DNA of 50,079 bases from Demequina lutea (GTDB lineage: Bacteria; Actinomycetota; Actinomycetes; Actinomycetales; Demequinaceae), in NCBI GenBank assembly GCA_003246255.1, contig QKAX01000113.1, forward strand, positions 1-50,079. The letters run 5' to 3'. Shown here piece after piece: positions 1-50,079 of this stretch (positions are counted from its first letter, which is position 1; each line of letters starts with the position of its first letter). The translations under genes were made by a program, and so were the position numbers. The notes below the pieces were generated by a model. That model saw only the letters and a list, made by a program, of their open reading frames with translations. It was not told the DNA's origin and did not search any database.

Positions 1-209
1 TAGAGGCAGTGCTCGACGTGCTCGAGGAGACCACGATCCCCGCGTACGCCGCGCGCCACGACATCGAGATCGAGCCCGTCCGCGAGACGTTCGCGATGCT
101 CATCCACGGCATCGTCGGCCTGATGCGCACACGCCCCGAGCTCCCCGACACCATCTACGCCCAACTCGTGCGCCAGACACTCCGTCTGGCCCCCAGCGAC
201 CCCGCCTGA
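1..209 (+). CDS. C-terminal end of a probable TetR-family regulator (partial)
   Basis: The open frame runs in from before the window and ends at TGA 207-209, so only about 69 C-terminal residues are visible. They are helical and include IHGIVGLMRTRPELPDTIYAQLVRQTLRL, shown here only in part as IHGIVGLMRTRPELP, which resembles the last helices of TetR ligand-binding domains. No DNA-binding domain is in the window, so the family call is an inference from the tail alone. It lies 30 bp upstream of the DUF5692 membrane gene on the same strand and probably shares or controls its transcription. Another all-helical protein cannot be excluded. Confidence 0.45.
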   Translation, partial: EAVLDVLEETTIPAYAARHDIEIEPVRETFAMLIHGIVGLMRTRPELPDTIYAQLVRQTLRLAPSDPA

Positions 210-218
210 GGGGCGGGG
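200..218 (+). terminator. GC hairpin over the end of the TetR-like gene
   Basis: A 7-bp perfect stem CCCCGCC/GGCGGGG with a 5-nt loop spans the stop codon. No T-run follows, so it may be a weak terminator or an mRNA-stabilising stem between two genes of one operon. Confidence 0.4.
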
Positions 219-239
219 CATCTCAAAGGAGAGACCGCC

Positions 240-1226
240 ATGTTCCTCTATGAACCGTTGAACCTCACCCAAGTGGTGATGTGGTTCGTCGTCCTAGGAG
301 CCCTGATTGGGCTCAACGAGCTCTCGCGGCGCGGGCCGTGGGCAGGCATGTTCTTCTTCATTGCCGTGCCGGCCGTGCTCACAGTGTTTGTGTGGCCGCA
401 CACTGCGGGCGAGGGCTCGTCCACCGGCACGTGGTTCCACTGGGTCAAGGTGTACTCGGCGCTGGCAGGCTGCCTTGGCTTCCTGGCACTGCGCTACATC
501 AAGCGCCTCCAGTCCAACAAGTACGCGTTGATGTTCCCCGCAGCGATCTTGGCGCTGAACATCCTCGAGGCCTGCATCCGCGACTTCCAGGTGGGCGCCA
601 TGCACGCCGACGGCATGGTGGACGGCGTCTACATGGTCTCGGGCGCCTGGAACTACATGAACGGCATCGCGGGCATCATCAACCTGCTGGCCATCACCGG
701 GTGGATGGGCATCTACATCTCGCGCGACAAGACCAAGGACATGGTCTTCCCCGACATGATCTGGCCCTGGATCATCGCATACGACATCTGGAACTTCGCG
801 TACGTCTACAACTGCGTGGGCGACCACTCCTTCTACGCGGGCGCCGCACTGCTCATCAGCTGCACCATCCCCGCGTTCTTCATCCGCAAGGGCGCGTGGC
901 TCCAGCACCGCGCGCACACCCTCGCGTTCTGGATGATGTGGACGATGGCAGTCCCGGCCTTCGTGGGCGACTCGCGTTTCTCGGTCGAGGCCTCTCACGA
1001 CCCTGCGGCGCTCTTCACCGTCTCTGCGTTGTCGCTCGCCGCCAACATCGCGGTGGCCGTGTACCAGATCTACAAGATGGTCACGCGGCGCCGCAGCCCG
1101 CTCAAGGCTGAGATTTACGACGACACCGCCGCATACCGACGCGTGGTCGAGTCGATCCCCGGGGCGCGGCCCGATCAACTGGCGGCAGCCGGCGTGGCCG
1201 CCGACAAGGAGTCGGTGCCCGCCTGA
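240..1226 (+). CDS. DUF5692-family polytopic membrane protein
   Basis: 328 residues with about nine hydrophobic segments (roughly residues 10-28, 35-52, 70-88, 95-113, 138-160, 172-192, 197-214, 222-240 and 258-282) and a short charged cytoplasmic-looking tail. It matches my memory of the DUF5692 family, membrane proteins of unknown function found in actinobacteria and firmicutes. The segments contain many Trp, Tyr and Asn residues, for example WPWIIAYDIWNFAYVYNC, which suggests a polar interior or cofactor pocket rather than a simple anchor. The start is fixed by a strong ribosome binding site, AAAGGAGAG, 7 nt upstream. It follows the TetR-like gene by 30 bp, so regulation by that protein is plausible. 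No enzymatic motif is recognisable and I assign no function. Confidence 0.8.
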   Translation: MFLYEPLNLTQVVMWFVVLGALIGLNELSRRGPWAGMFFFIAVPAVLTVFVWPHTAGEGSSTGTWFHWVKVYSALAGCLGFLALRYIKRLQSNKYALMFPAAILALNILEACIRDFQVGAMHADGMVDGVYMVSGAWNYMNGIAGIINLLAITGWMGIYISRDKTKDMVFPDMIWPWIIAYDIWNFAYVYNCVGDHSFYAGAALLISCTIPAFFIRKGAWLQHRAHTLAFWMMWTMAVPAFVGDSRFSVEASHDPAALFTVSALSLAANIAVAVYQIYKMVTRRRSPLKAEIYDDTAAYRRVVESIPGARPDQLAAAGVAADKESVPA

Positions 1227-1277
1227 CCAGCCACGGCGTCGGGCCTCTCGCCCGCCCCGACGCCCGACGCCACACGC

Positions 1278-1313
1278 ACGAGGGCCCCGGAGCAATCGCC
1301 CCGGGGCCCTCGT
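1278..1313. terminator. Bidirectional terminator between DUF5692 gene and ilvD
   Basis: A perfect 13-bp stem (ACGAGGGCCCCGG with its complement) closes a 10-nt loop. It sits between two convergent genes whose stops are at 1226 and 1331, and can serve both strands. Confidence 0.8.
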
Positions 1314-1330
1314 CACGCTGTGGATCAGGC

Positions 1331-3028
1331 TTACGCCAGGATCGCGCCCTTCGAGGCGGACTGCACGAGCTTCTGGTACTTGCCCAGCACGCCGTGTGTG
1401 AAGCGCGCGGGAATCGGCTCCCAGCCCTCCTTGCGCGCCTCCATCTCCTCGTCGGACACGAGCAGCTCGAGCGTGCCGTTGGCCACGTCGAGCGTGATCT
1501 TGTCGCCGTCCTTCACAAACGCGATGGGGCCAGCGTCCACGGCCTCGGGTGCGATGTGGCCCACGCACAGGCCGGTGGTGCCGCCGGAGAAGCGGCCGTC
1601 CGTGATGAGCAGCACGTCCTTGCCAAGGCCTGCGCCCTTGATGGCGGCCGTGATGGCGAGCATCTCGCGCATGCCGGGTCCGCCCTTGGGGCCCTCGTAG
1701 CGGATGACGACGCAGTCGCCCTTCTGGATCTCGCCCGCCTCGAGCGCGTCGAGCGCGGCACGCTCGCGGTCGAACACGCGGGCGGTGGCTTCGAACACCT
1801 CATTGTCGAAGCCAGCAGACTTCACCACCGCGCCCTCGGGGGCCAGCGAGCCCTTGAGGATCGTGATGCCACCGGACTTGTGGATGGGGTTGTTGAGCGC
1901 ACGCACCACGCGGCCGTCGATGGTCGCAGGCTTGAGCTCCTCCATGTTCTCGGCGAGGGTCTTGCCGGTGACCGTCATGACGTCGCCGTGCATGAGGCCT
2001 GCCTCGAGCAGGGTGTTCATGACGGCCGGGACGCCGCCCACGCGGTCCACGTCGTTCATCACGAACTGGCCGAACGGCTTGAGGTCGCCCAGGTGCGGCA
2101 CCTTCGCGGCGACGCGCGAGAAGTCGTCGAGCGTGAGGTCCACCTGCGCCTCGTTGGCGATGGCGAGCAGGTGCAGCACCGCGTTGGTGGAGCCGCCGAA
2201 GGCCATGACCACGGCGATCGCGTTCTCGAATGCCTCCTTGGTCATGATGTCGCGCGCGGTGATGCCCTTCTTGAGCAGGTTCACCACCGCCTCGCCCGAC
2301 TTGTGGGCGTAGTAGTCGCGGCGGCGATCGGCGCTGGGCGGCGACGCGGAGCCGGGGATCGACATGCCGAGGGCTTCACCCACGGACGCCATCGTGTTGG
2401 CGGTGTACATGCCTCCACACGCGCCCTCGCCGGGGCAGATCGCCTTCTCGATCGTGAGCCGGTCCTCCTCCGACATGAGGCCCGCGGCGCAAGCGCCCAC
2501 GGCCTCGAACGCGTCGATGATGGTGACGTCCTTCTCGGTGCCATCGGAGAGCTTCACATGGCCGGGCATGATCGAGCCGGCGTACAGGAACACCGAGCTG
2601 AGATCCAAGCGCGCGGCCGCCATGAGCATGCCGGGCAGCGACTTGTCGCAACCTGCGAGCAGCACGGAGCCGTCCAGCCGCTCGGCCATCATGACGGTCT
2701 CCACCGAGTCGGCGATGAGGTCGCGCGACACGAGCGAGTAGTGCATACCCTCGTGGCCCATCGAGATGCCATCCGAGACGGAGATGGTGGCGAACTCGAG
2801 CGGGTAGCCGCCGGCCGCGTGCACGCCCTCCTTGGAGGACTTGGCCAGGCGGTCAAGCGAGAGGTTGCACGGCGTGATCTCGTTCCAGGAGCTGGCGATG
2901 CCGATCTGGGACTTGCCCCAGTCGTCGTCGCCCATGCCGACGGCGCGGAGCATGCCGCGGGAGGCAGTCGCCTCCAGGCCGTCGGTCACCTGTCGCGAGC
3001 GGGGCTTGATGTCAGGCGTCTGCGTCAT
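1331..3028 (-). CDS. ilvD: Dihydroxy-acid dehydratase
   Basis: Iron-sulfur dehydratase of branched-chain amino acid synthesis: converts 2,3-dihydroxy-isovalerate and 2,3-dihydroxy-3-methylvalerate to the 2-keto acids in the cytoplasm. The 565-residue length is normal. Cluster-ligand cysteines are visible at about C54 (ITPCN), C127 ([11 protein letters not shown]) and C204 ([14 protein letters not shown]); the C-terminal signature [19 protein letters not shown] is intact. The open frame extends further upstream, but the start at 3028 is chosen because conserved sequence begins just after it and a TACACT -10 hexamer ends 7 nt before it, a leaderless arrangement. It stands alone, not with other ilv genes. 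A copy of the MerR-type operator lies 56-82 bp upstream. Confidence 0.97.
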
Positions 3029-3035
3029 AAAAGCG

Positions 3036-3041
3036 AGTGTA
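3036..3041 (-). promoter_or_regulatory. -10 hexamer of a leaderless ilvD promoter
   Basis: On the minus strand TACACT ends 7 nt before the ilvD ATG and no Shine-Dalgarno sequence is present. The -35 position reads GTCCCA, a poor match. Confidence 0.5.
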
Positions 3042-3083
3042 GAACCGCACGCGAGCGCTGGGACGACGGACCTCAATATCCGG

Positions 3084-3110
3084 GCTTGACGTTGACGCCG
3101 CGTCAACTTC
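3084..3110. repeat. Copy 1 of a 27-bp MerR-type operator (ilvD/kimA-like intergenic region)
   Basis: These 27 bp are identical to 5232-5258 in the promoter of the MerR/TipAS gene. The core is the dyad GTTGACG-CCG-CGTCAAC at 3091-3107. Unlike the other copy, no -10 hexamer follows on the plus strand (CCGCCC at the expected place). On the minus strand TTGACG with a 20-nt spacer and GATATT could drive ilvD, but the dyad is then not centred in the spacer. Confidence 0.65.
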
Positions 3111-3200
3111 CCGCCCTCAACGATCGGCATCCGCCACGAGCTCCACGGCGCAGCGCAGCCACCCGGGACCTGCGCACCGGGACCGCCCCGGTCGCAGGCG

Positions 3201-3206
3201 TACAGT
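3201..3206 (+). promoter_or_regulatory. Possible -10 hexamer of a leaderless kimA-like transcript
   Basis: TACAGT ends 8 nt before the GTG start at 3215, and there is no Shine-Dalgarno sequence. No convincing -35 element is present. Confidence 0.4.
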
Positions 3207-3214
3207 TGCCGCTC

Positions 3215-5227
3215 GTGACTCATGAAGGGGCGCGCCTCAGGCGCTTCCTAGTGGGAGCGCCGCTCCCTAGTTCCGCTCGCGAGGGACAACTCCTTCGCAA
3301 GCGCCTTGCGCTTCCGGTGTTCGCATCGGACCCGCTCTCGTCCGTGGCTTATGCGCCACAGGAACTCCTGCTCATTCTCGCCGCGGGAGGCACCGCGCTC
3401 GTGGCGTACACCCCGCTCGTCGCAGCCGCCGTCGTGACGCTCCTCGTCATCGTGGTTGTCTCGACCCGCCAGGTCATCAGGGCCTACCCGTCCGGCGGCG
3501 GCGACTACGAGGTGGCCGCACGCAATCTGGGCCAGAAGGCTGGACTCACCGTCGCCTCAGCGCTCCTGATCGACTATGTGCTCACAGTTGCCGTCTCGGT
3601 CGCCTCAGGCGTGGACAACATCATCTCGGCGTTCCCTAGCCTGCACATATGGCGCGTCGAGCTGGCAATCGCCTGCGTGGTGCTGCTCGTGGGCGTGAAC
3701 CTGCGCGGAGTGGCGGAGGCCTCGAAGATCTTCGCCGCGCCCACGTATATCTTCATCGGTTCGGTTGGCCTGATGGTGGTCGTGGGCGTCGTGCGGGACC
3801 TCACGGGAGGCCTCCCGGCGGCCGAGTCGGCTGGCTTCGCACCGGAGGGCGCGTCGCTGTCGCACGTCGCGATCGTCCTGGTGCTGTTGCGCGCCTTTGC
3901 CTCGGGGTGCTCGGCGCTCACGGGCGTCGAGGCCATCGCCAACGGCGTCCAGGCGTTTCGACGCCCTAAGGTGCACAACGCTCAACACACGCTCGTCGCG
4001 ATGGGCGTGACGGCCATCGCACTGTTCGTTGGGGTGACGTACCTGATGTTGCGCACGCACGTCCACTACGTCGCAGATGCGTGCCAGCTCGAGGGCCTCC
4101 AGCAGTGCTCCACCTACGTGCAGCGATCCGTGATCGCCCAGGTCGCAGCATCGGCCTTTGGCGGCCATGCGGCTCTCGGGTTCTACCTGGTGCAAGCCTC
4201 AACAGCTGCCGTGCTGCTGCTCGCTGCGAATACTGCGTTCAACGGCTTTCCGCTTCTTGGGGCGTTGCTGTCACGTGAACGCTACGCACCCAAGGCCATG
4301 CAGGCCCGTGGGGATCGCCTGGTGTTCTCGAACGGCGTCCTCATTCTCGGCACTGCCGCGAGCCTGCTGCTAATCGCCACCGGGGCATCACTGACAGTCC
4401 TGATTCAGCTCTACATCATCGGAGTATTCGTCAGTTTCACCCTGGGCCAGACGGGCATGGTGGTCCACTGGACTCGGCGCGCGGCGCTGCTGCGCGAGCA
4501 CGGTCACCCCACCGCCGGCGTACTCGCGCGGCGCCTCATCAACGTGATCGGCGCGTGCGCCACCGGCACCGTGCTCATCGTGGTGACCGTCACCAAATTC
4601 ACGCACGGCGCCTGGCTGGTGTTCCTGCTCATGCCGCTGCTGTGGGAGACGATGCGCCGCATCCACGCCTACTACGCGGCGGTCGACGAACAAATCTCCG
4701 CGGACGGAGAGACCACCTTTGGGGCATCAGGCGACCACGCCATCGTGTTGGTTCACACACTGCATAAGCCGGCGCTCAAGGCTCTGGACTACGCGATCGC
4801 TGCGCGACACGTCTCTCTCGAGGCCGTCCACGTGGCCACCTCACGCTCCGCGGCCGCTCAACTCGCCGAGGCGTGGCGCGCCATGCGCATCGATGTCCCC
4901 TTGACGATTCTCGAGAGCCCGTACCGCGACGTATCGACCCCGCTGATCGACCACATCCGCGCGCACCGCGAGACTCACGGCTCGGAGGTGGTCTCGATCT
5001 ACGCGCCGCACTACCTTTACGGCCACTGGTGGGAGGCGCTGCTCCACAACCGCAAGCTCGGCCGGATCGTGTCGCGGCTCGAGCTCTTCCCCGGTGTCGC
5101 AGTGGTGTTGGTGCCATGGCTTCTCGACTCGACCCAGGCCCTGTACGAGCGCCCGCCGCGACCCCTGGTGGGACTCGAGCGGCGCGGCGTGGCCGGCCTG
5201 CCTCCCGTGCGCCGCAATAGCCCCTGA
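3215..5227 (+). CDS. KimA-like APC-superfamily permease, probable K+ importer
   Basis: 670 residues: a short cytoplasmic N-terminus, about 12 membrane helices up to residue ~480, then a soluble domain of ~170 residues. Landmarks match my recollection of Bacillus subtilis KimA (YdaO), a high-affinity K+/H+ symporter: [37 protein letters not shown] and [15 protein letters not shown], and a C-terminal domain resembling the dimerising cytosolic domain of that protein. Many databases label such proteins only as APC family permease, and the substrate is inferred. The GTG at 3215 is chosen because the family N-terminus (RRFLVGAPL before [11 protein letters not shown]) begins right after it; the longer frame upstream antisense to ilvD is spurious. 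There is no room for a c-di-AMP riboswitch directly upstream. Confidence 0.85.
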
Positions 5228-5233
5228 TCCAGC

Positions 5234-5264
5234 TTGACGTTGACGCCGCGTCAACTTCTAGCAT
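5234..5264 (+). promoter_or_regulatory. MerR-type promoter and operator of the TipAS regulator
   Basis: -35 TTGACG (5234-5239) and -10 TAGCAT (5259-5264) are separated by 19 bp, the overlong spacer typical of promoters activated by MerR-family proteins. The spacer carries the dyad GTTGACG-CCG-CGTCAAC (5239-5255). The -10 ends 7 nt before the ATG at 5272, so the transcript would be leaderless. Autoregulation by the gene product is the obvious reading. Confidence 0.8.
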
Positions 5265-5271
5265 CGTCACC

Positions 5272-6045
5272 ATGAGCATCACCGACAAGACGGCCGACGC
5301 CACGTGGGACATCGCGCAGGTGGCACGCATGAGCGGGGTCACCTCGCGCACGCTGCGCCACTACGACGACGTGGGCCTCCTCACCCCCGCGTGGACCGGC
5401 GCCGATGGCCGCCGCCACTACGGCGAGCCCGAGCTGCTGCGCCTGCAGCACATCCTTGTGCTGCGCGAGCTGGGCACAGGGCTGGACCGCATCGGCCGCA
5501 TCGTCGACGCCGACGACCAGGCCACAGTGATCGCGCTCATGCGCGATCACCTCAGCGGCCTCACGGCGGAGCGCGACCGGTACGCGCGCCTCGCCGCCAC
5601 GGTGGCGCGCACCATCGACTCCCTGGAGAGAGGCAAGACCATGAGCCCAGACCACATCTTTGACGGCTTCGATCACGAGCAGTACGAGCCCGAGGCCCGC
5701 GAGCGCTGGGGCGACGCCGCAGTCGACAGCTCCAACGCCAAGTGGGAGGGCCTCGGCAAGGACGGCCAGCAGCGCCACCTGGATACCCACCGCGAGGTGG
5801 TGGAGGCGCTGGGAGCCGCCAAGCGCGTCGGGCTGGCCGCCGAGAGCCCTGAGGTGCAGGAGGTCGTGGCCCGCCACTACGAGTGGGTATCGCTGTTCTG
5901 GACGCCCACTCGAGAGACGTACACGGGCCTCACACAGATGTACGTGGACGACGAGCGGTTCCGCCGCAACTACGACGAGGTGGCTCCGGGAGCCGCGGCC
6001 CTGCTGCGCGACGCAGCCGCGATCTGGGCGGACGAGCACCTGTAG
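5272..6045 (+). CDS. MerR-family regulator with TipAS ligand-binding domain
   Basis: 257 residues. Residues ~13-80 form a MerR winged helix (WDIAQVARMSGVTSRTLRHYDDVGLLTP), followed by a coiled-coil dimerisation helix (~80-122) and a C-terminal TipAS domain (from about residue 130, HEQYEPEARERWGD onward). TipAL-type proteins of Streptomyces bind thiopeptide and other drugs through this domain and activate their own promoter; the family role is multidrug sensing. Consistent with this, its own promoter has the 19-bp spacer with a central dyad. An internal in-frame ATG at 5641, preceded by AGAGAGG, could give the ligand-binding domain alone, as known for tipA. The 3' end is partly duplicated downstream at 6230-6280. 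The inducing ligand cannot be told from sequence. Confidence 0.93.
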   Translation: MSITDKTADATWDIAQVARMSGVTSRTLRHYDDVGLLTPAWTGADGRRHYGEPELLRLQHILVLRELGTGLDRIGRIVDADDQATVIALMRDHLSGLTAERDRYARLAATVARTIDSLERGKTMSPDHIFDGFDHEQYEPEARERWGDAAVDSSNAKWEGLGKDGQQRHLDTHREVVEALGAAKRVGLAAESPEVQEVVARHYEWVSLFWTPTRETYTGLTQMYVDDERFRRNYDEVAPGAAALLRDAAAIWADEHL

Positions 6046-6126
6046 AGGTCGGGCGCCGATGCGGCCGGGCAGGCGGGCAGGCTCGCGCGCCCGAGCAGCG
6101 CAGCGCCGGCGCGCCCACCCGCGCGC

Positions 6127-6205
6127 CGTCAGCAAGTGACTGCCATCGGCGCGCTTGAGTGCGAGTTCGGGGCGCAGAGTCGAGATCGACAGTCACTTGC
6201 TGACG
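6127..6205. repeat. Long inverted repeat in the scar downstream of the TipAS gene
   Basis: Perfect 16-bp arms (CGTCAGCAAGTGACTG at 6127-6142 and its complement at 6190-6205) flank 47 bp. A nested alternative pairing joins GCGCGCC (6121-6127) to GGCGCGC (6148-6154). It lies in a gene-free stretch of 366 bp (6046-6411). The rest of that stretch holds the duplicated regulator end, a 12-bp direct repeat (6202-6213 and 6222-6233) and the upstream region of the next gene. It looks like a small non-coding repeat element, possibly present elsewhere in the genome. Confidence 0.65.
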
Positions 6206-6229
6206 CGCGGCGGGCCAACCGGACGCGCG

Positions 6230-6280
6230 GCGGCCCTGCTGCGCGACGCAGCGGCAATCTGGGCGGACGAGCACGTGTGA
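6230..6280 (+). pseudogene. Duplicated 3' end of the TipAS regulator (gene remnant)
   Basis: 46 of 51 bp match 5995-6045, the last 16 codons and stop of the MerR/TipAS gene. Read in the same frame the copy encodes AALLRDAAAIWADEH plus V instead of L, and ends in TGA instead of TAG. Two of the differences are synonymous third-position changes, so this looks like the tail of a diverged paralogue whose body was lost, rather than a fresh copying error. It is separated from the intact gene by the inverted-repeat element. Confidence 0.65.
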
Positions 6281-6320
6281 CGACTCCTCGCGCGCGACGG
6301 CGTGCAAAGCATGCGTTCGC

Positions 6321-6357
6321 ATATGGAATAGTTGACATATCACCGTTCGTTACGGTG
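6321..6357 (+). promoter_or_regulatory. Candidate control region of the FMN reductase gene
   Basis: A consensus -35 TTGACA (6332-6337) lies inside an ATATG...CATAT inverted repeat (6321-6340), followed by a second dyad CACCGT-N5-ACGGTG (6341-6357). No good -10 is found at the normal distance, so the exact promoter is unclear. Confidence 0.35.
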
Positions 6358-6411
6358 GAGGTCGCCAACGACGCCGACGCACATCAACCCCAACACGCCA
6401 GTGGAGACATC

Positions 6412-6966
6412 ATGCGCATCGGCATCATCGTCGGCTCTCAGTCCAGCACGTCCATCAACCGCCAGGTGGCGAAGGCCCTCATCGGCCTGGCCCCCGAGGG
6501 CGTCGAAATGGCGGAGATCGCCTGGAACGAGCTCCCCATCTACACCCCCGACTACGACGCCGACTACCCGGCCGCCGGTCGCGAGTGGAAGTCCGCCATC
6601 GAGGCCTCGGACGCCATCATCATCGTGAGCCCCGAGTACTCGCGTTCCATCCCGGGTGGCCTCAAGAACGCCCTCGACTGGGCCGCTCGTCCGTGGGGCA
6701 CCAACTCGTTCAACGGCAAGCCCGTCGCCATCCTCGGCGCCTCCGGTGGCGCGATCGGCACGGCCGCGATGCAGCAGCACCTGCGCGCGATCCTCGGCCA
6801 CTTCAACGCCATCACCATGGGCCAGCCGGAGACCTTCCTGCAGATCACGCCCAGCTCGTTCGGCGCGAACGGCGAGGTCGCCGATGAGGCCCTCGGCACG
6901 ATCCTCGAGGGCTACCTCGCGGCCGTCGTGGCGCACGTGGAGCGCTTCGCTCAGGTCAACGCCTAA
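6412..6966 (+). CDS. NADPH-dependent FMN reductase (flavodoxin-like)
   Basis: 184-residue cytoplasmic flavoprotein of the NADPH-dependent FMN reductase / ArsH-ChrR group. The N-terminal strand and phosphate loop MRIGIIVGSQSSTSINRQVA binds the FMN phosphate; the second signature SPEYSRSIPGGLKNALDW (about residues 71-88) binds the isoalloxazine edge; GGAIGTAAMQQHLR follows. Enzymes of this group reduce FMN, quinones, azo dyes or chromate, and the true substrate is not visible. The frame is open for 92 codons upstream, but the conserved fold begins at the ATG chosen, and the upstream part is the repeat-rich scar. The following gene encodes a divergent relative of the same fold, so the two may act together in redox defence. 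Confidence 0.88.
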   Translation: MRIGIIVGSQSSTSINRQVAKALIGLAPEGVEMAEIAWNELPIYTPDYDADYPAAGREWKSAIEASDAIIIVSPEYSRSIPGGLKNALDWAARPWGTNSFNGKPVAILGASGGAIGTAAMQQHLRAILGHFNAITMGQPETFLQITPSSFGANGEVADEALGTILEGYLAAVVAHVERFAQVNA

Positions 6967-6974
6967 GCACCTCT

Positions 6975-6990
6975 CCCGCTCACGAGCGGG
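6975..6990 (+). terminator. Short hairpin after the FMN reductase gene
   Basis: CCCGCT-CACG-AGCGGG, a perfect 6-bp stem starting 8 bp after the stop codon. No T-run. Confidence 0.45.
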
Positions 6991-7001
6991 AATCACATGG
7001 C

Positions 7002-7051
7002 CGCCCTCCTCGTTCACTGCACAGAACTTCAGTGCAGAAACGAGGAGGGCG
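7002..7051 (+). promoter_or_regulatory. Hairpin that sequesters the ribosome binding site of the next gene
   Basis: A perfect 13-bp outer stem (7002-7014 with 7039-7051), a small internal loop, then a 5-bp inner stem (CTGCA 7017-7021 with TGCAG 7033-7037) closing an 11-nt loop. The 3' arm contains the whole Shine-Dalgarno sequence GAGGAGGG (7042-7049), and the stem ends one base before the ATG at 7053. Folded, the RNA would block translation; it may be a thermosensor, a ligand- or protein-controlled switch, or rely on ribosomes arriving from upstream. Confidence 0.7.
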
Positions 7052-7052
7052 C

Positions 7053-7787
7053 ATGCGTATCGGGCTCATGATGGGTGCCCTTGGTGGGGACGATCTCAAC
7101 ACCAAGGTGCTCGACGCCGCGAGGCGGTACATCGGCGACGGCGCCACGGTGGAGCACCTGCGCATCGCTGACTTGCCGCCCTACGCGCCATGCGACGACC
7201 TGCCCGACGCCCTCGCGGGGTTCCGTGCCCGCGCGGCCGAAATGGATGGCGTGCTGATCCTCGTCACGCAGCACCTGAGCGGCGTCACGGGAACCCTCAA
7301 GAACGCCCTCGACTGGCTCGGGGCCCCCACGAGCGCGCTCTCCGACAAGCCGGTCGCGATCGCGGGCCTTACGTGCGAGCCGGGCTCGACGTTCGCAGGC
7401 GTTCAGCAGGTGAGGTCCGCGCTCACGGCGCTCGGTGCCTCCACCATGAAGCAGCCCGACTACTCGTTCCTCGTCACTGACGACACCTTCGATGTCGAGG
7501 GCCACATCGTGGACGTGACAGTCGCCGACGACATGGTGGGCTTCCTCACCGCCGCCCGCGGGTACTTTGCTCACGAAATGCGCGCCGCCCAGGTGGACGC
7601 TCCCCAGCCGCACATCTCGGGCCAGCTGCCCTCGATGAGTGGCTCGCTTCCCTCGCTCAGCCATGGACTCTCGCGCAAGTTGGAGGCCCAGCTCGTGGCA
7701 GCCCCGTTGCACGATCACACGGGCCCCGTGTCCGCGGTCGACGCCGCCGTCAGCTCGGTGGCGAACCCTCGCAGGCACCGCGCCTAA
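7053..7787 (+). CDS. Divergent flavodoxin-like NAD(P)H reductase with C-terminal extension
   Basis: 244 residues. The first ~180 share the flavodoxin-like fold of the preceding gene: MRIGLMMGALGGDD at the N-terminus and TGTLKNALDWLG in place of the usual PGGLKNALDW. The family motif SPEYN before it is replaced by VTQHLSGV, so flavin contacts have changed. Residues ~180-244 are a Ser/Pro/Ala/His-rich tail with no recognisable fold. The ATG at 7053 is chosen over one 21 bp earlier because GAGGAGGG lies 3 nt before it and the fold begins there; that site is buried in a hairpin. The photolyase gene begins 9 bp downstream, so the two are probably cotranscribed. The substrate is unknown. Confidence 0.75.
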   Translation: MRIGLMMGALGGDDLNTKVLDAARRYIGDGATVEHLRIADLPPYAPCDDLPDALAGFRARAAEMDGVLILVTQHLSGVTGTLKNALDWLGAPTSALSDKPVAIAGLTCEPGSTFAGVQQVRSALTALGASTMKQPDYSFLVTDDTFDVEGHIVDVTVADDMVGFLTAARGYFAHEMRAAQVDAPQPHISGQLPSMSGSLPSLSHGLSRKLEAQLVAAPLHDHTGPVSAVDAAVSSVANPRRHRA

Positions 7788-7796
7788 ACCCGCTGC

Positions 7797-9134
7797 ATGA
7801 CTGCCCTGTGGTGGGTGCGCAGGGACGCACGCCTCAACGACAACCCTGCGCTGCTCGAGGCCCAGAAGCACGGCGGGGCAGCCGCGGTCTTCCCGTGGTC
7901 AGACCCCCTGGTCCGATGGTCGGGCCGCCGCCGCGCGTACCTCGCGAAGTCGCTGTGGAGCCTGCGCCATGACTCGGGAGGCGCTGTCGCAGTACGCAGA
8001 GGCAACCCGGCCGAGGTGCTCGTTGCCGCAGCCCGGGAGGCGGGCGCCACGACTGTGTGGGCGCAACGCGAGTACTCGCCCAGCGCCGTGCGCGAGCAAG
8101 AGGCGGTGGCCTCGGCGCTCGCCGAGGAGGGGCTGGCGCTCGAGCTCATCGGCTCCCCCTACGCGGTCGCTCCCGGCCGCATCCTCAAGGCCGATGGCAC
8201 TGAGTACCGCGTCTACACCCCGTTCTCCAGGGCGTGGCGTCAGCACGGCTGGCGCTCCCCCGCCGGCCCCGCGGATCCCGACGCGTTGGTCGCCCTCGAC
8301 TCCGATGTAGACCTTGACCAGATCGCCGCTCACGCCGACGGCCAGGATCCCCTGGGACACGCGCCAGCCTTCACCGAGCGGGCGTGGCTCGACCACCTCG
8401 AGGAGTTCGTCGACGGCCCCCTCCAGGACTACGCGACCGATCGCGATCGCCCGGATCGTGACGTCACCTCCCACTTGTCGATCCCGCTCGCGTGGGGCCA
8501 GATCCATCCGCGCACTATCCTGGCCGCAGCCGACGAGGCCGCCGCGAAGCACCCTGGCCTGGGCTCCGCCGTCGACAAGTTCATCTCGGAAGTCGCGTGG
8601 CGCGAGTTCCACGCGGACGTGCTTCACCACAATCCCAGCGCCATGAAGCAGTCCCTCACTCCCGTGCAGCCCGAGGACTCGTGGGCGTACGGCGATGACG
8701 CAGAAGAGGCGTATCGTGCCTGGCAGAACGGCGAGACGGGATTCCCCCTCGTGGACGCGGGGATGCGCGAGCTCGCCGCCACGGGAAGCATGCATAACCG
8801 CGTGCGCATGGTCGTGGCGAGCTTTCTCATCAAGGATCTTCACATTCCGTGGCAGCGCGGCGCCGACCACTTTCGCCGCATGCTGCTCGACTATGACCAC
8901 GCACAGAATCAGCTCAACTGGCAATGGGTGGCCGGAACCGGCCGCGACGCCGCTCCGTACTTCAGGATCTTTAACCCGGAGAGCCAGGCCGAGAAGTTCG
9001 ACCCGCGGCGCGAGTACCGGCTGCGCTGGATCCCGGACCTTGACACCCCCGCCTACCCGATGCCGATGGTGGATCACAAGGCCGAGCGGGAGGTCTCGCT
9101 CGCCGCGTACAGGCGCGGCAAGGACCCGTCCTAG
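7797..9134 (+). CDS. phrB: Class I deoxyribodipyrimidine photolyase
   Basis: 445-residue cytoplasmic FAD enzyme that repairs UV-induced cyclobutane pyrimidine dimers with blue light. The N-terminal antenna-binding domain starts TALWWVRRDARLNDNPAL; the FAD domain carries EVAWREFHADVLHH, GFPLVDAGMREL, MHNRVRMVVASFL and LNWQWVAGTGRDAAPYFRIFNP, which hold FAD and the Trp electron-transfer chain. DASH cryptochromes and (6-4) photolyases differ in these regions, so the CPD class is preferred. No Shine-Dalgarno sequence precedes the ATG, which lies 9 bp after the reductase stop, so translation probably depends on coupling. Pairing with flavin reductases may be functional (reduced flavin supply) or chance. 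Confidence 0.95.
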   Translation: MTALWWVRRDARLNDNPALLEAQKHGGAAAVFPWSDPLVRWSGRRRAYLAKSLWSLRHDSGGAVAVRRGNPAEVLVAAAREAGATTVWAQREYSPSAVREQEAVASALAEEGLALELIGSPYAVAPGRILKADGTEYRVYTPFSRAWRQHGWRSPAGPADPDALVALDSDVDLDQIAAHADGQDPLGHAPAFTERAWLDHLEEFVDGPLQDYATDRDRPDRDVTSHLSIPLAWGQIHPRTILAAADEAAAKHPGLGSAVDKFISEVAWREFHADVLHHNPSAMKQSLTPVQPEDSWAYGDDAEEAYRAWQNGETGFPLVDAGMRELAATGSMHNRVRMVVASFLIKDLHIPWQRGADHFRRMLLDYDHAQNQLNWQWVAGTGRDAAPYFRIFNPESQAEKFDPRREYRLRWIPDLDTPAYPMPMVDHKAEREVSLAAYRRGKDPS

Positions 9135-9153
9135 CCTGCGCTTGCCGTTGCCA

Positions 9154-10104
9154 CTACAGCAGGTGCGGCCCCTTGGCCACCGCAAAGACCGGCTCGCGCC
9201 CCTCGCGGAGCGCCTCGATCTGAGCCTTCAGCACGTCGGTGAAGCGGCGATTGCTGAGGCTCTCCACGCCGGCGACGTGCGGCACGATGAGGCAGTGCGG
9301 AGCCGTCCACAGCGGGTGCCCCTCGGGCAGCGGCTCGGGGTCGGTGACATCCAGCGCGGCGTGAAGCCGCCCCGACTGCAGCTCCGCCACGAGGGCGTCG
9401 GTGTCCACGACCTTTCCGCGCCCCACGTTCACCAGCAGCGCGTCGTCCTGCATGGCGGCAAGAGCGCGCGCGCCGATGAGCTTGTCAGTGGTCTCGTCGT
9501 GAGGCGTCACCACCACCACGATGTCAAAGTCGGGCAGCACGTCCAGCAGGTCGGCCACGGAGTGCACCACTGTGCCGTCGGGCTCGGTGCGTGCGCTCCT
9601 GGCCACTCCCTCGACGTACACCTCGCCGGCGCGCAGACGCGTGGCAATCGCGCGCCCAATCGACCCGTAGCCCACAATCAGCGCGCGCGAATCGTAGGCG
9701 CCGCGGTTGTCGAACACCTGCTCCCAGCGACCCTCGCGCTGCGAGGCGATGAAGCGCGGCAGCAGGCGGCGCGAGGCGAGGATGAGAGCGAGAGTCATCT
9801 CCGCCACCCGCGAGTCATGCACACCATGCGCGTTGGCGAGCGTCACCCCCTCGGGCACGAGCGGCACCGCGTGTTCAAAGCCCGCCGACGGAATCTGGAT
9901 CACCTTGAGGTTGGCACACTCGCTCAGGCGCCCATACACGACGCGCCCACCCGTGTAGTGCGGAATGGTCGCGATGTCAATGACGTCGCGCTCAGCCTCC
10001 GGCGCGTCGGCCTGTGAGGGATCCCAGACCACCAGGCGCACATCGCGACCCACCTCCCCCATCGCATCGGCAACCTGCTGGGTGGGAACGGAGACGGTGA
10101 TCAT
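9154..10104 (-). CDS. D-2-hydroxyacid dehydrogenase, NAD(P)-dependent
   Basis: 316 residues, of the family of D-3-phosphoglycerate and D-2-hydroxyacid dehydrogenases. The Rossmann motif is VGYGSIGRAIATRL (about residues 149-162). The catalytic Arg, Glu and His are visible in NVGRGKVVDTDAL, LDVTDPEPLPEGHPLW and PHVAGV. It is shorter than SerA and lacks an ACT domain; the substrate is probably a small 2-keto acid such as glyoxylate or hydroxypyruvate, but this is inference. The start is the ATG at 10104, preceded by AGGATGG; an ATG 48 bp earlier adds a non-conserved tail. It ends 19 bp from the convergent photolyase gene. Confidence 0.9.
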   Translation of the reverse strand: MITVSVPTQQVADAMGEVGRDVRLVVWDPSQADAPEAERDVIDIATIPHYTGGRVVYGRLSECANLKVIQIPSAGFEHAVPLVPEGVTLANAHGVHDSRVAEMTLALILASRRLLPRFIASQREGRWEQVFDNRGAYDSRALIVGYGSIGRAIATRLRAGEVYVEGVARSARTEPDGTVVHSVADLLDVLPDFDIVVVVTPHDETTDKLIGARALAAMQDDALLVNVGRGKVVDTDALVAELQSGRLHAALDVTDPEPLPEGHPLWTAPHCLIVPHVAGVESLSNRRFTDVLKAQIEALREGREPVFAVAKGPHLL

Positions 10105-10212
10105 GCATCCATCCTGGCACCGCGCCCCCTCGCGACTCGACGCCGCTGCCACGGCAGATGGGGTGATGACACCCTGGCGAGCTCGGGCGCGTGGCGCGAT
10201 CGACGCGAGGAA

Positions 10213-10256
10213 CGTTTTCGATAACGATTTACATGCGAGCGGGTCCCAGGTAGCAT
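10213..10256 (+). promoter_or_regulatory. Promoter and operator of the first lacI-type gene
   Basis: Operator CGTTTTCGATAACG (10213-10226) is a 12/14 palindrome centred on TCGA, as expected for LacI-family sites. It abuts a -35 TTTACA (10228-10233), a 17-bp spacer and a -10 TAGCAT (10251-10256). The -10 ends 6 nt before the ATG at 10263, so the mRNA should be leaderless and autoregulated. Confidence 0.75.
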
Positions 10257-10262
10257 CGGGCC

Positions 10263-11261
10263 ATGCAGATCACTGGCCGTGTGAAGCTCGCCGATGTCGC
10301 CGAGCTCGCAGGAGTGTCCATTGCCACCGTGTCAAAGGTGGTCAACGGGCGCTACGGAATCGCCCCGCACACAGTCGCCAAGGTGCAGCGCGCCATCGAC
10401 GACCTCGGCTACGTCCCCAACCTCTCGGCGTCGGGTCTGCGCAGCAAGAGCACCGGCATCCTCGGGTTCCTGGTGGCGGACTTTGAGCCGTACGCCGCCG
10501 AGCTTCTCAAGGGCGCCGCGCGCGCCACGCGCGGCTCGCAGTTCGAACTGCTCGCCCATGCGGGTGGCTGGTCGCAGGGATGGGAGCGGCGCTCGATCGC
10601 ACGCCTGGGCGGCACCCTGATCGACGGCGCCGTCATGGCAACGCCCACGGTCCAGCATGCCGCGACCACGGTGCCGGTAGTGGCGATCGACCCCCACTAC
10701 GGCCCCAATCAGGTGCCCACGATCGACGCCGACAGCTTTGCCGGCGCGCGGGACGGAACGGCGCACCTCATCGGGCTGGGCCACACGCGGATCGGCTTCA
10801 TTGGCGGCCGCAAGGATCTGGGCACGTCGCGCCTGCGCGAGGGAGGCTACCGGGAGGCCATGAAGAATGCGGGCCTGCCAGTGGATGAGGCACTCTTGCT
10901 CTACGCGCGCTACGAACCCCGCCTCGCGGGCGAGGCCGCGCGCTCGCTCCTGTCGCTTCCCGAGCCCCCCACCGCCATGTTCGTCTCCAACGACGTCATG
11001 GCGCTACGGGTGATTGAGGTGGCCACTGAGATGGGCGTGCTCGTGCCCGAGCACCTCTCGGTAGTGGGCTTCGACGACGTGCCCGAGGCGTCGATGCTGC
11101 CGCGCGGACTCACCACCGTGCGCCAGCCCCTGCAGGCCATGGGCTTCGCCGCCATGGAGATGCTGCTGCGCATCCTCGACGGCAAGGAGGGCTCCGACCA
11201 CGTGCGCGTGCCCACCGAGCTCGTGGTGCGCGGCACCACGGCGCCGCCCCGCCCGCACTAG
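10263..11261 (+). CDS. LacI-family transcriptional regulator
   Basis: 332 residues: N-terminal LacI helix-turn-helix (VKLADVAELAGVSIATVSKVVNGRYGI, residues ~5-31) with hinge helix (YVPNLSASGLRSKST), then a periplasmic-binding-protein-like effector domain ending with MFVSNDVMALRVIEVATEMGVLVPEHLSVVGFDDVP. Proteins of this type repress sugar catabolic operons and are released by a sugar. It stands at the edge of the xylose/xylan region. Its own operator (TCGA core with TAACG/CGTTA-type arms) resembles the two sites at 22717-22742 in front of the xylosidase and oligosaccharide transporter genes, so it is a good candidate to control them in trans. The actual inducer is not determinable here. Confidence 0.93.
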   Translation: MQITGRVKLADVAELAGVSIATVSKVVNGRYGIAPHTVAKVQRAIDDLGYVPNLSASGLRSKSTGILGFLVADFEPYAAELLKGAARATRGSQFELLAHAGGWSQGWERRSIARLGGTLIDGAVMATPTVQHAATTVPVVAIDPHYGPNQVPTIDADSFAGARDGTAHLIGLGHTRIGFIGGRKDLGTSRLREGGYREAMKNAGLPVDEALLLYARYEPRLAGEAARSLLSLPEPPTAMFVSNDVMALRVIEVATEMGVLVPEHLSVVGFDDVPEASMLPRGLTTVRQPLQAMGFAAMEMLLRILDGKEGSDHVRVPTELVVRGTTAPPRPH

Positions 11262-11288
11262 GCACAGGGCCGCGCCGAGACGCCGGGC

Positions 11289-12641
11289 CTAGGCGCCCGC
11301 GCGCTCGCCCAGCTTCTGCAGCAACAGCACCTGGGCCACGATCATGCGCTCGATCTCGGCGGGATCCACAGACTCGTCCGACGCATGAATGCGCGACTTT
11401 GCCATGTCCTCCGGACCCCACAACACGAACTCCGCGCGCGGCGACGCATCCTCGAGCGTCTGCAGCAGCGGGATCGAGCCGCCCGACCCGGCCTCCTCGA
11501 CGGGCTTGCCAAATGCCTCCTCGAGCGCCTCCCGTGCGGCGGCATATCCGGGGCCGTCGGTGCGCACGCTGTACGGCGGGGCTGCCTTCATGGGCGTCAC
11601 CTCCACTTTGGCACCCCACGGCGCGTGAGTCTCAAGGTGGCGCACGAGCGCCGCCAGCTCCTGCTTGGGGTCACTGCCAGGCACGATGCGCATCGAGATC
11701 TTGGCCGACGCCTCCGGGTAAATCACATTTGAGGACTCGGCGATGGACGTCATGTCGACGCCGATCGCGTTGATCGACGGCTTGGCGAACAGCCGATCAG
11801 CAACTGTTCCCGAGCCCACGAGGCCCACGCCGGGCAGCACATCGGCCATGGCCCGCACGTCGTCCTCCGTCAGATCCGCGCCCTGCCACGCGCCGCCCGT
11901 GACGCCCTCGACCGCCACGTTTCCCGCGTCGTCCACGAGCGAGGTGAGGAGGCGCGAGAGCGCCATCATCGCGTCGGGCGCCACGCCGCCAAAGACTCCT
12001 GAGTGAAGGCCGTGCTCCAGCGTTGACACCTTGACCACGCACGACACGTCGCCACGCAGCGCCGTGGTGAGCACGGGCTCGCCGGAGCGAATGCCTCCCA
12101 TGTCACAGATCACAAACAGGTCGCACTCAAAGAGCTCGGGGTTGTCCTCCACGAACGCCTCGAGGTTGCTCTCCGTCTCTTCCATGCCCTCGATGATCAG
12201 GCGGATGGTGACGGGAGGCTTGCCGCGCAGCGCGCGCAGCGTGCCGAGGTGTGTGACAAGACCGCTCTTGTCGTCGGCGGCGCCGCGGCCGTAGATGCGG
12301 CCATCCTCGCCGCGCGTAGGCGTCCACGGGTCGGTCTTCCAGCCCTGCGCGGGATGCGCTGGCTGCACGTCGTAGTGCGCGTACATCACCACCACGGGCG
12401 CGCCCTCGGGGCCCTTGAGCTCGCCATAGATGGGCGGGTAGCCGGTGGGCACGTCCATGAGCCGCGCGTCATCAAAGCCCGCGTCGCGGAACTTCTGCAC
12501 CATCGTTTCGGCCATGCGGTTCACCGGGGCCTCGTCGTAGCCCGGGAAGGCAATGGACGGGATCGCGATGAGTTCCTCAAGGTCGGCGATCACGCCGGGC
12601 ATGAGGTCGCGCACCTGCGCGGCAACGTCGTTGACGGACAT
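11289..12641 (-). CDS. M20-family metallopeptidase (dipeptidase)
   Basis: 450-residue zinc peptidase of the M20/ArgE-DapE-CPG2 superfamily. Metal ligands lie in MYAHYDVQPAHP (His), GRGAADDKSG (bridging Asp) and IIEGMEETES (catalytic Glu and metal Glu); a dimerisation domain is inserted around residues ~190-315. The family cleaves dipeptides or removes N-acyl groups, and this subgroup is usually annotated as dipeptidase. No signal peptide, so cytoplasmic. AAAGG lies upstream of the ATG at 12641. It ends 27 bp from the convergent LacI gene and starts 87 bp downstream of xylB on the same strand; read-through from xylB is possible, but a role in sugar use is not implied. Confidence 0.92.
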   Translation of the reverse strand: MSVNDVAAQVRDLMPGVIADLEELIAIPSIAFPGYDEAPVNRMAETMVQKFRDAGFDDARLMDVPTGYPPIYGELKGPEGAPVVVMYAHYDVQPAHPAQGWKTDPWTPTRGEDGRIYGRGAADDKSGLVTHLGTLRALRGKPPVTIRLIIEGMEETESNLEAFVEDNPELFECDLFVICDMGGIRSGEPVLTTALRGDVSCVVKVSTLEHGLHSGVFGGVAPDAMMALSRLLTSLVDDAGNVAVEGVTGGAWQGADLTEDDVRAMADVLPGVGLVGSGTVADRLFAKPSINAIGVDMTSIAESSNVIYPEASAKISMRIVPGSDPKQELAALVRHLETHAPWGAKVEVTPMKAAPPYSVRTDGPGYAAAREALEEAFGKPVEEAGSGGSIPLLQTLEDASPRAEFVLWGPEDMAKSRIHASDESVDPAEIERMIVAQVLLLQKLGERAGA

Positions 12642-12728
12642 GCAGAAGGGCCTTTCTGGTCGAGGGAGGGCGCGTCTCCGCGCCGCTCCACACGACCCTA
12701 CTGCCGTCGCACGACGCCCACGCGCTCG

Positions 12729-14171
12729 TTACGCCGCGTAGGTCCCGGCAGCCCTGCGGTAACGCTCAAGAATCGCGGGCTTGTGATCCACCTCCGGCGA
12801 GGCGACCACCTCGACGGGCCACGCGGGTCGCGCGCCAGTGATGACCCACGCCGCCTGCGCGGCGGCTCCGGCGGCCACGTACTCCCCCGGCGTCGGAATC
12901 TGCACGGGCACGCCAAACACCTGGGCCGCGATGGCCTGGACCGCAGGGTTCTGTGCGGCGCCACCCACGAGCAGCAGGCGCTTGGCCTCCACGCCCTGCG
13001 CGAGGATCGCCTCGACGCCATCCGCGAGCGCACACAGCATGCCCTCGACGGCGGCGCGCGCGAGGTTCTCCCGCGTCGTAGACAGCAGCGTCAGGCCAAA
13101 GAGCGTGGCCGTCGCGTCGGGCAGGTTGGGCGTGCGTTCTCCCTCGAAATAGGGCACCAGCACGGCTCCCCCAGCGCCCGGGGCGGCCGCGAGCGCGAGC
13201 CTGCCAAGCTCGTCGTGGTCAACGCCCAGCACGCGCGCAAACGCGTCAAGCACGCGCGCCGCGTTGAGTGTGCACACGAGCGGCAGGAACTCGCCCGATG
13301 CCGAGGCGAACCCGGCGACGATGCCCGTCGGATCCTCGCTGGTCTTCTCGGTGACGGCGAACACGGTGCCGGACGTGCCAAGGGAGACGACGATGTCGCC
13401 GGGTACCGCACCAAGGCCCAGACCGGCCGCGGCGTTGTCGCCGGCGCCCGGGCCGACAACCACGTCGGTGAGCATCGCGGCATCGACCGACGCGGTGTCG
13501 ACGATGCCGGTGCCGGCGGGCTCCCCGGGGCCGAGCACGCGCGGGGTGATCGCGTCGTGGCCGAGCGCGGCCACGAGCAGGTCGCGGTCGTACTGGCCGG
13601 TTGCGGGGTTCCAGTAGCCGGTGCCCGACACGTCGGAGCGGTCGGTCGTGAGCTCGTCGAGCACGGGGCCAAGCGGGGCAGATTCGACGGGGCCAAAGCC
13701 CCGCAGGCGCCACGTCAGCCAGTCGTGCGGCAGGGCAACCGCCGCCACGCGCTCGGCGTTCTCAGGCTCGTTGTCGCGCAGCCAGCGCAACTTGGTGGAG
13801 GTGAACGACGCGACGGGGACCAAGCCCGTGCGTGCGGCCAGCGCGTCGGCGCCAAATTCGGAGATGAGATCAGCGGCGGCGCCTGCGGAGCGGGTGTCGT
13901 TCCACAGGAGCGCGTCGCGCACGACGCGACCCTCGGAGTCGAGCGCGACCATGCCGTGCTGCTGTCCACCAATCGAGATGGCGGCAACGTCAGCGAGGCC
14001 GCCTGCATCGGCGATCGCGGTCACAAGCGCGTCCCACCAGTGGTCCGGGTGCACCGACGTGCCATCGGGGTGCGAGGCGCGGCCTGCGCGCACGATCGCG
14101 CCCGTATCGAGGTCGCGAATCACGACCTTGCAACTCTGGGTGGACGAGTCGACTCCTGCGACGAGCGTCAT
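12729..14171 (-). CDS. xylB: Xylulokinase
   Basis: 480-residue FGGY-family kinase: phosphorylates D-xylulose to xylulose 5-phosphate for the pentose phosphate pathway. The N-terminal ATPase-fold strand [17 protein letters not shown] (residues ~4-20), [14 protein letters not shown], the catalytic-base region LLWNDTRSA and the C-terminal [22 protein letters not shown] are all present. ATG 14171 is chosen over an upstream ATG because the fold begins there and CGGAG lies upstream. It follows xylA on the same strand with a strong hairpin between them, which may lower its expression relative to xylA. Confidence 0.96.
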
Positions 14172-14220
14172 TGCTGTCTCCGTGGGGTGGGAAGGGTGAA
14201 GGGTGGTCAAACGGGTCAGA

Positions 14221-14254
14221 GCCGGACCGCCTCGAAGGAGCGAGGCGATCCGGC
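14221..14254 (-). terminator. Hairpin between xylA and xylB
   Basis: A 14-bp stem (one G-U pair in RNA) closing a 6-nt loop lies 13 bp downstream of the xylA stop and upstream of xylB. No T-run. It may act as a partial terminator or as a 3'-end stabiliser of xylA mRNA. Confidence 0.6.
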
Positions 14255-14267
14255 CCTGTGGCGGCAG

Positions 14268-15461
14268 TTAGCCGCGAGCGCCCATCAGGTGCTCGGCGGC
14301 GAGCTGCTGCAGGCGGACAAAGCCAAAGCCCTTGCCGTCGAAGTACGCGTCGGCGTCAAAGTTCTCGTACGCGGACGTGTCGGCCAGAAGGTCGGCCGTG
14401 GTCTCCCCCTCGGCGAGGGTGGTCTGAGCGAGCTCAAGCTGCTTGGTGGCCGCGATGGCCTCCTGCACCTCGGGGTCTGCGCGGAACGCGGCGGCGCGCT
14501 CCTTGAGCAGCAGGTACATGCGCATGTTCGCCTTGGCAGACTCCCACACACCGTTGATGTCCTCAGTGCGCGAGGGCTTGTAGTCGAAGTGGCGCGGGCC
14601 GGTGTAGGCGGGGCCACCGTCGGGGCCGCCGTTCTCCAGCAGGTCCACAAGCGAGAACGCGTTGTAGAGGTCGCCGTGACCAAAGACGAGGTCCTGGTCG
14701 TACTTGATGCCGCGCTGACCGTTGAGGTCGATGTGGAAGAGCTTGCCGTTGTACAGCGCCTGCGCGATGCCTGCGGTGAAGTTCAGTCCGGCCATCTGCT
14801 CGTGGCCCACCTCCGGGTTGAGGCCCACCATCTCGGGGTGGTCGAGGGTCTCGATGAAGGCCATGGCGTGACCCACCGTGGGCAGCAGGATGTCGCCGCG
14901 GGGCTCGTTCGGCTTGGGCTCGATCGCAAACTTGATGTCGTAGCCCTTCTCCAACACGTAGGCGCCAAACAGGTTCGCGGCCTCGCGGTAGCGCTCGAGC
15001 GCCACGCGGATGTCCTTGGAGAAGTCGTACTCGGCGCCCTCGCGGCCGCCCCACATCACAAAGGTCTTTGCGCCCAGCTCGGCGGCGAGGTCGATGTTGC
15101 GCAGGATCTTGCGGATCGTGAAGCGGCGCACATCGCGGTCGTTGGAGGTGACGCCTCCGTCCTTGAACACGGGGTGCGAGAACGTGTTGGTGGTGATCAT
15201 CGGAATCACCATGCCGGTCTCATCGCACGCCTTCTTCAGCGCGTCGATCGCGGCACGGCGGTCGGCGTCGGAGCACCCGAACGGGAAGAGGTCGTCGTCG
15301 TGGAACGTCATGCCGTAGGCGCCCAGCTCCGAGAGCGTGTGAATGGCGGTGACGGCGTTGAGGGGGCCGCGAGTCGCGGATCCAAAGGGGTCTTGCGCGT
15401 TCCAGCCGATGGTCCACAGACCAAAGGTGAACTTGTCCTCGCGCGTGGGGGTGGGCGCCAT
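14268..15461 (-). CDS. xylA: Xylose isomerase
   Basis: 397-residue class I xylose isomerase typical of actinobacteria: converts D-xylose to D-xylulose with two divalent metals. Signatures are [33 protein letters not shown] (catalytic His in TFHDDD), [23 protein letters not shown] (metal Glu) and [10 protein letters not shown] (metal/substrate His). A codon-15479 ATG is also in frame, but ATG 15461 is chosen because GGAG precedes it and the family N-terminus fits. It is the first gene of xylA-xylB, divergent from the monosaccharide ABC transporter, with a clear promoter and dyad in the shared intergenic region. Confidence 0.97.
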
Positions 15462-15503
15462 GGTGTGCACTCCGATCATCGTCGATCAATAGTTGTCAGT
15501 GGA

Positions 15504-15532
15504 AACTTATTGCACTCCATGCGGAGTGTCAA
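15504..15532 (-). promoter_or_regulatory. xylA promoter with a dyad in its spacer
   Basis: On the minus strand: -35 TTGACA (15532-15527), exactly 17 bp, -10 TAAGTT (15509-15504). The dyad CACTCC-GCAT-GGAGTG lies over the end of the -35 and the spacer, where a bound repressor would block RNA polymerase. The ROK repressor gene of this cluster is the obvious candidate. Confidence 0.8.
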
Positions 15533-15536
15533 CCGC

Positions 15537-15636
15537 TCGAAAGGTTTCGACGCGGAAGTGTCGAAATTGCGGTCTCGGTTTCGAAAATGGTGCTGAGTCA
15601 CGTTTCGATAACACCCTCCGGGTTCGGTTGTCGAAC
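15537..15636. promoter_or_regulatory. Cluster of TCGAAA half-sites upstream of the sugar ABC operon
   Basis: Within 100 bp there are TCGAAA-GG-TTTCGA (15537-15550), TCGAAA (15561-15566), TTTCGAAA (15579-15586), TTTCGATAAC (15603-15612) and TCGAAC (15631-15636). Such density is far above chance in this GC-rich sequence. It suggests cooperative binding by a sugar repressor controlling the transporter operon. Confidence 0.6.
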
Positions 15637-15658
15637 ACATGCCATCTATGTATATGTT
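15628..15658 (+). promoter_or_regulatory. Candidate promoter of the monosaccharide transporter operon
   Basis: TTGTCG (15628-15633), 17 bp, TATATG (15651-15656), with TATGTT (15653-15658) as an alternative -10. This is the only AT-rich patch in the region, and the -35 overlaps the last TCGAAC half-site. The leader to the binding-protein start would be about 240 nt and contains a small ORF. Confidence 0.5.
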
Positions 15659-15715
15659 TGCGGAGTCAACTTAGTGTGACGCCCACGATGTGGAAGCCTG
15701 ACGAAGGAGTGAGGC

Positions 15716-15835
15716 ATGAGGTTCGACGCATTCACCGCGACGACGTTGTCGCGTGGCGCATGCGCTGACTCCACTCTCCCCCTTCCTTGGGAATCCCGCA
15801 TCACCAACGAGCGCGCTCACCGTCCCGCACCGTAG
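15716..15835 (+). CDS. Candidate 39-residue leader peptide
   Basis: ATG at 15716 follows AAGGAG with a 7-nt gap, one of the better ribosome binding sites in the region, and the frame ends at TAG 15833-15835, 68 bp before the binding-protein gene. The peptide begins MRFDAFTATTLSRG and resembles nothing I know; it has no membrane segment or run of one amino acid. It could be a leader controlling the downstream operon or an unused ORF. Confidence 0.35.
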   Translation: MRFDAFTATTLSRGACADSTLPLPWESRITNERAHRPAP

Positions 15836-15903
15836 CGGGGCTCCGAGCCCGTTCAGCGCAACCGCAAGGTGCCGCACGGCACACAAGGAAGGGAACACTG
15901 CGC

Positions 15904-17040
15904 ATGATCAAGATGAACAAGCTCGCGATTGCCGCGGGCCTGAGCGCCATGGCACTGTCCATGGCGGCGTGCTCCTCGGACGCCGCGTCCGAGGACACCT
16001 CTGCCGCCGCCGGCGGCGGGGACGCCCCCGCAGTCAGCGGTGACTGCAACGTGGGCATCGCGATGCCCACCCGCTCGCTTGAGCGCTGGATCAACGACGG
16101 TGAGGGCCTCCAGGCCCGCCTCGAGGCCGACGGCTGCACCGTGGACCTCCAGTACGCCGACAACGAGACCGACCAGCAGATCTCGCAGATCCAGAACATG
16201 GTGGCCAACGGCGTCAACATCCTGGTGATCGCGTCGATCGACGGCACCACGCTCGGCCCGGTGCTCGAGCAGGCCGCCGCCTCCGACGTCAAGGTGATTG
16301 CGTACGACCGTCTCATCAACGACACGCCCAACGTGGACTACTACGCCACGTTCGACAACGAGTCGGTGGGCACCCTGCAGGGTGAGTACATCGTCGACAC
16401 CCTCGGCCTGGCCGATGGCGCCGGCCCGTTCAACTTCGAGCCCTTCGCCGGCAGCCCCGACGACAACAACGCCCGCTACTTCTTCAAGGGCGCGTGGGAC
16501 GTGCTGAGCCCCTACGTCGAGAGCGGCCAGCTGGTCGTTCAGTCGGGTAAGGCTCCCGCGACGGTGGACGACTGGCAGTCGATCGGCATCCTGGGTTGGG
16601 GTTCTGACGACGCCCAGGCCGAGATGGACAACCGCCTGAGCTCGTTCTACACCGACCAGAAGGTCGACGTGGTGCTCTCGCCCAACGACTCGCTGGCCGT
16701 GGGCATCGCGCAGTCGCTCGTCAACGCCGGCTACACCGCCGACGACTTCCCGGTCCTCACGGGCCAGGACGGCGACAAGGCTGCCGTGACCAACATCCTC
16801 GCTGGCAACCAGTCGATGACGGTCTGGAAGGACACCCGCCTGCTGGGCGAGCGCGTCGAGATGATGATCAAGTCCATCATCGCCGGCGAGGAGCCCGAGG
16901 TGAACGACACCACCACGTACGACAACGGCGTCAAGGTCGTTCCCTCGTACCTGATCACGCCCGAGGTCGTCACGGCCGACACGGTGCAGTCGAAGCTGAT
17001 TGACTCCGGCTTCCTCAAGCCCGAGGACGTGGGCCTCTAG
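15904..17040 (+). CDS. Sugar ABC transporter substrate-binding lipoprotein, ChvE-like
   Basis: 378 residues. Signal peptide with lipobox LSMAAC at about residues 18-23, so a lipoprotein anchored outside the membrane; an acidic Ser/Ala-rich linker follows. The mature part is a type I periplasmic-binding-protein fold (GIAMPTRSLERWINDGEGL, ILVIASIDGTTLGPVLEQA, VKVIAYDRLI, FPVLTGQDGDKAAVTNI). It matches the ChvE/multiple-monosaccharide binding proteins that pair with MmsA and MmsB, which follow directly. With xylA-xylB divergent, xylose is the likely ligand, but these proteins often also bind glucose, arabinose or galactose. AAGGAAGGGA lies upstream of ATG 15904; a second ATG 9 bp on is less well placed. 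Confidence 0.93.
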   Translation: MIKMNKLAIAAGLSAMALSMAACSSDAASEDTSAAAGGGDAPAVSGDCNVGIAMPTRSLERWINDGEGLQARLEADGCTVDLQYADNETDQQISQIQNMVANGVNILVIASIDGTTLGPVLEQAAASDVKVIAYDRLINDTPNVDYYATFDNESVGTLQGEYIVDTLGLADGAGPFNFEPFAGSPDDNNARYFFKGAWDVLSPYVESGQLVVQSGKAPATVDDWQSIGILGWGSDDAQAEMDNRLSSFYTDQKVDVVLSPNDSLAVGIAQSLVNAGYTADDFPVLTGQDGDKAAVTNILAGNQSMTVWKDTRLLGERVEMMIKSIIAGEEPEVNDTTTYDNGVKVVPSYLITPEVVTADTVQSKLIDSGFLKPEDVGL

Positions 17041-17052
17041 CAACCGCTGAGC

Positions 17053-17086
17053 CGGTGGCGGCTGCGGGCAACTGCGGCCGCCACCG
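17053..17086 (+). terminator. Hairpin between binding-protein and ATPase genes
   Basis: A 10-bp perfect stem CGGTGGCGGC/GCCGCCACCG with a 14-nt loop, 12 bp after the binding-protein stop. Such intraoperonic stems commonly raise binding-protein mRNA over the transporter genes. Confidence 0.55.
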
Positions 17087-17130
17087 CTCGGTGCGCCATC
17101 ACCAACTGGCAACGATCAGGAAGGAATACC

Positions 17131-18660
17131 GTGTCGGATCTCATCCTCCGCATGACGGACATCGTCAAGGAGTTCTCTGGAGTACGCGCCCTCGACGGCG
17201 TGTCGCTGGAGGTCGCCCGCGGCGAGGTTCACGGCATCTGCGGTGAGAACGGTGCAGGAAAGTCGACCCTCATGAAGGTGCTCTCCGGCGTCTACCCTCA
17301 CGGCAACTTTGAAGGCACCATCGAGTTCGACGGCAAGCCCGCCGAGTTCCGCTCGATCAATGACTCCGAAGACGCCGGCATTGTCATCATTCACCAGGAG
17401 CTCGCGCTCTCGCCCTATCTGTCGATCGCGGAGAACATCTTCCTCGGCAACGAGAGGGCGGGCCACGGCGTCATCGACTGGCACGACACCAACTCGCAGG
17501 CGCAGGAGCTCCTGAACCGCGTGGGTCTCAATGAAGACGTCACCACCCCCGTCCTCCAGCTCGGCGTGGGCAAGCAGCAGCTTGTCGAGATCGCTAAGGC
17601 GCTGTCGAAGGACGTCAAGCTCCTCATCCTCGACGAGCCCACCGCCGCGCTCAACGACGACGACTCCGCCCACCTTCTGGACCTCATTCGCGGGCTTCGC
17701 AATCAGGGGATCACGTGCATCATCATTTCGCACAAGCTCCAGGAGATTCGGTCCATCGCCGACACCATCTCGGTGATCCGCGACGGTCACACGGTGGATG
17801 GCTTCGCCATGACCGACAAGGACAACTCGGAGCAGCGCCTCATTCGCTCGATGGTGGGACGCCCGCTTGACAATCTGTTCCCGCCGCGCGACCCCAAGAT
17901 CGGCGACGAGGTGTTCAGGGTGGAGAACTGGACCGCCTATCACCCCGTCGACACGGGCCGCAAGGTGGTCAGCGACGCGTCGTTCTTTGTGCGCGCGGGC
18001 GAGATCGTGGGCTTCGCCGGCCTCATGGGAGCAGGCCGCACCGAGCTCGCCATGAGCCTCTTTGGCCGCCAGTACGGCACCAAGATCACCGGCACCGTGT
18101 ACCGCCGAGGCGAACAGATCCACACGCGCACAGTCAACGAGGCGATCGACAACGGCCTCGCCTACGTCACCGAGGACCGCAAGCACTACGGCCTCAACCT
18201 CATCTCCTCGATCGCCGCCAACATCACTGGCGCAAACATGGCGGGCGTGTCCAAGTGGGGCGTCATCGACCTACACGACGAGGCCGAGGTGGCCGAGCAG
18301 TACCGCACGGCACTCAACATCAAGACCGACACCGTCTCGCGCCACGTGGGCACGCTCTCTGGAGGCAACCAGCAGAAGGTGGTGCTCTCGAAGTGGCTCT
18401 ACACCACTCCCGAGGTCCTCATCCTCGACGAGCCGACGCGCGGCGTTGACGTGGGCGCAAAATACGAGATCTACGGCATCATCAACGACCTCGCCGCACA
18501 GGGCAAGGCCGTGGTGGTGATCTCGTCCGAGCTTCCCGAGCTGCTCGGACTGTGCGATCGGATCTACACGATCGCCGAGGGCCGCATTACCGGCGACGTG
18601 CCCAGGGCCGACGCCACTCAGGAACGACTGATGCAACTCATGACAGTGGGAGAGAACTAA
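17131..18660 (+). CDS. mmsA: Sugar ABC transporter ATP-binding protein, MmsA/GguA type
   Basis: 509 residues with two fused ABC domains, as in ribose/xylose-type importers. The first has Walker A GENGAGKST (residues 38-46) and Walker B LLILDEPTAALN; its signature is degenerate (LGVGKQQ). The second has a degenerate Walker A (GLMGAGRTE) but an intact signature LSGGNQQK and Walker B LILDEPTRGVD. This asymmetry is normal for the family. It energises uptake with the preceding binding protein and following permease. GTG start at 17131, preceded by CAGGAAGGAA. The permease ATG follows after 2 bp. Confidence 0.95.
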   Translation: MSDLILRMTDIVKEFSGVRALDGVSLEVARGEVHGICGENGAGKSTLMKVLSGVYPHGNFEGTIEFDGKPAEFRSINDSEDAGIVIIHQELALSPYLSIAENIFLGNERAGHGVIDWHDTNSQAQELLNRVGLNEDVTTPVLQLGVGKQQLVEIAKALSKDVKLLILDEPTAALNDDDSAHLLDLIRGLRNQGITCIIISHKLQEIRSIADTISVIRDGHTVDGFAMTDKDNSEQRLIRSMVGRPLDNLFPPRDPKIGDEVFRVENWTAYHPVDTGRKVVSDASFFVRAGEIVGFAGLMGAGRTELAMSLFGRQYGTKITGTVYRRGEQIHTRTVNEAIDNGLAYVTEDRKHYGLNLISSIAANITGANMAGVSKWGVIDLHDEAEVAEQYRTALNIKTDTVSRHVGTLSGGNQQKVVLSKWLYTTPEVLILDEPTRGVDVGAKYEIYGIINDLAAQGKAVVVISSELPELLGLCDRIYTIAEGRITGDVPRADATQERLMQLMTVGEN

Positions 18661-18662
18661 CG

Positions 18663-19861
18663 ATGTCCGAAGCAACTGCCGAGCGGGCGGGCGCCAAGCG
18701 CCCCCAGCTCAAGATCAACGCCCGGGATTATGGCCTGGTAGGCGCGCTGCTGGTCATCGTGCTGCTGTTCCAGTTCTGGTTTACAGGCGGTCGCCTGCTC
18801 GCAGCGGGTAACCCCAACAACCTCATCGGCCAGAACGCCTACGTGGTGGTCTTGGCGATCGGCATGGTGATGGTCATCATCGCCGGCCACATCGACCTCT
18901 CAGTCGGCTCGCTCGTGGCGATGATCGGCGCAGTCGTGGCTCTCGCCATGGAGGACTGGGGCCTTCCAGTGATCGTGGCGATCCTGCTCGCCCTCGTGAT
19001 CGGCGGCCTCGTGGGAGCCTGGCAGGGCTTCTGGGTGGCCTTCGTCAGAGTGCCAGCGTTCATCGTGACGCTGGCGGGCATGCTGATCTACCGCGGCCTC
19101 GCGATCGTGTTCCTCACCGGCGGCACCATCGGCGGCCTTCCTAACGGCTTCAACCAGATCGCCAACGGCTGGGTGCCCAAGTTCCTGGGTGAGGCCGGCG
19201 GCCTCGACCTGTTCACGATGGTGCTCGGCGCTGTCGGTGCACTCGCCTACGTGGGGCTCCAGGTGCGCACCCGTGCCACGCTCAAGGCCCGCAACCTTGC
19301 TCGCGAGAGCGTCGCGGTATTTGCCGTGAAGTCGGTCGTGGTGGTGGCAGCTGTGCTGTACGTCGCGTACCTGCTGGCCAACTACCAGGGCACGCCGTAC
19401 GTGCTGTTCCTACTGGCGGTGCTGGTGCTCGCCTACACCTTCGTGCTCAACCGCACAGTGTTCGGGCGCCACATCTACGCGATGGGTGGCAACCGCTTCG
19501 CCGCCATGATGTCCGGCGTCAAGACCAAGTGGGTGGACTTCTTCATCTTCGTGAACATCGGCGTCCTCGCCGCTGTCGCCGCGATCGTGACCACCGCCCG
19601 CGCGGGAGCCGCCGTCTCGTCGGCGGTAACTTCTACGAGCTCGACGCCATTGCGTCGGTGTTCATCGGTGGCGCCGCGGTGCAGGGCGGCGTCGGCAAGG
19701 TCTCCGGCGCCGTGATCGGAGCGCTCGTCATGGGCGTGCTGAACCAGGGACTCTCGATCGCGGGCGTTGACTCGGCGTGGCAGCAGGTCATTAAGGGCCT
19801 CGTGCTGCTGGCCGCTGTAGCCTTCGACGTAGTCAACCGCCGCCGCTCCGGCACGGCGTAA
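18663..19861 (+). pseudogene. mmsB: Sugar ABC transporter permease, MmsB/GguB type, with a frameshift
   Basis: About 399 codons of a polytopic permease of the ribose/xylose class (AIGMVMVIIAGHIDLSVGS, VRVPAFIVTLAGMLIYRG, GRHIYAMGGNRFAAMMSG are family hallmarks). The reading frame is intact to about 19625 and would then run into 30 junk residues ending at 19715. The true C-terminus (NFYELDAIASVFIGGAAVQGG, cut here) continues in the frame one base back, to TAA 19859-19861. One G is missing where family members read SAGxNFELDAIA: the sequence has GCGGTAAC instead of GCGGGTAAC. Either a sequencing or assembly error or a real mutation that removes the last two helices and the cytoplasmic end. ATG at 18663, two bases after mmsA; the longer upstream frame is overlap with mmsA. 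Confidence 0.85.
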
Positions 19862-19902
19862 TCCATTCGCATAGGGAGCGCGCCATCGTCACCACGGCTG
19901 AC

Positions 19903-21168
19903 ATGTCGGGGGCAAAGCCCCAGGTGACGGTGGCGCGCTCGCTTGCGTCCGGAAAGGGAAGCCGGGTCGACGCGACGCGACGCCATAACCTCTCCACCAT
20001 CCTTACAGCGGTCCATCACCGCCCGGGGATGTCGCGCGCGGAGCTGACGCGCCAGAGCGGGCTGAACCGCTCCACAGTGGGCGCGCTGGTCGCGGAGCTG
20101 ACGGACCTGGGACTCGTGCGCGAGGTGGCCCCCGCGGAGCACTCCTCACGGGGCCGCCCTAGCCCGCACGTGTATCCCCGCGCAGACGTCACAGTGCTCG
20201 CCATCAACCCCGACACCGACGCCGTCACGATAGGCCTCGTGGGCCTTGGCGGCACAGTTCACGAGCGCATGCGCCACGAGTGGTCAGCTCCCCCCACTGT
20301 GGAGCAGACCATCGAAGTGGTGGCGGACGCGTATCGCGCGCTCGCCGCGTCCATGAGCGACGACACAGTGTTGCTCGGCGCAGGCGTGGCCGTGCCCGGC
20401 CTCGTCAGGTCCGACGACTCCTTCGTGGTGAGGGCACCTCACCTCGACTGGACAAACGAGCCGCTCGGCGAGAAGCTCTCGCGCGCACTTGGGGTTCCCG
20501 TAGTGGTGCGCAACGACGCCCGTGTGGCAACCGTGGCGGAGACAGTCTTTGGCGCCGGCCGCGGCGTGAGCGACCTCGTGTACCTCAACGGATCGAGGTC
20601 CGGAATCGGAGGAGGCGCCGTCATCGACGGCCTCACCCTGCGGGGCCGCGACGGGTTCGGTGGGGAGTTTGGCCACACGGCAGTGGCCGGAGGTCGCGAG
20701 CAATGCCACTGCGGACGGCGAGGCTGCCTTGAGACGGAAGTGAGCCTCGAGCGCCTGCTCGAGCCCCTCGGACTTGCCAACGTGGACCTGGTGGATCTCG
20801 ACGACGAGATCGCGCGCAACGCAGCCGACCCCAAGGTGCGTGCCGAGATTCAGCGGCAGCTGGGTGTGCTCGCCAACGCGGTGGGCAACGCCATCTCAAT
20901 CTTCAACCCCGACACCGTGGTGCTGGGTGGCTTCCTCGGTTCGCTGTACGCGGCCGCCCCCGCGGTGCTCGACGCCGCGGTGCAGAAGGACTCGTTCGCG
21001 CCCATCTCGGACGGCATCCGCATCGAGCGGGCGCAGCTCGGCTCGCGCGTGCACCTCGTGGGTGCCGCGGAGTTGGGCTTCCTGCCCCTGCTCCGCGACC
21101 CCGCGAGTTACGCCAAGGTCACCGCGGCATCGTCGATGCGCAGCGTCACCGACGCCACTTCGGCGTAG
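19903..21168 (+). CDS. ROK-family transcriptional repressor, XylR-like
   Basis: 421 residues. Residues ~25-85 form a winged helix-turn-helix (ILTAVHHRPGMSRAELTRQSGLNRSTVGALVAELTDLGLV); the rest is a ROK sugar-kinase fold with the zinc motif CHCGRRGC at 268-275 and DGFGGEFGHTAV upstream. In XylR/NagC-type repressors this domain binds sugar or sugar phosphate instead of catalysing. Position after the xylose transporter and near xylAB makes xylose the likely effector and the dyads at 15504-15636 the likely targets. The only AGGGAG sits about 25 nt before the ATG, too far, so the start is slightly uncertain. The gene overlaps the GH43 gene tail-to-tail by 61 bp. Confidence 0.92.
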   Translation: MSGAKPQVTVARSLASGKGSRVDATRRHNLSTILTAVHHRPGMSRAELTRQSGLNRSTVGALVAELTDLGLVREVAPAEHSSRGRPSPHVYPRADVTVLAINPDTDAVTIGLVGLGGTVHERMRHEWSAPPTVEQTIEVVADAYRALAASMSDDTVLLGAGVAVPGLVRSDDSFVVRAPHLDWTNEPLGEKLSRALGVPVVVRNDARVATVAETVFGAGRGVSDLVYLNGSRSGIGGGAVIDGLTLRGRDGFGGEFGHTAVAGGREQCHCGRRGCLETEVSLERLLEPLGLANVDLVDLDDEIARNAADPKVRAEIQRQLGVLANAVGNAISIFNPDTVVLGGFLGSLYAAAPAVLDAAVQKDSFAPISDGIRIERAQLGSRVHLVGAAELGFLPLLRDPASYAKVTAASSMRSVTDATSA

Positions 21169-22649
21169 CCCTCCCCCACGGCCACGGGCCCGCACCAGCT
21201 ACCCAGGAACCACAGCGCGCGACCGGTGGTGAGGTAGTCAGTAGAGACTGTGGCCACGACCTGGCCGTCGAACACGGCGGTGGCCGCACGCTCGGTGAGG
21301 CGCAGTTCGATGTCGTGAGCCAGGGCGGGATCCGTGGTGCCTCCCTCGATCACCTGCCGCCCCTCGTCGTCCACGCGCACCAGCTGCACCAGGCCGTCGG
21401 CCGTGAAGGACAGCTCGAGCAGAGCGGACTCTGTGGTGCGCAGCAGCAGGCCGGCCCGGACGTCGCCGGAGGGCCGCAGCGCCACGCGCGCGCCCACAGT
21501 GCACCGACGCGTCGGAACTCGCCGTCCCAAGAAGGCCGTGAGACCCACCTCGTACGGTTCAGTCGTGGTCGCCGCAAGCCTCACGCCGCCCTTACCGAGC
21601 GTCACGAACTCCTGCGGGTGCCAGCGCACGCCGGTCCACTCGCCGTCGAGGTCGCGGCCCTCGAAGCTATCGGTCACGACGGCGGGCCAGGCGCGCTGGT
21701 CGGGCACACCATCGGCCTCCATGACGGGCGCCACGAGGCCCGAACCGGGCGAGAAGATCGGCCTGTTGCCCTCCCAAGTCACGGGGACGAGGTGGGTCTG
21801 GCGACCGCATAGCCCATTGACGCCGTCGGCCTGGACAGTTCCCAGCATGACCGCCCACGTGCGCCCCTCCGCGTCGTCCACGAGGTCCGCGTGGCCGATG
21901 TTGGCGATGGGCACCGTGTCGCCCAGGAACCGGTGCGTGAGGCGCGGATTGCCGATATCGCCCACGTACGGCCCGGTGATGTCGTCGGCGTACGCGACGC
22001 ACACGGCATGGTCGCGGTCGGTGCCTCCCTCGGCCGCCATCAGCATCCAACCTCCGTTGCGAGCCGGATAGATGTGCGGACCCTCGGCCCAACCGGCCCC
22101 CAGGAGCGCGCCTCGCCAGATCACATGCAGGTCGCCGATCGGCTGAAAGGTGACCGGATCGAGCTCGGTGAGCCACACGTCGCACTGCCCCGGCCACAGC
22201 CCCGGCTCCTGCAACTCGGTACCGCACAACCACACCCGATCACCGTCAAAAGTGAGGCTCGGATCGATGCCGCCGACGCCCTCGAACCAGATCGGATCGC
22301 TCCAGGGACCCGCGGGATCGGTCGCGGTGACGAGGAAGTGCCCGGACCTCGCAGGCGGCACTTCTTCGCCCGGAATCACTGTACATACCAGGTAGAACGT
22401 TCCTTCGTGAGAACGCAGCGTGGGCGCGTAGAGACCCTTGGATCCGGCAATTCCAGTGAAGTCGAGCTGCCCAGGTCGATGGATCGCGTGGCCCACCAAC
22501 TCCCAATCCACAAGGTTCGTGGAGCGATGAATCGGCAACCCGGGAAGGTACTCAAATGTCGACGTCGCCATGAAGTACTCGTCCCCCACGCGGCACAGCG
22601 AGGGGTCCGGGTGACTGCCAGGCAGGACGGGATTTCGATAGGTACCCAA
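21108..22649 (-). CDS. GH43-family beta-xylosidase / arabinofuranosidase
   Basis: 513 residues. An N-terminal five-bladed propeller carries the three acidic residues of the family: Asp in SHPDPSL, Asp in VGGIDPSLTF (transition-state modulator) and Glu in WAEGPHIYP (general acid). From about residue 330 a beta-sandwich domain follows, as in beta-xylosidases of this family. No signal peptide, so it acts inside the cell on imported xylo-oligosaccharides, releasing xylose and perhaps arabinose. It is divergent from the oligosaccharide transporter operon, with shared operators between them. Its last 61 bp overlap the 3' end of the ROK gene on the other strand. Confidence 0.93.
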   Translation of the reverse strand: MGTYRNPVLPGSHPDPSLCRVGDEYFMATSTFEYLPGLPIHRSTNLVDWELVGHAIHRPGQLDFTGIAGSKGLYAPTLRSHEGTFYLVCTVIPGEEVPPARSGHFLVTATDPAGPWSDPIWFEGVGGIDPSLTFDGDRVWLCGTELQEPGLWPGQCDVWLTELDPVTFQPIGDLHVIWRGALLGAGWAEGPHIYPARNGGWMLMAAEGGTDRDHAVCVAYADDITGPYVGDIGNPRLTHRFLGDTVPIANIGHADLVDDAEGRTWAVMLGTVQADGVNGLCGRQTHLVPVTWEGNRPIFSPGSGLVAPVMEADGVPDQRAWPAVVTDSFEGRDLDGEWTGVRWHPQEFVTLGKGGVRLAATTTEPYEVGLTAFLGRRVPTRRCTVGARVALRPSGDVRAGLLLRTTESALLELSFTADGLVQLVRVDDEGRQVIEGGTTDPALAHDIELRLTERAATAVFDGQVVATVSTDYLTTGRALWFLGSWCGPVAVGEGYAEVASVTLRIDDAAVTLA

Positions 22650-22709
22650 GGCGACTCCTTTGTCGTGTGCGATGGCGCTGCGCCCGTTGGCCAGCGCCTA
22701 TGGCACGCA

Positions 22710-22771
22710 AATATAACGCTATCGAAAACCTTATTGAAAACGTTTGACAGCGACGGGTTTCACGTTAAAGA
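22710..22771. promoter_or_regulatory. Divergent promoters and twin operators, GH43 gene / oligosaccharide transporter
   Basis: Two related sites 12 bp apart, CGCTATCGAAAACC (22717-22730) and CCTTATTGAAAACG (22729-22742), each match 12/14 of CGTTATCGAAAACG, the complement of the operator at 10213. On the minus strand TATATT (22715-22710) is a good -10 for the GH43 gene with TTTCAA 18 bp upstream. On the plus strand TTGACA (22744-22749) with TAAAGA (22766-22771) may serve the transporter. The remaining 22650-22906 region shows nothing else. Confidence 0.6.
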
Positions 22772-22906
22772 CTGGCGGCGATCGCCCGGCAACTGATGCC
22801 GGGAGGTTGCAAGGGGAAGCGGCGCGGGGTCGTGCCAACACCCTCCACCCGTTGCGGTGCGCCAACGCCGGCGCATCACTCAATGACGAGAGACAGGTAC
22901 CACCGC

Positions 22907-24214
22907 ATGATGCGAAAGAAGTTGATGGCCGCGTCAGTCGGCCTCGCCGCGGGCGCGCTCCTCCTGAGCGCCTGCACCAGCAGCACCGACTCCGAGGGCT
23001 CCACCTCAGCCGACGGCGCGCAGCCCGTCGAGCTCGAACTGTGGCAGAACTCCACTACTGGCGACGGCATGCAGTACTGGGAGGACATGGCGGCCGCGTT
23101 CCACGAGGCCAACCCGAACGTGACGGTCAACGTGACGTCCATTCAGAACGAGGACATGGACGGCAAGCTCCAGACCGCGCTGAACTCGGGCGACGCTCCC
23201 GACATCTTCATGGCGCGAGGCGGCGGCAAGCTGGCCGACGTCGTAGCCGCGGGCCAGGTCATGGACCTGTCCGACAAGCTCTCCGCTGACACGATGGACG
23301 CCCTGAGCGGCGCACTCGGCGCGTTCATGATCGACGGCAAGTACTACGGTGTTCCCACCGCCGTACTGCCTGAGGGCTTCTTCTACAGCCAGGACGTGTT
23401 TGACGCCGCAGGCATCTCGAGCACGCCCAAGACCCTCGACGAGTTGAACGGCGCCGTGGACAAGCTCAAGGCGGCGGGCTACCAGCCCATCGCCGTGGGA
23501 GCCCAGGACGCATGGCCGGCCGGTCACTGGTACTACAACTTCGCGTTGCGCCAGTGCTCGCAGGACGTCATGAACGAGGCCGCCACCACGCGCACCTTCG
23601 ATGACCCGTGCTGGCTGCGCGCCGGTGAGGATCTGGCCGACTTCGTGGCCACGAACCCCTTCAACGAGGGCTTCCTCACCACCTCCGCCCAGCAGGGCGC
23701 CGGCTCGTCGGCTGGCCTCCTGGCCAACCGCCTCGCCGGTATGGAGCTCATGGGGGCGTGGGACCCCGGTGTCATCGCGTCTCTCACGCCCGACGAGCAG
23801 CCGCTGCCCGACCTCGCATGGTTCCCCTTCCCCGAGATTGACGGTGGAGACGGAACGCCCGGCGCGATGATGGGTGGAGCCGACGGCTACGCCTGCTACG
23901 TGGACGCTCCCGCCGAGTGCGTGGACTTCCTCGAGTTCATCTCCACGCAGGAGAACCAGGAGAAGTACGCGGCGGCGTTCCAGACGATCCCCGCCAACAA
24001 GTACGCCCAGGAGAGCTCGGTGACCGATCCGGCGCTCAGCAACCTGCTGACCGCCTACAACGACGCCCCGTACGTGATGCTGTGGCTGGACACCATGTAC
24101 GGCCAGAACGTGGGCAACGCCCTCAACGTGGCCGTCGTGGACCTGCTCGCAGGATCCGGTACGGCTCAGGATCTGGTGGACGCGGTCAACGAGGCCGCTG
24201 CCCAGGAGTCCTGA
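22907..24214 (+). CDS. Extracellular solute-binding lipoprotein (family 1), xylo-oligosaccharide uptake
   Basis: 435 residues. Signal peptide with lipobox LLLSAC (about residues 16-21), then a Ser/Thr-rich linker and a family 1 solute-binding fold (LELWQNSTTGDGMQYWEDMAAAFHEANP, given in part as MQYWEDMAAAFHEANP; GKYYGVPTAVLPEGFFYSQD). Such proteins deliver di- and oligosaccharides to MalFG-type permeases, which follow. Between GH43 and GH3 xylosidases, xylobiose or longer xylo-oligosaccharides are the likely ligand (BxlE-like role), an inference from context. ATG 22907 or 22910; the upstream 37 codons in frame have no signal-peptide character. Confidence 0.92.
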   Translation: MMRKKLMAASVGLAAGALLLSACTSSTDSEGSTSADGAQPVELELWQNSTTGDGMQYWEDMAAAFHEANPNVTVNVTSIQNEDMDGKLQTALNSGDAPDIFMARGGGKLADVVAAGQVMDLSDKLSADTMDALSGALGAFMIDGKYYGVPTAVLPEGFFYSQDVFDAAGISSTPKTLDELNGAVDKLKAAGYQPIAVGAQDAWPAGHWYYNFALRQCSQDVMNEAATTRTFDDPCWLRAGEDLADFVATNPFNEGFLTTSAQQGAGSSAGLLANRLAGMELMGAWDPGVIASLTPDEQPLPDLAWFPFPEIDGGDGTPGAMMGGADGYACYVDAPAECVDFLEFISTQENQEKYAAAFQTIPANKYAQESSVTDPALSNLLTAYNDAPYVMLWLDTMYGQNVGNALNVAVVDLLAGSGTAQDLVDAVNEAAAQES

Positions 24215-24227
24215 GGTACATAGCACC

Positions 24228-25238
24228 ATGGCAACCCTGAACGAGACCCCCCTCACCGGGGCCAACTCGTCCGCGGCAGCCAGCACGGACGGGGGCGACG
24301 CCCAGGCGTCGTCCCCGTCCCGCCGCCGCCGGACCACTTCCTGGCGAACGCGGGGCGAGATCGCCCTGCTCGCCGGGCCAGCCCTCATCGTCTTCTTCGC
24401 GTTCGTCATCTTCCCTGTGGCGATGGCGGCGTACTACGGCTTCTTCGCGTGGAGCGGCTTTGGGCCCGCCACGAATTTTGTGGGAATCCGCAACTACGTG
24501 GATATCCTCACGGACCCCGATTTCCACCAGGCGCTGTGGCACAACATTGAGATCATCGTGCTCTCCTTGGTGCTTCAGGGCCCCATCGCGATCGGACTCG
24601 CACTGCTGCTGAACCGGCAGCTCAAGTTCCAGTCCGTGCTTCGCGTTCTGATCTTTGTGCCCTATGTGATCGCTGAGGTCGTCGTCGGCACCGGCTGGCG
24701 GCTCATGCTCGCCACGTCGGGTGCGCTCAATGACCTGCTCACCAAGGTGGGGCTCGAGTCGTGGACCCGCGACTGGCTCTCCGATCCCAAGATCGCGCTG
24801 TGGTCGCTCATGGCGATTATCACGTGGAAGTATGTCGGCTTTGCCGTGATTCTCTTCTTGGCCGGCCTGCAGGGCATCCCTACCGAGGTGATGGAGGCTG
24901 CGGCGATCGACGGTGCGTCGTATTGGCAGATTCAGCGCCGCATCACGCTCCCCCTGCTCGCCCCCACCATCCGCATCTGGGCGTTCTTGTCGATGATCGG
25001 CTCACTGCAGCTGTTCGATCTCGTGTACATCATCTGGGGTCAGTACGTGGCGAAGGTTGCCGGTACTTCCACGATGGCCACGTACATGGTGGTCTCGGGC
25101 CGCGGCGCGGGGCAATACGGCTACGGAAGCGCGGTCGCAGTGGTCATCTTCTTCATTTCGTTGATCTTTGCGCTCGTCTACCAGCGCTTTGTGCTCCGCC
25201 GTGACACGCAGGGTGCCGTGACGGGAGGTGCCGCATGA
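24228..25238 (+). CDS. Sugar ABC transporter permease, MalF type
   Basis: 336 residues, a ~40-residue cytoplasmic Ser/Arg-rich N-terminus and six membrane helices. The EAA loop that docks on the ATPase is EVMEAAAIDGASYWQIQRRI (about residues 221-240). It forms a heterodimer with the next gene product, whose ATG overlaps its stop (ATGA). No ATPase gene is present in this operon, so a shared MsiK-type ATPase encoded elsewhere is probably used, as is known for oligosaccharide importers of Streptomyces. Confidence 0.93.
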   Translation: MATLNETPLTGANSSAAASTDGGDAQASSPSRRRRTTSWRTRGEIALLAGPALIVFFAFVIFPVAMAAYYGFFAWSGFGPATNFVGIRNYVDILTDPDFHQALWHNIEIIVLSLVLQGPIAIGLALLLNRQLKFQSVLRVLIFVPYVIAEVVVGTGWRLMLATSGALNDLLTKVGLESWTRDWLSDPKIALWSLMAIITWKYVGFAVILFLAGLQGIPTEVMEAAAIDGASYWQIQRRITLPLLAPTIRIWAFLSMIGSLQLFDLVYIIWGQYVAKVAGTSTMATYMVVSGRGAGQYGYGSAVAVVIFFISLIFALVYQRFVLRRDTQGAVTGGAA

Positions 25239-26119
25239 CCGCGATTGCCGCAAAGCCGATGCGCGAGGCGAGGCCTTCACGCAAGGTGACACCCCGCCGC
25301 CGCATCAGTCCTGCACAGTTTGCCGTCTACTTCGTGGCGCTCGCGCTCGTGTCGTTGATCCTGGCACCGGTGGTGTACATCATCCTGGGAGGCTTCCGCT
25401 CGAACGCGGACATCACCACAGACCCCTCGGGGCTTCCCACCGAGTGGCACTGGGAGAACTACGTCGACGTCCTCAAGGGCGGGACGTTCTGGCAAGAGGC
25501 TCTCAATTCGACCATTGCCGCCGTGGGCACCACGCTGTTTGTCGTGGTGCTGGGAGTGATGGCCGCATACGTCCTGGCTCGCTACCGCTTCCGCGGCCGT
25601 GGCCTCATGTACGGCGCGTTTGCTGCGGGCCTCATGTTCCCCATGACGGTGGCCATCACCCCGTTGTACATCCTGGTGAGGGATCTGGGCCTGACGGACA
25701 ACCTGCTGGGCGTGATCATTCCGCAGGTGGCGTTCGCGCTGCCGGTGACCATCATCATTCTGGTGCCGTTCCTCCAAGCGCTGCCCACGGAGATTGAAGA
25801 GGCGGCCTTCATCGATGGCTGCAGCCGACTCGGGTTCTTCTGGCGCATGGTGATTCCGCTGTCAATGCCTGCGGTCATCACGGTGGGAATCCTCGCCTTC
25901 ATTGCGAGCTGGAACTCCTACATGTTGCCGCTGTTCCTGCTGAGCGACACGGAGAAGTACACGCTGCCCCTGGGCGTGCAGTACTTCGCGTCGCAGTACT
26001 CCGTCGACACGGCCAAGGTGCTTGCCTTTACCTCACTGTCGATGCTGCCTGCGCTCGTGTTCTTCAGCCTGTTCGAACGGCGCATCGTCGGCGGCCTCAC
26101 GGGCGCCGTCAAGGGCTGA
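25235..26119 (+). CDS. Sugar ABC transporter permease, MalG type
   Basis: 294 residues with six predicted helices after a basic N-terminus. The EAA loop is EIEEAAFIDGCSRLGFFWRM (about residues 188-207). The helix MFPMTVAITPLYILVRDLGL and the segment ASWNSYMLPLFL are typical of MalG/CUT1 partners. It overlaps the preceding permease by 4 bp, so the two are translationally coupled. A strong hairpin follows before the GH3 gene. Confidence 0.93.
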   Translation: MTAIAAKPMREARPSRKVTPRRRISPAQFAVYFVALALVSLILAPVVYIILGGFRSNADITTDPSGLPTEWHWENYVDVLKGGTFWQEALNSTIAAVGTTLFVVVLGVMAAYVLARYRFRGRGLMYGAFAAGLMFPMTVAITPLYILVRDLGLTDNLLGVIIPQVAFALPVTIIILVPFLQALPTEIEEAAFIDGCSRLGFFWRMVIPLSMPAVITVGILAFIASWNSYMLPLFLLSDTEKYTLPLGVQYFASQYSVDTAKVLAFTSLSMLPALVFFSLFERRIVGGLTGAVKG

Positions 26120-26127
26120 CACTCCGT

Positions 26128-26159
26128 CGCGGGTGGGGGTACCCATGCCCCCACCCGCG
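26128..26159 (+). terminator. Hairpin between permease and GH3 gene
   Basis: Perfect 12-bp stem CGCGGGTGGGGG and its complement with an 8-nt loop, 8 bp after the permease stop, in an otherwise continuous operon. Possibly a partial terminator. Confidence 0.6.
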
Positions 26160-26180
26160 TGACAAGAAAGTAGAAGGAAC

Positions 26181-28463
26181 GTGCCTCACACGGACACCAG
26201 CGCGGCATCGGCCCGCGTCGCGGACCTGATCGCCCGCATGACGGTGGAAGAGAAGCTTGCCCAGCTCGTCGGTTTCTGGGTAGACCAAGGCGACGAGATC
26301 GTGGCGCCCATGGCGGACGAAATGGTGTCCTCAGATCGCTACGAGGAGGTCACCGCGCACGGCCTTGGCCACCTCACCAGGGTGTACGGCACCAGGCCCG
26401 TCGACCCGATCGAGCGCGCCGCGTGGCTGTGGGCCGAGCAGCGCCGCCTCAAGAAGGTGAGTCGCGTGGGCATCCCCGCGCTCGTCCACGAGGAGTGCCT
26501 CACGGGCCTCGCGGCGTGGAAGGCCGCCACCTTCCCCACTCCCCTCGCGTGGGGCGCCACGTTTGATCCCGACGCCGTTGACCAGATGGCGCGCACCATC
26601 GGTGGGTCGATGCGCGAGCTGGGCATTCACCAGGGCCTCGCGCCGGTGCTCGACGTGATTCGCGACGCGCGCTGGGGGCGCGTGGACGAGTGCATCGGCG
26701 AGGACCCGTACTTGGTAGGCACGCTCGGCACCGCGTACGTGCGCGGCCTGCAGGCCGAGGGCGTGCACGCGACGCTCAAGCACTTCGTGGGCTACTCCGG
26801 CTCCCGCGCGGGACGCAACCACGCCCCGGTGCACGCGGGGCCGCGCGAGATCAACGATGTGTTCCTGCCGCCCTTTGAGATGGCCGTGCGCGATGGTGGC
26901 GTGCGATCCGTGATGAACTCTTACGCCGAGATTGACGGCGTTCCGGTCGCCAGCACGCGCAAGTATCTCACCGACGTGCTGCGGGGCGAGTGGGGCTTTG
27001 ACGGCGTGGTGGTGGCCGACTACTTTGCGGTGGCCTTCCTGCACTCGACCCACAAGGTTTCCCCCGATCTCGCCGCCGCCGCGGCCCGCGCCCTGCACGC
27101 CGGCATCGACGTGGAGCTTCCCACCGCCGACGCCTATCCCACCCTGCTGGACGGCGCGATCGACGACGCCACCATGGCCGACATCGACACGGCGCTCGCT
27201 CGCGTGCTGCTCCAGAAGGAGGAGCTGGGCCTGCTCGACGAGGACTTCGCCGAGCCGCCCACCGAGATCGACCTCGACTCCCCCGCGCATCGGGCGGCCG
27301 CGCGCCGCGTCGCGGAGGAGTCTGTCATCCTGCTGTCGAACACCGGGGCGCTGCCTCTCGCGGCACCCCAACGCATCGCGCTCATCGGGCCCAACGGGCA
27401 CGATTCGTCGTCGCTCATGGGCTGCTACGCGTTCGCCAACCACGTGCTGCACTACCACCCGCAGACCCCGCTCGGCTTTGAGGCCCCCACGGTGGCCGAC
27501 GCGATGCGCGAGCGGTTCCCCGACGCCGAGTTCACCGTGGCCGCGGGCTGCGACGTGGAGGGCACGAACACGGAGGGCTTTGCGGACGCCGTGGCCGCCG
27601 CCCGCAACGCCGACGTGGCGGTGGTGGTCGTGGGTGACCGTGCCGGCCTGTTTGGCCGCGGCACCGTGGGCGAGGGAAACGACGTGGACAGCCTGGACCT
27701 CCCTGGCGTGCAGCGCGAGCTCGTGGAAGCCCTCGTGGCCACCGGCACTCCCGTGGTGATGGTGCTGCTCACTGGCCGGCCCTACGCTCTGGACTGGGCG
27801 CTCGACGGCGACAACGCCCCCGCTGCGGTGCTGCAGTCGTTCTTCCCGGGCGAGGAGGGCGGCCGCGCGATCGCCGCGATCCTGTCCGGCGACGTCAACC
27901 CCGGCGGGCGCTTGCCGGTGTCGCTACCGCGCTCCGCGGGCTCGCAGCCGTACTCGTACCTGCACCCGTTCCTGGGCGGGCCCAACGAGATCACGTCGCT
28001 TGACTCGACGCCCACGCGGCCCTTTGGCTATGGCCTCAGCTACACGACGTTCGCGCACAGCAACCTCACAGTGGACGCCGAATGCGCCACGCGCGGGCGA
28101 TTCGTCGCCTCCGTCACCGTGACAAACACGGGAGACCGCAGGGGCGCGGACGTGGTGCAGCTCTACGCACACCAGCCATACAGGTCAGTCACGCGCCCCC
28201 TCGCACAGCTCGTGGGCTACGCGCGCGTGGAGCTTGATCCGAGCGAGACAGTGACGGTGGAGATGAGCGTGCCCACCACTCGCCTGGCCTTCTCCGATGC
28301 GTCGATGACGCGTGTGGTGGAGCCCGGCGCGGTCGAGCTCTGGGTAGGTGCCTCGTGCGCTGACAAGGAGACCACCGCAACCCTTGCGTTGACGGGCGAG
28401 GCCACCTCCCCCACGCCCGACGACGCGCGCACGGTGGACGTCATCGTTACACCGGCCTCCTAG
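26181..28463 (+). CDS. GH3-family beta-xylosidase (or beta-glucosidase)
   Basis: 760 residues. N-terminal TIM-barrel (LIARMTVEEKLAQLVGFW, ATLKHFVGYSGSRAGRNHAPV, with substrate-binding Lys-His), the nucleophile Asp in FDGVVVADYFAVAFL, then an alpha/beta sandwich and a C-terminal fibronectin III-like domain (from about residue 640, GYGLSYTTFAHSNLTVDAE). The ADYFAV form of the nucleophile motif and the context favour beta-xylosidase (BxlA-like) over glucosidase. No signal peptide, so it hydrolyses imported oligosaccharides in the cytoplasm. GTG start, preceded by AGAAGGA. Confidence 0.93.
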   Translation: MPHTDTSAASARVADLIARMTVEEKLAQLVGFWVDQGDEIVAPMADEMVSSDRYEEVTAHGLGHLTRVYGTRPVDPIERAAWLWAEQRRLKKVSRVGIPALVHEECLTGLAAWKAATFPTPLAWGATFDPDAVDQMARTIGGSMRELGIHQGLAPVLDVIRDARWGRVDECIGEDPYLVGTLGTAYVRGLQAEGVHATLKHFVGYSGSRAGRNHAPVHAGPREINDVFLPPFEMAVRDGGVRSVMNSYAEIDGVPVASTRKYLTDVLRGEWGFDGVVVADYFAVAFLHSTHKVSPDLAAAAARALHAGIDVELPTADAYPTLLDGAIDDATMADIDTALARVLLQKEELGLLDEDFAEPPTEIDLDSPAHRAAARRVAEESVILLSNTGALPLAAPQRIALIGPNGHDSSSLMGCYAFANHVLHYHPQTPLGFEAPTVADAMRERFPDAEFTVAAGCDVEGTNTEGFADAVAAARNADVAVVVVGDRAGLFGRGTVGEGNDVDSLDLPGVQRELVEALVATGTPVVMVLLTGRPYALDWALDGDNAPAAVLQSFFPGEEGGRAIAAILSGDVNPGGRLPVSLPRSAGSQPYSYLHPFLGGPNEITSLDSTPTRPFGYGLSYTTFAHSNLTVDAECATRGRFVASVTVTNTGDRRGADVVQLYAHQPYRSVTRPLAQLVGYARVELDPSETVTVEMSVPTTRLAFSDASMTRVVEPGAVELWVGASCADKETTATLALTGEATSPTPDDARTVDVIVTPAS

Positions 28464-28467
28464 AAGA

Positions 28468-28501
28468 CCCGCCCTCGCCTCTTGGCGGCGGCGAGGGCGG
28501 G
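28468..28501 (+). terminator. Terminator after the GH3 gene
   Basis: Perfect 12-bp stem CCCGCCCTCGCC and its complement with a 10-nt loop, 4 bp after the GH3 stop. It extends to 13 bp before the ATG chosen for the next gene, so that gene's 5' end is packed against it. Confidence 0.7.
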
Positions 28502-28514
28502 CATGATGGTCACC

Positions 28515-29546
28515 ATGAGCGCGAGCGCGGGCACCCCGAGGGCCACGATGGCCGATGTGGCGCGTGCGGCGGATGTCTCGGTGATGACTGTCTCCAACGT
28601 GGTGAACGACCGCGCTGCACGCGTGAGCGACGAGACGCGCGCACGCGTGCTCGCGGCCATCGATGCGCTGGGCTACCAGGTCAACGTCGCAGCGCGCCAA
28701 CTGCGCCAAGGGCGCACTGGCGTGATCGCCCTCGCAGTGCCCGACTTCTCGGCGCCCTACTACGGCGAGCTCGCGACGCGCCTGGCGGACCGACTCGCGG
28801 CATCGGGCCTGCGGCTCGTGGTGGAGCGCACCGGCGGAGCCCTCTCGGATGAGCTCGCGCTGCTTGAGAGATCTCGCCTCAGCGCGTACGACGGCCTCAT
28901 CATGAGCCTTACCCGGGCCGATGCCGACGATCTCGCGGAGGCACACGCGACGAGGCCCGTGGTGGCGCTCGGCGAGCGCGGGATGTCGGCTGGTGTGGAC
29001 CACGTGGCGATGGACAACGTGGGAGGCGCGCGGCTCGCCACTGAGCATCTGCTGGCGCGCGGCGCGCGCCGCATCGCGGTGGTGGGCGGCAGCCTCAAAG
29101 ACGGCGAGTCCATGAGTGCGTCGCGCACGCGGGGCCATGTCGAGGCGCTCGCCGCAGCGGGGCTCGCGCCGGAGCCATCCCTGGTCATCGAGGGCGGCGT
29201 GGACCTGGCCGCGGGCTACGCGGCCGTCACGCGGCTGGCCGACGCAGGCGTCGGCTTTGATGCGGTGCTTGCCCTCACGGACACGGCTGCACTTGGCGCC
29301 CTCGCCGGCTTGTCCCAGCGAGGCCTCTCCGTGCCGGGCGACGTGCAGGTGGTGGGCTGGGACAACACCGAGTCAGGCGCCTACGGGGTGCCGACGCTCA
29401 CGAGCGTGGATCCCGACAACGAGCGACTCGCGGCCGAGGCGGTACGACTGCTGCTCGCCCGACTCGACGGCGCCGCCTCCCCCGCAGAGCAAGTGGTCCC
29501 CACCGCCTCACTCGCTGTGCGCGGGTCCACGCGATCGGGCGCCTAG
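28515..29546 (+). CDS. LacI-family transcriptional regulator (second)
   Basis: 343 residues: helix-turn-helix ATMADVARAADVSVMTVSNVVNDR, hinge YQVNVAARQLRQGRT, and an effector-binding domain ending QVVGWDNTESGAYGVPTLTSV. The start at 28515 gives a normal-length N-terminus; ATGs at 28503 and 28506 touch the preceding terminator. It is convergent with the GH51 gene, and the two stop codons share the palindrome CTAG at 29543-29546. The 20-bp LacI-like dyad at 31113-31132 in front of the GH51 gene is its most likely target, which would make arabinose or an arabino-oligosaccharide the effector; this is inference. Confidence 0.9.
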   Translation: MSASAGTPRATMADVARAADVSVMTVSNVVNDRAARVSDETRARVLAAIDALGYQVNVAARQLRQGRTGVIALAVPDFSAPYYGELATRLADRLAASGLRLVVERTGGALSDELALLERSRLSAYDGLIMSLTRADADDLAEAHATRPVVALGERGMSAGVDHVAMDNVGGARLATEHLLARGARRIAVVGGSLKDGESMSASRTRGHVEALAAAGLAPEPSLVIEGGVDLAAGYAAVTRLADAGVGFDAVLALTDTAALGALAGLSQRGLSVPGDVQVVGWDNTESGAYGVPTLTSVDPDNERLAAEAVRLLLARLDGAASPAEQVVPTASLAVRGSTRSGA

Positions 29547-31087
29547 AAGGTCGTCGCCCCCAGCTCAAGCTCCACCGTGGCAAAGCTGTGCGGCGGGAGC
29601 GTCACGCGCAGCACGCCCGCGTCCACGGAGGCTTCCAGGTCGCGCGGAGCAACGCGCTCCGGGGCATCGAAGTCGTTCACATCCCTCACGGAGTCGCTCG
29701 CGAGCACACGCGCGCGCCTCACCATGGCCTCGCGCCCCCGCAGGTCGATCGCCACCTCGAGGTCTCCGTCAAGGCCCGCGTGCGTGAGCGACACGAGCGC
29801 GCTGCCGTCACGCGCACTGCCCTCGCGCATGCTCGCCGACACCGAGAGCGCCGGAAGGTCCTCACCGTCGCAAGCCAGCGTCGGCGCCGCGAGGATGCTG
29901 GTGGCGAGCCGCGTCGCGTCCTGGTGGCCAGCGTTCATCGCGAACACGTGATATGTGGGCGTGAGCACCAGCCGGCCGTCGTCGGTGGTGAGCACCATGG
30001 CCTGCAGCACGTTGACAGTCTGCGCGATGTTGGCCATGCGCAGGCGCTCCGCGTGGCGGTGGAAGATGTCCAGGTGCAGGCCAGCGACGATCGCGTCGCG
30101 CATCGTGTTCTGCTGGTACAGAAAACCGGGGTTGGTGCCGGGCTCGACGCTCCACCACGTGCCCCACTCGTCGCAGATGAGGCCGATGCGCCGCTCGGGA
30201 TCGTGCGCGTCCATCACGGCGGAGTGGACGCGGATGACGCGGTCGATGTCGAGCGCCTTGGCCACCGTGCGCGCGTATTGCTCGTCCGTGAAGTCGGTGG
30301 CTGACACGGTGTTGATGCCCTCGCCAGAGTGCGAGTAATAGTGGAACGAGATCGCCTGGAACACCGGCTCAGGCTTGAGCGTGCAGCCGCGGCACGTGAT
30401 GGCGGCCATGAGCGCCTCGGTCCAGCGGATGTCGTCGTCGGGCGCGCCGGAGGCGATGCGGGTCAGCACATTGTCGCCGTGGTTCTTGCAGAACGTGCCG
30501 TAACGCTTGGCCTCCTCGGCATAGTGCTCGGGTGACATGTTGCCGCCGCAGCCCCACGCCTCGTTGCCGAGCCCCCAAAACGGCACCCTCCACGGCTCGT
30601 CGCGGCCGTTTTCGCGGCGCAGGCGCGCCATGGGGCTGTCGCCGTCGCGCGTCAGGTACTCGACCCAGTCGCTCATCTCTTGAACCGTGCCGCTGCCCAC
30701 GTTGCCGTTGACGTACGCGTCCGCGCCGAGCGCCTCGCACAGGGCCATGAACTCGTGAGTGCCGAACGAGTTGTCCTCCACCACGTTGCCCCAGTTGGTG
30801 TTGACCATCGTGGGGCGCTCCTCGCGGGGGCCGATGCCGTCGCGCCAGTGGTATTCGTCGGCAAAGCAGCCGCCCGGCCAGCGCAGGTTGGGCACGCTCA
30901 GCGCGCGGAGGGCCTCGACCACATCGGCGCGCAGCCCGCCCACGTTCGGCAGCGGCGAGTCCTCGCCCACCCAGAAGCCGCCGTAGATGCATCGTCCAAG
31001 GTGTTCGGCGAAGTGGCCGTACAGGTGTCGGCTGATGACGGGACCTGTGACGTCCAGGTCGATGACGGCGCGCGCGGTGCGAGGCAT
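29543..31087 (-). CDS. abfA: GH51-family alpha-L-arabinofuranosidase
   Basis: 514 residues, the usual length for intracellular GH51 enzymes. The (beta/alpha)8 domain carries the general acid Glu in FWGLGNEAWGCGG and the nucleophile Glu in LICDEWGTWW; ISRHLYGHFAEHLGRCIYGG and LRWPGGCFADEYHW are family signatures. It removes arabinofuranosyl side groups from arabinoxylan and arabinan oligosaccharides. No signal peptide. The start is ATG 31087, preceded by GGAGGA. It lies downstream of the deacetylase gene on the same strand (88-bp gap) with an operator-like dyad between them. Confidence 0.96.
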   Translation of the reverse strand: MPRTARAVIDLDVTGPVISRHLYGHFAEHLGRCIYGGFWVGEDSPLPNVGGLRADVVEALRALSVPNLRWPGGCFADEYHWRDGIGPREERPTMVNTNWGNVVEDNSFGTHEFMALCEALGADAYVNGNVGSGTVQEMSDWVEYLTRDGDSPMARLRRENGRDEPWRVPFWGLGNEAWGCGGNMSPEHYAEEAKRYGTFCKNHGDNVLTRIASGAPDDDIRWTEALMAAITCRGCTLKPEPVFQAISFHYYSHSGEGINTVSATDFTDEQYARTVAKALDIDRVIRVHSAVMDAHDPERRIGLICDEWGTWWSVEPGTNPGFLYQQNTMRDAIVAGLHLDIFHRHAERLRMANIAQTVNVLQAMVLTTDDGRLVLTPTYHVFAMNAGHQDATRLATSILAAPTLACDGEDLPALSVSASMREGSARDGSALVSLTHAGLDGDLEVAIDLRGREAMVRRARVLASDSVRDVNDFDAPERVAPRDLEASVDAGVLRVTLPPHSFATVELELGATTF

Positions 31088-31112
31088 GGTCTTCCTCCAT
31101 TGGATGACATCG

Positions 31113-31132
31113 TTGGTTTAACGATATACCAA
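31113..31132. promoter_or_regulatory. LacI-type operator upstream of the GH51 gene
   Basis: TTGGTTTAACGATATACCAA: a 20-bp dyad with a central CG and 7 of 9 symmetrical positions per arm, in an otherwise GC-rich sequence. A second inverted repeat CCATTGG (31098-31104) / CCAATGG (31129-31135) overlaps it. The adjacent LacI-family protein is the likely binder. Confidence 0.7.
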
Positions 31133-31175
31133 TGGTACGGCTGCGGGAAGATCGCCGATGCTCTGGACGGGTCTC

Positions 31176-31802
31176 CTACTCGGCCCCAATGGGCAGCGTG
31201 AAGGCCCAGCCCGCGGCCAGCCTCTCGTCGACCACGCGCAGGGTCGCGGCGACGGTGCCGGCCCTGTCTCCCCCGCCGTCATGCACGAGCACCAGTTCGC
31301 CGGGCGTGGTCGCGCGGCGAAGTCGCTCCGCGAGCACGTCCACATCCTGCTCGAGCCAGTCCTCGATCACGTTGGCCACCGCGAGCGGCTGCATGCCCAG
31401 CTCCACGGCCACCTCGGCCGTGACTCCCCACGATCCGTTGGGGGCACGCCAAAACGGCACGGGCGCCTTGGGGTCGCCGAGGGCCTCGCGGATGATCGTG
31501 AGGTTGCGGAGCATGTCCTCGCGCACCGCCTCCGGCGACCAGTCGCCCATGTCGGCGAACGACGTCGAGTGATTGCACAGCACGTGCCCCTCGGCCACCG
31601 CGCGGCGCAGCAGATACGCGCCGCCGGGGGCCTCGATCTGTTCTCCGATGACGGCGAATACCGCGCGGATGCCGCGCTCCTTGAGGCCGTCCAGCAGGGT
31701 CTCGGTGTCGCGGCCGTTGGGTCCGTCGTCCACCGTCAGGGCGCACACAAGTCCCTCCCCCTTGGCGGCGACCACCGGGGCGATCGTGGGCACGTGAGCC
31801 AT
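31176..31802 (-). CDS. NodB-like polysaccharide deacetylase, variant metal site
   Basis: 208 residues, a single CE4/NodB domain with no signal peptide. The catalytic motif LTVDDGPNGRDT (Asp-Asp), the RAPNGSWG loop, IEDWLEQDV and LVLVHDGGGDR are present. The second motif reads CNHSTSFADMG: the family normally has H-S/T-x-x-H, and here the second zinc-binding His is Phe. It may therefore use a different metal site, or be an actinobacterial subfamily with a shifted ligand, or lack activity. Beside arabinoxylan hydrolases, removal of acetyl groups from imported xylo-oligosaccharides is a plausible role. GAGGAGG precedes the ATG. Confidence 0.85.
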   Translation of the reverse strand: MAHVPTIAPVVAAKGEGLVCALTVDDGPNGRDTETLLDGLKERGIRAVFAVIGEQIEAPGGAYLLRRAVAEGHVLCNHSTSFADMGDWSPEAVREDMLRNLTIIREALGDPKAPVPFWRAPNGSWGVTAEVAVELGMQPLAVANVIEDWLEQDVDVLAERLRRATTPGELVLVHDGGGDRAGTVAATLRVVDERLAAGWAFTLPIGAE

Positions 31803-31874
31803 CGTCGGCCTCCTCGCGGCGCGAGCGTCGCGCCTGGTACGAGCCTACTCGCGCACCAGAGCGCACAGACAGCA

Positions 31875-31906
31875 ACGCGGCGGGTCCCCAGGGGAACCCG
31901 CCGCGT
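31875..31906 (-). terminator. Terminator of the gatCAB operon
   Basis: Perfect 11-bp stem ACGCGGCGGGT and its complement, 10-nt loop, starting 16 bp after the gatB stop on the minus strand. Confidence 0.75.
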
Positions 31907-31922
31907 CGGAACCGTGTGAGAG

Positions 31923-33437
31923 CTAGCCCTCGACCCCCGCGCGCGCGAGGATGATCTCGCGCACACGACCGGCATCGGCCTGACCCTTGGTGGCCTTCAT
32001 GACGGCGCCCACGATGGCGCCGGCCGCCTGGACCTTGCCCTCCTGGATCTTTGCCAGCACGTCGGGCTGAGCGGCGAGCGCCTCGTCCACCGCGGCCTCC
32101 AAGGCCGAGTCGTCCGAGACCACCTCGAGGCCGCGGGCCTCGACGATCGCCGTGGGGGCACCCTCGCCGTCAAGCACGCCTGCCAGCACCTGGCGGGCGA
32201 TCTTGTCGTTGATGCGACCGGAGTCGATGAGGCCCTGCAACTCCGCGATGTCCGCCGGGGTCACCGGCAGCTCGGGCAGCGTGAACTCGCGCTCGTTGGC
32301 GGTGCGGGCAAGCTCGCCCATCCACCACTTGCGGGCCGCCTGGGCGGGGGCGCCAGCGGCGACGGTGTCGGAGATGAGCACCAAGGCGTCGGCCGCCACG
32401 GCGTCGCGCATCTCGAGGTCGCTGAAGCCCCACTCCTCCTGCAGGCGCGCACGCATCTTGGCGGGGTGCTCGGGGATGGTGCCCCGCAGCTCCTCGACCC
32501 ACTCGCGCGAGGGCTCCACGGGAAGCAGGTCAGGTTCCGGGAAGTAGCGGTAGTCCTCCGCCTGCTCCTTGGAGCGACCGGGCGTGGTGGAGTTGGTGTC
32601 CTCGTGCCAGTGACGCGTCTCTTGCACCACGGGCTCGCCCTTGGACAGCAGGTCCGCCTGGCGGCCCACCTCAAAGTGAATCGCGCGCTCGATCGCGCGC
32701 AGCGAGTTCACGTTCTTTGTCTCGGAGCGCTTGCCGAACGGCACCGCGGACTGGTCCTCGCCGTCGGCCGCCTTGGGACGCAGCGACAGGTTGACGTCCG
32801 CGCGCAGGCGACCCTGCTCCATGCGGCCGTCCGAGATGCCAAGGCCGCGCACGATGTCGCGGATCGTGGCCACGTAGGCGCGCGCCACCTCGGCGGTGCG
32901 CTCGCCCGCGCCCTCGATGGTCTTGGTGACGATCTCCACGAGCGGCACGCCGCCGCGGTTGTAGTCCACCAGCGAGTAGTCCGCACCCTGGATGCCGCCG
33001 GAGCCACCCACGTGGGTGTTCTTGCCGGCGTCCTCCTCCATGTGAGCGCGCTCGATGCCCACGGTGAACACCGTGCCGTCGTCAAGCACCACGTCGAGCT
33101 CGCCCTCGTACGAGGTCGGCTCGTCGTACTGCGAGATCTGGTAGTCCTTCGCGAGGTCCGGGTAGAAGTAGTTCTTGCGCGCAAAGCGCGAGGACTCGCG
33201 GATCGAGCAGCCGAGCGCGAGTCCCAGGCGGATCGCTGACTCGACGGCCTTCTCGTTCGTGACCGGCATCGAGCCTGGGAGACCGAGGCACACGGGGCAC
33301 ACGTTGGTGTTGGGCTCCGCGCCAAACTCGTTCGCGCAGCCGCAGAACATCTTGGTCTTGGTGTTGAGCTCCACGTGGACCTCGATGCCGAAGACGGGAT
33401 CGAAGTCCTTCATGGCCTCGTCGTACGTGTAGCTCAC
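31923..33437 (-). CDS. gatB: Asp-tRNA(Asn)/Glu-tRNA(Gln) amidotransferase subunit B
   Basis: 504 residues. GatB binds the mischarged tRNA and activates the Glu or Asp side chain with ATP while GatA supplies ammonia from glutamine. Cradle-domain signatures are [20 protein letters not shown] (with zinc-type Cys residues), [32 protein letters not shown] and the C-terminal YqeY-like tail ([26 protein letters not shown]). The start is GTG 33437, which overlaps the gatA stop as GTGA; an upstream in-frame start inside gatA is not used. Confidence 0.97.
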
Positions 33438-34954
33438 TTCACCACCTCCAGCTCGGGGGCCAGCGAGGTCAACGGGCCGCCCCACTCGCCCTCAAGGGCC
33501 TTCTCGAGCGCGGCGGCGACGCGGTACATGCGGGCGTCCTCGTGCGCGGGGGCGATGATCTGGAAGCCGACGGGCAGGCCGTCCTCCGGCGCGGTGCCGG
33601 CGGGCAGCGACATGGCGGGCACGCCGGCGAGGTTCACCGGAATGGTCGCCACATCGTTGAGGTACATGGCCAGCGGGTCGTCGAGACGCTCGCCCAGCTT
33701 GAACGGCGTGGTGGGAGCGGTGGGGCTCACCAGCACGTCGGCCGTCTCGAACGCGGCGGCAAAGTCGCGCTGAATGAGCGTGCGCACCTTCTGCGCCGAG
33801 CCGTAGTACGCGTCGTAGTAGCCGGCCGAGAGCGCGTAGGTGCCCAGGATGATGCGGCGCTTGACCTCGTCGCCAAAGCCCTCGGCGCGCGTCGCGAGCA
33901 TCGTCTTCTCGATCGTGTCCTTCTCCACACGCATGCCAAACCGCACCGAGTCGAACTTGGCGAGGTTGCTGGACGCCTCGGAGGGCAGGATCAGGTAGTA
34001 CGCGGCGAGCGCGTACTTGAAGGACGGGCAGCTCACCTCGACCACCTCGGCGCCGGCGGCGCGCAGGTGCTCGAGCGACTCCTCGAAGCGCTGGCTGACG
34101 CCGGCCTGATAGCCCTCGCCTCCCAGCTCCTTCACCACGCCGATCCGCACGCCCTTGAGGCCGTTCTCGCGCCCGTCGCGGGCGGCGGCCAGGCACGCGG
34201 GCACTGGCTCGTCGAGGCTCGTGGCGTCCATCGGGTCGTGGCCACCCATGACCTCGTGCAGCGCCGCTGTGTCGGCCACCGTGCGACCGCACGGGCCCAG
34301 CTGGTCGAGCGAGGAGGCGAGCGCGATCGCGCCGTAACGGCTCACGCCACCATACGTCGGCTTGGCTCCCACGGTGCCGGTGACCGCGGCGGGCTGGCGG
34401 ATCGAGCCACCCGTGTCGGAGCCAATCGCGAGCGGCGCCTCGAAGGCGGCGAGCGACGCGGCCGAGCCGCCTCCCGAGCCGCCGGGGATGCGGTCGAGGT
34501 CCCACGGGTTGTGCGTGGGGCCGTAGCCCGAGTGCTCGGTGGACGAGCCCATCGCGAACTCGTCCATGTTGGTCTTGCCCAGGATGGGCATGCGCTGCGC
34601 CTTGAGCTTGGTGGTGAGCGTCGCGTCGTACGGGGGCATCCAGCCCTCGAGAATGCGCGAGCCCGCCGTCGTGGGCATGCCCTTTGTCACCACGATGTCC
34701 TTGACGGCAATCGGCACGCCTGCGAGCAGCGGAAGCTCCTTGCCTGCGGCGCGGTCCGCGTCCACCTCGGCGGCGGTCGCCAGGGCACCCTCCGCGTCGA
34801 CGTGAAGGAACGCGTGCACGTTCGAGGGCGTGCCCTCGCCGTCCACGGCTGCGATGCGGTCAAGGTGAGCCTGCACCAGCTCCACGCTGGTGACGGTGCC
34901 GGCGGCCATGGCCTCGGCCATCTCAAGCGCCGACGCCCGGGTCCAGTCGGTCAT
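33434..34954 (-). CDS. gatA: Asp-tRNA(Asn)/Glu-tRNA(Gln) amidotransferase subunit A
   Basis: 506-residue amidase-signature enzyme that hydrolyses glutamine and channels ammonia to GatB. The Ser-cisSer-Lys triad is visible: Lys in [11 protein letters not shown], cis-Ser in [12 protein letters not shown] and the nucleophile Ser in [12 protein letters not shown]. The GGSGGGS form, in place of the usual GGSSGGS, is common in actinobacteria as I recall. It overlaps gatC by 4 bp (ATGA) upstream and gatB by 4 bp downstream, so all three subunits are coupled. Confidence 0.97.
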
Positions 34955-35250
34955 GCTTCCTCCCCCAGGATCTTGGGCACGCGGAAGCGGCCATCCTCCG
35001 CCTCGGGGGCGGCGTCGAGCGCCTGATCCTGCGTGAGCGACGGGCGCACCTCATCGGTGCGGTGCACGTTGCTCATGGGAATCGGGTGCGAAGTGGCGGG
35101 TACGTCTTCGCCGGCGACCTCGGCGACGAGGGCAACGGAATCGACGATCGCGGCGAGCTGACCGGACAAGCGGTCCAGGTCCTCGTCGGTCATGTCGATG
35201 CGTGCCAGCGCCGCCAGTCGCGCGACGTCTGCGCGGCTGAGGGTGGACAT
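34951..35250 (-). CDS. gatC: Asp-tRNA(Asn)/Glu-tRNA(Gln) amidotransferase subunit C
   Basis: 99 residues. The small helical subunit that wraps around GatA and stabilises the GatAB complex. Typical start [23 protein letters not shown] and C-terminal [35 protein letters not shown] 35250 is chosen because TAGACT ends 7 nt before it, indicating a leaderless transcript; an upstream extension in frame is not conserved. First gene of gatCAB. Confidence 0.96.
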
Positions 35251-35257
35251 GCCCCCG

Positions 35258-35263
35258 AGTCTA
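35258..35263 (-). promoter_or_regulatory. -10 hexamer of the gatCAB operon
   Basis: Minus-strand TAGACT ends 7 nt before the gatC ATG; a small dyad CTAGT-GGGG-ACTAG (35261-35274) overlaps it. No Shine-Dalgarno sequence; no clear -35. Confidence 0.5.
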
Positions 35264-35270
35264 GTGGGGA

Positions 35271-35843
35271 CTAGTGCGCGGGCTCCCACGAATAGCCGAG
35301 TAGCTTCACACCGGGCTGCGCACAGCTCGGGTCGTCTGCGCTGACCTGCCGCACGGTACCGTCCTCGTTGTCGACGACGACCCAGTCGAGATCCTGTCGG
35401 CGCGTGAAGCCGAGGCGCTCGTACAGGCGGTGAGCGGCGTGCATCGTATCCATCGTGGACAACACCACGCGCTCCGCACCGCGCTCTGCCGCCATCTCCA
35501 GCGCTGCGGTGGTGAGCGCGGCGCCGATGCCGCGGCCGCGCTCCATCGGCGACACAGCCAGCATGCGCAACTCGTACTCGCCGTCCTGCGCGAGTTCCGC
35601 GAACGGGGAACCCGGGGGCACGAGCGTGATGGTGCCCACCAGCGGACCCTCGGCGCGCTCGCCGTCGATCATGGCCAACAGCATCGCATGCTGCGCGCGC
35701 TCTGACGCGTTGCGCAACTGCGGTACATAGGGGTGCGCCGCGTCCACCAGGCCATCGGCCAGGTATGCGAGCGCGGTGAGCTCGCCGATCTCCTGCAGTC
35801 GACCTACCTCGTGGGGCTCGACGATGCGAACGGTTTCAGCCAC
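35271..35843 (-). CDS. GNAT-family N-acetyltransferase
   Basis: 190 residues. Acetyl-CoA-binding motif A is LAVSPMERGRGIGAALTTAALEMA (core RGRGIGAAL, about residues 101-109), followed by VVLSTMDTMHAAHRLYERLGFTRR, the usual motif B. The substrate is unknown; small-molecule amines or peptides are typical. GTG start at 35843, preceded by AGGAGG. It ends 20 bp before gatC on the same strand and may contribute read-through to it. Confidence 0.88.
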   Translation of the reverse strand: MAETVRIVEPHEVGRLQEIGELTALAYLADGLVDAAHPYVPQLRNASERAQHAMLLAMIDGERAEGPLVGTITLVPPGSPFAELAQDGEYELRMLAVSPMERGRGIGAALTTAALEMAAERGAERVVLSTMDTMHAAHRLYERLGFTRRQDLDWVVVDNEDGTVRQVSADDPSCAQPGVKLLGYSWEPAH

Positions 35844-35929
35844 GCGCGGTGCCTCCTAGATCCCGGCGCCCAGGGGAAGACGCCTCACTCAATGTAGTCA
35901 CGCGCGGCGCGTTTGTGCCAGCGAATGAG

Positions 35930-35970
35930 ACGAGGCCCCTTGCGACGGGTCGCGTCGCAAGGGGCCTCGT
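35930..35970 (-). terminator. Terminator after the helix-hairpin-helix gene
   Basis: A perfect 17-bp stem with a 7-nt loop, the strongest hairpin in the window, 10 bp after the stop of the gene on the minus strand. Confidence 0.85.
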
Positions 35971-35980
35971 GAGGAGGCGC

Positions 35981-36727
35981 TTAGCGGCCGCCCTTGAGCG
36001 AGTCCGTGAACTTCTTGAACTCGGCGTACTTTCCGGCTGCCAGCAGGCCGGCCTGCTGGGGCCACGTGCCAGGCTTGTGCGTCGCAAAGCGCGGTCCACC
36101 TGCCGTCAGGATCGACTCCAGCGCCTCGACGTTCGCGGCGGCGAGCGCCGACCACGTGACGATGCCGTCAGCCTTGAGCAGGCCCGCGATCTGAGGGCCG
36201 ATGCCCTCGACCACCGTCAGGTCGTCGGCCTTGATCGACTTGCCGATAGCCGCCTTCGCCGCGGCTGCGTCGAACTCGACCGCCGCCTGCTTCTTCGTAG
36301 CGGGCTTCTTGGCGGCGGGCTTGGCCGCCGGCTTCGTGGCTGGCTTGGCCGCCGGCTTGGCGGCGGGCTTGGCCGCCGGCTTCGTGGCGGGCTTGGCCGC
36401 CGGCTTGGCGGCTGGCTTCTTGGCCGCTGCCTTCGATGCCGACTGGCTCGCGGCCGCGGACGCCGCAGGAGCCACCAGGGCGACAGGGGCATCGACCAAC
36501 GGAGCGGCGGGCGCCTCCTCACGCTCGAGCATCGGTGCAGACTCGGACGTCCCGGTCAACGCTCCGCCGGACGAGGACTCCCCGGCAAGCGTGGTCGACA
36601 CCTCGGTGGGGGTCGCGAGCGGCTGCGGCGCTCGCGACATCGCGACCTTGAGCGCATAGCCAAGGCCCACGCCGAGAACCAGCGCGACCACGATCCACGG
36701 CCACGACTCAGCCAGAGCGGAACCCAT
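35981..36727 (-). CDS. Membrane-anchored Lys/Ala/Pro-rich helix-hairpin-helix protein
   Basis: 248 residues in three parts: one N-terminal membrane helix (WPWIVVALVLGVGLGYALKV, about residues 8-27); a low-complexity linker with ~10 tandem AAKP/ATKP units (about residues 115-160) like histone H1 tails; and a C-terminal domain with DLTVVEGIGPQIAGLLKADG, a helix-hairpin-helix of the kind that binds DNA non-specifically, followed by GGPRFATHKPGTWPQQAGLL. The start at 36727 is chosen over 36736 because GGATGG is then correctly spaced. The architecture suggests a cytoplasmic DNA-binding domain tethered to the membrane, but DNA binding is not proven and the HhH could bind protein. It faces away from ligA on the same strand, with about 200 bp between them. 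Confidence 0.8.
   Translation of the reverse strand: MGSALAESWPWIVVALVLGVGLGYALKVAMSRAPQPLATPTEVSTTLAGESSSGGALTGTSESAPMLEREEAPAAPLVDAPVALVAPAASAAASQSASKAAAKKPAAKPAAKPATKPAAKPAAKPAAKPATKPAAKPAAKKPATKKQAAVEFDAAAAKAAIGKSIKADDLTVVEGIGPQIAGLLKADGIVTWSALAAANVEALESILTAGGPRFATHKPGTWPQQAGLLAAGKYAEFKKFTDSLKGGR
36290..36420 (-). repeat. Imperfect short tandem repeats encoding (AAKP/ATKP)n
   Basis: About ten 12-bp units of the type GCCGGCTTGGCC and GCGGGCTTGGCC within the helix-hairpin-helix gene. Copy number is likely to vary between strains by slippage or recombination. Confidence 0.75.
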
Positions 36728-36924
36728 GATTGCCATCCTTACGTGATGACAACGCCCGCGCGGCGATCGCATGCGCGGCCATCGTCGGTCGAGTGAAAGT
36801 GCGAGCGCCACCGTGGGCGCTCGTGAGCACCCCACAGCCCCAAGAGTCTCGGCGCTTCGTGCTCCAATGTAGGCGGTGCGGCGAGCCCTGCGCCACCCCC
36901 ACTCTCTGAACGCATCGGCGACGG

Positions 36925-40624
<3,700 letters not shown>

Positions 40625-40626
<2 letters not shown>

Positions 40627-40676
40627 GCGCCCACTGGGGCGCTCCCGACGCGCAAGCGGAGGGGTGAGCGCCCACT
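40625..40676. repeat. Hairpin repeat, right flank of the deaminase gene
   Basis: GAGCGCCC-ACTG-GGGCGCTC (40625-40644) overlaps the stop codon, and GGAGGGGTGAGCGCCCACT (40658-40676) is the inverted partner of the left flank. The first hairpin may double as the terminator. Confidence 0.6.
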
Positions 40677-40682
40677 AGCGGC

Positions 40683-40714
40683 GGCGAAGCGCAGGGTCGG
40701 CGAAGCGAAGGGTC
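40683..40714. repeat. Two tandem 16-bp units
   Basis: GGCGAAGCGCAGGGTC is followed directly by a copy with one change (C to A). No function is apparent. Confidence 0.6.
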
Positions 40715-40717
40715 GGC

Positions 40718-40732
40718 GGGCGCGGTGCGCCC
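40718..40732 (-). terminator. Possible terminator after the XRE-cupin gene
   Basis: GGGCGC-GGT-GCGCCC, a 6-bp stem with a 3-nt loop starting 11 bp after the stop on the minus strand. Confidence 0.4.
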
Positions 40733-40743
40733 GACCGGGCTCG

Positions 40744-41325
40744 CTACGCGCCGGCCTGCTGCTTGACGATCAACACCTGCACGTTCGGGCCGTCGGCGGA
40801 CCACTTGTGCGTCACTCCACCCGCAAAGTAGGCGGAGTCTCCCTCCGCGAGCGCGTGCACCTCGCCGTCGAGCTCCAGATGAATCGCGCCGCGCATCACC
40901 AGCAGAAACTCGTCCTCGGCGTGCACAAACCTCTCGTCGTGGCCAGCATCATCCGCCGTCACCACGATGGGCAGGAACGGCCGATGCCCGGTCGCCAGGC
41001 TCTTCGCGCTCCCCTGTGCGAACGACGAGGGCGTCGCGGCACCGTCGCCCGATCGGGTGATCTCGATGAGCGGAAGGTCAGCGTCGAGTGCACCCTCCGC
41101 CGCGGCGATGAGCTCCACGGGACTCGTCTCCAGCGCCACGGCGATGCGCCGCAGGGACCCCAGGGAGAGGTTCGCAAGGCCCCGCTCCACCTGGCTGAGG
41201 AACGGGTGCGACAGCCCCGACGCCTCGGCCAGCGTCACCAGCGTGAGCCCGCGCGCCTTGCGCAACGCGCGCACATGCGGTCCGAGTCCCGGCCCGGCCG
41301 CAAGCTCGGATTCGACGGGCGTCAC
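40744..41325 (-). CDS. XRE-family regulator with C-terminal cupin domain
   Basis: 193 residues. N-terminal Cro/C1 helix-turn-helix (VRALRKARGLTLVTLAEASGLSHPFLSQVERG, here in part LAEASGLSHPFLSQVERG, residues ~16-70) and a C-terminal beta-barrel cupin (HAEDEFLLVMRGAIHLELDGEVHALAEGDSAYF and GVTHKWS), which in such regulators senses a small molecule. GTG start one base after the permease stop, so it is the last gene of the transporter operon and probably its regulator. The effector is likely a purine or related base, by context only. Confidence 0.9.
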   Translation of the reverse strand: MTPVESELAAGPGLGPHVRALRKARGLTLVTLAEASGLSHPFLSQVERGLANLSLGSLRRIAVALETSPVELIAAAEGALDADLPLIEITRSGDGAATPSSFAQGSAKSLATGHRPFLPIVVTADDAGHDERFVHAEDEFLLVMRGAIHLELDGEVHALAEGDSAYFAGGVTHKWSADGPNVQVLIVKQQAGA

Positions 41326-41326
41326 G

Positions 41327-42205
41327 TCAGGTCCTGCGGTCCGGGTGCATGCCCATGCGCGCCAGCACGGTGTTCTCCACGATGAGCACGAGGTTGTAGA
41401 GGATCAGCGACACGGCGGTCACGATCACCACCGCCGCCCACATGTTGGAGAACTTTGCCTGCGCGTAGTAGCCGTTGATCACGCCGCCGATGCCGCCACC
41501 GGTGGCGAGCCACTCTGCCAGCAAGGCACCGGTGATGGCACCCGGCACCGAGATGCGCACGGCCGCGAAGAACGCCGGCAGCGACGAGGGCAGGGCCACC
41601 TTGCGCAGTGCTGTCCAGGCGTTGCCGCCGTACACGGTGACCACGTCGAGCATGTGCGGCGACGCCGACTTGAGACCAAATGCGATGTTCACGAGCGCCG
41701 GGAACAGCACCACGATGCCGCCCATGACGGCCACGGTCCAGAAGTCACGCCCAAAGATCATGATGATCACGGGCGCGAACGCGATGAGCGGCACAGACCG
41801 CAGCAGCAGCGCGATGGGCATGAGGGTCGCCTCGATGCCCTTCGACAGCTGGAACACGATGGCCGCCACGAGCGCAATGAGCAGGCCAGCAGCAAAGCCG
41901 ACCACGGCGTCGGCCATGGTCTCGCCGAGTTCGGAGGCAAGCTGCGAGCGGTTGGCGGCCGCGGCTGGCACCTCGAACAGGAAGCGATACACGTCCAGCG
42001 GCCCCTTGGCCACGAAGGGCTGCAGGCCAAAGACCCAGATGGAGCCCTGCCAGATCACCAGCACGGCCACCAGGGTGAGCCCGAACGTCATGAGCGAAGA
42101 GCCGAGCGCCTTCAGAGCCGAGGTGCGGGACTCCTTGCGGATCGCCGCGGCGAGCTCGGCGGAGTGGGACACAGCCTCGGGGGCGGTTGCGGTGGCGTCG
42201 ACCAT
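41327..42205 (-). CDS. ABC transporter permease (nitrate/taurine/pyrimidine class), second copy
   Basis: 292 residues, six helices. The EAA loop LDVVTVYGGNAWTALRKVAL PSSLPAFF is present (given in two parts) with AWTALRKVALPSSLPAFFAA typical of the SsuC/TauC/ThiX class. ATG 42205 overlaps the preceding stop as TGATG. The neighbour is a paralogue, so the channel is probably a heterodimer, less usual for this class, in which one permease gene normally suffices. Confidence 0.9.
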   Translation of the reverse strand: MVDATATAPEAVSHSAELAAAIRKESRTSALKALGSSLMTFGLTLVAVLVIWQGSIWVFGLQPFVAKGPLDVYRFLFEVPAAAANRSQLASELGETMADAVVGFAAGLLIALVAAIVFQLSKGIEATLMPIALLLRSVPLIAFAPVIIMIFGRDFWTVAVMGGIVVLFPALVNIAFGLKSASPHMLDVVTVYGGNAWTALRKVALPSSLPAFFAAVRISVPGAITGALLAEWLATGGGIGGVINGYYAQAKFSNMWAAVVIVTAVSLILYNLVLIVENTVLARMGMHPDRRT

Positions 42206-42999
42206 CACGCGGCTCCCTTCGTCCACGGCGCACTGAGGCGCGTGATGAGCCCCACCAGCGAATAGCCGATGAGCGCGACAGCGCCCGATGCGAGGGCGAG
42301 ACCCCACACGCGCGGCGAGTTGAGCGACTGCTGTGCAATCACCATCGCGGGGCCGATGCCCACCTCCACCTTGCCGAAGTACTCGCCGAGCACGGCACCG
42401 AGGAACGTGGCCGGCACTGCGATCTGCAGCGCCGTGAGGATCGCGGGCAGCGCAGCCACGATGCGCACCTTGCGCATCTGCGTCCAGCGCCCGCCCCCGT
42501 AGACGGCGACGACGTCGAGGCTTGCCTTGTCGGCGGATTTGAGCCCCAGCAGCGAACCCACCACGGTGGTGAAGAACACGCTGAGGCCCGCGAAGAAGAT
42601 CGCGGTCTTGGACGGCTCACCGGAGCCAGGCACGCCAAGGATCAGCAGAATAAGCGGACCGATCGCCACGATGGGGATGCAGTACGAGATCACGGCGACC
42701 TGCATGACCACACCCTCGAGGCGCGGGACGAGCAGCACGATGGCGGCGAACAGGAGGGCGATGCCATTGCCCCAGAGGTATCCCTGCGCCGCCTCCAGCA
42801 GCGTCACGGAGAAGTTGCGCTGGTAGAAGCCCCAACCGACGTCGGCGTATCCCTGAATCACCTGCAGCGGCGTCGGGATGGCCTTGGTGTTGCCGGAGCC
42901 CACGTTCGCGAACACCGTGATGGACAGGATCCACCAGCCGGCCACGAGCGCCACGGCGCCGATCGCGCTGAGCGCCCAGTGAGGCAGGCGCGGCGCCAT
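42205..42999 (-). CDS. ABC transporter permease (nitrate/taurine/pyrimidine class), first copy
   Basis: 264 residues, six helices, with EAA loop LDVVAVYGGGRWTQMRKVRI (about residues 160-179) nearly parallel to that of the next gene (LDVVTVYGGNAWTALRKVAL), which marks the pair as paralogues. It shares TGATG junctions with both the ATPase gene upstream and the permease gene downstream, so translation is coupled. Confidence 0.9.
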   Translation of the reverse strand: MAPRLPHWALSAIGAVALVAGWWILSITVFANVGSGNTKAIPTPLQVIQGYADVGWGFYQRNFSVTLLEAAQGYLWGNGIALLFAAIVLLVPRLEGVVMQVAVISYCIPIVAIGPLILLILGVPGSGEPSKTAIFFAGLSVFFTTVVGSLLGLKSADKASLDVVAVYGGGRWTQMRKVRIVAALPAILTALQIAVPATFLGAVLGEYFGKVEVGIGPAMVIAQQSLNSPRVWGLALASGAVALIGYSLVGLITRLSAPWTKGAA

Positions 43000-43823
43000 C
43001 AGTCGTCCTCCCCCATGGCAGCGCCGCCCTCGCCAAACAACAGATCCGAGGCGTAGTCCACGTACTCGTGGAACTCCTTGGTGCGCTGAATCTCGGGGGT
43101 GCGCGGGCGCGGCAAGTCGATTGTCATGACCTCCTTAACGCGGCCGGGGCGCGGGCTCATGACGGCAACCTGGTCCGCCATGAAGATCGCCTCGGTGATG
43201 CCGTGGGTCACGAGCAGCGTGGTCGCCGGCTTGGCGGCCAGGATGCGCATGAGCTCAAGGTTGAGCTTCTGGCGCGTCATGTCGTCCAGCGCGCCGAACG
43301 GCTCGTCCAGCAGGAGCACCGAGGGCTTGAGCACAAGGGCGCGCGCAATCGACACGCGCTGGCGCATACCGCCGGAGAGCTGAGCGGGCTTGGCCTTCTC
43401 GAACCCCTTGAGGCCCACTAGCTCGATCAGCTCCTCGATGTAGTCGTGGTCGACGGGCAGCTTTGCCACCTCGAACGGAAGCTTGATGTTGGCGTACACG
43501 GAGCGCCACGGCAGCAGCGCGGAGTCCTGAAACGCGATGCCCAGCTCGTTGTACGCGCGCAGGTCCTTGGGGCTCCGGCCGTCCACTCGCGTGGTGCCGC
43601 TCGTGGGGTTCTCGAGGCCCGCGAGGATGCGCAGGATGGTGGACTTGCCGCAGCCCGAGGGGCCCAGCAGCGCCAGGAACGAGCCCTGGTCAGTGTGGAG
43701 ATCGGTGTCCTGCAATGCGGTCACTGTGCGACCGCGCGTCGTGAACACCTTGCTCAGGCCAGAAATCTGCAGGCCGGTGCCCAGGGCTGCACCCTGGACA
43801 CCGGCCTTGTCAGCAGCAGTCAC
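42999..43823 (-). CDS. ABC transporter ATP-binding protein (nitrate/taurine/pyrimidine class)
   Basis: 274 residues. Walker [11 protein letters not shown]-loop [17 protein letters not shown], signature LSGGMRQR, Walker [13 protein letters not shown] and switch His in [11 protein letters not shown] are intact. It drives the two permeases that follow, together with the upstream binding protein. GTG start preceded by AAGGA; it begins 26 bp after the binding-protein stop. Confidence 0.94.
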
Positions 43824-43849
43824 GCGCTGTGTTCCTTGAATCCCGGAAC

Positions 43850-44947
43850 TTACACCGCGTAGTTGATGAGCTCGGGGTGCTCGTCGTAGACCTCCTGCAG
43901 GAGGCTCAGGTCGAACAGGTCCGAGGCCTCGAGCGTGATGCCCGCACCAGCCAGCGACTCGATGGTCGAGGCCTGCAGGGCGTCCGAGATCGTGAAGAGG
44001 CCATTCGCAGCGGTCTCGTCCGAGGTGACGAGCTCCTCGGCCTGCTTGATGGCGCCGGCCTCGGAGTTGGTGGGGTCGAGACCGAGGTCAGCGCCGTACA
44101 CCTCGTACGCGAGACGCGCGCCCTCCGCCGGGTCATTCACGGCGTCGGTCCAGCCCTTGATCTCGGCGTACAGGAACGCCTTGAGGGCTTCACGGTTGTT
44201 GGCGATCGAGTCGTCCGTCACCGTGACGGTCTCGGCGACGAACGGCAGGCCGTTGTCCGCGAAGGGCAGGTTTGCCGTCGCGTAGCCAGCGGCCTCGACG
44301 GTGATCGACTCGTTCGTGAGGTACGCGATGAAGCCGTCGACCTCGCCGTTGGTCAGCGGAGCCGGGTCGTACTGCACGGGCACAATCTCGAGCTCGTCGG
44401 GCGAGATGCCGTTGGCGGCCAGCAGGGCCATGAACAGCGAGGTGTTCGAGTCCTGGACGCCGATCTTCTTACCGATCATGTCCTCGGGCGTGAGGATGTT
44501 GCCGCCGTCGGCCAGCGACAGGACGGTGAAGGGGTTCTTCTGGTACGTGGTGCCGATGATCTTGAGTGGCGCACCCTCGGACGCGACGGCGGCGCCGATC
44601 GAGACGGCGTCGGACAGGGCCACGTCAACGGTGCCGGAGACAAGCTCGGCCACACCGGTCGAGGGGCCGGGCACCAGGTTCACGCTGTCAAAGCCTGCCT
44701 CGGTGTAGTAGCCGTTCGCATCGGCGAAGAACTCGCCGGAGAACTCCTCGTTCTTGATCCACGACAGCTGCACCGTCAGGTCGCCGAACGAGGCAGCTAC
44801 GTCCTCGGTGGCGCCGGACGTGGCGGCGGAAGTGGGGTCGTCGGCCTCGGCGTCGGAAGAGCACGCGGCGAGCGAGAGGGCGGCGGCCGCGGTGAAGGCT
44901 GCGGCGACGGTGCGCTGACGTGCGCTACCAATCAGGGTGGAGAGCAT
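43850..44947 (-). CDS. NMT1/THI5-like ABC substrate-binding lipoprotein
   Basis: 365 residues. Signal peptide with lipobox LSLAAC (about residues 24-29) and an acidic Thr/Ser-rich linker. The mature part is a type II binding fold of the NMT1/THI5 family ([50 protein letters not shown]), which binds pyrimidine-like rings, riboflavin precursors, sulfonates or other heterocycles. First gene of the operon, divergent from the hydroxylase genes, so a purine-ring substrate or breakdown product is the best guess. ATG 44947 is preceded by AGAAGGGGAAT. Confidence 0.9.
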
Positions 44948-45188
44948 TGATTCCCCTTCTAAGGGCATGCCTGCCGCGAGCATGGGGGGCCATTGTGCCG
45001 GTCCGCCTCGCGGCGGGTCTTGACGTCCCGAACCGGCACAGCACGAAAGTAGGGACTGTAGATTTCATGAACATACGGCGTTGTGTTTCGCCCCCGTAAA
45101 TTCCTGCCGCTGTGATCATTTCGTGACGTTGGCGCGTGTTTGACTGGCCCCACCACAGGCCCCCGCATCCCACCACGAAGGCGAGAAG
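44948..45188. promoter_or_regulatory. Divergent control region, transporter operon / hydroxylase genes
   Basis: The region is distinctly AT-richer than its surroundings near 45050-45125, as expected for promoters. Minus-strand TACAGT near 45055 is a possible -10 for the binding-protein gene; TTGACT near 45138 is a possible plus-strand -35. I see no convincing long dyad for the XRE-cupin regulator. Confidence 0.35.
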
Positions 45189-46004
45189 ATGGATCTGACG
45201 AGCGTCGCGAGCTATCGCCGCGCTTCCTCGCGCGACGACCTGGCGCTCGCGCCGGGCGAGACGTACCTGGCAGGGGGCACATGGGTGTTCTCCGAGCCCA
45301 ACAGGGACCTCACTGGGCTGGTGGACATCATGACGATGCCGTGGGAGCCGATCGAATGGTCCGACGCGGGGCTTCGCATTGGCGCCACGTGCACCATCGC
45401 GCGGCTACTGAACGAGCCCGCGCGCGCCGACGCTCCTGCCATGGCCCTGTTTGCCGAGGCCGCTAACGCCCTCCTCGCGTCGTTCAAGATCTGGAACGAG
45501 GCCACTGTGGTGGGCAACATCTGCCGCGCCTACGCCGCGGGCGCCATGACGGCCGCGCTCGTGACGCTGGATGCGACGGCGGAGATCTGGGAGCCCGACG
45601 GCGGAGTGCGGACGGTGCCTGTCGCTCAGATCCCCGTGGGCAACGGTCTGTCGAGCCTCGCTACGGGAGAGGTGGTGCGCGCCGTGGACATCCCTGCGGC
45701 GGCACTCGCGGGTCGCACAGCGCTCCACAAGGTCGCGCTCGCCGAGCTGGGCCGCTCCGGGGCAGTAGTGACGGGCAGGATCGACGCCTCCGGCACCACC
45801 ACGCTCGTGGTGACCGCAGCCACCTACGCGCCCCACGTCGCGCGCTTCGACGCGCTCCCGTCTACCGCCGACGCCGCGTCGGCCGCGCGGCAGGCGACCA
45901 CGTTCTATACCGACGCTCTCGGCTCCGCCGACTGGCGTCACCACCTTGCCGGCGTGCTCGCTGAGCGCGTCGTCGCCGATCTTGCCGAGACGGAGGCCTC
46001 GTGA
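45189..46004 (+). CDS. FAD-binding subunit of a xanthine dehydrogenase-type molybdenum hydroxylase
   Basis: 271 residues, the CoxM/XdhB/YgfM family. The N-terminal FAD-binding part has YLAGGTWVFSEPNRDLTGLVDI and IGATCTIARLL; the segment EATVVGNICRAYAAGAMTAALVTLDA corresponds to the TxGGN...P-D region of the family. The FAD passes electrons from the FeS clusters to NAD+ or another acceptor. GAAGGCGAGAAG precedes ATG 45189. It overlaps the next gene as GTGA. Separate FAD subunit plus fused FeS-Mo subunit is the layout of E. coli YgfM-XdhD. Confidence 0.9.
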   Translation: MDLTSVASYRRASSRDDLALAPGETYLAGGTWVFSEPNRDLTGLVDIMTMPWEPIEWSDAGLRIGATCTIARLLNEPARADAPAMALFAEAANALLASFKIWNEATVVGNICRAYAAGAMTAALVTLDATAEIWEPDGGVRTVPVAQIPVGNGLSSLATGEVVRAVDIPAAALAGRTALHKVALAELGRSGAVVTGRIDASGTTTLVVTAATYAPHVARFDALPSTADAASAARQATTFYTDALGSADWRHHLAGVLAERVVADLAETEAS

Positions 46005-48688
46005 AGATGGAGGTGAACGGCGGCCCCATCGAGGGTGCGCCGCGGCCGGGTCAGTCCCTGCGCACGTACCTGCGCGAGACGGGACACACCGAGGTCAAGA
46101 AGGGTTGCGACGCTGGAGACTGCGGCGCGTGCGCCGTGCTCGTCGACGGCACAGCAGTGCACTCGTGCCTCTACCCCGCCGTGCGTGCCGAGGGTCGCTC
46201 GGTGACCACCGCGAACGGGCTCGCGCCCGGCGACGAGCTGAGCGAACTGCAAGAGTCGTTTGTGGAGCACTTCGCGTTCCAGTGCGGCTTCTGCACACCC
46301 GGCATGGTGGTGACAGCCTCCACGCTGAGCGAGGATGACCTCCCCGACCTCGACCGCAAGCTCAAGGGTAGCCTGTGCCGATGCACCGGCTACCGGCCCA
46401 TTCGCGAGGCCGTGACGCACGCCGTGGCTGGCTGCGAGGACTGCGGCGCGTGTGGGCTGAACAAGCTCGCTCCCGCCCCCGCGGACGGTGAACCTCACCG
46501 CATCGTTGGCACGAGCCAGCAGCCTCCTGCGGCACGGCGAGTGGTACGGGGCCGCGAGCCGTACACGCTGGATGAGTCGGTGCCCGGCGCGCTGCACGTC
46601 AAGGTGCTCGGCTCGCCCCACGCTCACGCCCGCATTGTCGCCATCGATGATGCGGCCGCTCGCTCGATGCCGGGTGTCGTTGCCGTGCTCACGCACCGCC
46701 ATTCGCCCGAGATCCTGTTCTCCACAGGGCGCCACGAACACCGCACCGACGATCCCCGCGACACCCTGATCTTCGACAGCACCGTGAGGTTCATCGGCCA
46801 GCGAGTCGCCGCCGTCGTGGCCACCACGCCCGCGATAGCCGACGCGGCCATCGAGGCCCTCGACGTCACCTATGAGGTGCTCGACGCGGTCTTCGACCCG
46901 GACGTCGCCCGCTCGGGAAGCGCCCCACTGATCCATCCCGACCGCACGCCGGGAGACGGCGTCGTGGATGCCTCCCGCAACGTCGTGGCGCGGTGGGACG
47001 AGGGCTACGGCGATGTCGAAGGCGCGATTGCAACCGCCGCCGCCGTCGCCACCGGCGAGTGGCGCAACGGCCGCGTCTCCCACGCTCAGCTCGAGACTCA
47101 CGGCAGCGTCGGCTGGCTCGACGCCGAGGGAAAGCTCGTGATCCGCACGTCGAGCCAAGTGCCGTTCCTCGTGCGCGACGAGCTCGCGCACATCCTGTCG
47201 ATGGACCGCGAGCGCGTGCGCGTCTTCACCGCCCGGGTGGGCGGCGGCTTTGGCGGCAAGCAGGAGATCTTCACCGAGGACCTGGTGGCGCTCGCAGTGC
47301 TGGCCACCGGACGCCCGGTGCAGTACGAGATGACGCGCGAAGAGGAGTTCACACGCACGGCGACGCGTCACCCCATGCGGGTGCGGGCGACGCTCGCGGC
47401 CGATGCCGAGGGGCGCCTCACAGCGATGGACCTTGACGTGCTGTCAAACACGGGCGCGTACGGCAACCACGCGATCGGCGTGATGTTCCACGGCTGCTCC
47501 GAGTCGGTGGCGGTCTATCGCTCACCGGCCAAGCGCCTGTTCGCCGAGGCCGTGTACACCAACACGATGCCCGCTGGAGCGTTCCGCGGGTACGGGCTCG
47601 GCCAGATCATGTTCGCCATCGAATCCGCGATGGACGAGCTCGCCTTCACGCTGGGGATTGATCCGTTTGAGATGCGCCGCATCAACGCGGTGCGTCCCGG
47701 CGACCCCATGACCGTCGCGAATGAGCAGGTGCATGACGATCTGATCTACGGCTCGTACGGCCTCGACCAGTGTCTCGACCTCGCCCAACACGCGCTTGAG
47801 TCGCGCCGGGACGATGCCGAGGTGGGCAATCCTGCCGCGCCGGCCGGCTGGCTCGTGGGCGAGGGGATGGCAGCGTCGATGATTGCCACCATCCCGCCGC
47901 GTGGCCACCGCTCGTACGCCAGGGTGGCGATCGACTCGGACGGCAACGCCACCGTGTGGGCCGGCACCGCAGAATTTGGCAACGGCACGCACACCGCGCT
48001 GACTCAGATCGCAGCGGAGGTGCTGAACGTGCCGGTCGAGGCCGTCACGCTGCATGCCTCCGACACGCGCGACCTTGAGCACGACACGGGCGCCTTTGGC
48101 TCCACCGGCATCACTGTGGCAGGTGTAGCCGTACATCGGGCGGCGACGGCTGTGCGCGACCTCATCGCCGGGCGCTCGGCCGCGCTCGCGCCCGGTGAGG
48201 TGGTTGAGGCCGAGGGGTACCACGGGGGCGAGGTGCGCTCGGTCGCGTTCAACGTGCAGGCAGTGCGCGTGGCTGTGGACCCTCAGACGGGCGCCGTGCG
48301 CATCCTGCAGTCGGTGCAGTCGGCCGACGCAGGAACCGTCGTCAATCCCGCCCAGGTGCGCGGCCAGATCGAGGGCGGCGTGGCGCAGGCCATCGGCTCG
48401 GCGCTATACGAGGAGGTCACGATCTCCGATGAGGGCCGCGTGACCACTCCCGTGTTCCGCGTCTACCGGGTGCCGCAGATTGCCGACATCCCCACCACTG
48501 AAGTGCTCATGGCGCAGACCTCCGACGACCTTGGCCCGTTCGGCGCCAAGTCCATGTCGGAATCGCCATACAACCCGGTGGCACCCGCGCTGGCGAACGC
48601 CGTACGCAGGGCCATTGGCGTGCGGCCCTTCGAGATCCCGATGTCGCGCGACCGCGTGTGGCGGCTCATCGCGGCCGAGCAGGGCTAG
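46001..48688 (+). CDS. Molybdenum hydroxylase, fused [2Fe-2S] and Mo-cofactor subunit (XdhD-like)
   Basis: 895 residues. Ligands of the plant-type cluster are C36, C41, C44 and C56, those of the second cluster C95, C98, C126 and C128. The Mo domain has GGGFGGK (414-420), FRGYGLGQ, GNGTHTALTQIA, GAFGSTGI and the active-site Glu854 in FGAKSMSESPYNP. It oxidises a ring carbon of a purine or similar heterocycle, with electrons leaving through the FAD subunit encoded just upstream. Between the domains lies an extra C145-x2-C148-x2-C151. The layout and the SMSE form of the active site suggest an XdhD-like or selenium-dependent-type enzyme more than classical XdhAB. GTG 46001 or ATG 46007; its stop shares CTAG with the convergent xdhC gene. 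Confidence 0.9.
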   Translation: MKMEVNGGPIEGAPRPGQSLRTYLRETGHTEVKKGCDAGDCGACAVLVDGTAVHSCLYPAVRAEGRSVTTANGLAPGDELSELQESFVEHFAFQCGFCTPGMVVTASTLSEDDLPDLDRKLKGSLCRCTGYRPIREAVTHAVAGCEDCGACGLNKLAPAPADGEPHRIVGTSQQPPAARRVVRGREPYTLDESVPGALHVKVLGSPHAHARIVAIDDAAARSMPGVVAVLTHRHSPEILFSTGRHEHRTDDPRDTLIFDSTVRFIGQRVAAVVATTPAIADAAIEALDVTYEVLDAVFDPDVARSGSAPLIHPDRTPGDGVVDASRNVVARWDEGYGDVEGAIATAAAVATGEWRNGRVSHAQLETHGSVGWLDAEGKLVIRTSSQVPFLVRDELAHILSMDRERVRVFTARVGGGFGGKQEIFTEDLVALAVLATGRPVQYEMTREEEFTRTATRHPMRVRATLAADAEGRLTAMDLDVLSNTGAYGNHAIGVMFHGCSESVAVYRSPAKRLFAEAVYTNTMPAGAFRGYGLGQIMFAIESAMDELAFTLGIDPFEMRRINAVRPGDPMTVANEQVHDDLIYGSYGLDQCLDLAQHALESRRDDAEVGNPAAPAGWLVGEGMAASMIATIPPRGHRSYARVAIDSDGNATVWAGTAEFGNGTHTALTQIAAEVLNVPVEAVTLHASDTRDLEHDTGAFGSTGITVAGVAVHRAATAVRDLIAGRSAALAPGEVVEAEGYHGGEVRSVAFNVQAVRVAVDPQTGAVRILQSVQSADAGTVVNPAQVRGQIEGGVAQAIGSALYEEVTISDEGRVTTPVFRVYRVPQIADIPTTEVLMAQTSDDLGPFGAKSMSESPYNPVAPALANAVRRAIGVRPFEIPMSRDRVWRLIAAEQG

Positions 48689-49623
48689 CGCTCGTGAATG
48701 GGTCCGGCGAGCGCGCCGAGCGGCGCTCCCGACGCTCCGGTGCGCGTGGCGATGATCTCCGCGAGGATCGCGATGGCCGTCTCGGCGGGGGTGGATCCGC
48801 CAAGGTCGAGGCCAATGGGCGAGTGCAGCTTGGCGAGCTCGCCGTCCGTGACGCCGGCCTCCCGCAGCGCCTCGAGGCGCGCCTCGTGCGTGCCGCGCGA
48901 TCCCATCGCGCCCACATAGCCAGCCCCGGATCGCAGCGCCACGCTCAGGGCCGGCACGTCGAGGCGCTGCTGGTGCGTCAGCACGCACACGGCGTCGCGG
49001 GGACCGAGCGGGTGATTGCCGTCACCCAGCGCGGCGAGAAAGCGATCGGGCCAATCGACCACCACCTCGTGCGCCTTCGGCAGCCGCTCGGGGGTGGCGA
49101 ACACCGGGCGTGGGTCGACCACGATCACGCGGTAGCGCAGCGCACGCGCGGCCTTCGCGAGCGCCGCTGTGAAGTCCACGGCGCCCACGATGATCATGCG
49201 GCCGAGCGCCTCGCGACGCAGCACGAATGGCTGCTCACCTGGCACGTCAAGGCTCAGCGCGACTGCGCCGTGACCGGTGGCGGCGCGCAGCGCCTCCACC
49301 ACCTCGTCGTCGTCGGGCGTGATGCGCAGCGAGAGCACCCTCAGGGTGCCGCCGCAGCTGAGACCCGCGGCGAGCAGGTCATCTGGACCTCCCAGCGATA
49401 CCGCCTGCGACTCGCCGGTCGCGAGCGTGCTGAGGGCGAGCTCGTAGGCCTCAGCCTCGACGCAGCCGCCGCTAATGGAGCCAATCGCGCGGCCGTCGGA
49501 GGTGACGGCCATCGCGGCGCCTACGGCGCGCGGCGCGGAGCCGTACACGCCCATGACCACCACCGCGGCGATGGGCTCGCCGAGATCGAGTTCGCGAAGA
49601 ATCGCGCGGGCAATATCAAACAC
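48685..49623 (-). CDS. xdhC: XdhC/CoxF-family molybdenum-cofactor sulfuration or insertion factor
   Basis: 312 residues. N-terminal XdhC domain with VVVMGVYGSAPRAVGAAMAV and ISGGCVEAEAYE (conserved Cys), then a Rossmann domain (MIIVGAVDFTAALAKAARALRYRVIVVDPRP) and the C-terminal YVGAMGSRGTHEARLEALREAGV. XdhC binds the molybdenum cofactor, promotes its sulfuration and inserts it into xanthine dehydrogenase. GTG start preceded by GGGAGG. It is convergent with, not in the operon of, its presumed client. Confidence 0.92.
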   Translation of the reverse strand: MFDIARAILRELDLGEPIAAVVVMGVYGSAPRAVGAAMAVTSDGRAIGSISGGCVEAEAYELALSTLATGESQAVSLGGPDDLLAAGLSCGGTLRVLSLRITPDDDEVVEALRAATGHGAVALSLDVPGEQPFVLRREALGRMIIVGAVDFTAALAKAARALRYRVIVVDPRPVFATPERLPKAHEVVVDWPDRFLAALGDGNHPLGPRDAVCVLTHQQRLDVPALSVALRSGAGYVGAMGSRGTHEARLEALREAGVTDGELAKLHSPIGLDLGGSTPAETAIAILAEIIATRTGASGAPLGALAGPIHER

Positions 49624-49690
49624 GGGGACCTCCCTACGAGGGGTGCGAACGTCAGTCTAGGCAGAATGTGCGGTGTCGTAAGGAGACGTG

Positions 49691-50079
49691 ATGGCGGAAG
49701 TTGATCTGGTGATCAGGGCGCAGCGGGCCCTCATCGAGGGCGAGGAGCGTCCGGCGTCGGTGGCGATCGCCGACGGCGTGATCGTGGGGATCTCGCTGCC
49801 GGAGGCACCATGGGACGCCGACGAGGAGTGCGTGCTGGACGACGACGAGGTGCTGATCCCCGGCATCGTGGACACCCACGTGCACGTCAACGAGCCTGGT
49901 AGAACTCAGTGGGAGGGCTTCGCGACCGCGACCGCTGCGGCCGCGGCTGGCGGCGTCACCACCCTCATCGACATGCCGCTCAACTCCATTCCGCCCACCA
50001 CCACCGTCGAGGCGCTGGGCCTTAAGCGTGAGGCGGCCGCGCCGCAGGCGCGCGTCAACGTGGGCTTCTGGGGCGGAGC
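49691..50079 (+). CDS. allB: Allantoinase, N-terminal part (runs off the window)
   Basis: 130 residues are visible. The zinc-binding His pair is in IPGIVDTHVHVNEPGRTQWEGF, followed by ATAAAAAGGVTTLIDMPLNSIPPTTT, which is the allantoinase signature rather than dihydroorotase or dihydropyrimidinase (MPLNSIPP). It opens the hydantoin ring of allantoin to allantoate in purine degradation. AGGAG precedes ATG 49691; an in-frame GTG 3 bp earlier is possible. Divergent from xdhC. No uricase gene is in the window. Confidence 0.92.
   Translation, partial: MAEVDLVIRAQRALIEGEERPASVAIADGVIVGISLPEAPWDADEECVLDDDEVLIPGIVDTHVHVNEPGRTQWEGFATATAAAAAGGVTTLIDMPLNSIPPTTTVEALGLKREAAAPQARVNVGFWGG

Follow-up and report, generated by a model that had tools for sequence, protein, structure and literature searches.

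The gene for a second FMN-reductase-fold protein (g2) in Demequina lutea is preceded by a hairpin that encloses its complete Shine-Dalgarno (SD) sequence, and a predicted stress promoter is interleaved with the same hairpin. We propose, with a probability of roughly 0.6, that the hairpin is a start-site-dependent translation lock insulating g2 from transcription of the upstream gene g1. RNA that reads through from g1 has both hairpin arms; it would fold and leave g2 untranslated. When a thiol/oxidative-stress sigma factor is active, g2 would be transcribed from the interleaved promoter, and its RNA would begin within the upper hairpin, near 7021-7024. Because the 5' (anti-SD) arm lies between the -35 element and this predicted start, such transcripts would lack it and would have a largely open SD. 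The photolyase gene phr, which follows g2 closely, would perhaps be insulated from g1 transcription too.

Gene organization of the locus

The window is the whole 50,079-nt stretch of DNA analysed here, from a D. lutea genome of 2.65 Mb in 221 contigs (G000). The only other genome found with g2 belongs to the same genus (G034). Gene order in G000 is merR(TipAS) - g1 - g2 - phr, with 86 nt between g1 and g2 (Table 1). A 77-bp inverted-repeat element (window 6128-6204, ends GTCAGCAAGTGACTG) adjoins a partial copy of the merR 3' end (6230-6280 versus 5995-6045, 46/51 identical); G000 has one further copy of it (C195:4115-4191, one end mismatched), and none was found in G034.

Table 1. Features of the g1-g2-phr locus, in window coordinates
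Feature	Position	Strand	Remark
MerR-type regulator with TipAS domain	5272..6045	+	upstream neighbour
Predicted g1 promoter, sigma-H/sigma-R-type	6325..6351	+	GGAAT-N19-GTT
g1, NADPH-dependent FMN reductase (PF03358)	6412..6966	+	
Small 7-bp hairpin past g1 stop	6974..6991	+	3' arm overlaps g2 promoter -35
Predicted g2 -35, GGAAT	6989..6993	+	aligns with GGAAT in G034
Possible 24-aa small ORF	6997..7071	+	spans hairpin, overlaps g2 start
Hairpin 5' (anti-SD) arm CGCCCTCCTCGTT	7002..7014	+	between -35 and predicted start
Predicted g2 -10, GTT, N18 spacing	7012..7014	+	last three bases of 5' arm
Inner stem-loop	7017..7037	+	6 bp (7017-7022/7032-7037), then 2-bp GA/TC pair
Predicted g2 transcription start region	7021..7024	+	inferred, 7-10 nt past GTT
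Hairpin 3' arm AACGAGGAGGGCG	7039..7051	+	holds SD GAGGAGGG at 7042-7049
g2, second FMN-reductase-fold protein (PF03358), 244 aa	7053..7787	+	
phr, DNA photolyase	7797..9134	+	9 nt past g2 stop

The hairpin over the g2 ribosome-binding site

The two arms pair perfectly over 13 bp, and one base separates the 3' arm from the g2 ATG (7053-7055). Sequence and folding thus confirm the preliminary description of a 13-bp perfect stem with the complete SD in its 3' arm, one base before the ATG; the inner stem, there put at 5 bp, has 6 bp plus a 2-bp pair. For the 96-nt hairpin context the minimum free energy is -48.8 kcal/mol (z -6.7), a value reached by 0 of 200 shuffles. When the 12 nt directly ahead of the ATG were kept and the 74 nt upstream of them shuffled, none of 2000 shuffles matched either the helix length over the SD or the energy. 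The inner parts of the hairpin also beat most shuffles, 59 of 2000 being as low in G000 and 68 of 2000 in G034.

SD-covering perfect helices were ranked in 1.46 Mb of two Demequina genomes (the window, 1.2 Mb of G034 and about 0.21 Mb of G000), where our own simple gene caller gave 1231 genes for analysis, 697 of them with an SD. The longest helix is that of g2, and the G034 ortholog of g2 holds rank 4. Ranks 2 (window 28503) and 3 (a GTG in G034 just past what reads as a tRNA-like 3' end) resemble hairpins behind an upstream gene, their starts being uncertain. Total fold energy of the -65 to +15 region of g2 (-39.9) is not extreme for this GC-rich DNA (5% quantile -36.1, 1% quantile -42.9), so the claim for the hairpin rests on the SD helix and not on energy.

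No second copy of the hairpin was found in G000, where the other strong match was its own reverse complement and the next had E 0.07. The outer-arm pattern CCTCCTCG...CGAGGAGG...ATG occurs at 10 sites in 8 of the 44 genus genomes, and the reversed pattern at 1. The g2 hairpins account for two of the ten, and that of G000, read on its reverse strand, for a third; the remaining seven open frames of 31, 40 and 76 aa (three sites) or of 229 to 461 aa (four sites). An in-frame GTG at 7032 in G000, replaced by ATG in G034, lies inside the hairpin 21 nt before the g2 ATG in both species, with no SD of its own.

Two roles for the hairpin were examined and found unlikely. The sequence past the stem is a C followed by the ATG, with no U-run as an intrinsic terminator would have; a scan of 6000-8000 with loops of 3-8 found no terminator-like site with a U-run. 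For an RNA thermometer, modelled SD accessibility is too low at 45 C (0.0002 in G000, 0.0015 in G034). It is 0.0008 and 0.011 at 65 C, at most 0.0018 and 0.031 up to 75 C, and 0.024 and 0.23 at 95 C. The preliminary description had suggested a thermosensor or a ligand- or protein-controlled switch. The thermosensor is unlikely because the model still hides the SD at 65 C. For a ligand switch, no Rfam family reached its gathering score in 5800-8200, where the one match up to E 1 (mir-4716) scores 21.3 bits and would have needed 76.

A predicted stress-type promoter interleaved with the hairpin

A sigma-H/sigma-R-type motif, GGAAT-N18-GTT, covers 6989-7014 in G000, and GGAAT-N19-GTT stands at the aligned place in G034. 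In both species the -35 element precedes the hairpin, the -10 element lies at the inner end of the 5' arm or just past it, and the 5' arm is upstream of the predicted start. The core of Corynebacterium glutamicum sigma-H promoters is GGAAT-N18-19-GTT with the T of the -35 at -31, according to the portion of PMC10012870 available to us; by that numbering the g2 start would fall about 10 nt past the GTT, near 7024.

The motif appears to be in use in this genus. G000 and G034 each have one match to SigH_actino (TIGR02947) over the cut-off, and sigH itself carries the motif within 140 nt upstream in both genomes. The 1.46 Mb hold 33 sites, with 14 within 200 nt before a same-strand start and 13 of these 14 intergenic, the intergenic share being only 212 kb by our own gene calls; the reversed motif used as a control gave 9 sites, 3 of them upstream. 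Judged by reading the N-terminal residues of their products, the genes behind the sites comprise, among others, sigH, superoxide dismutase-, Dps- and DsbA-like genes, short-chain reductases, g1 and g2. Among the loci examined, the motif (N17-19) lies upstream of 30/30 g1-type, 2/2 g2, 16/20 upstream-paralog and 6/23 phr starts. A scan of 6000-8000 for sigma-70-type promoters found none.

The spacer of the g1 promoter contains a palindrome, TTGACATATCA (window 6332-6342), and similar ones are seen in many loci. A loose search of 170 nt upstream located TTGA-N3-5-TCA near g1 in 26 of 30 loci, several hits lying outside the promoter; it is absent from both g2 upstream regions, and g1 of G034 lacks the strict form. 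This palindrome presumably resembles the RosR operator of C. glutamicum. Our literature search found nothing linking RosR with an FMN reductase.

Modelled SD accessibility depends on where the RNA begins. It is 0.00009 in G000 and 0.0008 in G034 for read-through RNA, 0.38-0.40 and 0.67-0.71 for starts 7-10 nt past the GTT, and 0.33-0.43 and 0.60-0.71 over all starts from +3 to +12. The earlier claim that burial of the ribosome-binding site blocks translation is supported for RNA with both arms, by folding and by the homologous hairpin of G034, but the switches proposed with it are not. The suggestion that g2 translation depends on the upstream gene is turned around, the promoter position pointing to insulation. 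A start inside the hairpin, which the preliminary description had listed against its own reading, is now predicted; it changes the mechanism, and would not abolish the lock.

Certain points weigh against the lock. In the model, the short G000 RNAs are only partly open (0.33-0.43). The benefit of insulating g2 from g1 is also not obvious, because the two genes would share a sigma factor; the palindrome in the g1 spacer, absent from g2, may be a reason for it.

The g2 ortholog in a second species

A g2 ortholog is present in one of the 43 other genus genomes, G034, with 57% identity over residues 1-179; the remaining matches within the genus reach at most 37% and are paralogs. Beyond G034, only paralogs were found in the 44 genus genomes (E 0.001) and in a family set of 47 that contains them (1e-30). 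No further ortholog came from samples of the order (396 genomes) and the class (394 genomes) at E 1e-35, nor from the best 80 of 275 relatives in a scan of GTDB 220 contigs, in which G034 itself is unlisted. A match turned up in 40 genomes, and for 30 of these we retrieved the loci of the best matches; in many of the loci read, the genes run merR - paralog - g1 - phr.

In G034 the spacer is 73 nt long and can be aligned with that of G000 over CGGGAATC.CA.GGC, CCTCCTC, GTTCA and the SD arm. The hairpin there consists of an outer stem of 9 bp, a bulge of 3 nt and an inner stem unlike that of G000. Conservation is strongest at the SD and its complement, and in the inner half the sequence differs while pairing is kept. 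This comparison covers two sequences; with two only, covariation is barely testable for g2. The G034 fold is modestly better than its shuffles (z -2.4, 2/200 as low), and among 2000 shuffles 27 were as low by energy and 6 by helix.

Of the small hairpin past the g1 stop, the 5' arm is absent from the aligned G034 spacer. The 24-aa small ORF is not conserved, as its ATG is ACG in G034, which tells against an mgtQ-type upstream ORF over the stem.

A predicted phr promoter in relatives that lack g2

After GGAAC and CTT variants had been seen in spacers, we set a loosened pattern, GGAA[TC]-N17-20-[GC]TT, for those 23 phr genes whose locus includes a gene upstream. It occurs upstream of phr in 18 of the 21 loci without g2 (in 5 of these 21 the g1-phr gap exceeds 500 nt), and the reversed pattern in 0 of 23. 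The two phr genes behind g2, in G000 and G034, have no loosened motif of their own. For 14 of the 18, only 8-9 nt separate the end of the -10 from the start codon, and the RNA is therefore predicted to be leaderless; in one of the 21, L027, the position taken as the start is no start codon. In several loci a strong stem overlaps the region of the motif, with a -35-like GGAA in or at its loop. These arrangements suggest an ancestral slot of hairpin plus promoter after g1, which would now stand before g2 in the two species that have it. The phr of g2-less loci (among L004-L031) is in itself a candidate for a leaderless, stress-driven photolyase gene; the literature search found nothing on a leaderless SigH photolyase.

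Alternative explanations

The hairpin might mainly serve the 3' end of g1, as an attenuator or in termination or protection from 3' exonucleases, with the SD placed inside it by economy of space and g2 simply having its own promoter. Such a role is possible, because g2-less relatives also carry hairpins between g1 and phr: stems of 15, 14, 14 and 12 bp in L004, L006, L008 and L012 bury no well-placed SD, and the g2 hairpin begins 35 nt past the g1 stop. It is nevertheless unlikely to be the main one. The stem has no U-run after it in G000 or, as read, in G034, and termination would not call for an exact anti-SD arm in each of the two species. In several relatives, moreover, the hairpin loop contains or adjoins the -35-like GGAA, whereas here that element precedes the hairpin, and by this difference in position the g2-less stems are not the same stem kept in place.

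The remaining explanations are all much less probable. A sequestered SD directly ahead of the start, within an unusually long helix, is how a switch in the RNA, be it a thermosensor, a riboswitch or a protein-bound element, might look, but we think this very unlikely given the burial at 65 C in both species, the lack of an Rfam match at the gathering score, and an inner stem and loop that differ between species. Opening by translation is rated a shade lower still. Here a ribosome on the small ORF, or one leaving g1, would unfold the stem, as mgtQ does for mgtB in Salmonella (PMC8092293, from the part available). An ATG-initiated 24-aa frame does cross the whole hairpin and end past the g2 start. 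Its SD-like GAGCGGG is weak and itself lies in a small hairpin, however, and in G034 the codon is ACG, with no ATG, GTG or TTG after the g1 stop and ahead of the 5' arm; the distance from that stop to the 5' arm in G000 also tells against a ribosome leaving g1. Least probable is that the repeat acts as DNA and serves as operator to some regulator of g2 transcription from its promoter: it overlaps the predicted -10 and start region, but its inner half differs between species with pairing kept, and the most conserved parts are the SD and its complement.

Other candidate hairpins

A hairpin at window 28468-28501, perfect over 12 bp, begins 4 bases past the stop of a GH3-type glycosidase gene, and a single base separates its end from an ATG of a LacI-type regulator gene (both named by reading). 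It is a candidate terminator or second lock on a ribosome-binding site.

A pattern search of the genus also raised the spacer before treY, a gene named by reading its sequence and present in 43 of the 44 genomes. We fetched 30 loci and aligned the 13 closest to the query (L253-L265; 12 distinct sequences). All 13 show a hairpin built around an invariant CATGATGG and carrying GAGG in the 3' strand. Under the structure written from L261, 86.9% of cells pair, a figure that does not exceed 50.5% once the structure is slid; three pairs are changed on both sides. The covariation score was reached by 0 of 500 shuffles and the number of double-changed pairs by 178 of 500; a free consensus fold partly differs from the L261-based structure. 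The SD sits 10-15 nt from the ATG. In the modelled long RNA it is buried in 10 of the 13 (at most 0.017) and has an accessibility near 0.25 in the other three; the modelled values for the 10 are 0.11-0.64 when the RNA starts 6-9 nt behind CATGAT. The other 17 treY loci lack this stem, and some (L270, L277) fold a different one. As a lead only, the treY spacer is a possible second case of a promoter in a hairpin, its CATGATGG loop resembling a -10 element.

It is conceivable, though on present indications doubtful, that Demequina makes translation depend on where transcription starts at several loci, with stress-type promoters threaded through intercistronic hairpins and only the inner-start RNA translatable. 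Candidate cases are g2, phr in species without g2, and treY in one subclade. If this were so, neighbours in an operon could be co-transcribed yet translationally independent.

Comparison with known systems

An SD hidden in longer and open in shorter transcripts is a known device. It underlies inhibition of IS10 and IS50 transposase synthesis from read-through RNA, which protects the mobile element, and it operates at E. coli pyrC, where nucleotides control the choice of start at one promoter. Our searches of the literature for fold-back inhibition, and for Demequina together with Shine-Dalgarno, returned nothing, from which we do not claim that the arrangement is unpublished.

The Salmonella mgtQ-mgtB operon likewise has an intercistronic stem-loop that sequesters a downstream ribosome-binding site and is opened by a short ORF, as set out in the part of PMC8092293 available to us; g2 shares the position of the stem-loop, but differs in having no conserved short ORF and a promoter interleaved with the stem. 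With the sigma-H promoters of C. glutamicum, whose regulon comprises heat and oxidative stress genes, g2 has GGAAT-N18-19-GTT in common, while an interleaved hairpin over the ribosome-binding site goes unmentioned in the available portion of PMC10012870.

The closest parallel that we describe is gene e of phage T4. There, by the available part of PMC3014915, long RNA from upstream promoters folds into an SD-hiding hairpin that lowers lysozyme synthesis 100-fold, and a stage-specific promoter in the DNA encoding the 5' strand of the hairpin yields short RNAs that lack this strand and are translated. As in gene e, the folding model sequesters the g2 SD in a stable helix of the long transcript. 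The GGAAT-N18/19-GTT motif, if it acts as a promoter with the predicted start, would yield short transcripts that lose the 5' strand. Were the proposed lock correct, RNA-seq would count g2 reads that are never translated, and a bacterial chromosome would be using the T4-type promoter-inside-hairpin arrangement to make g2 deaf to read-through. Unlike the phage late promoter of gene e, that of g2, as suggested by motif and model, would be a chromosomal stress promoter of the ECF type.
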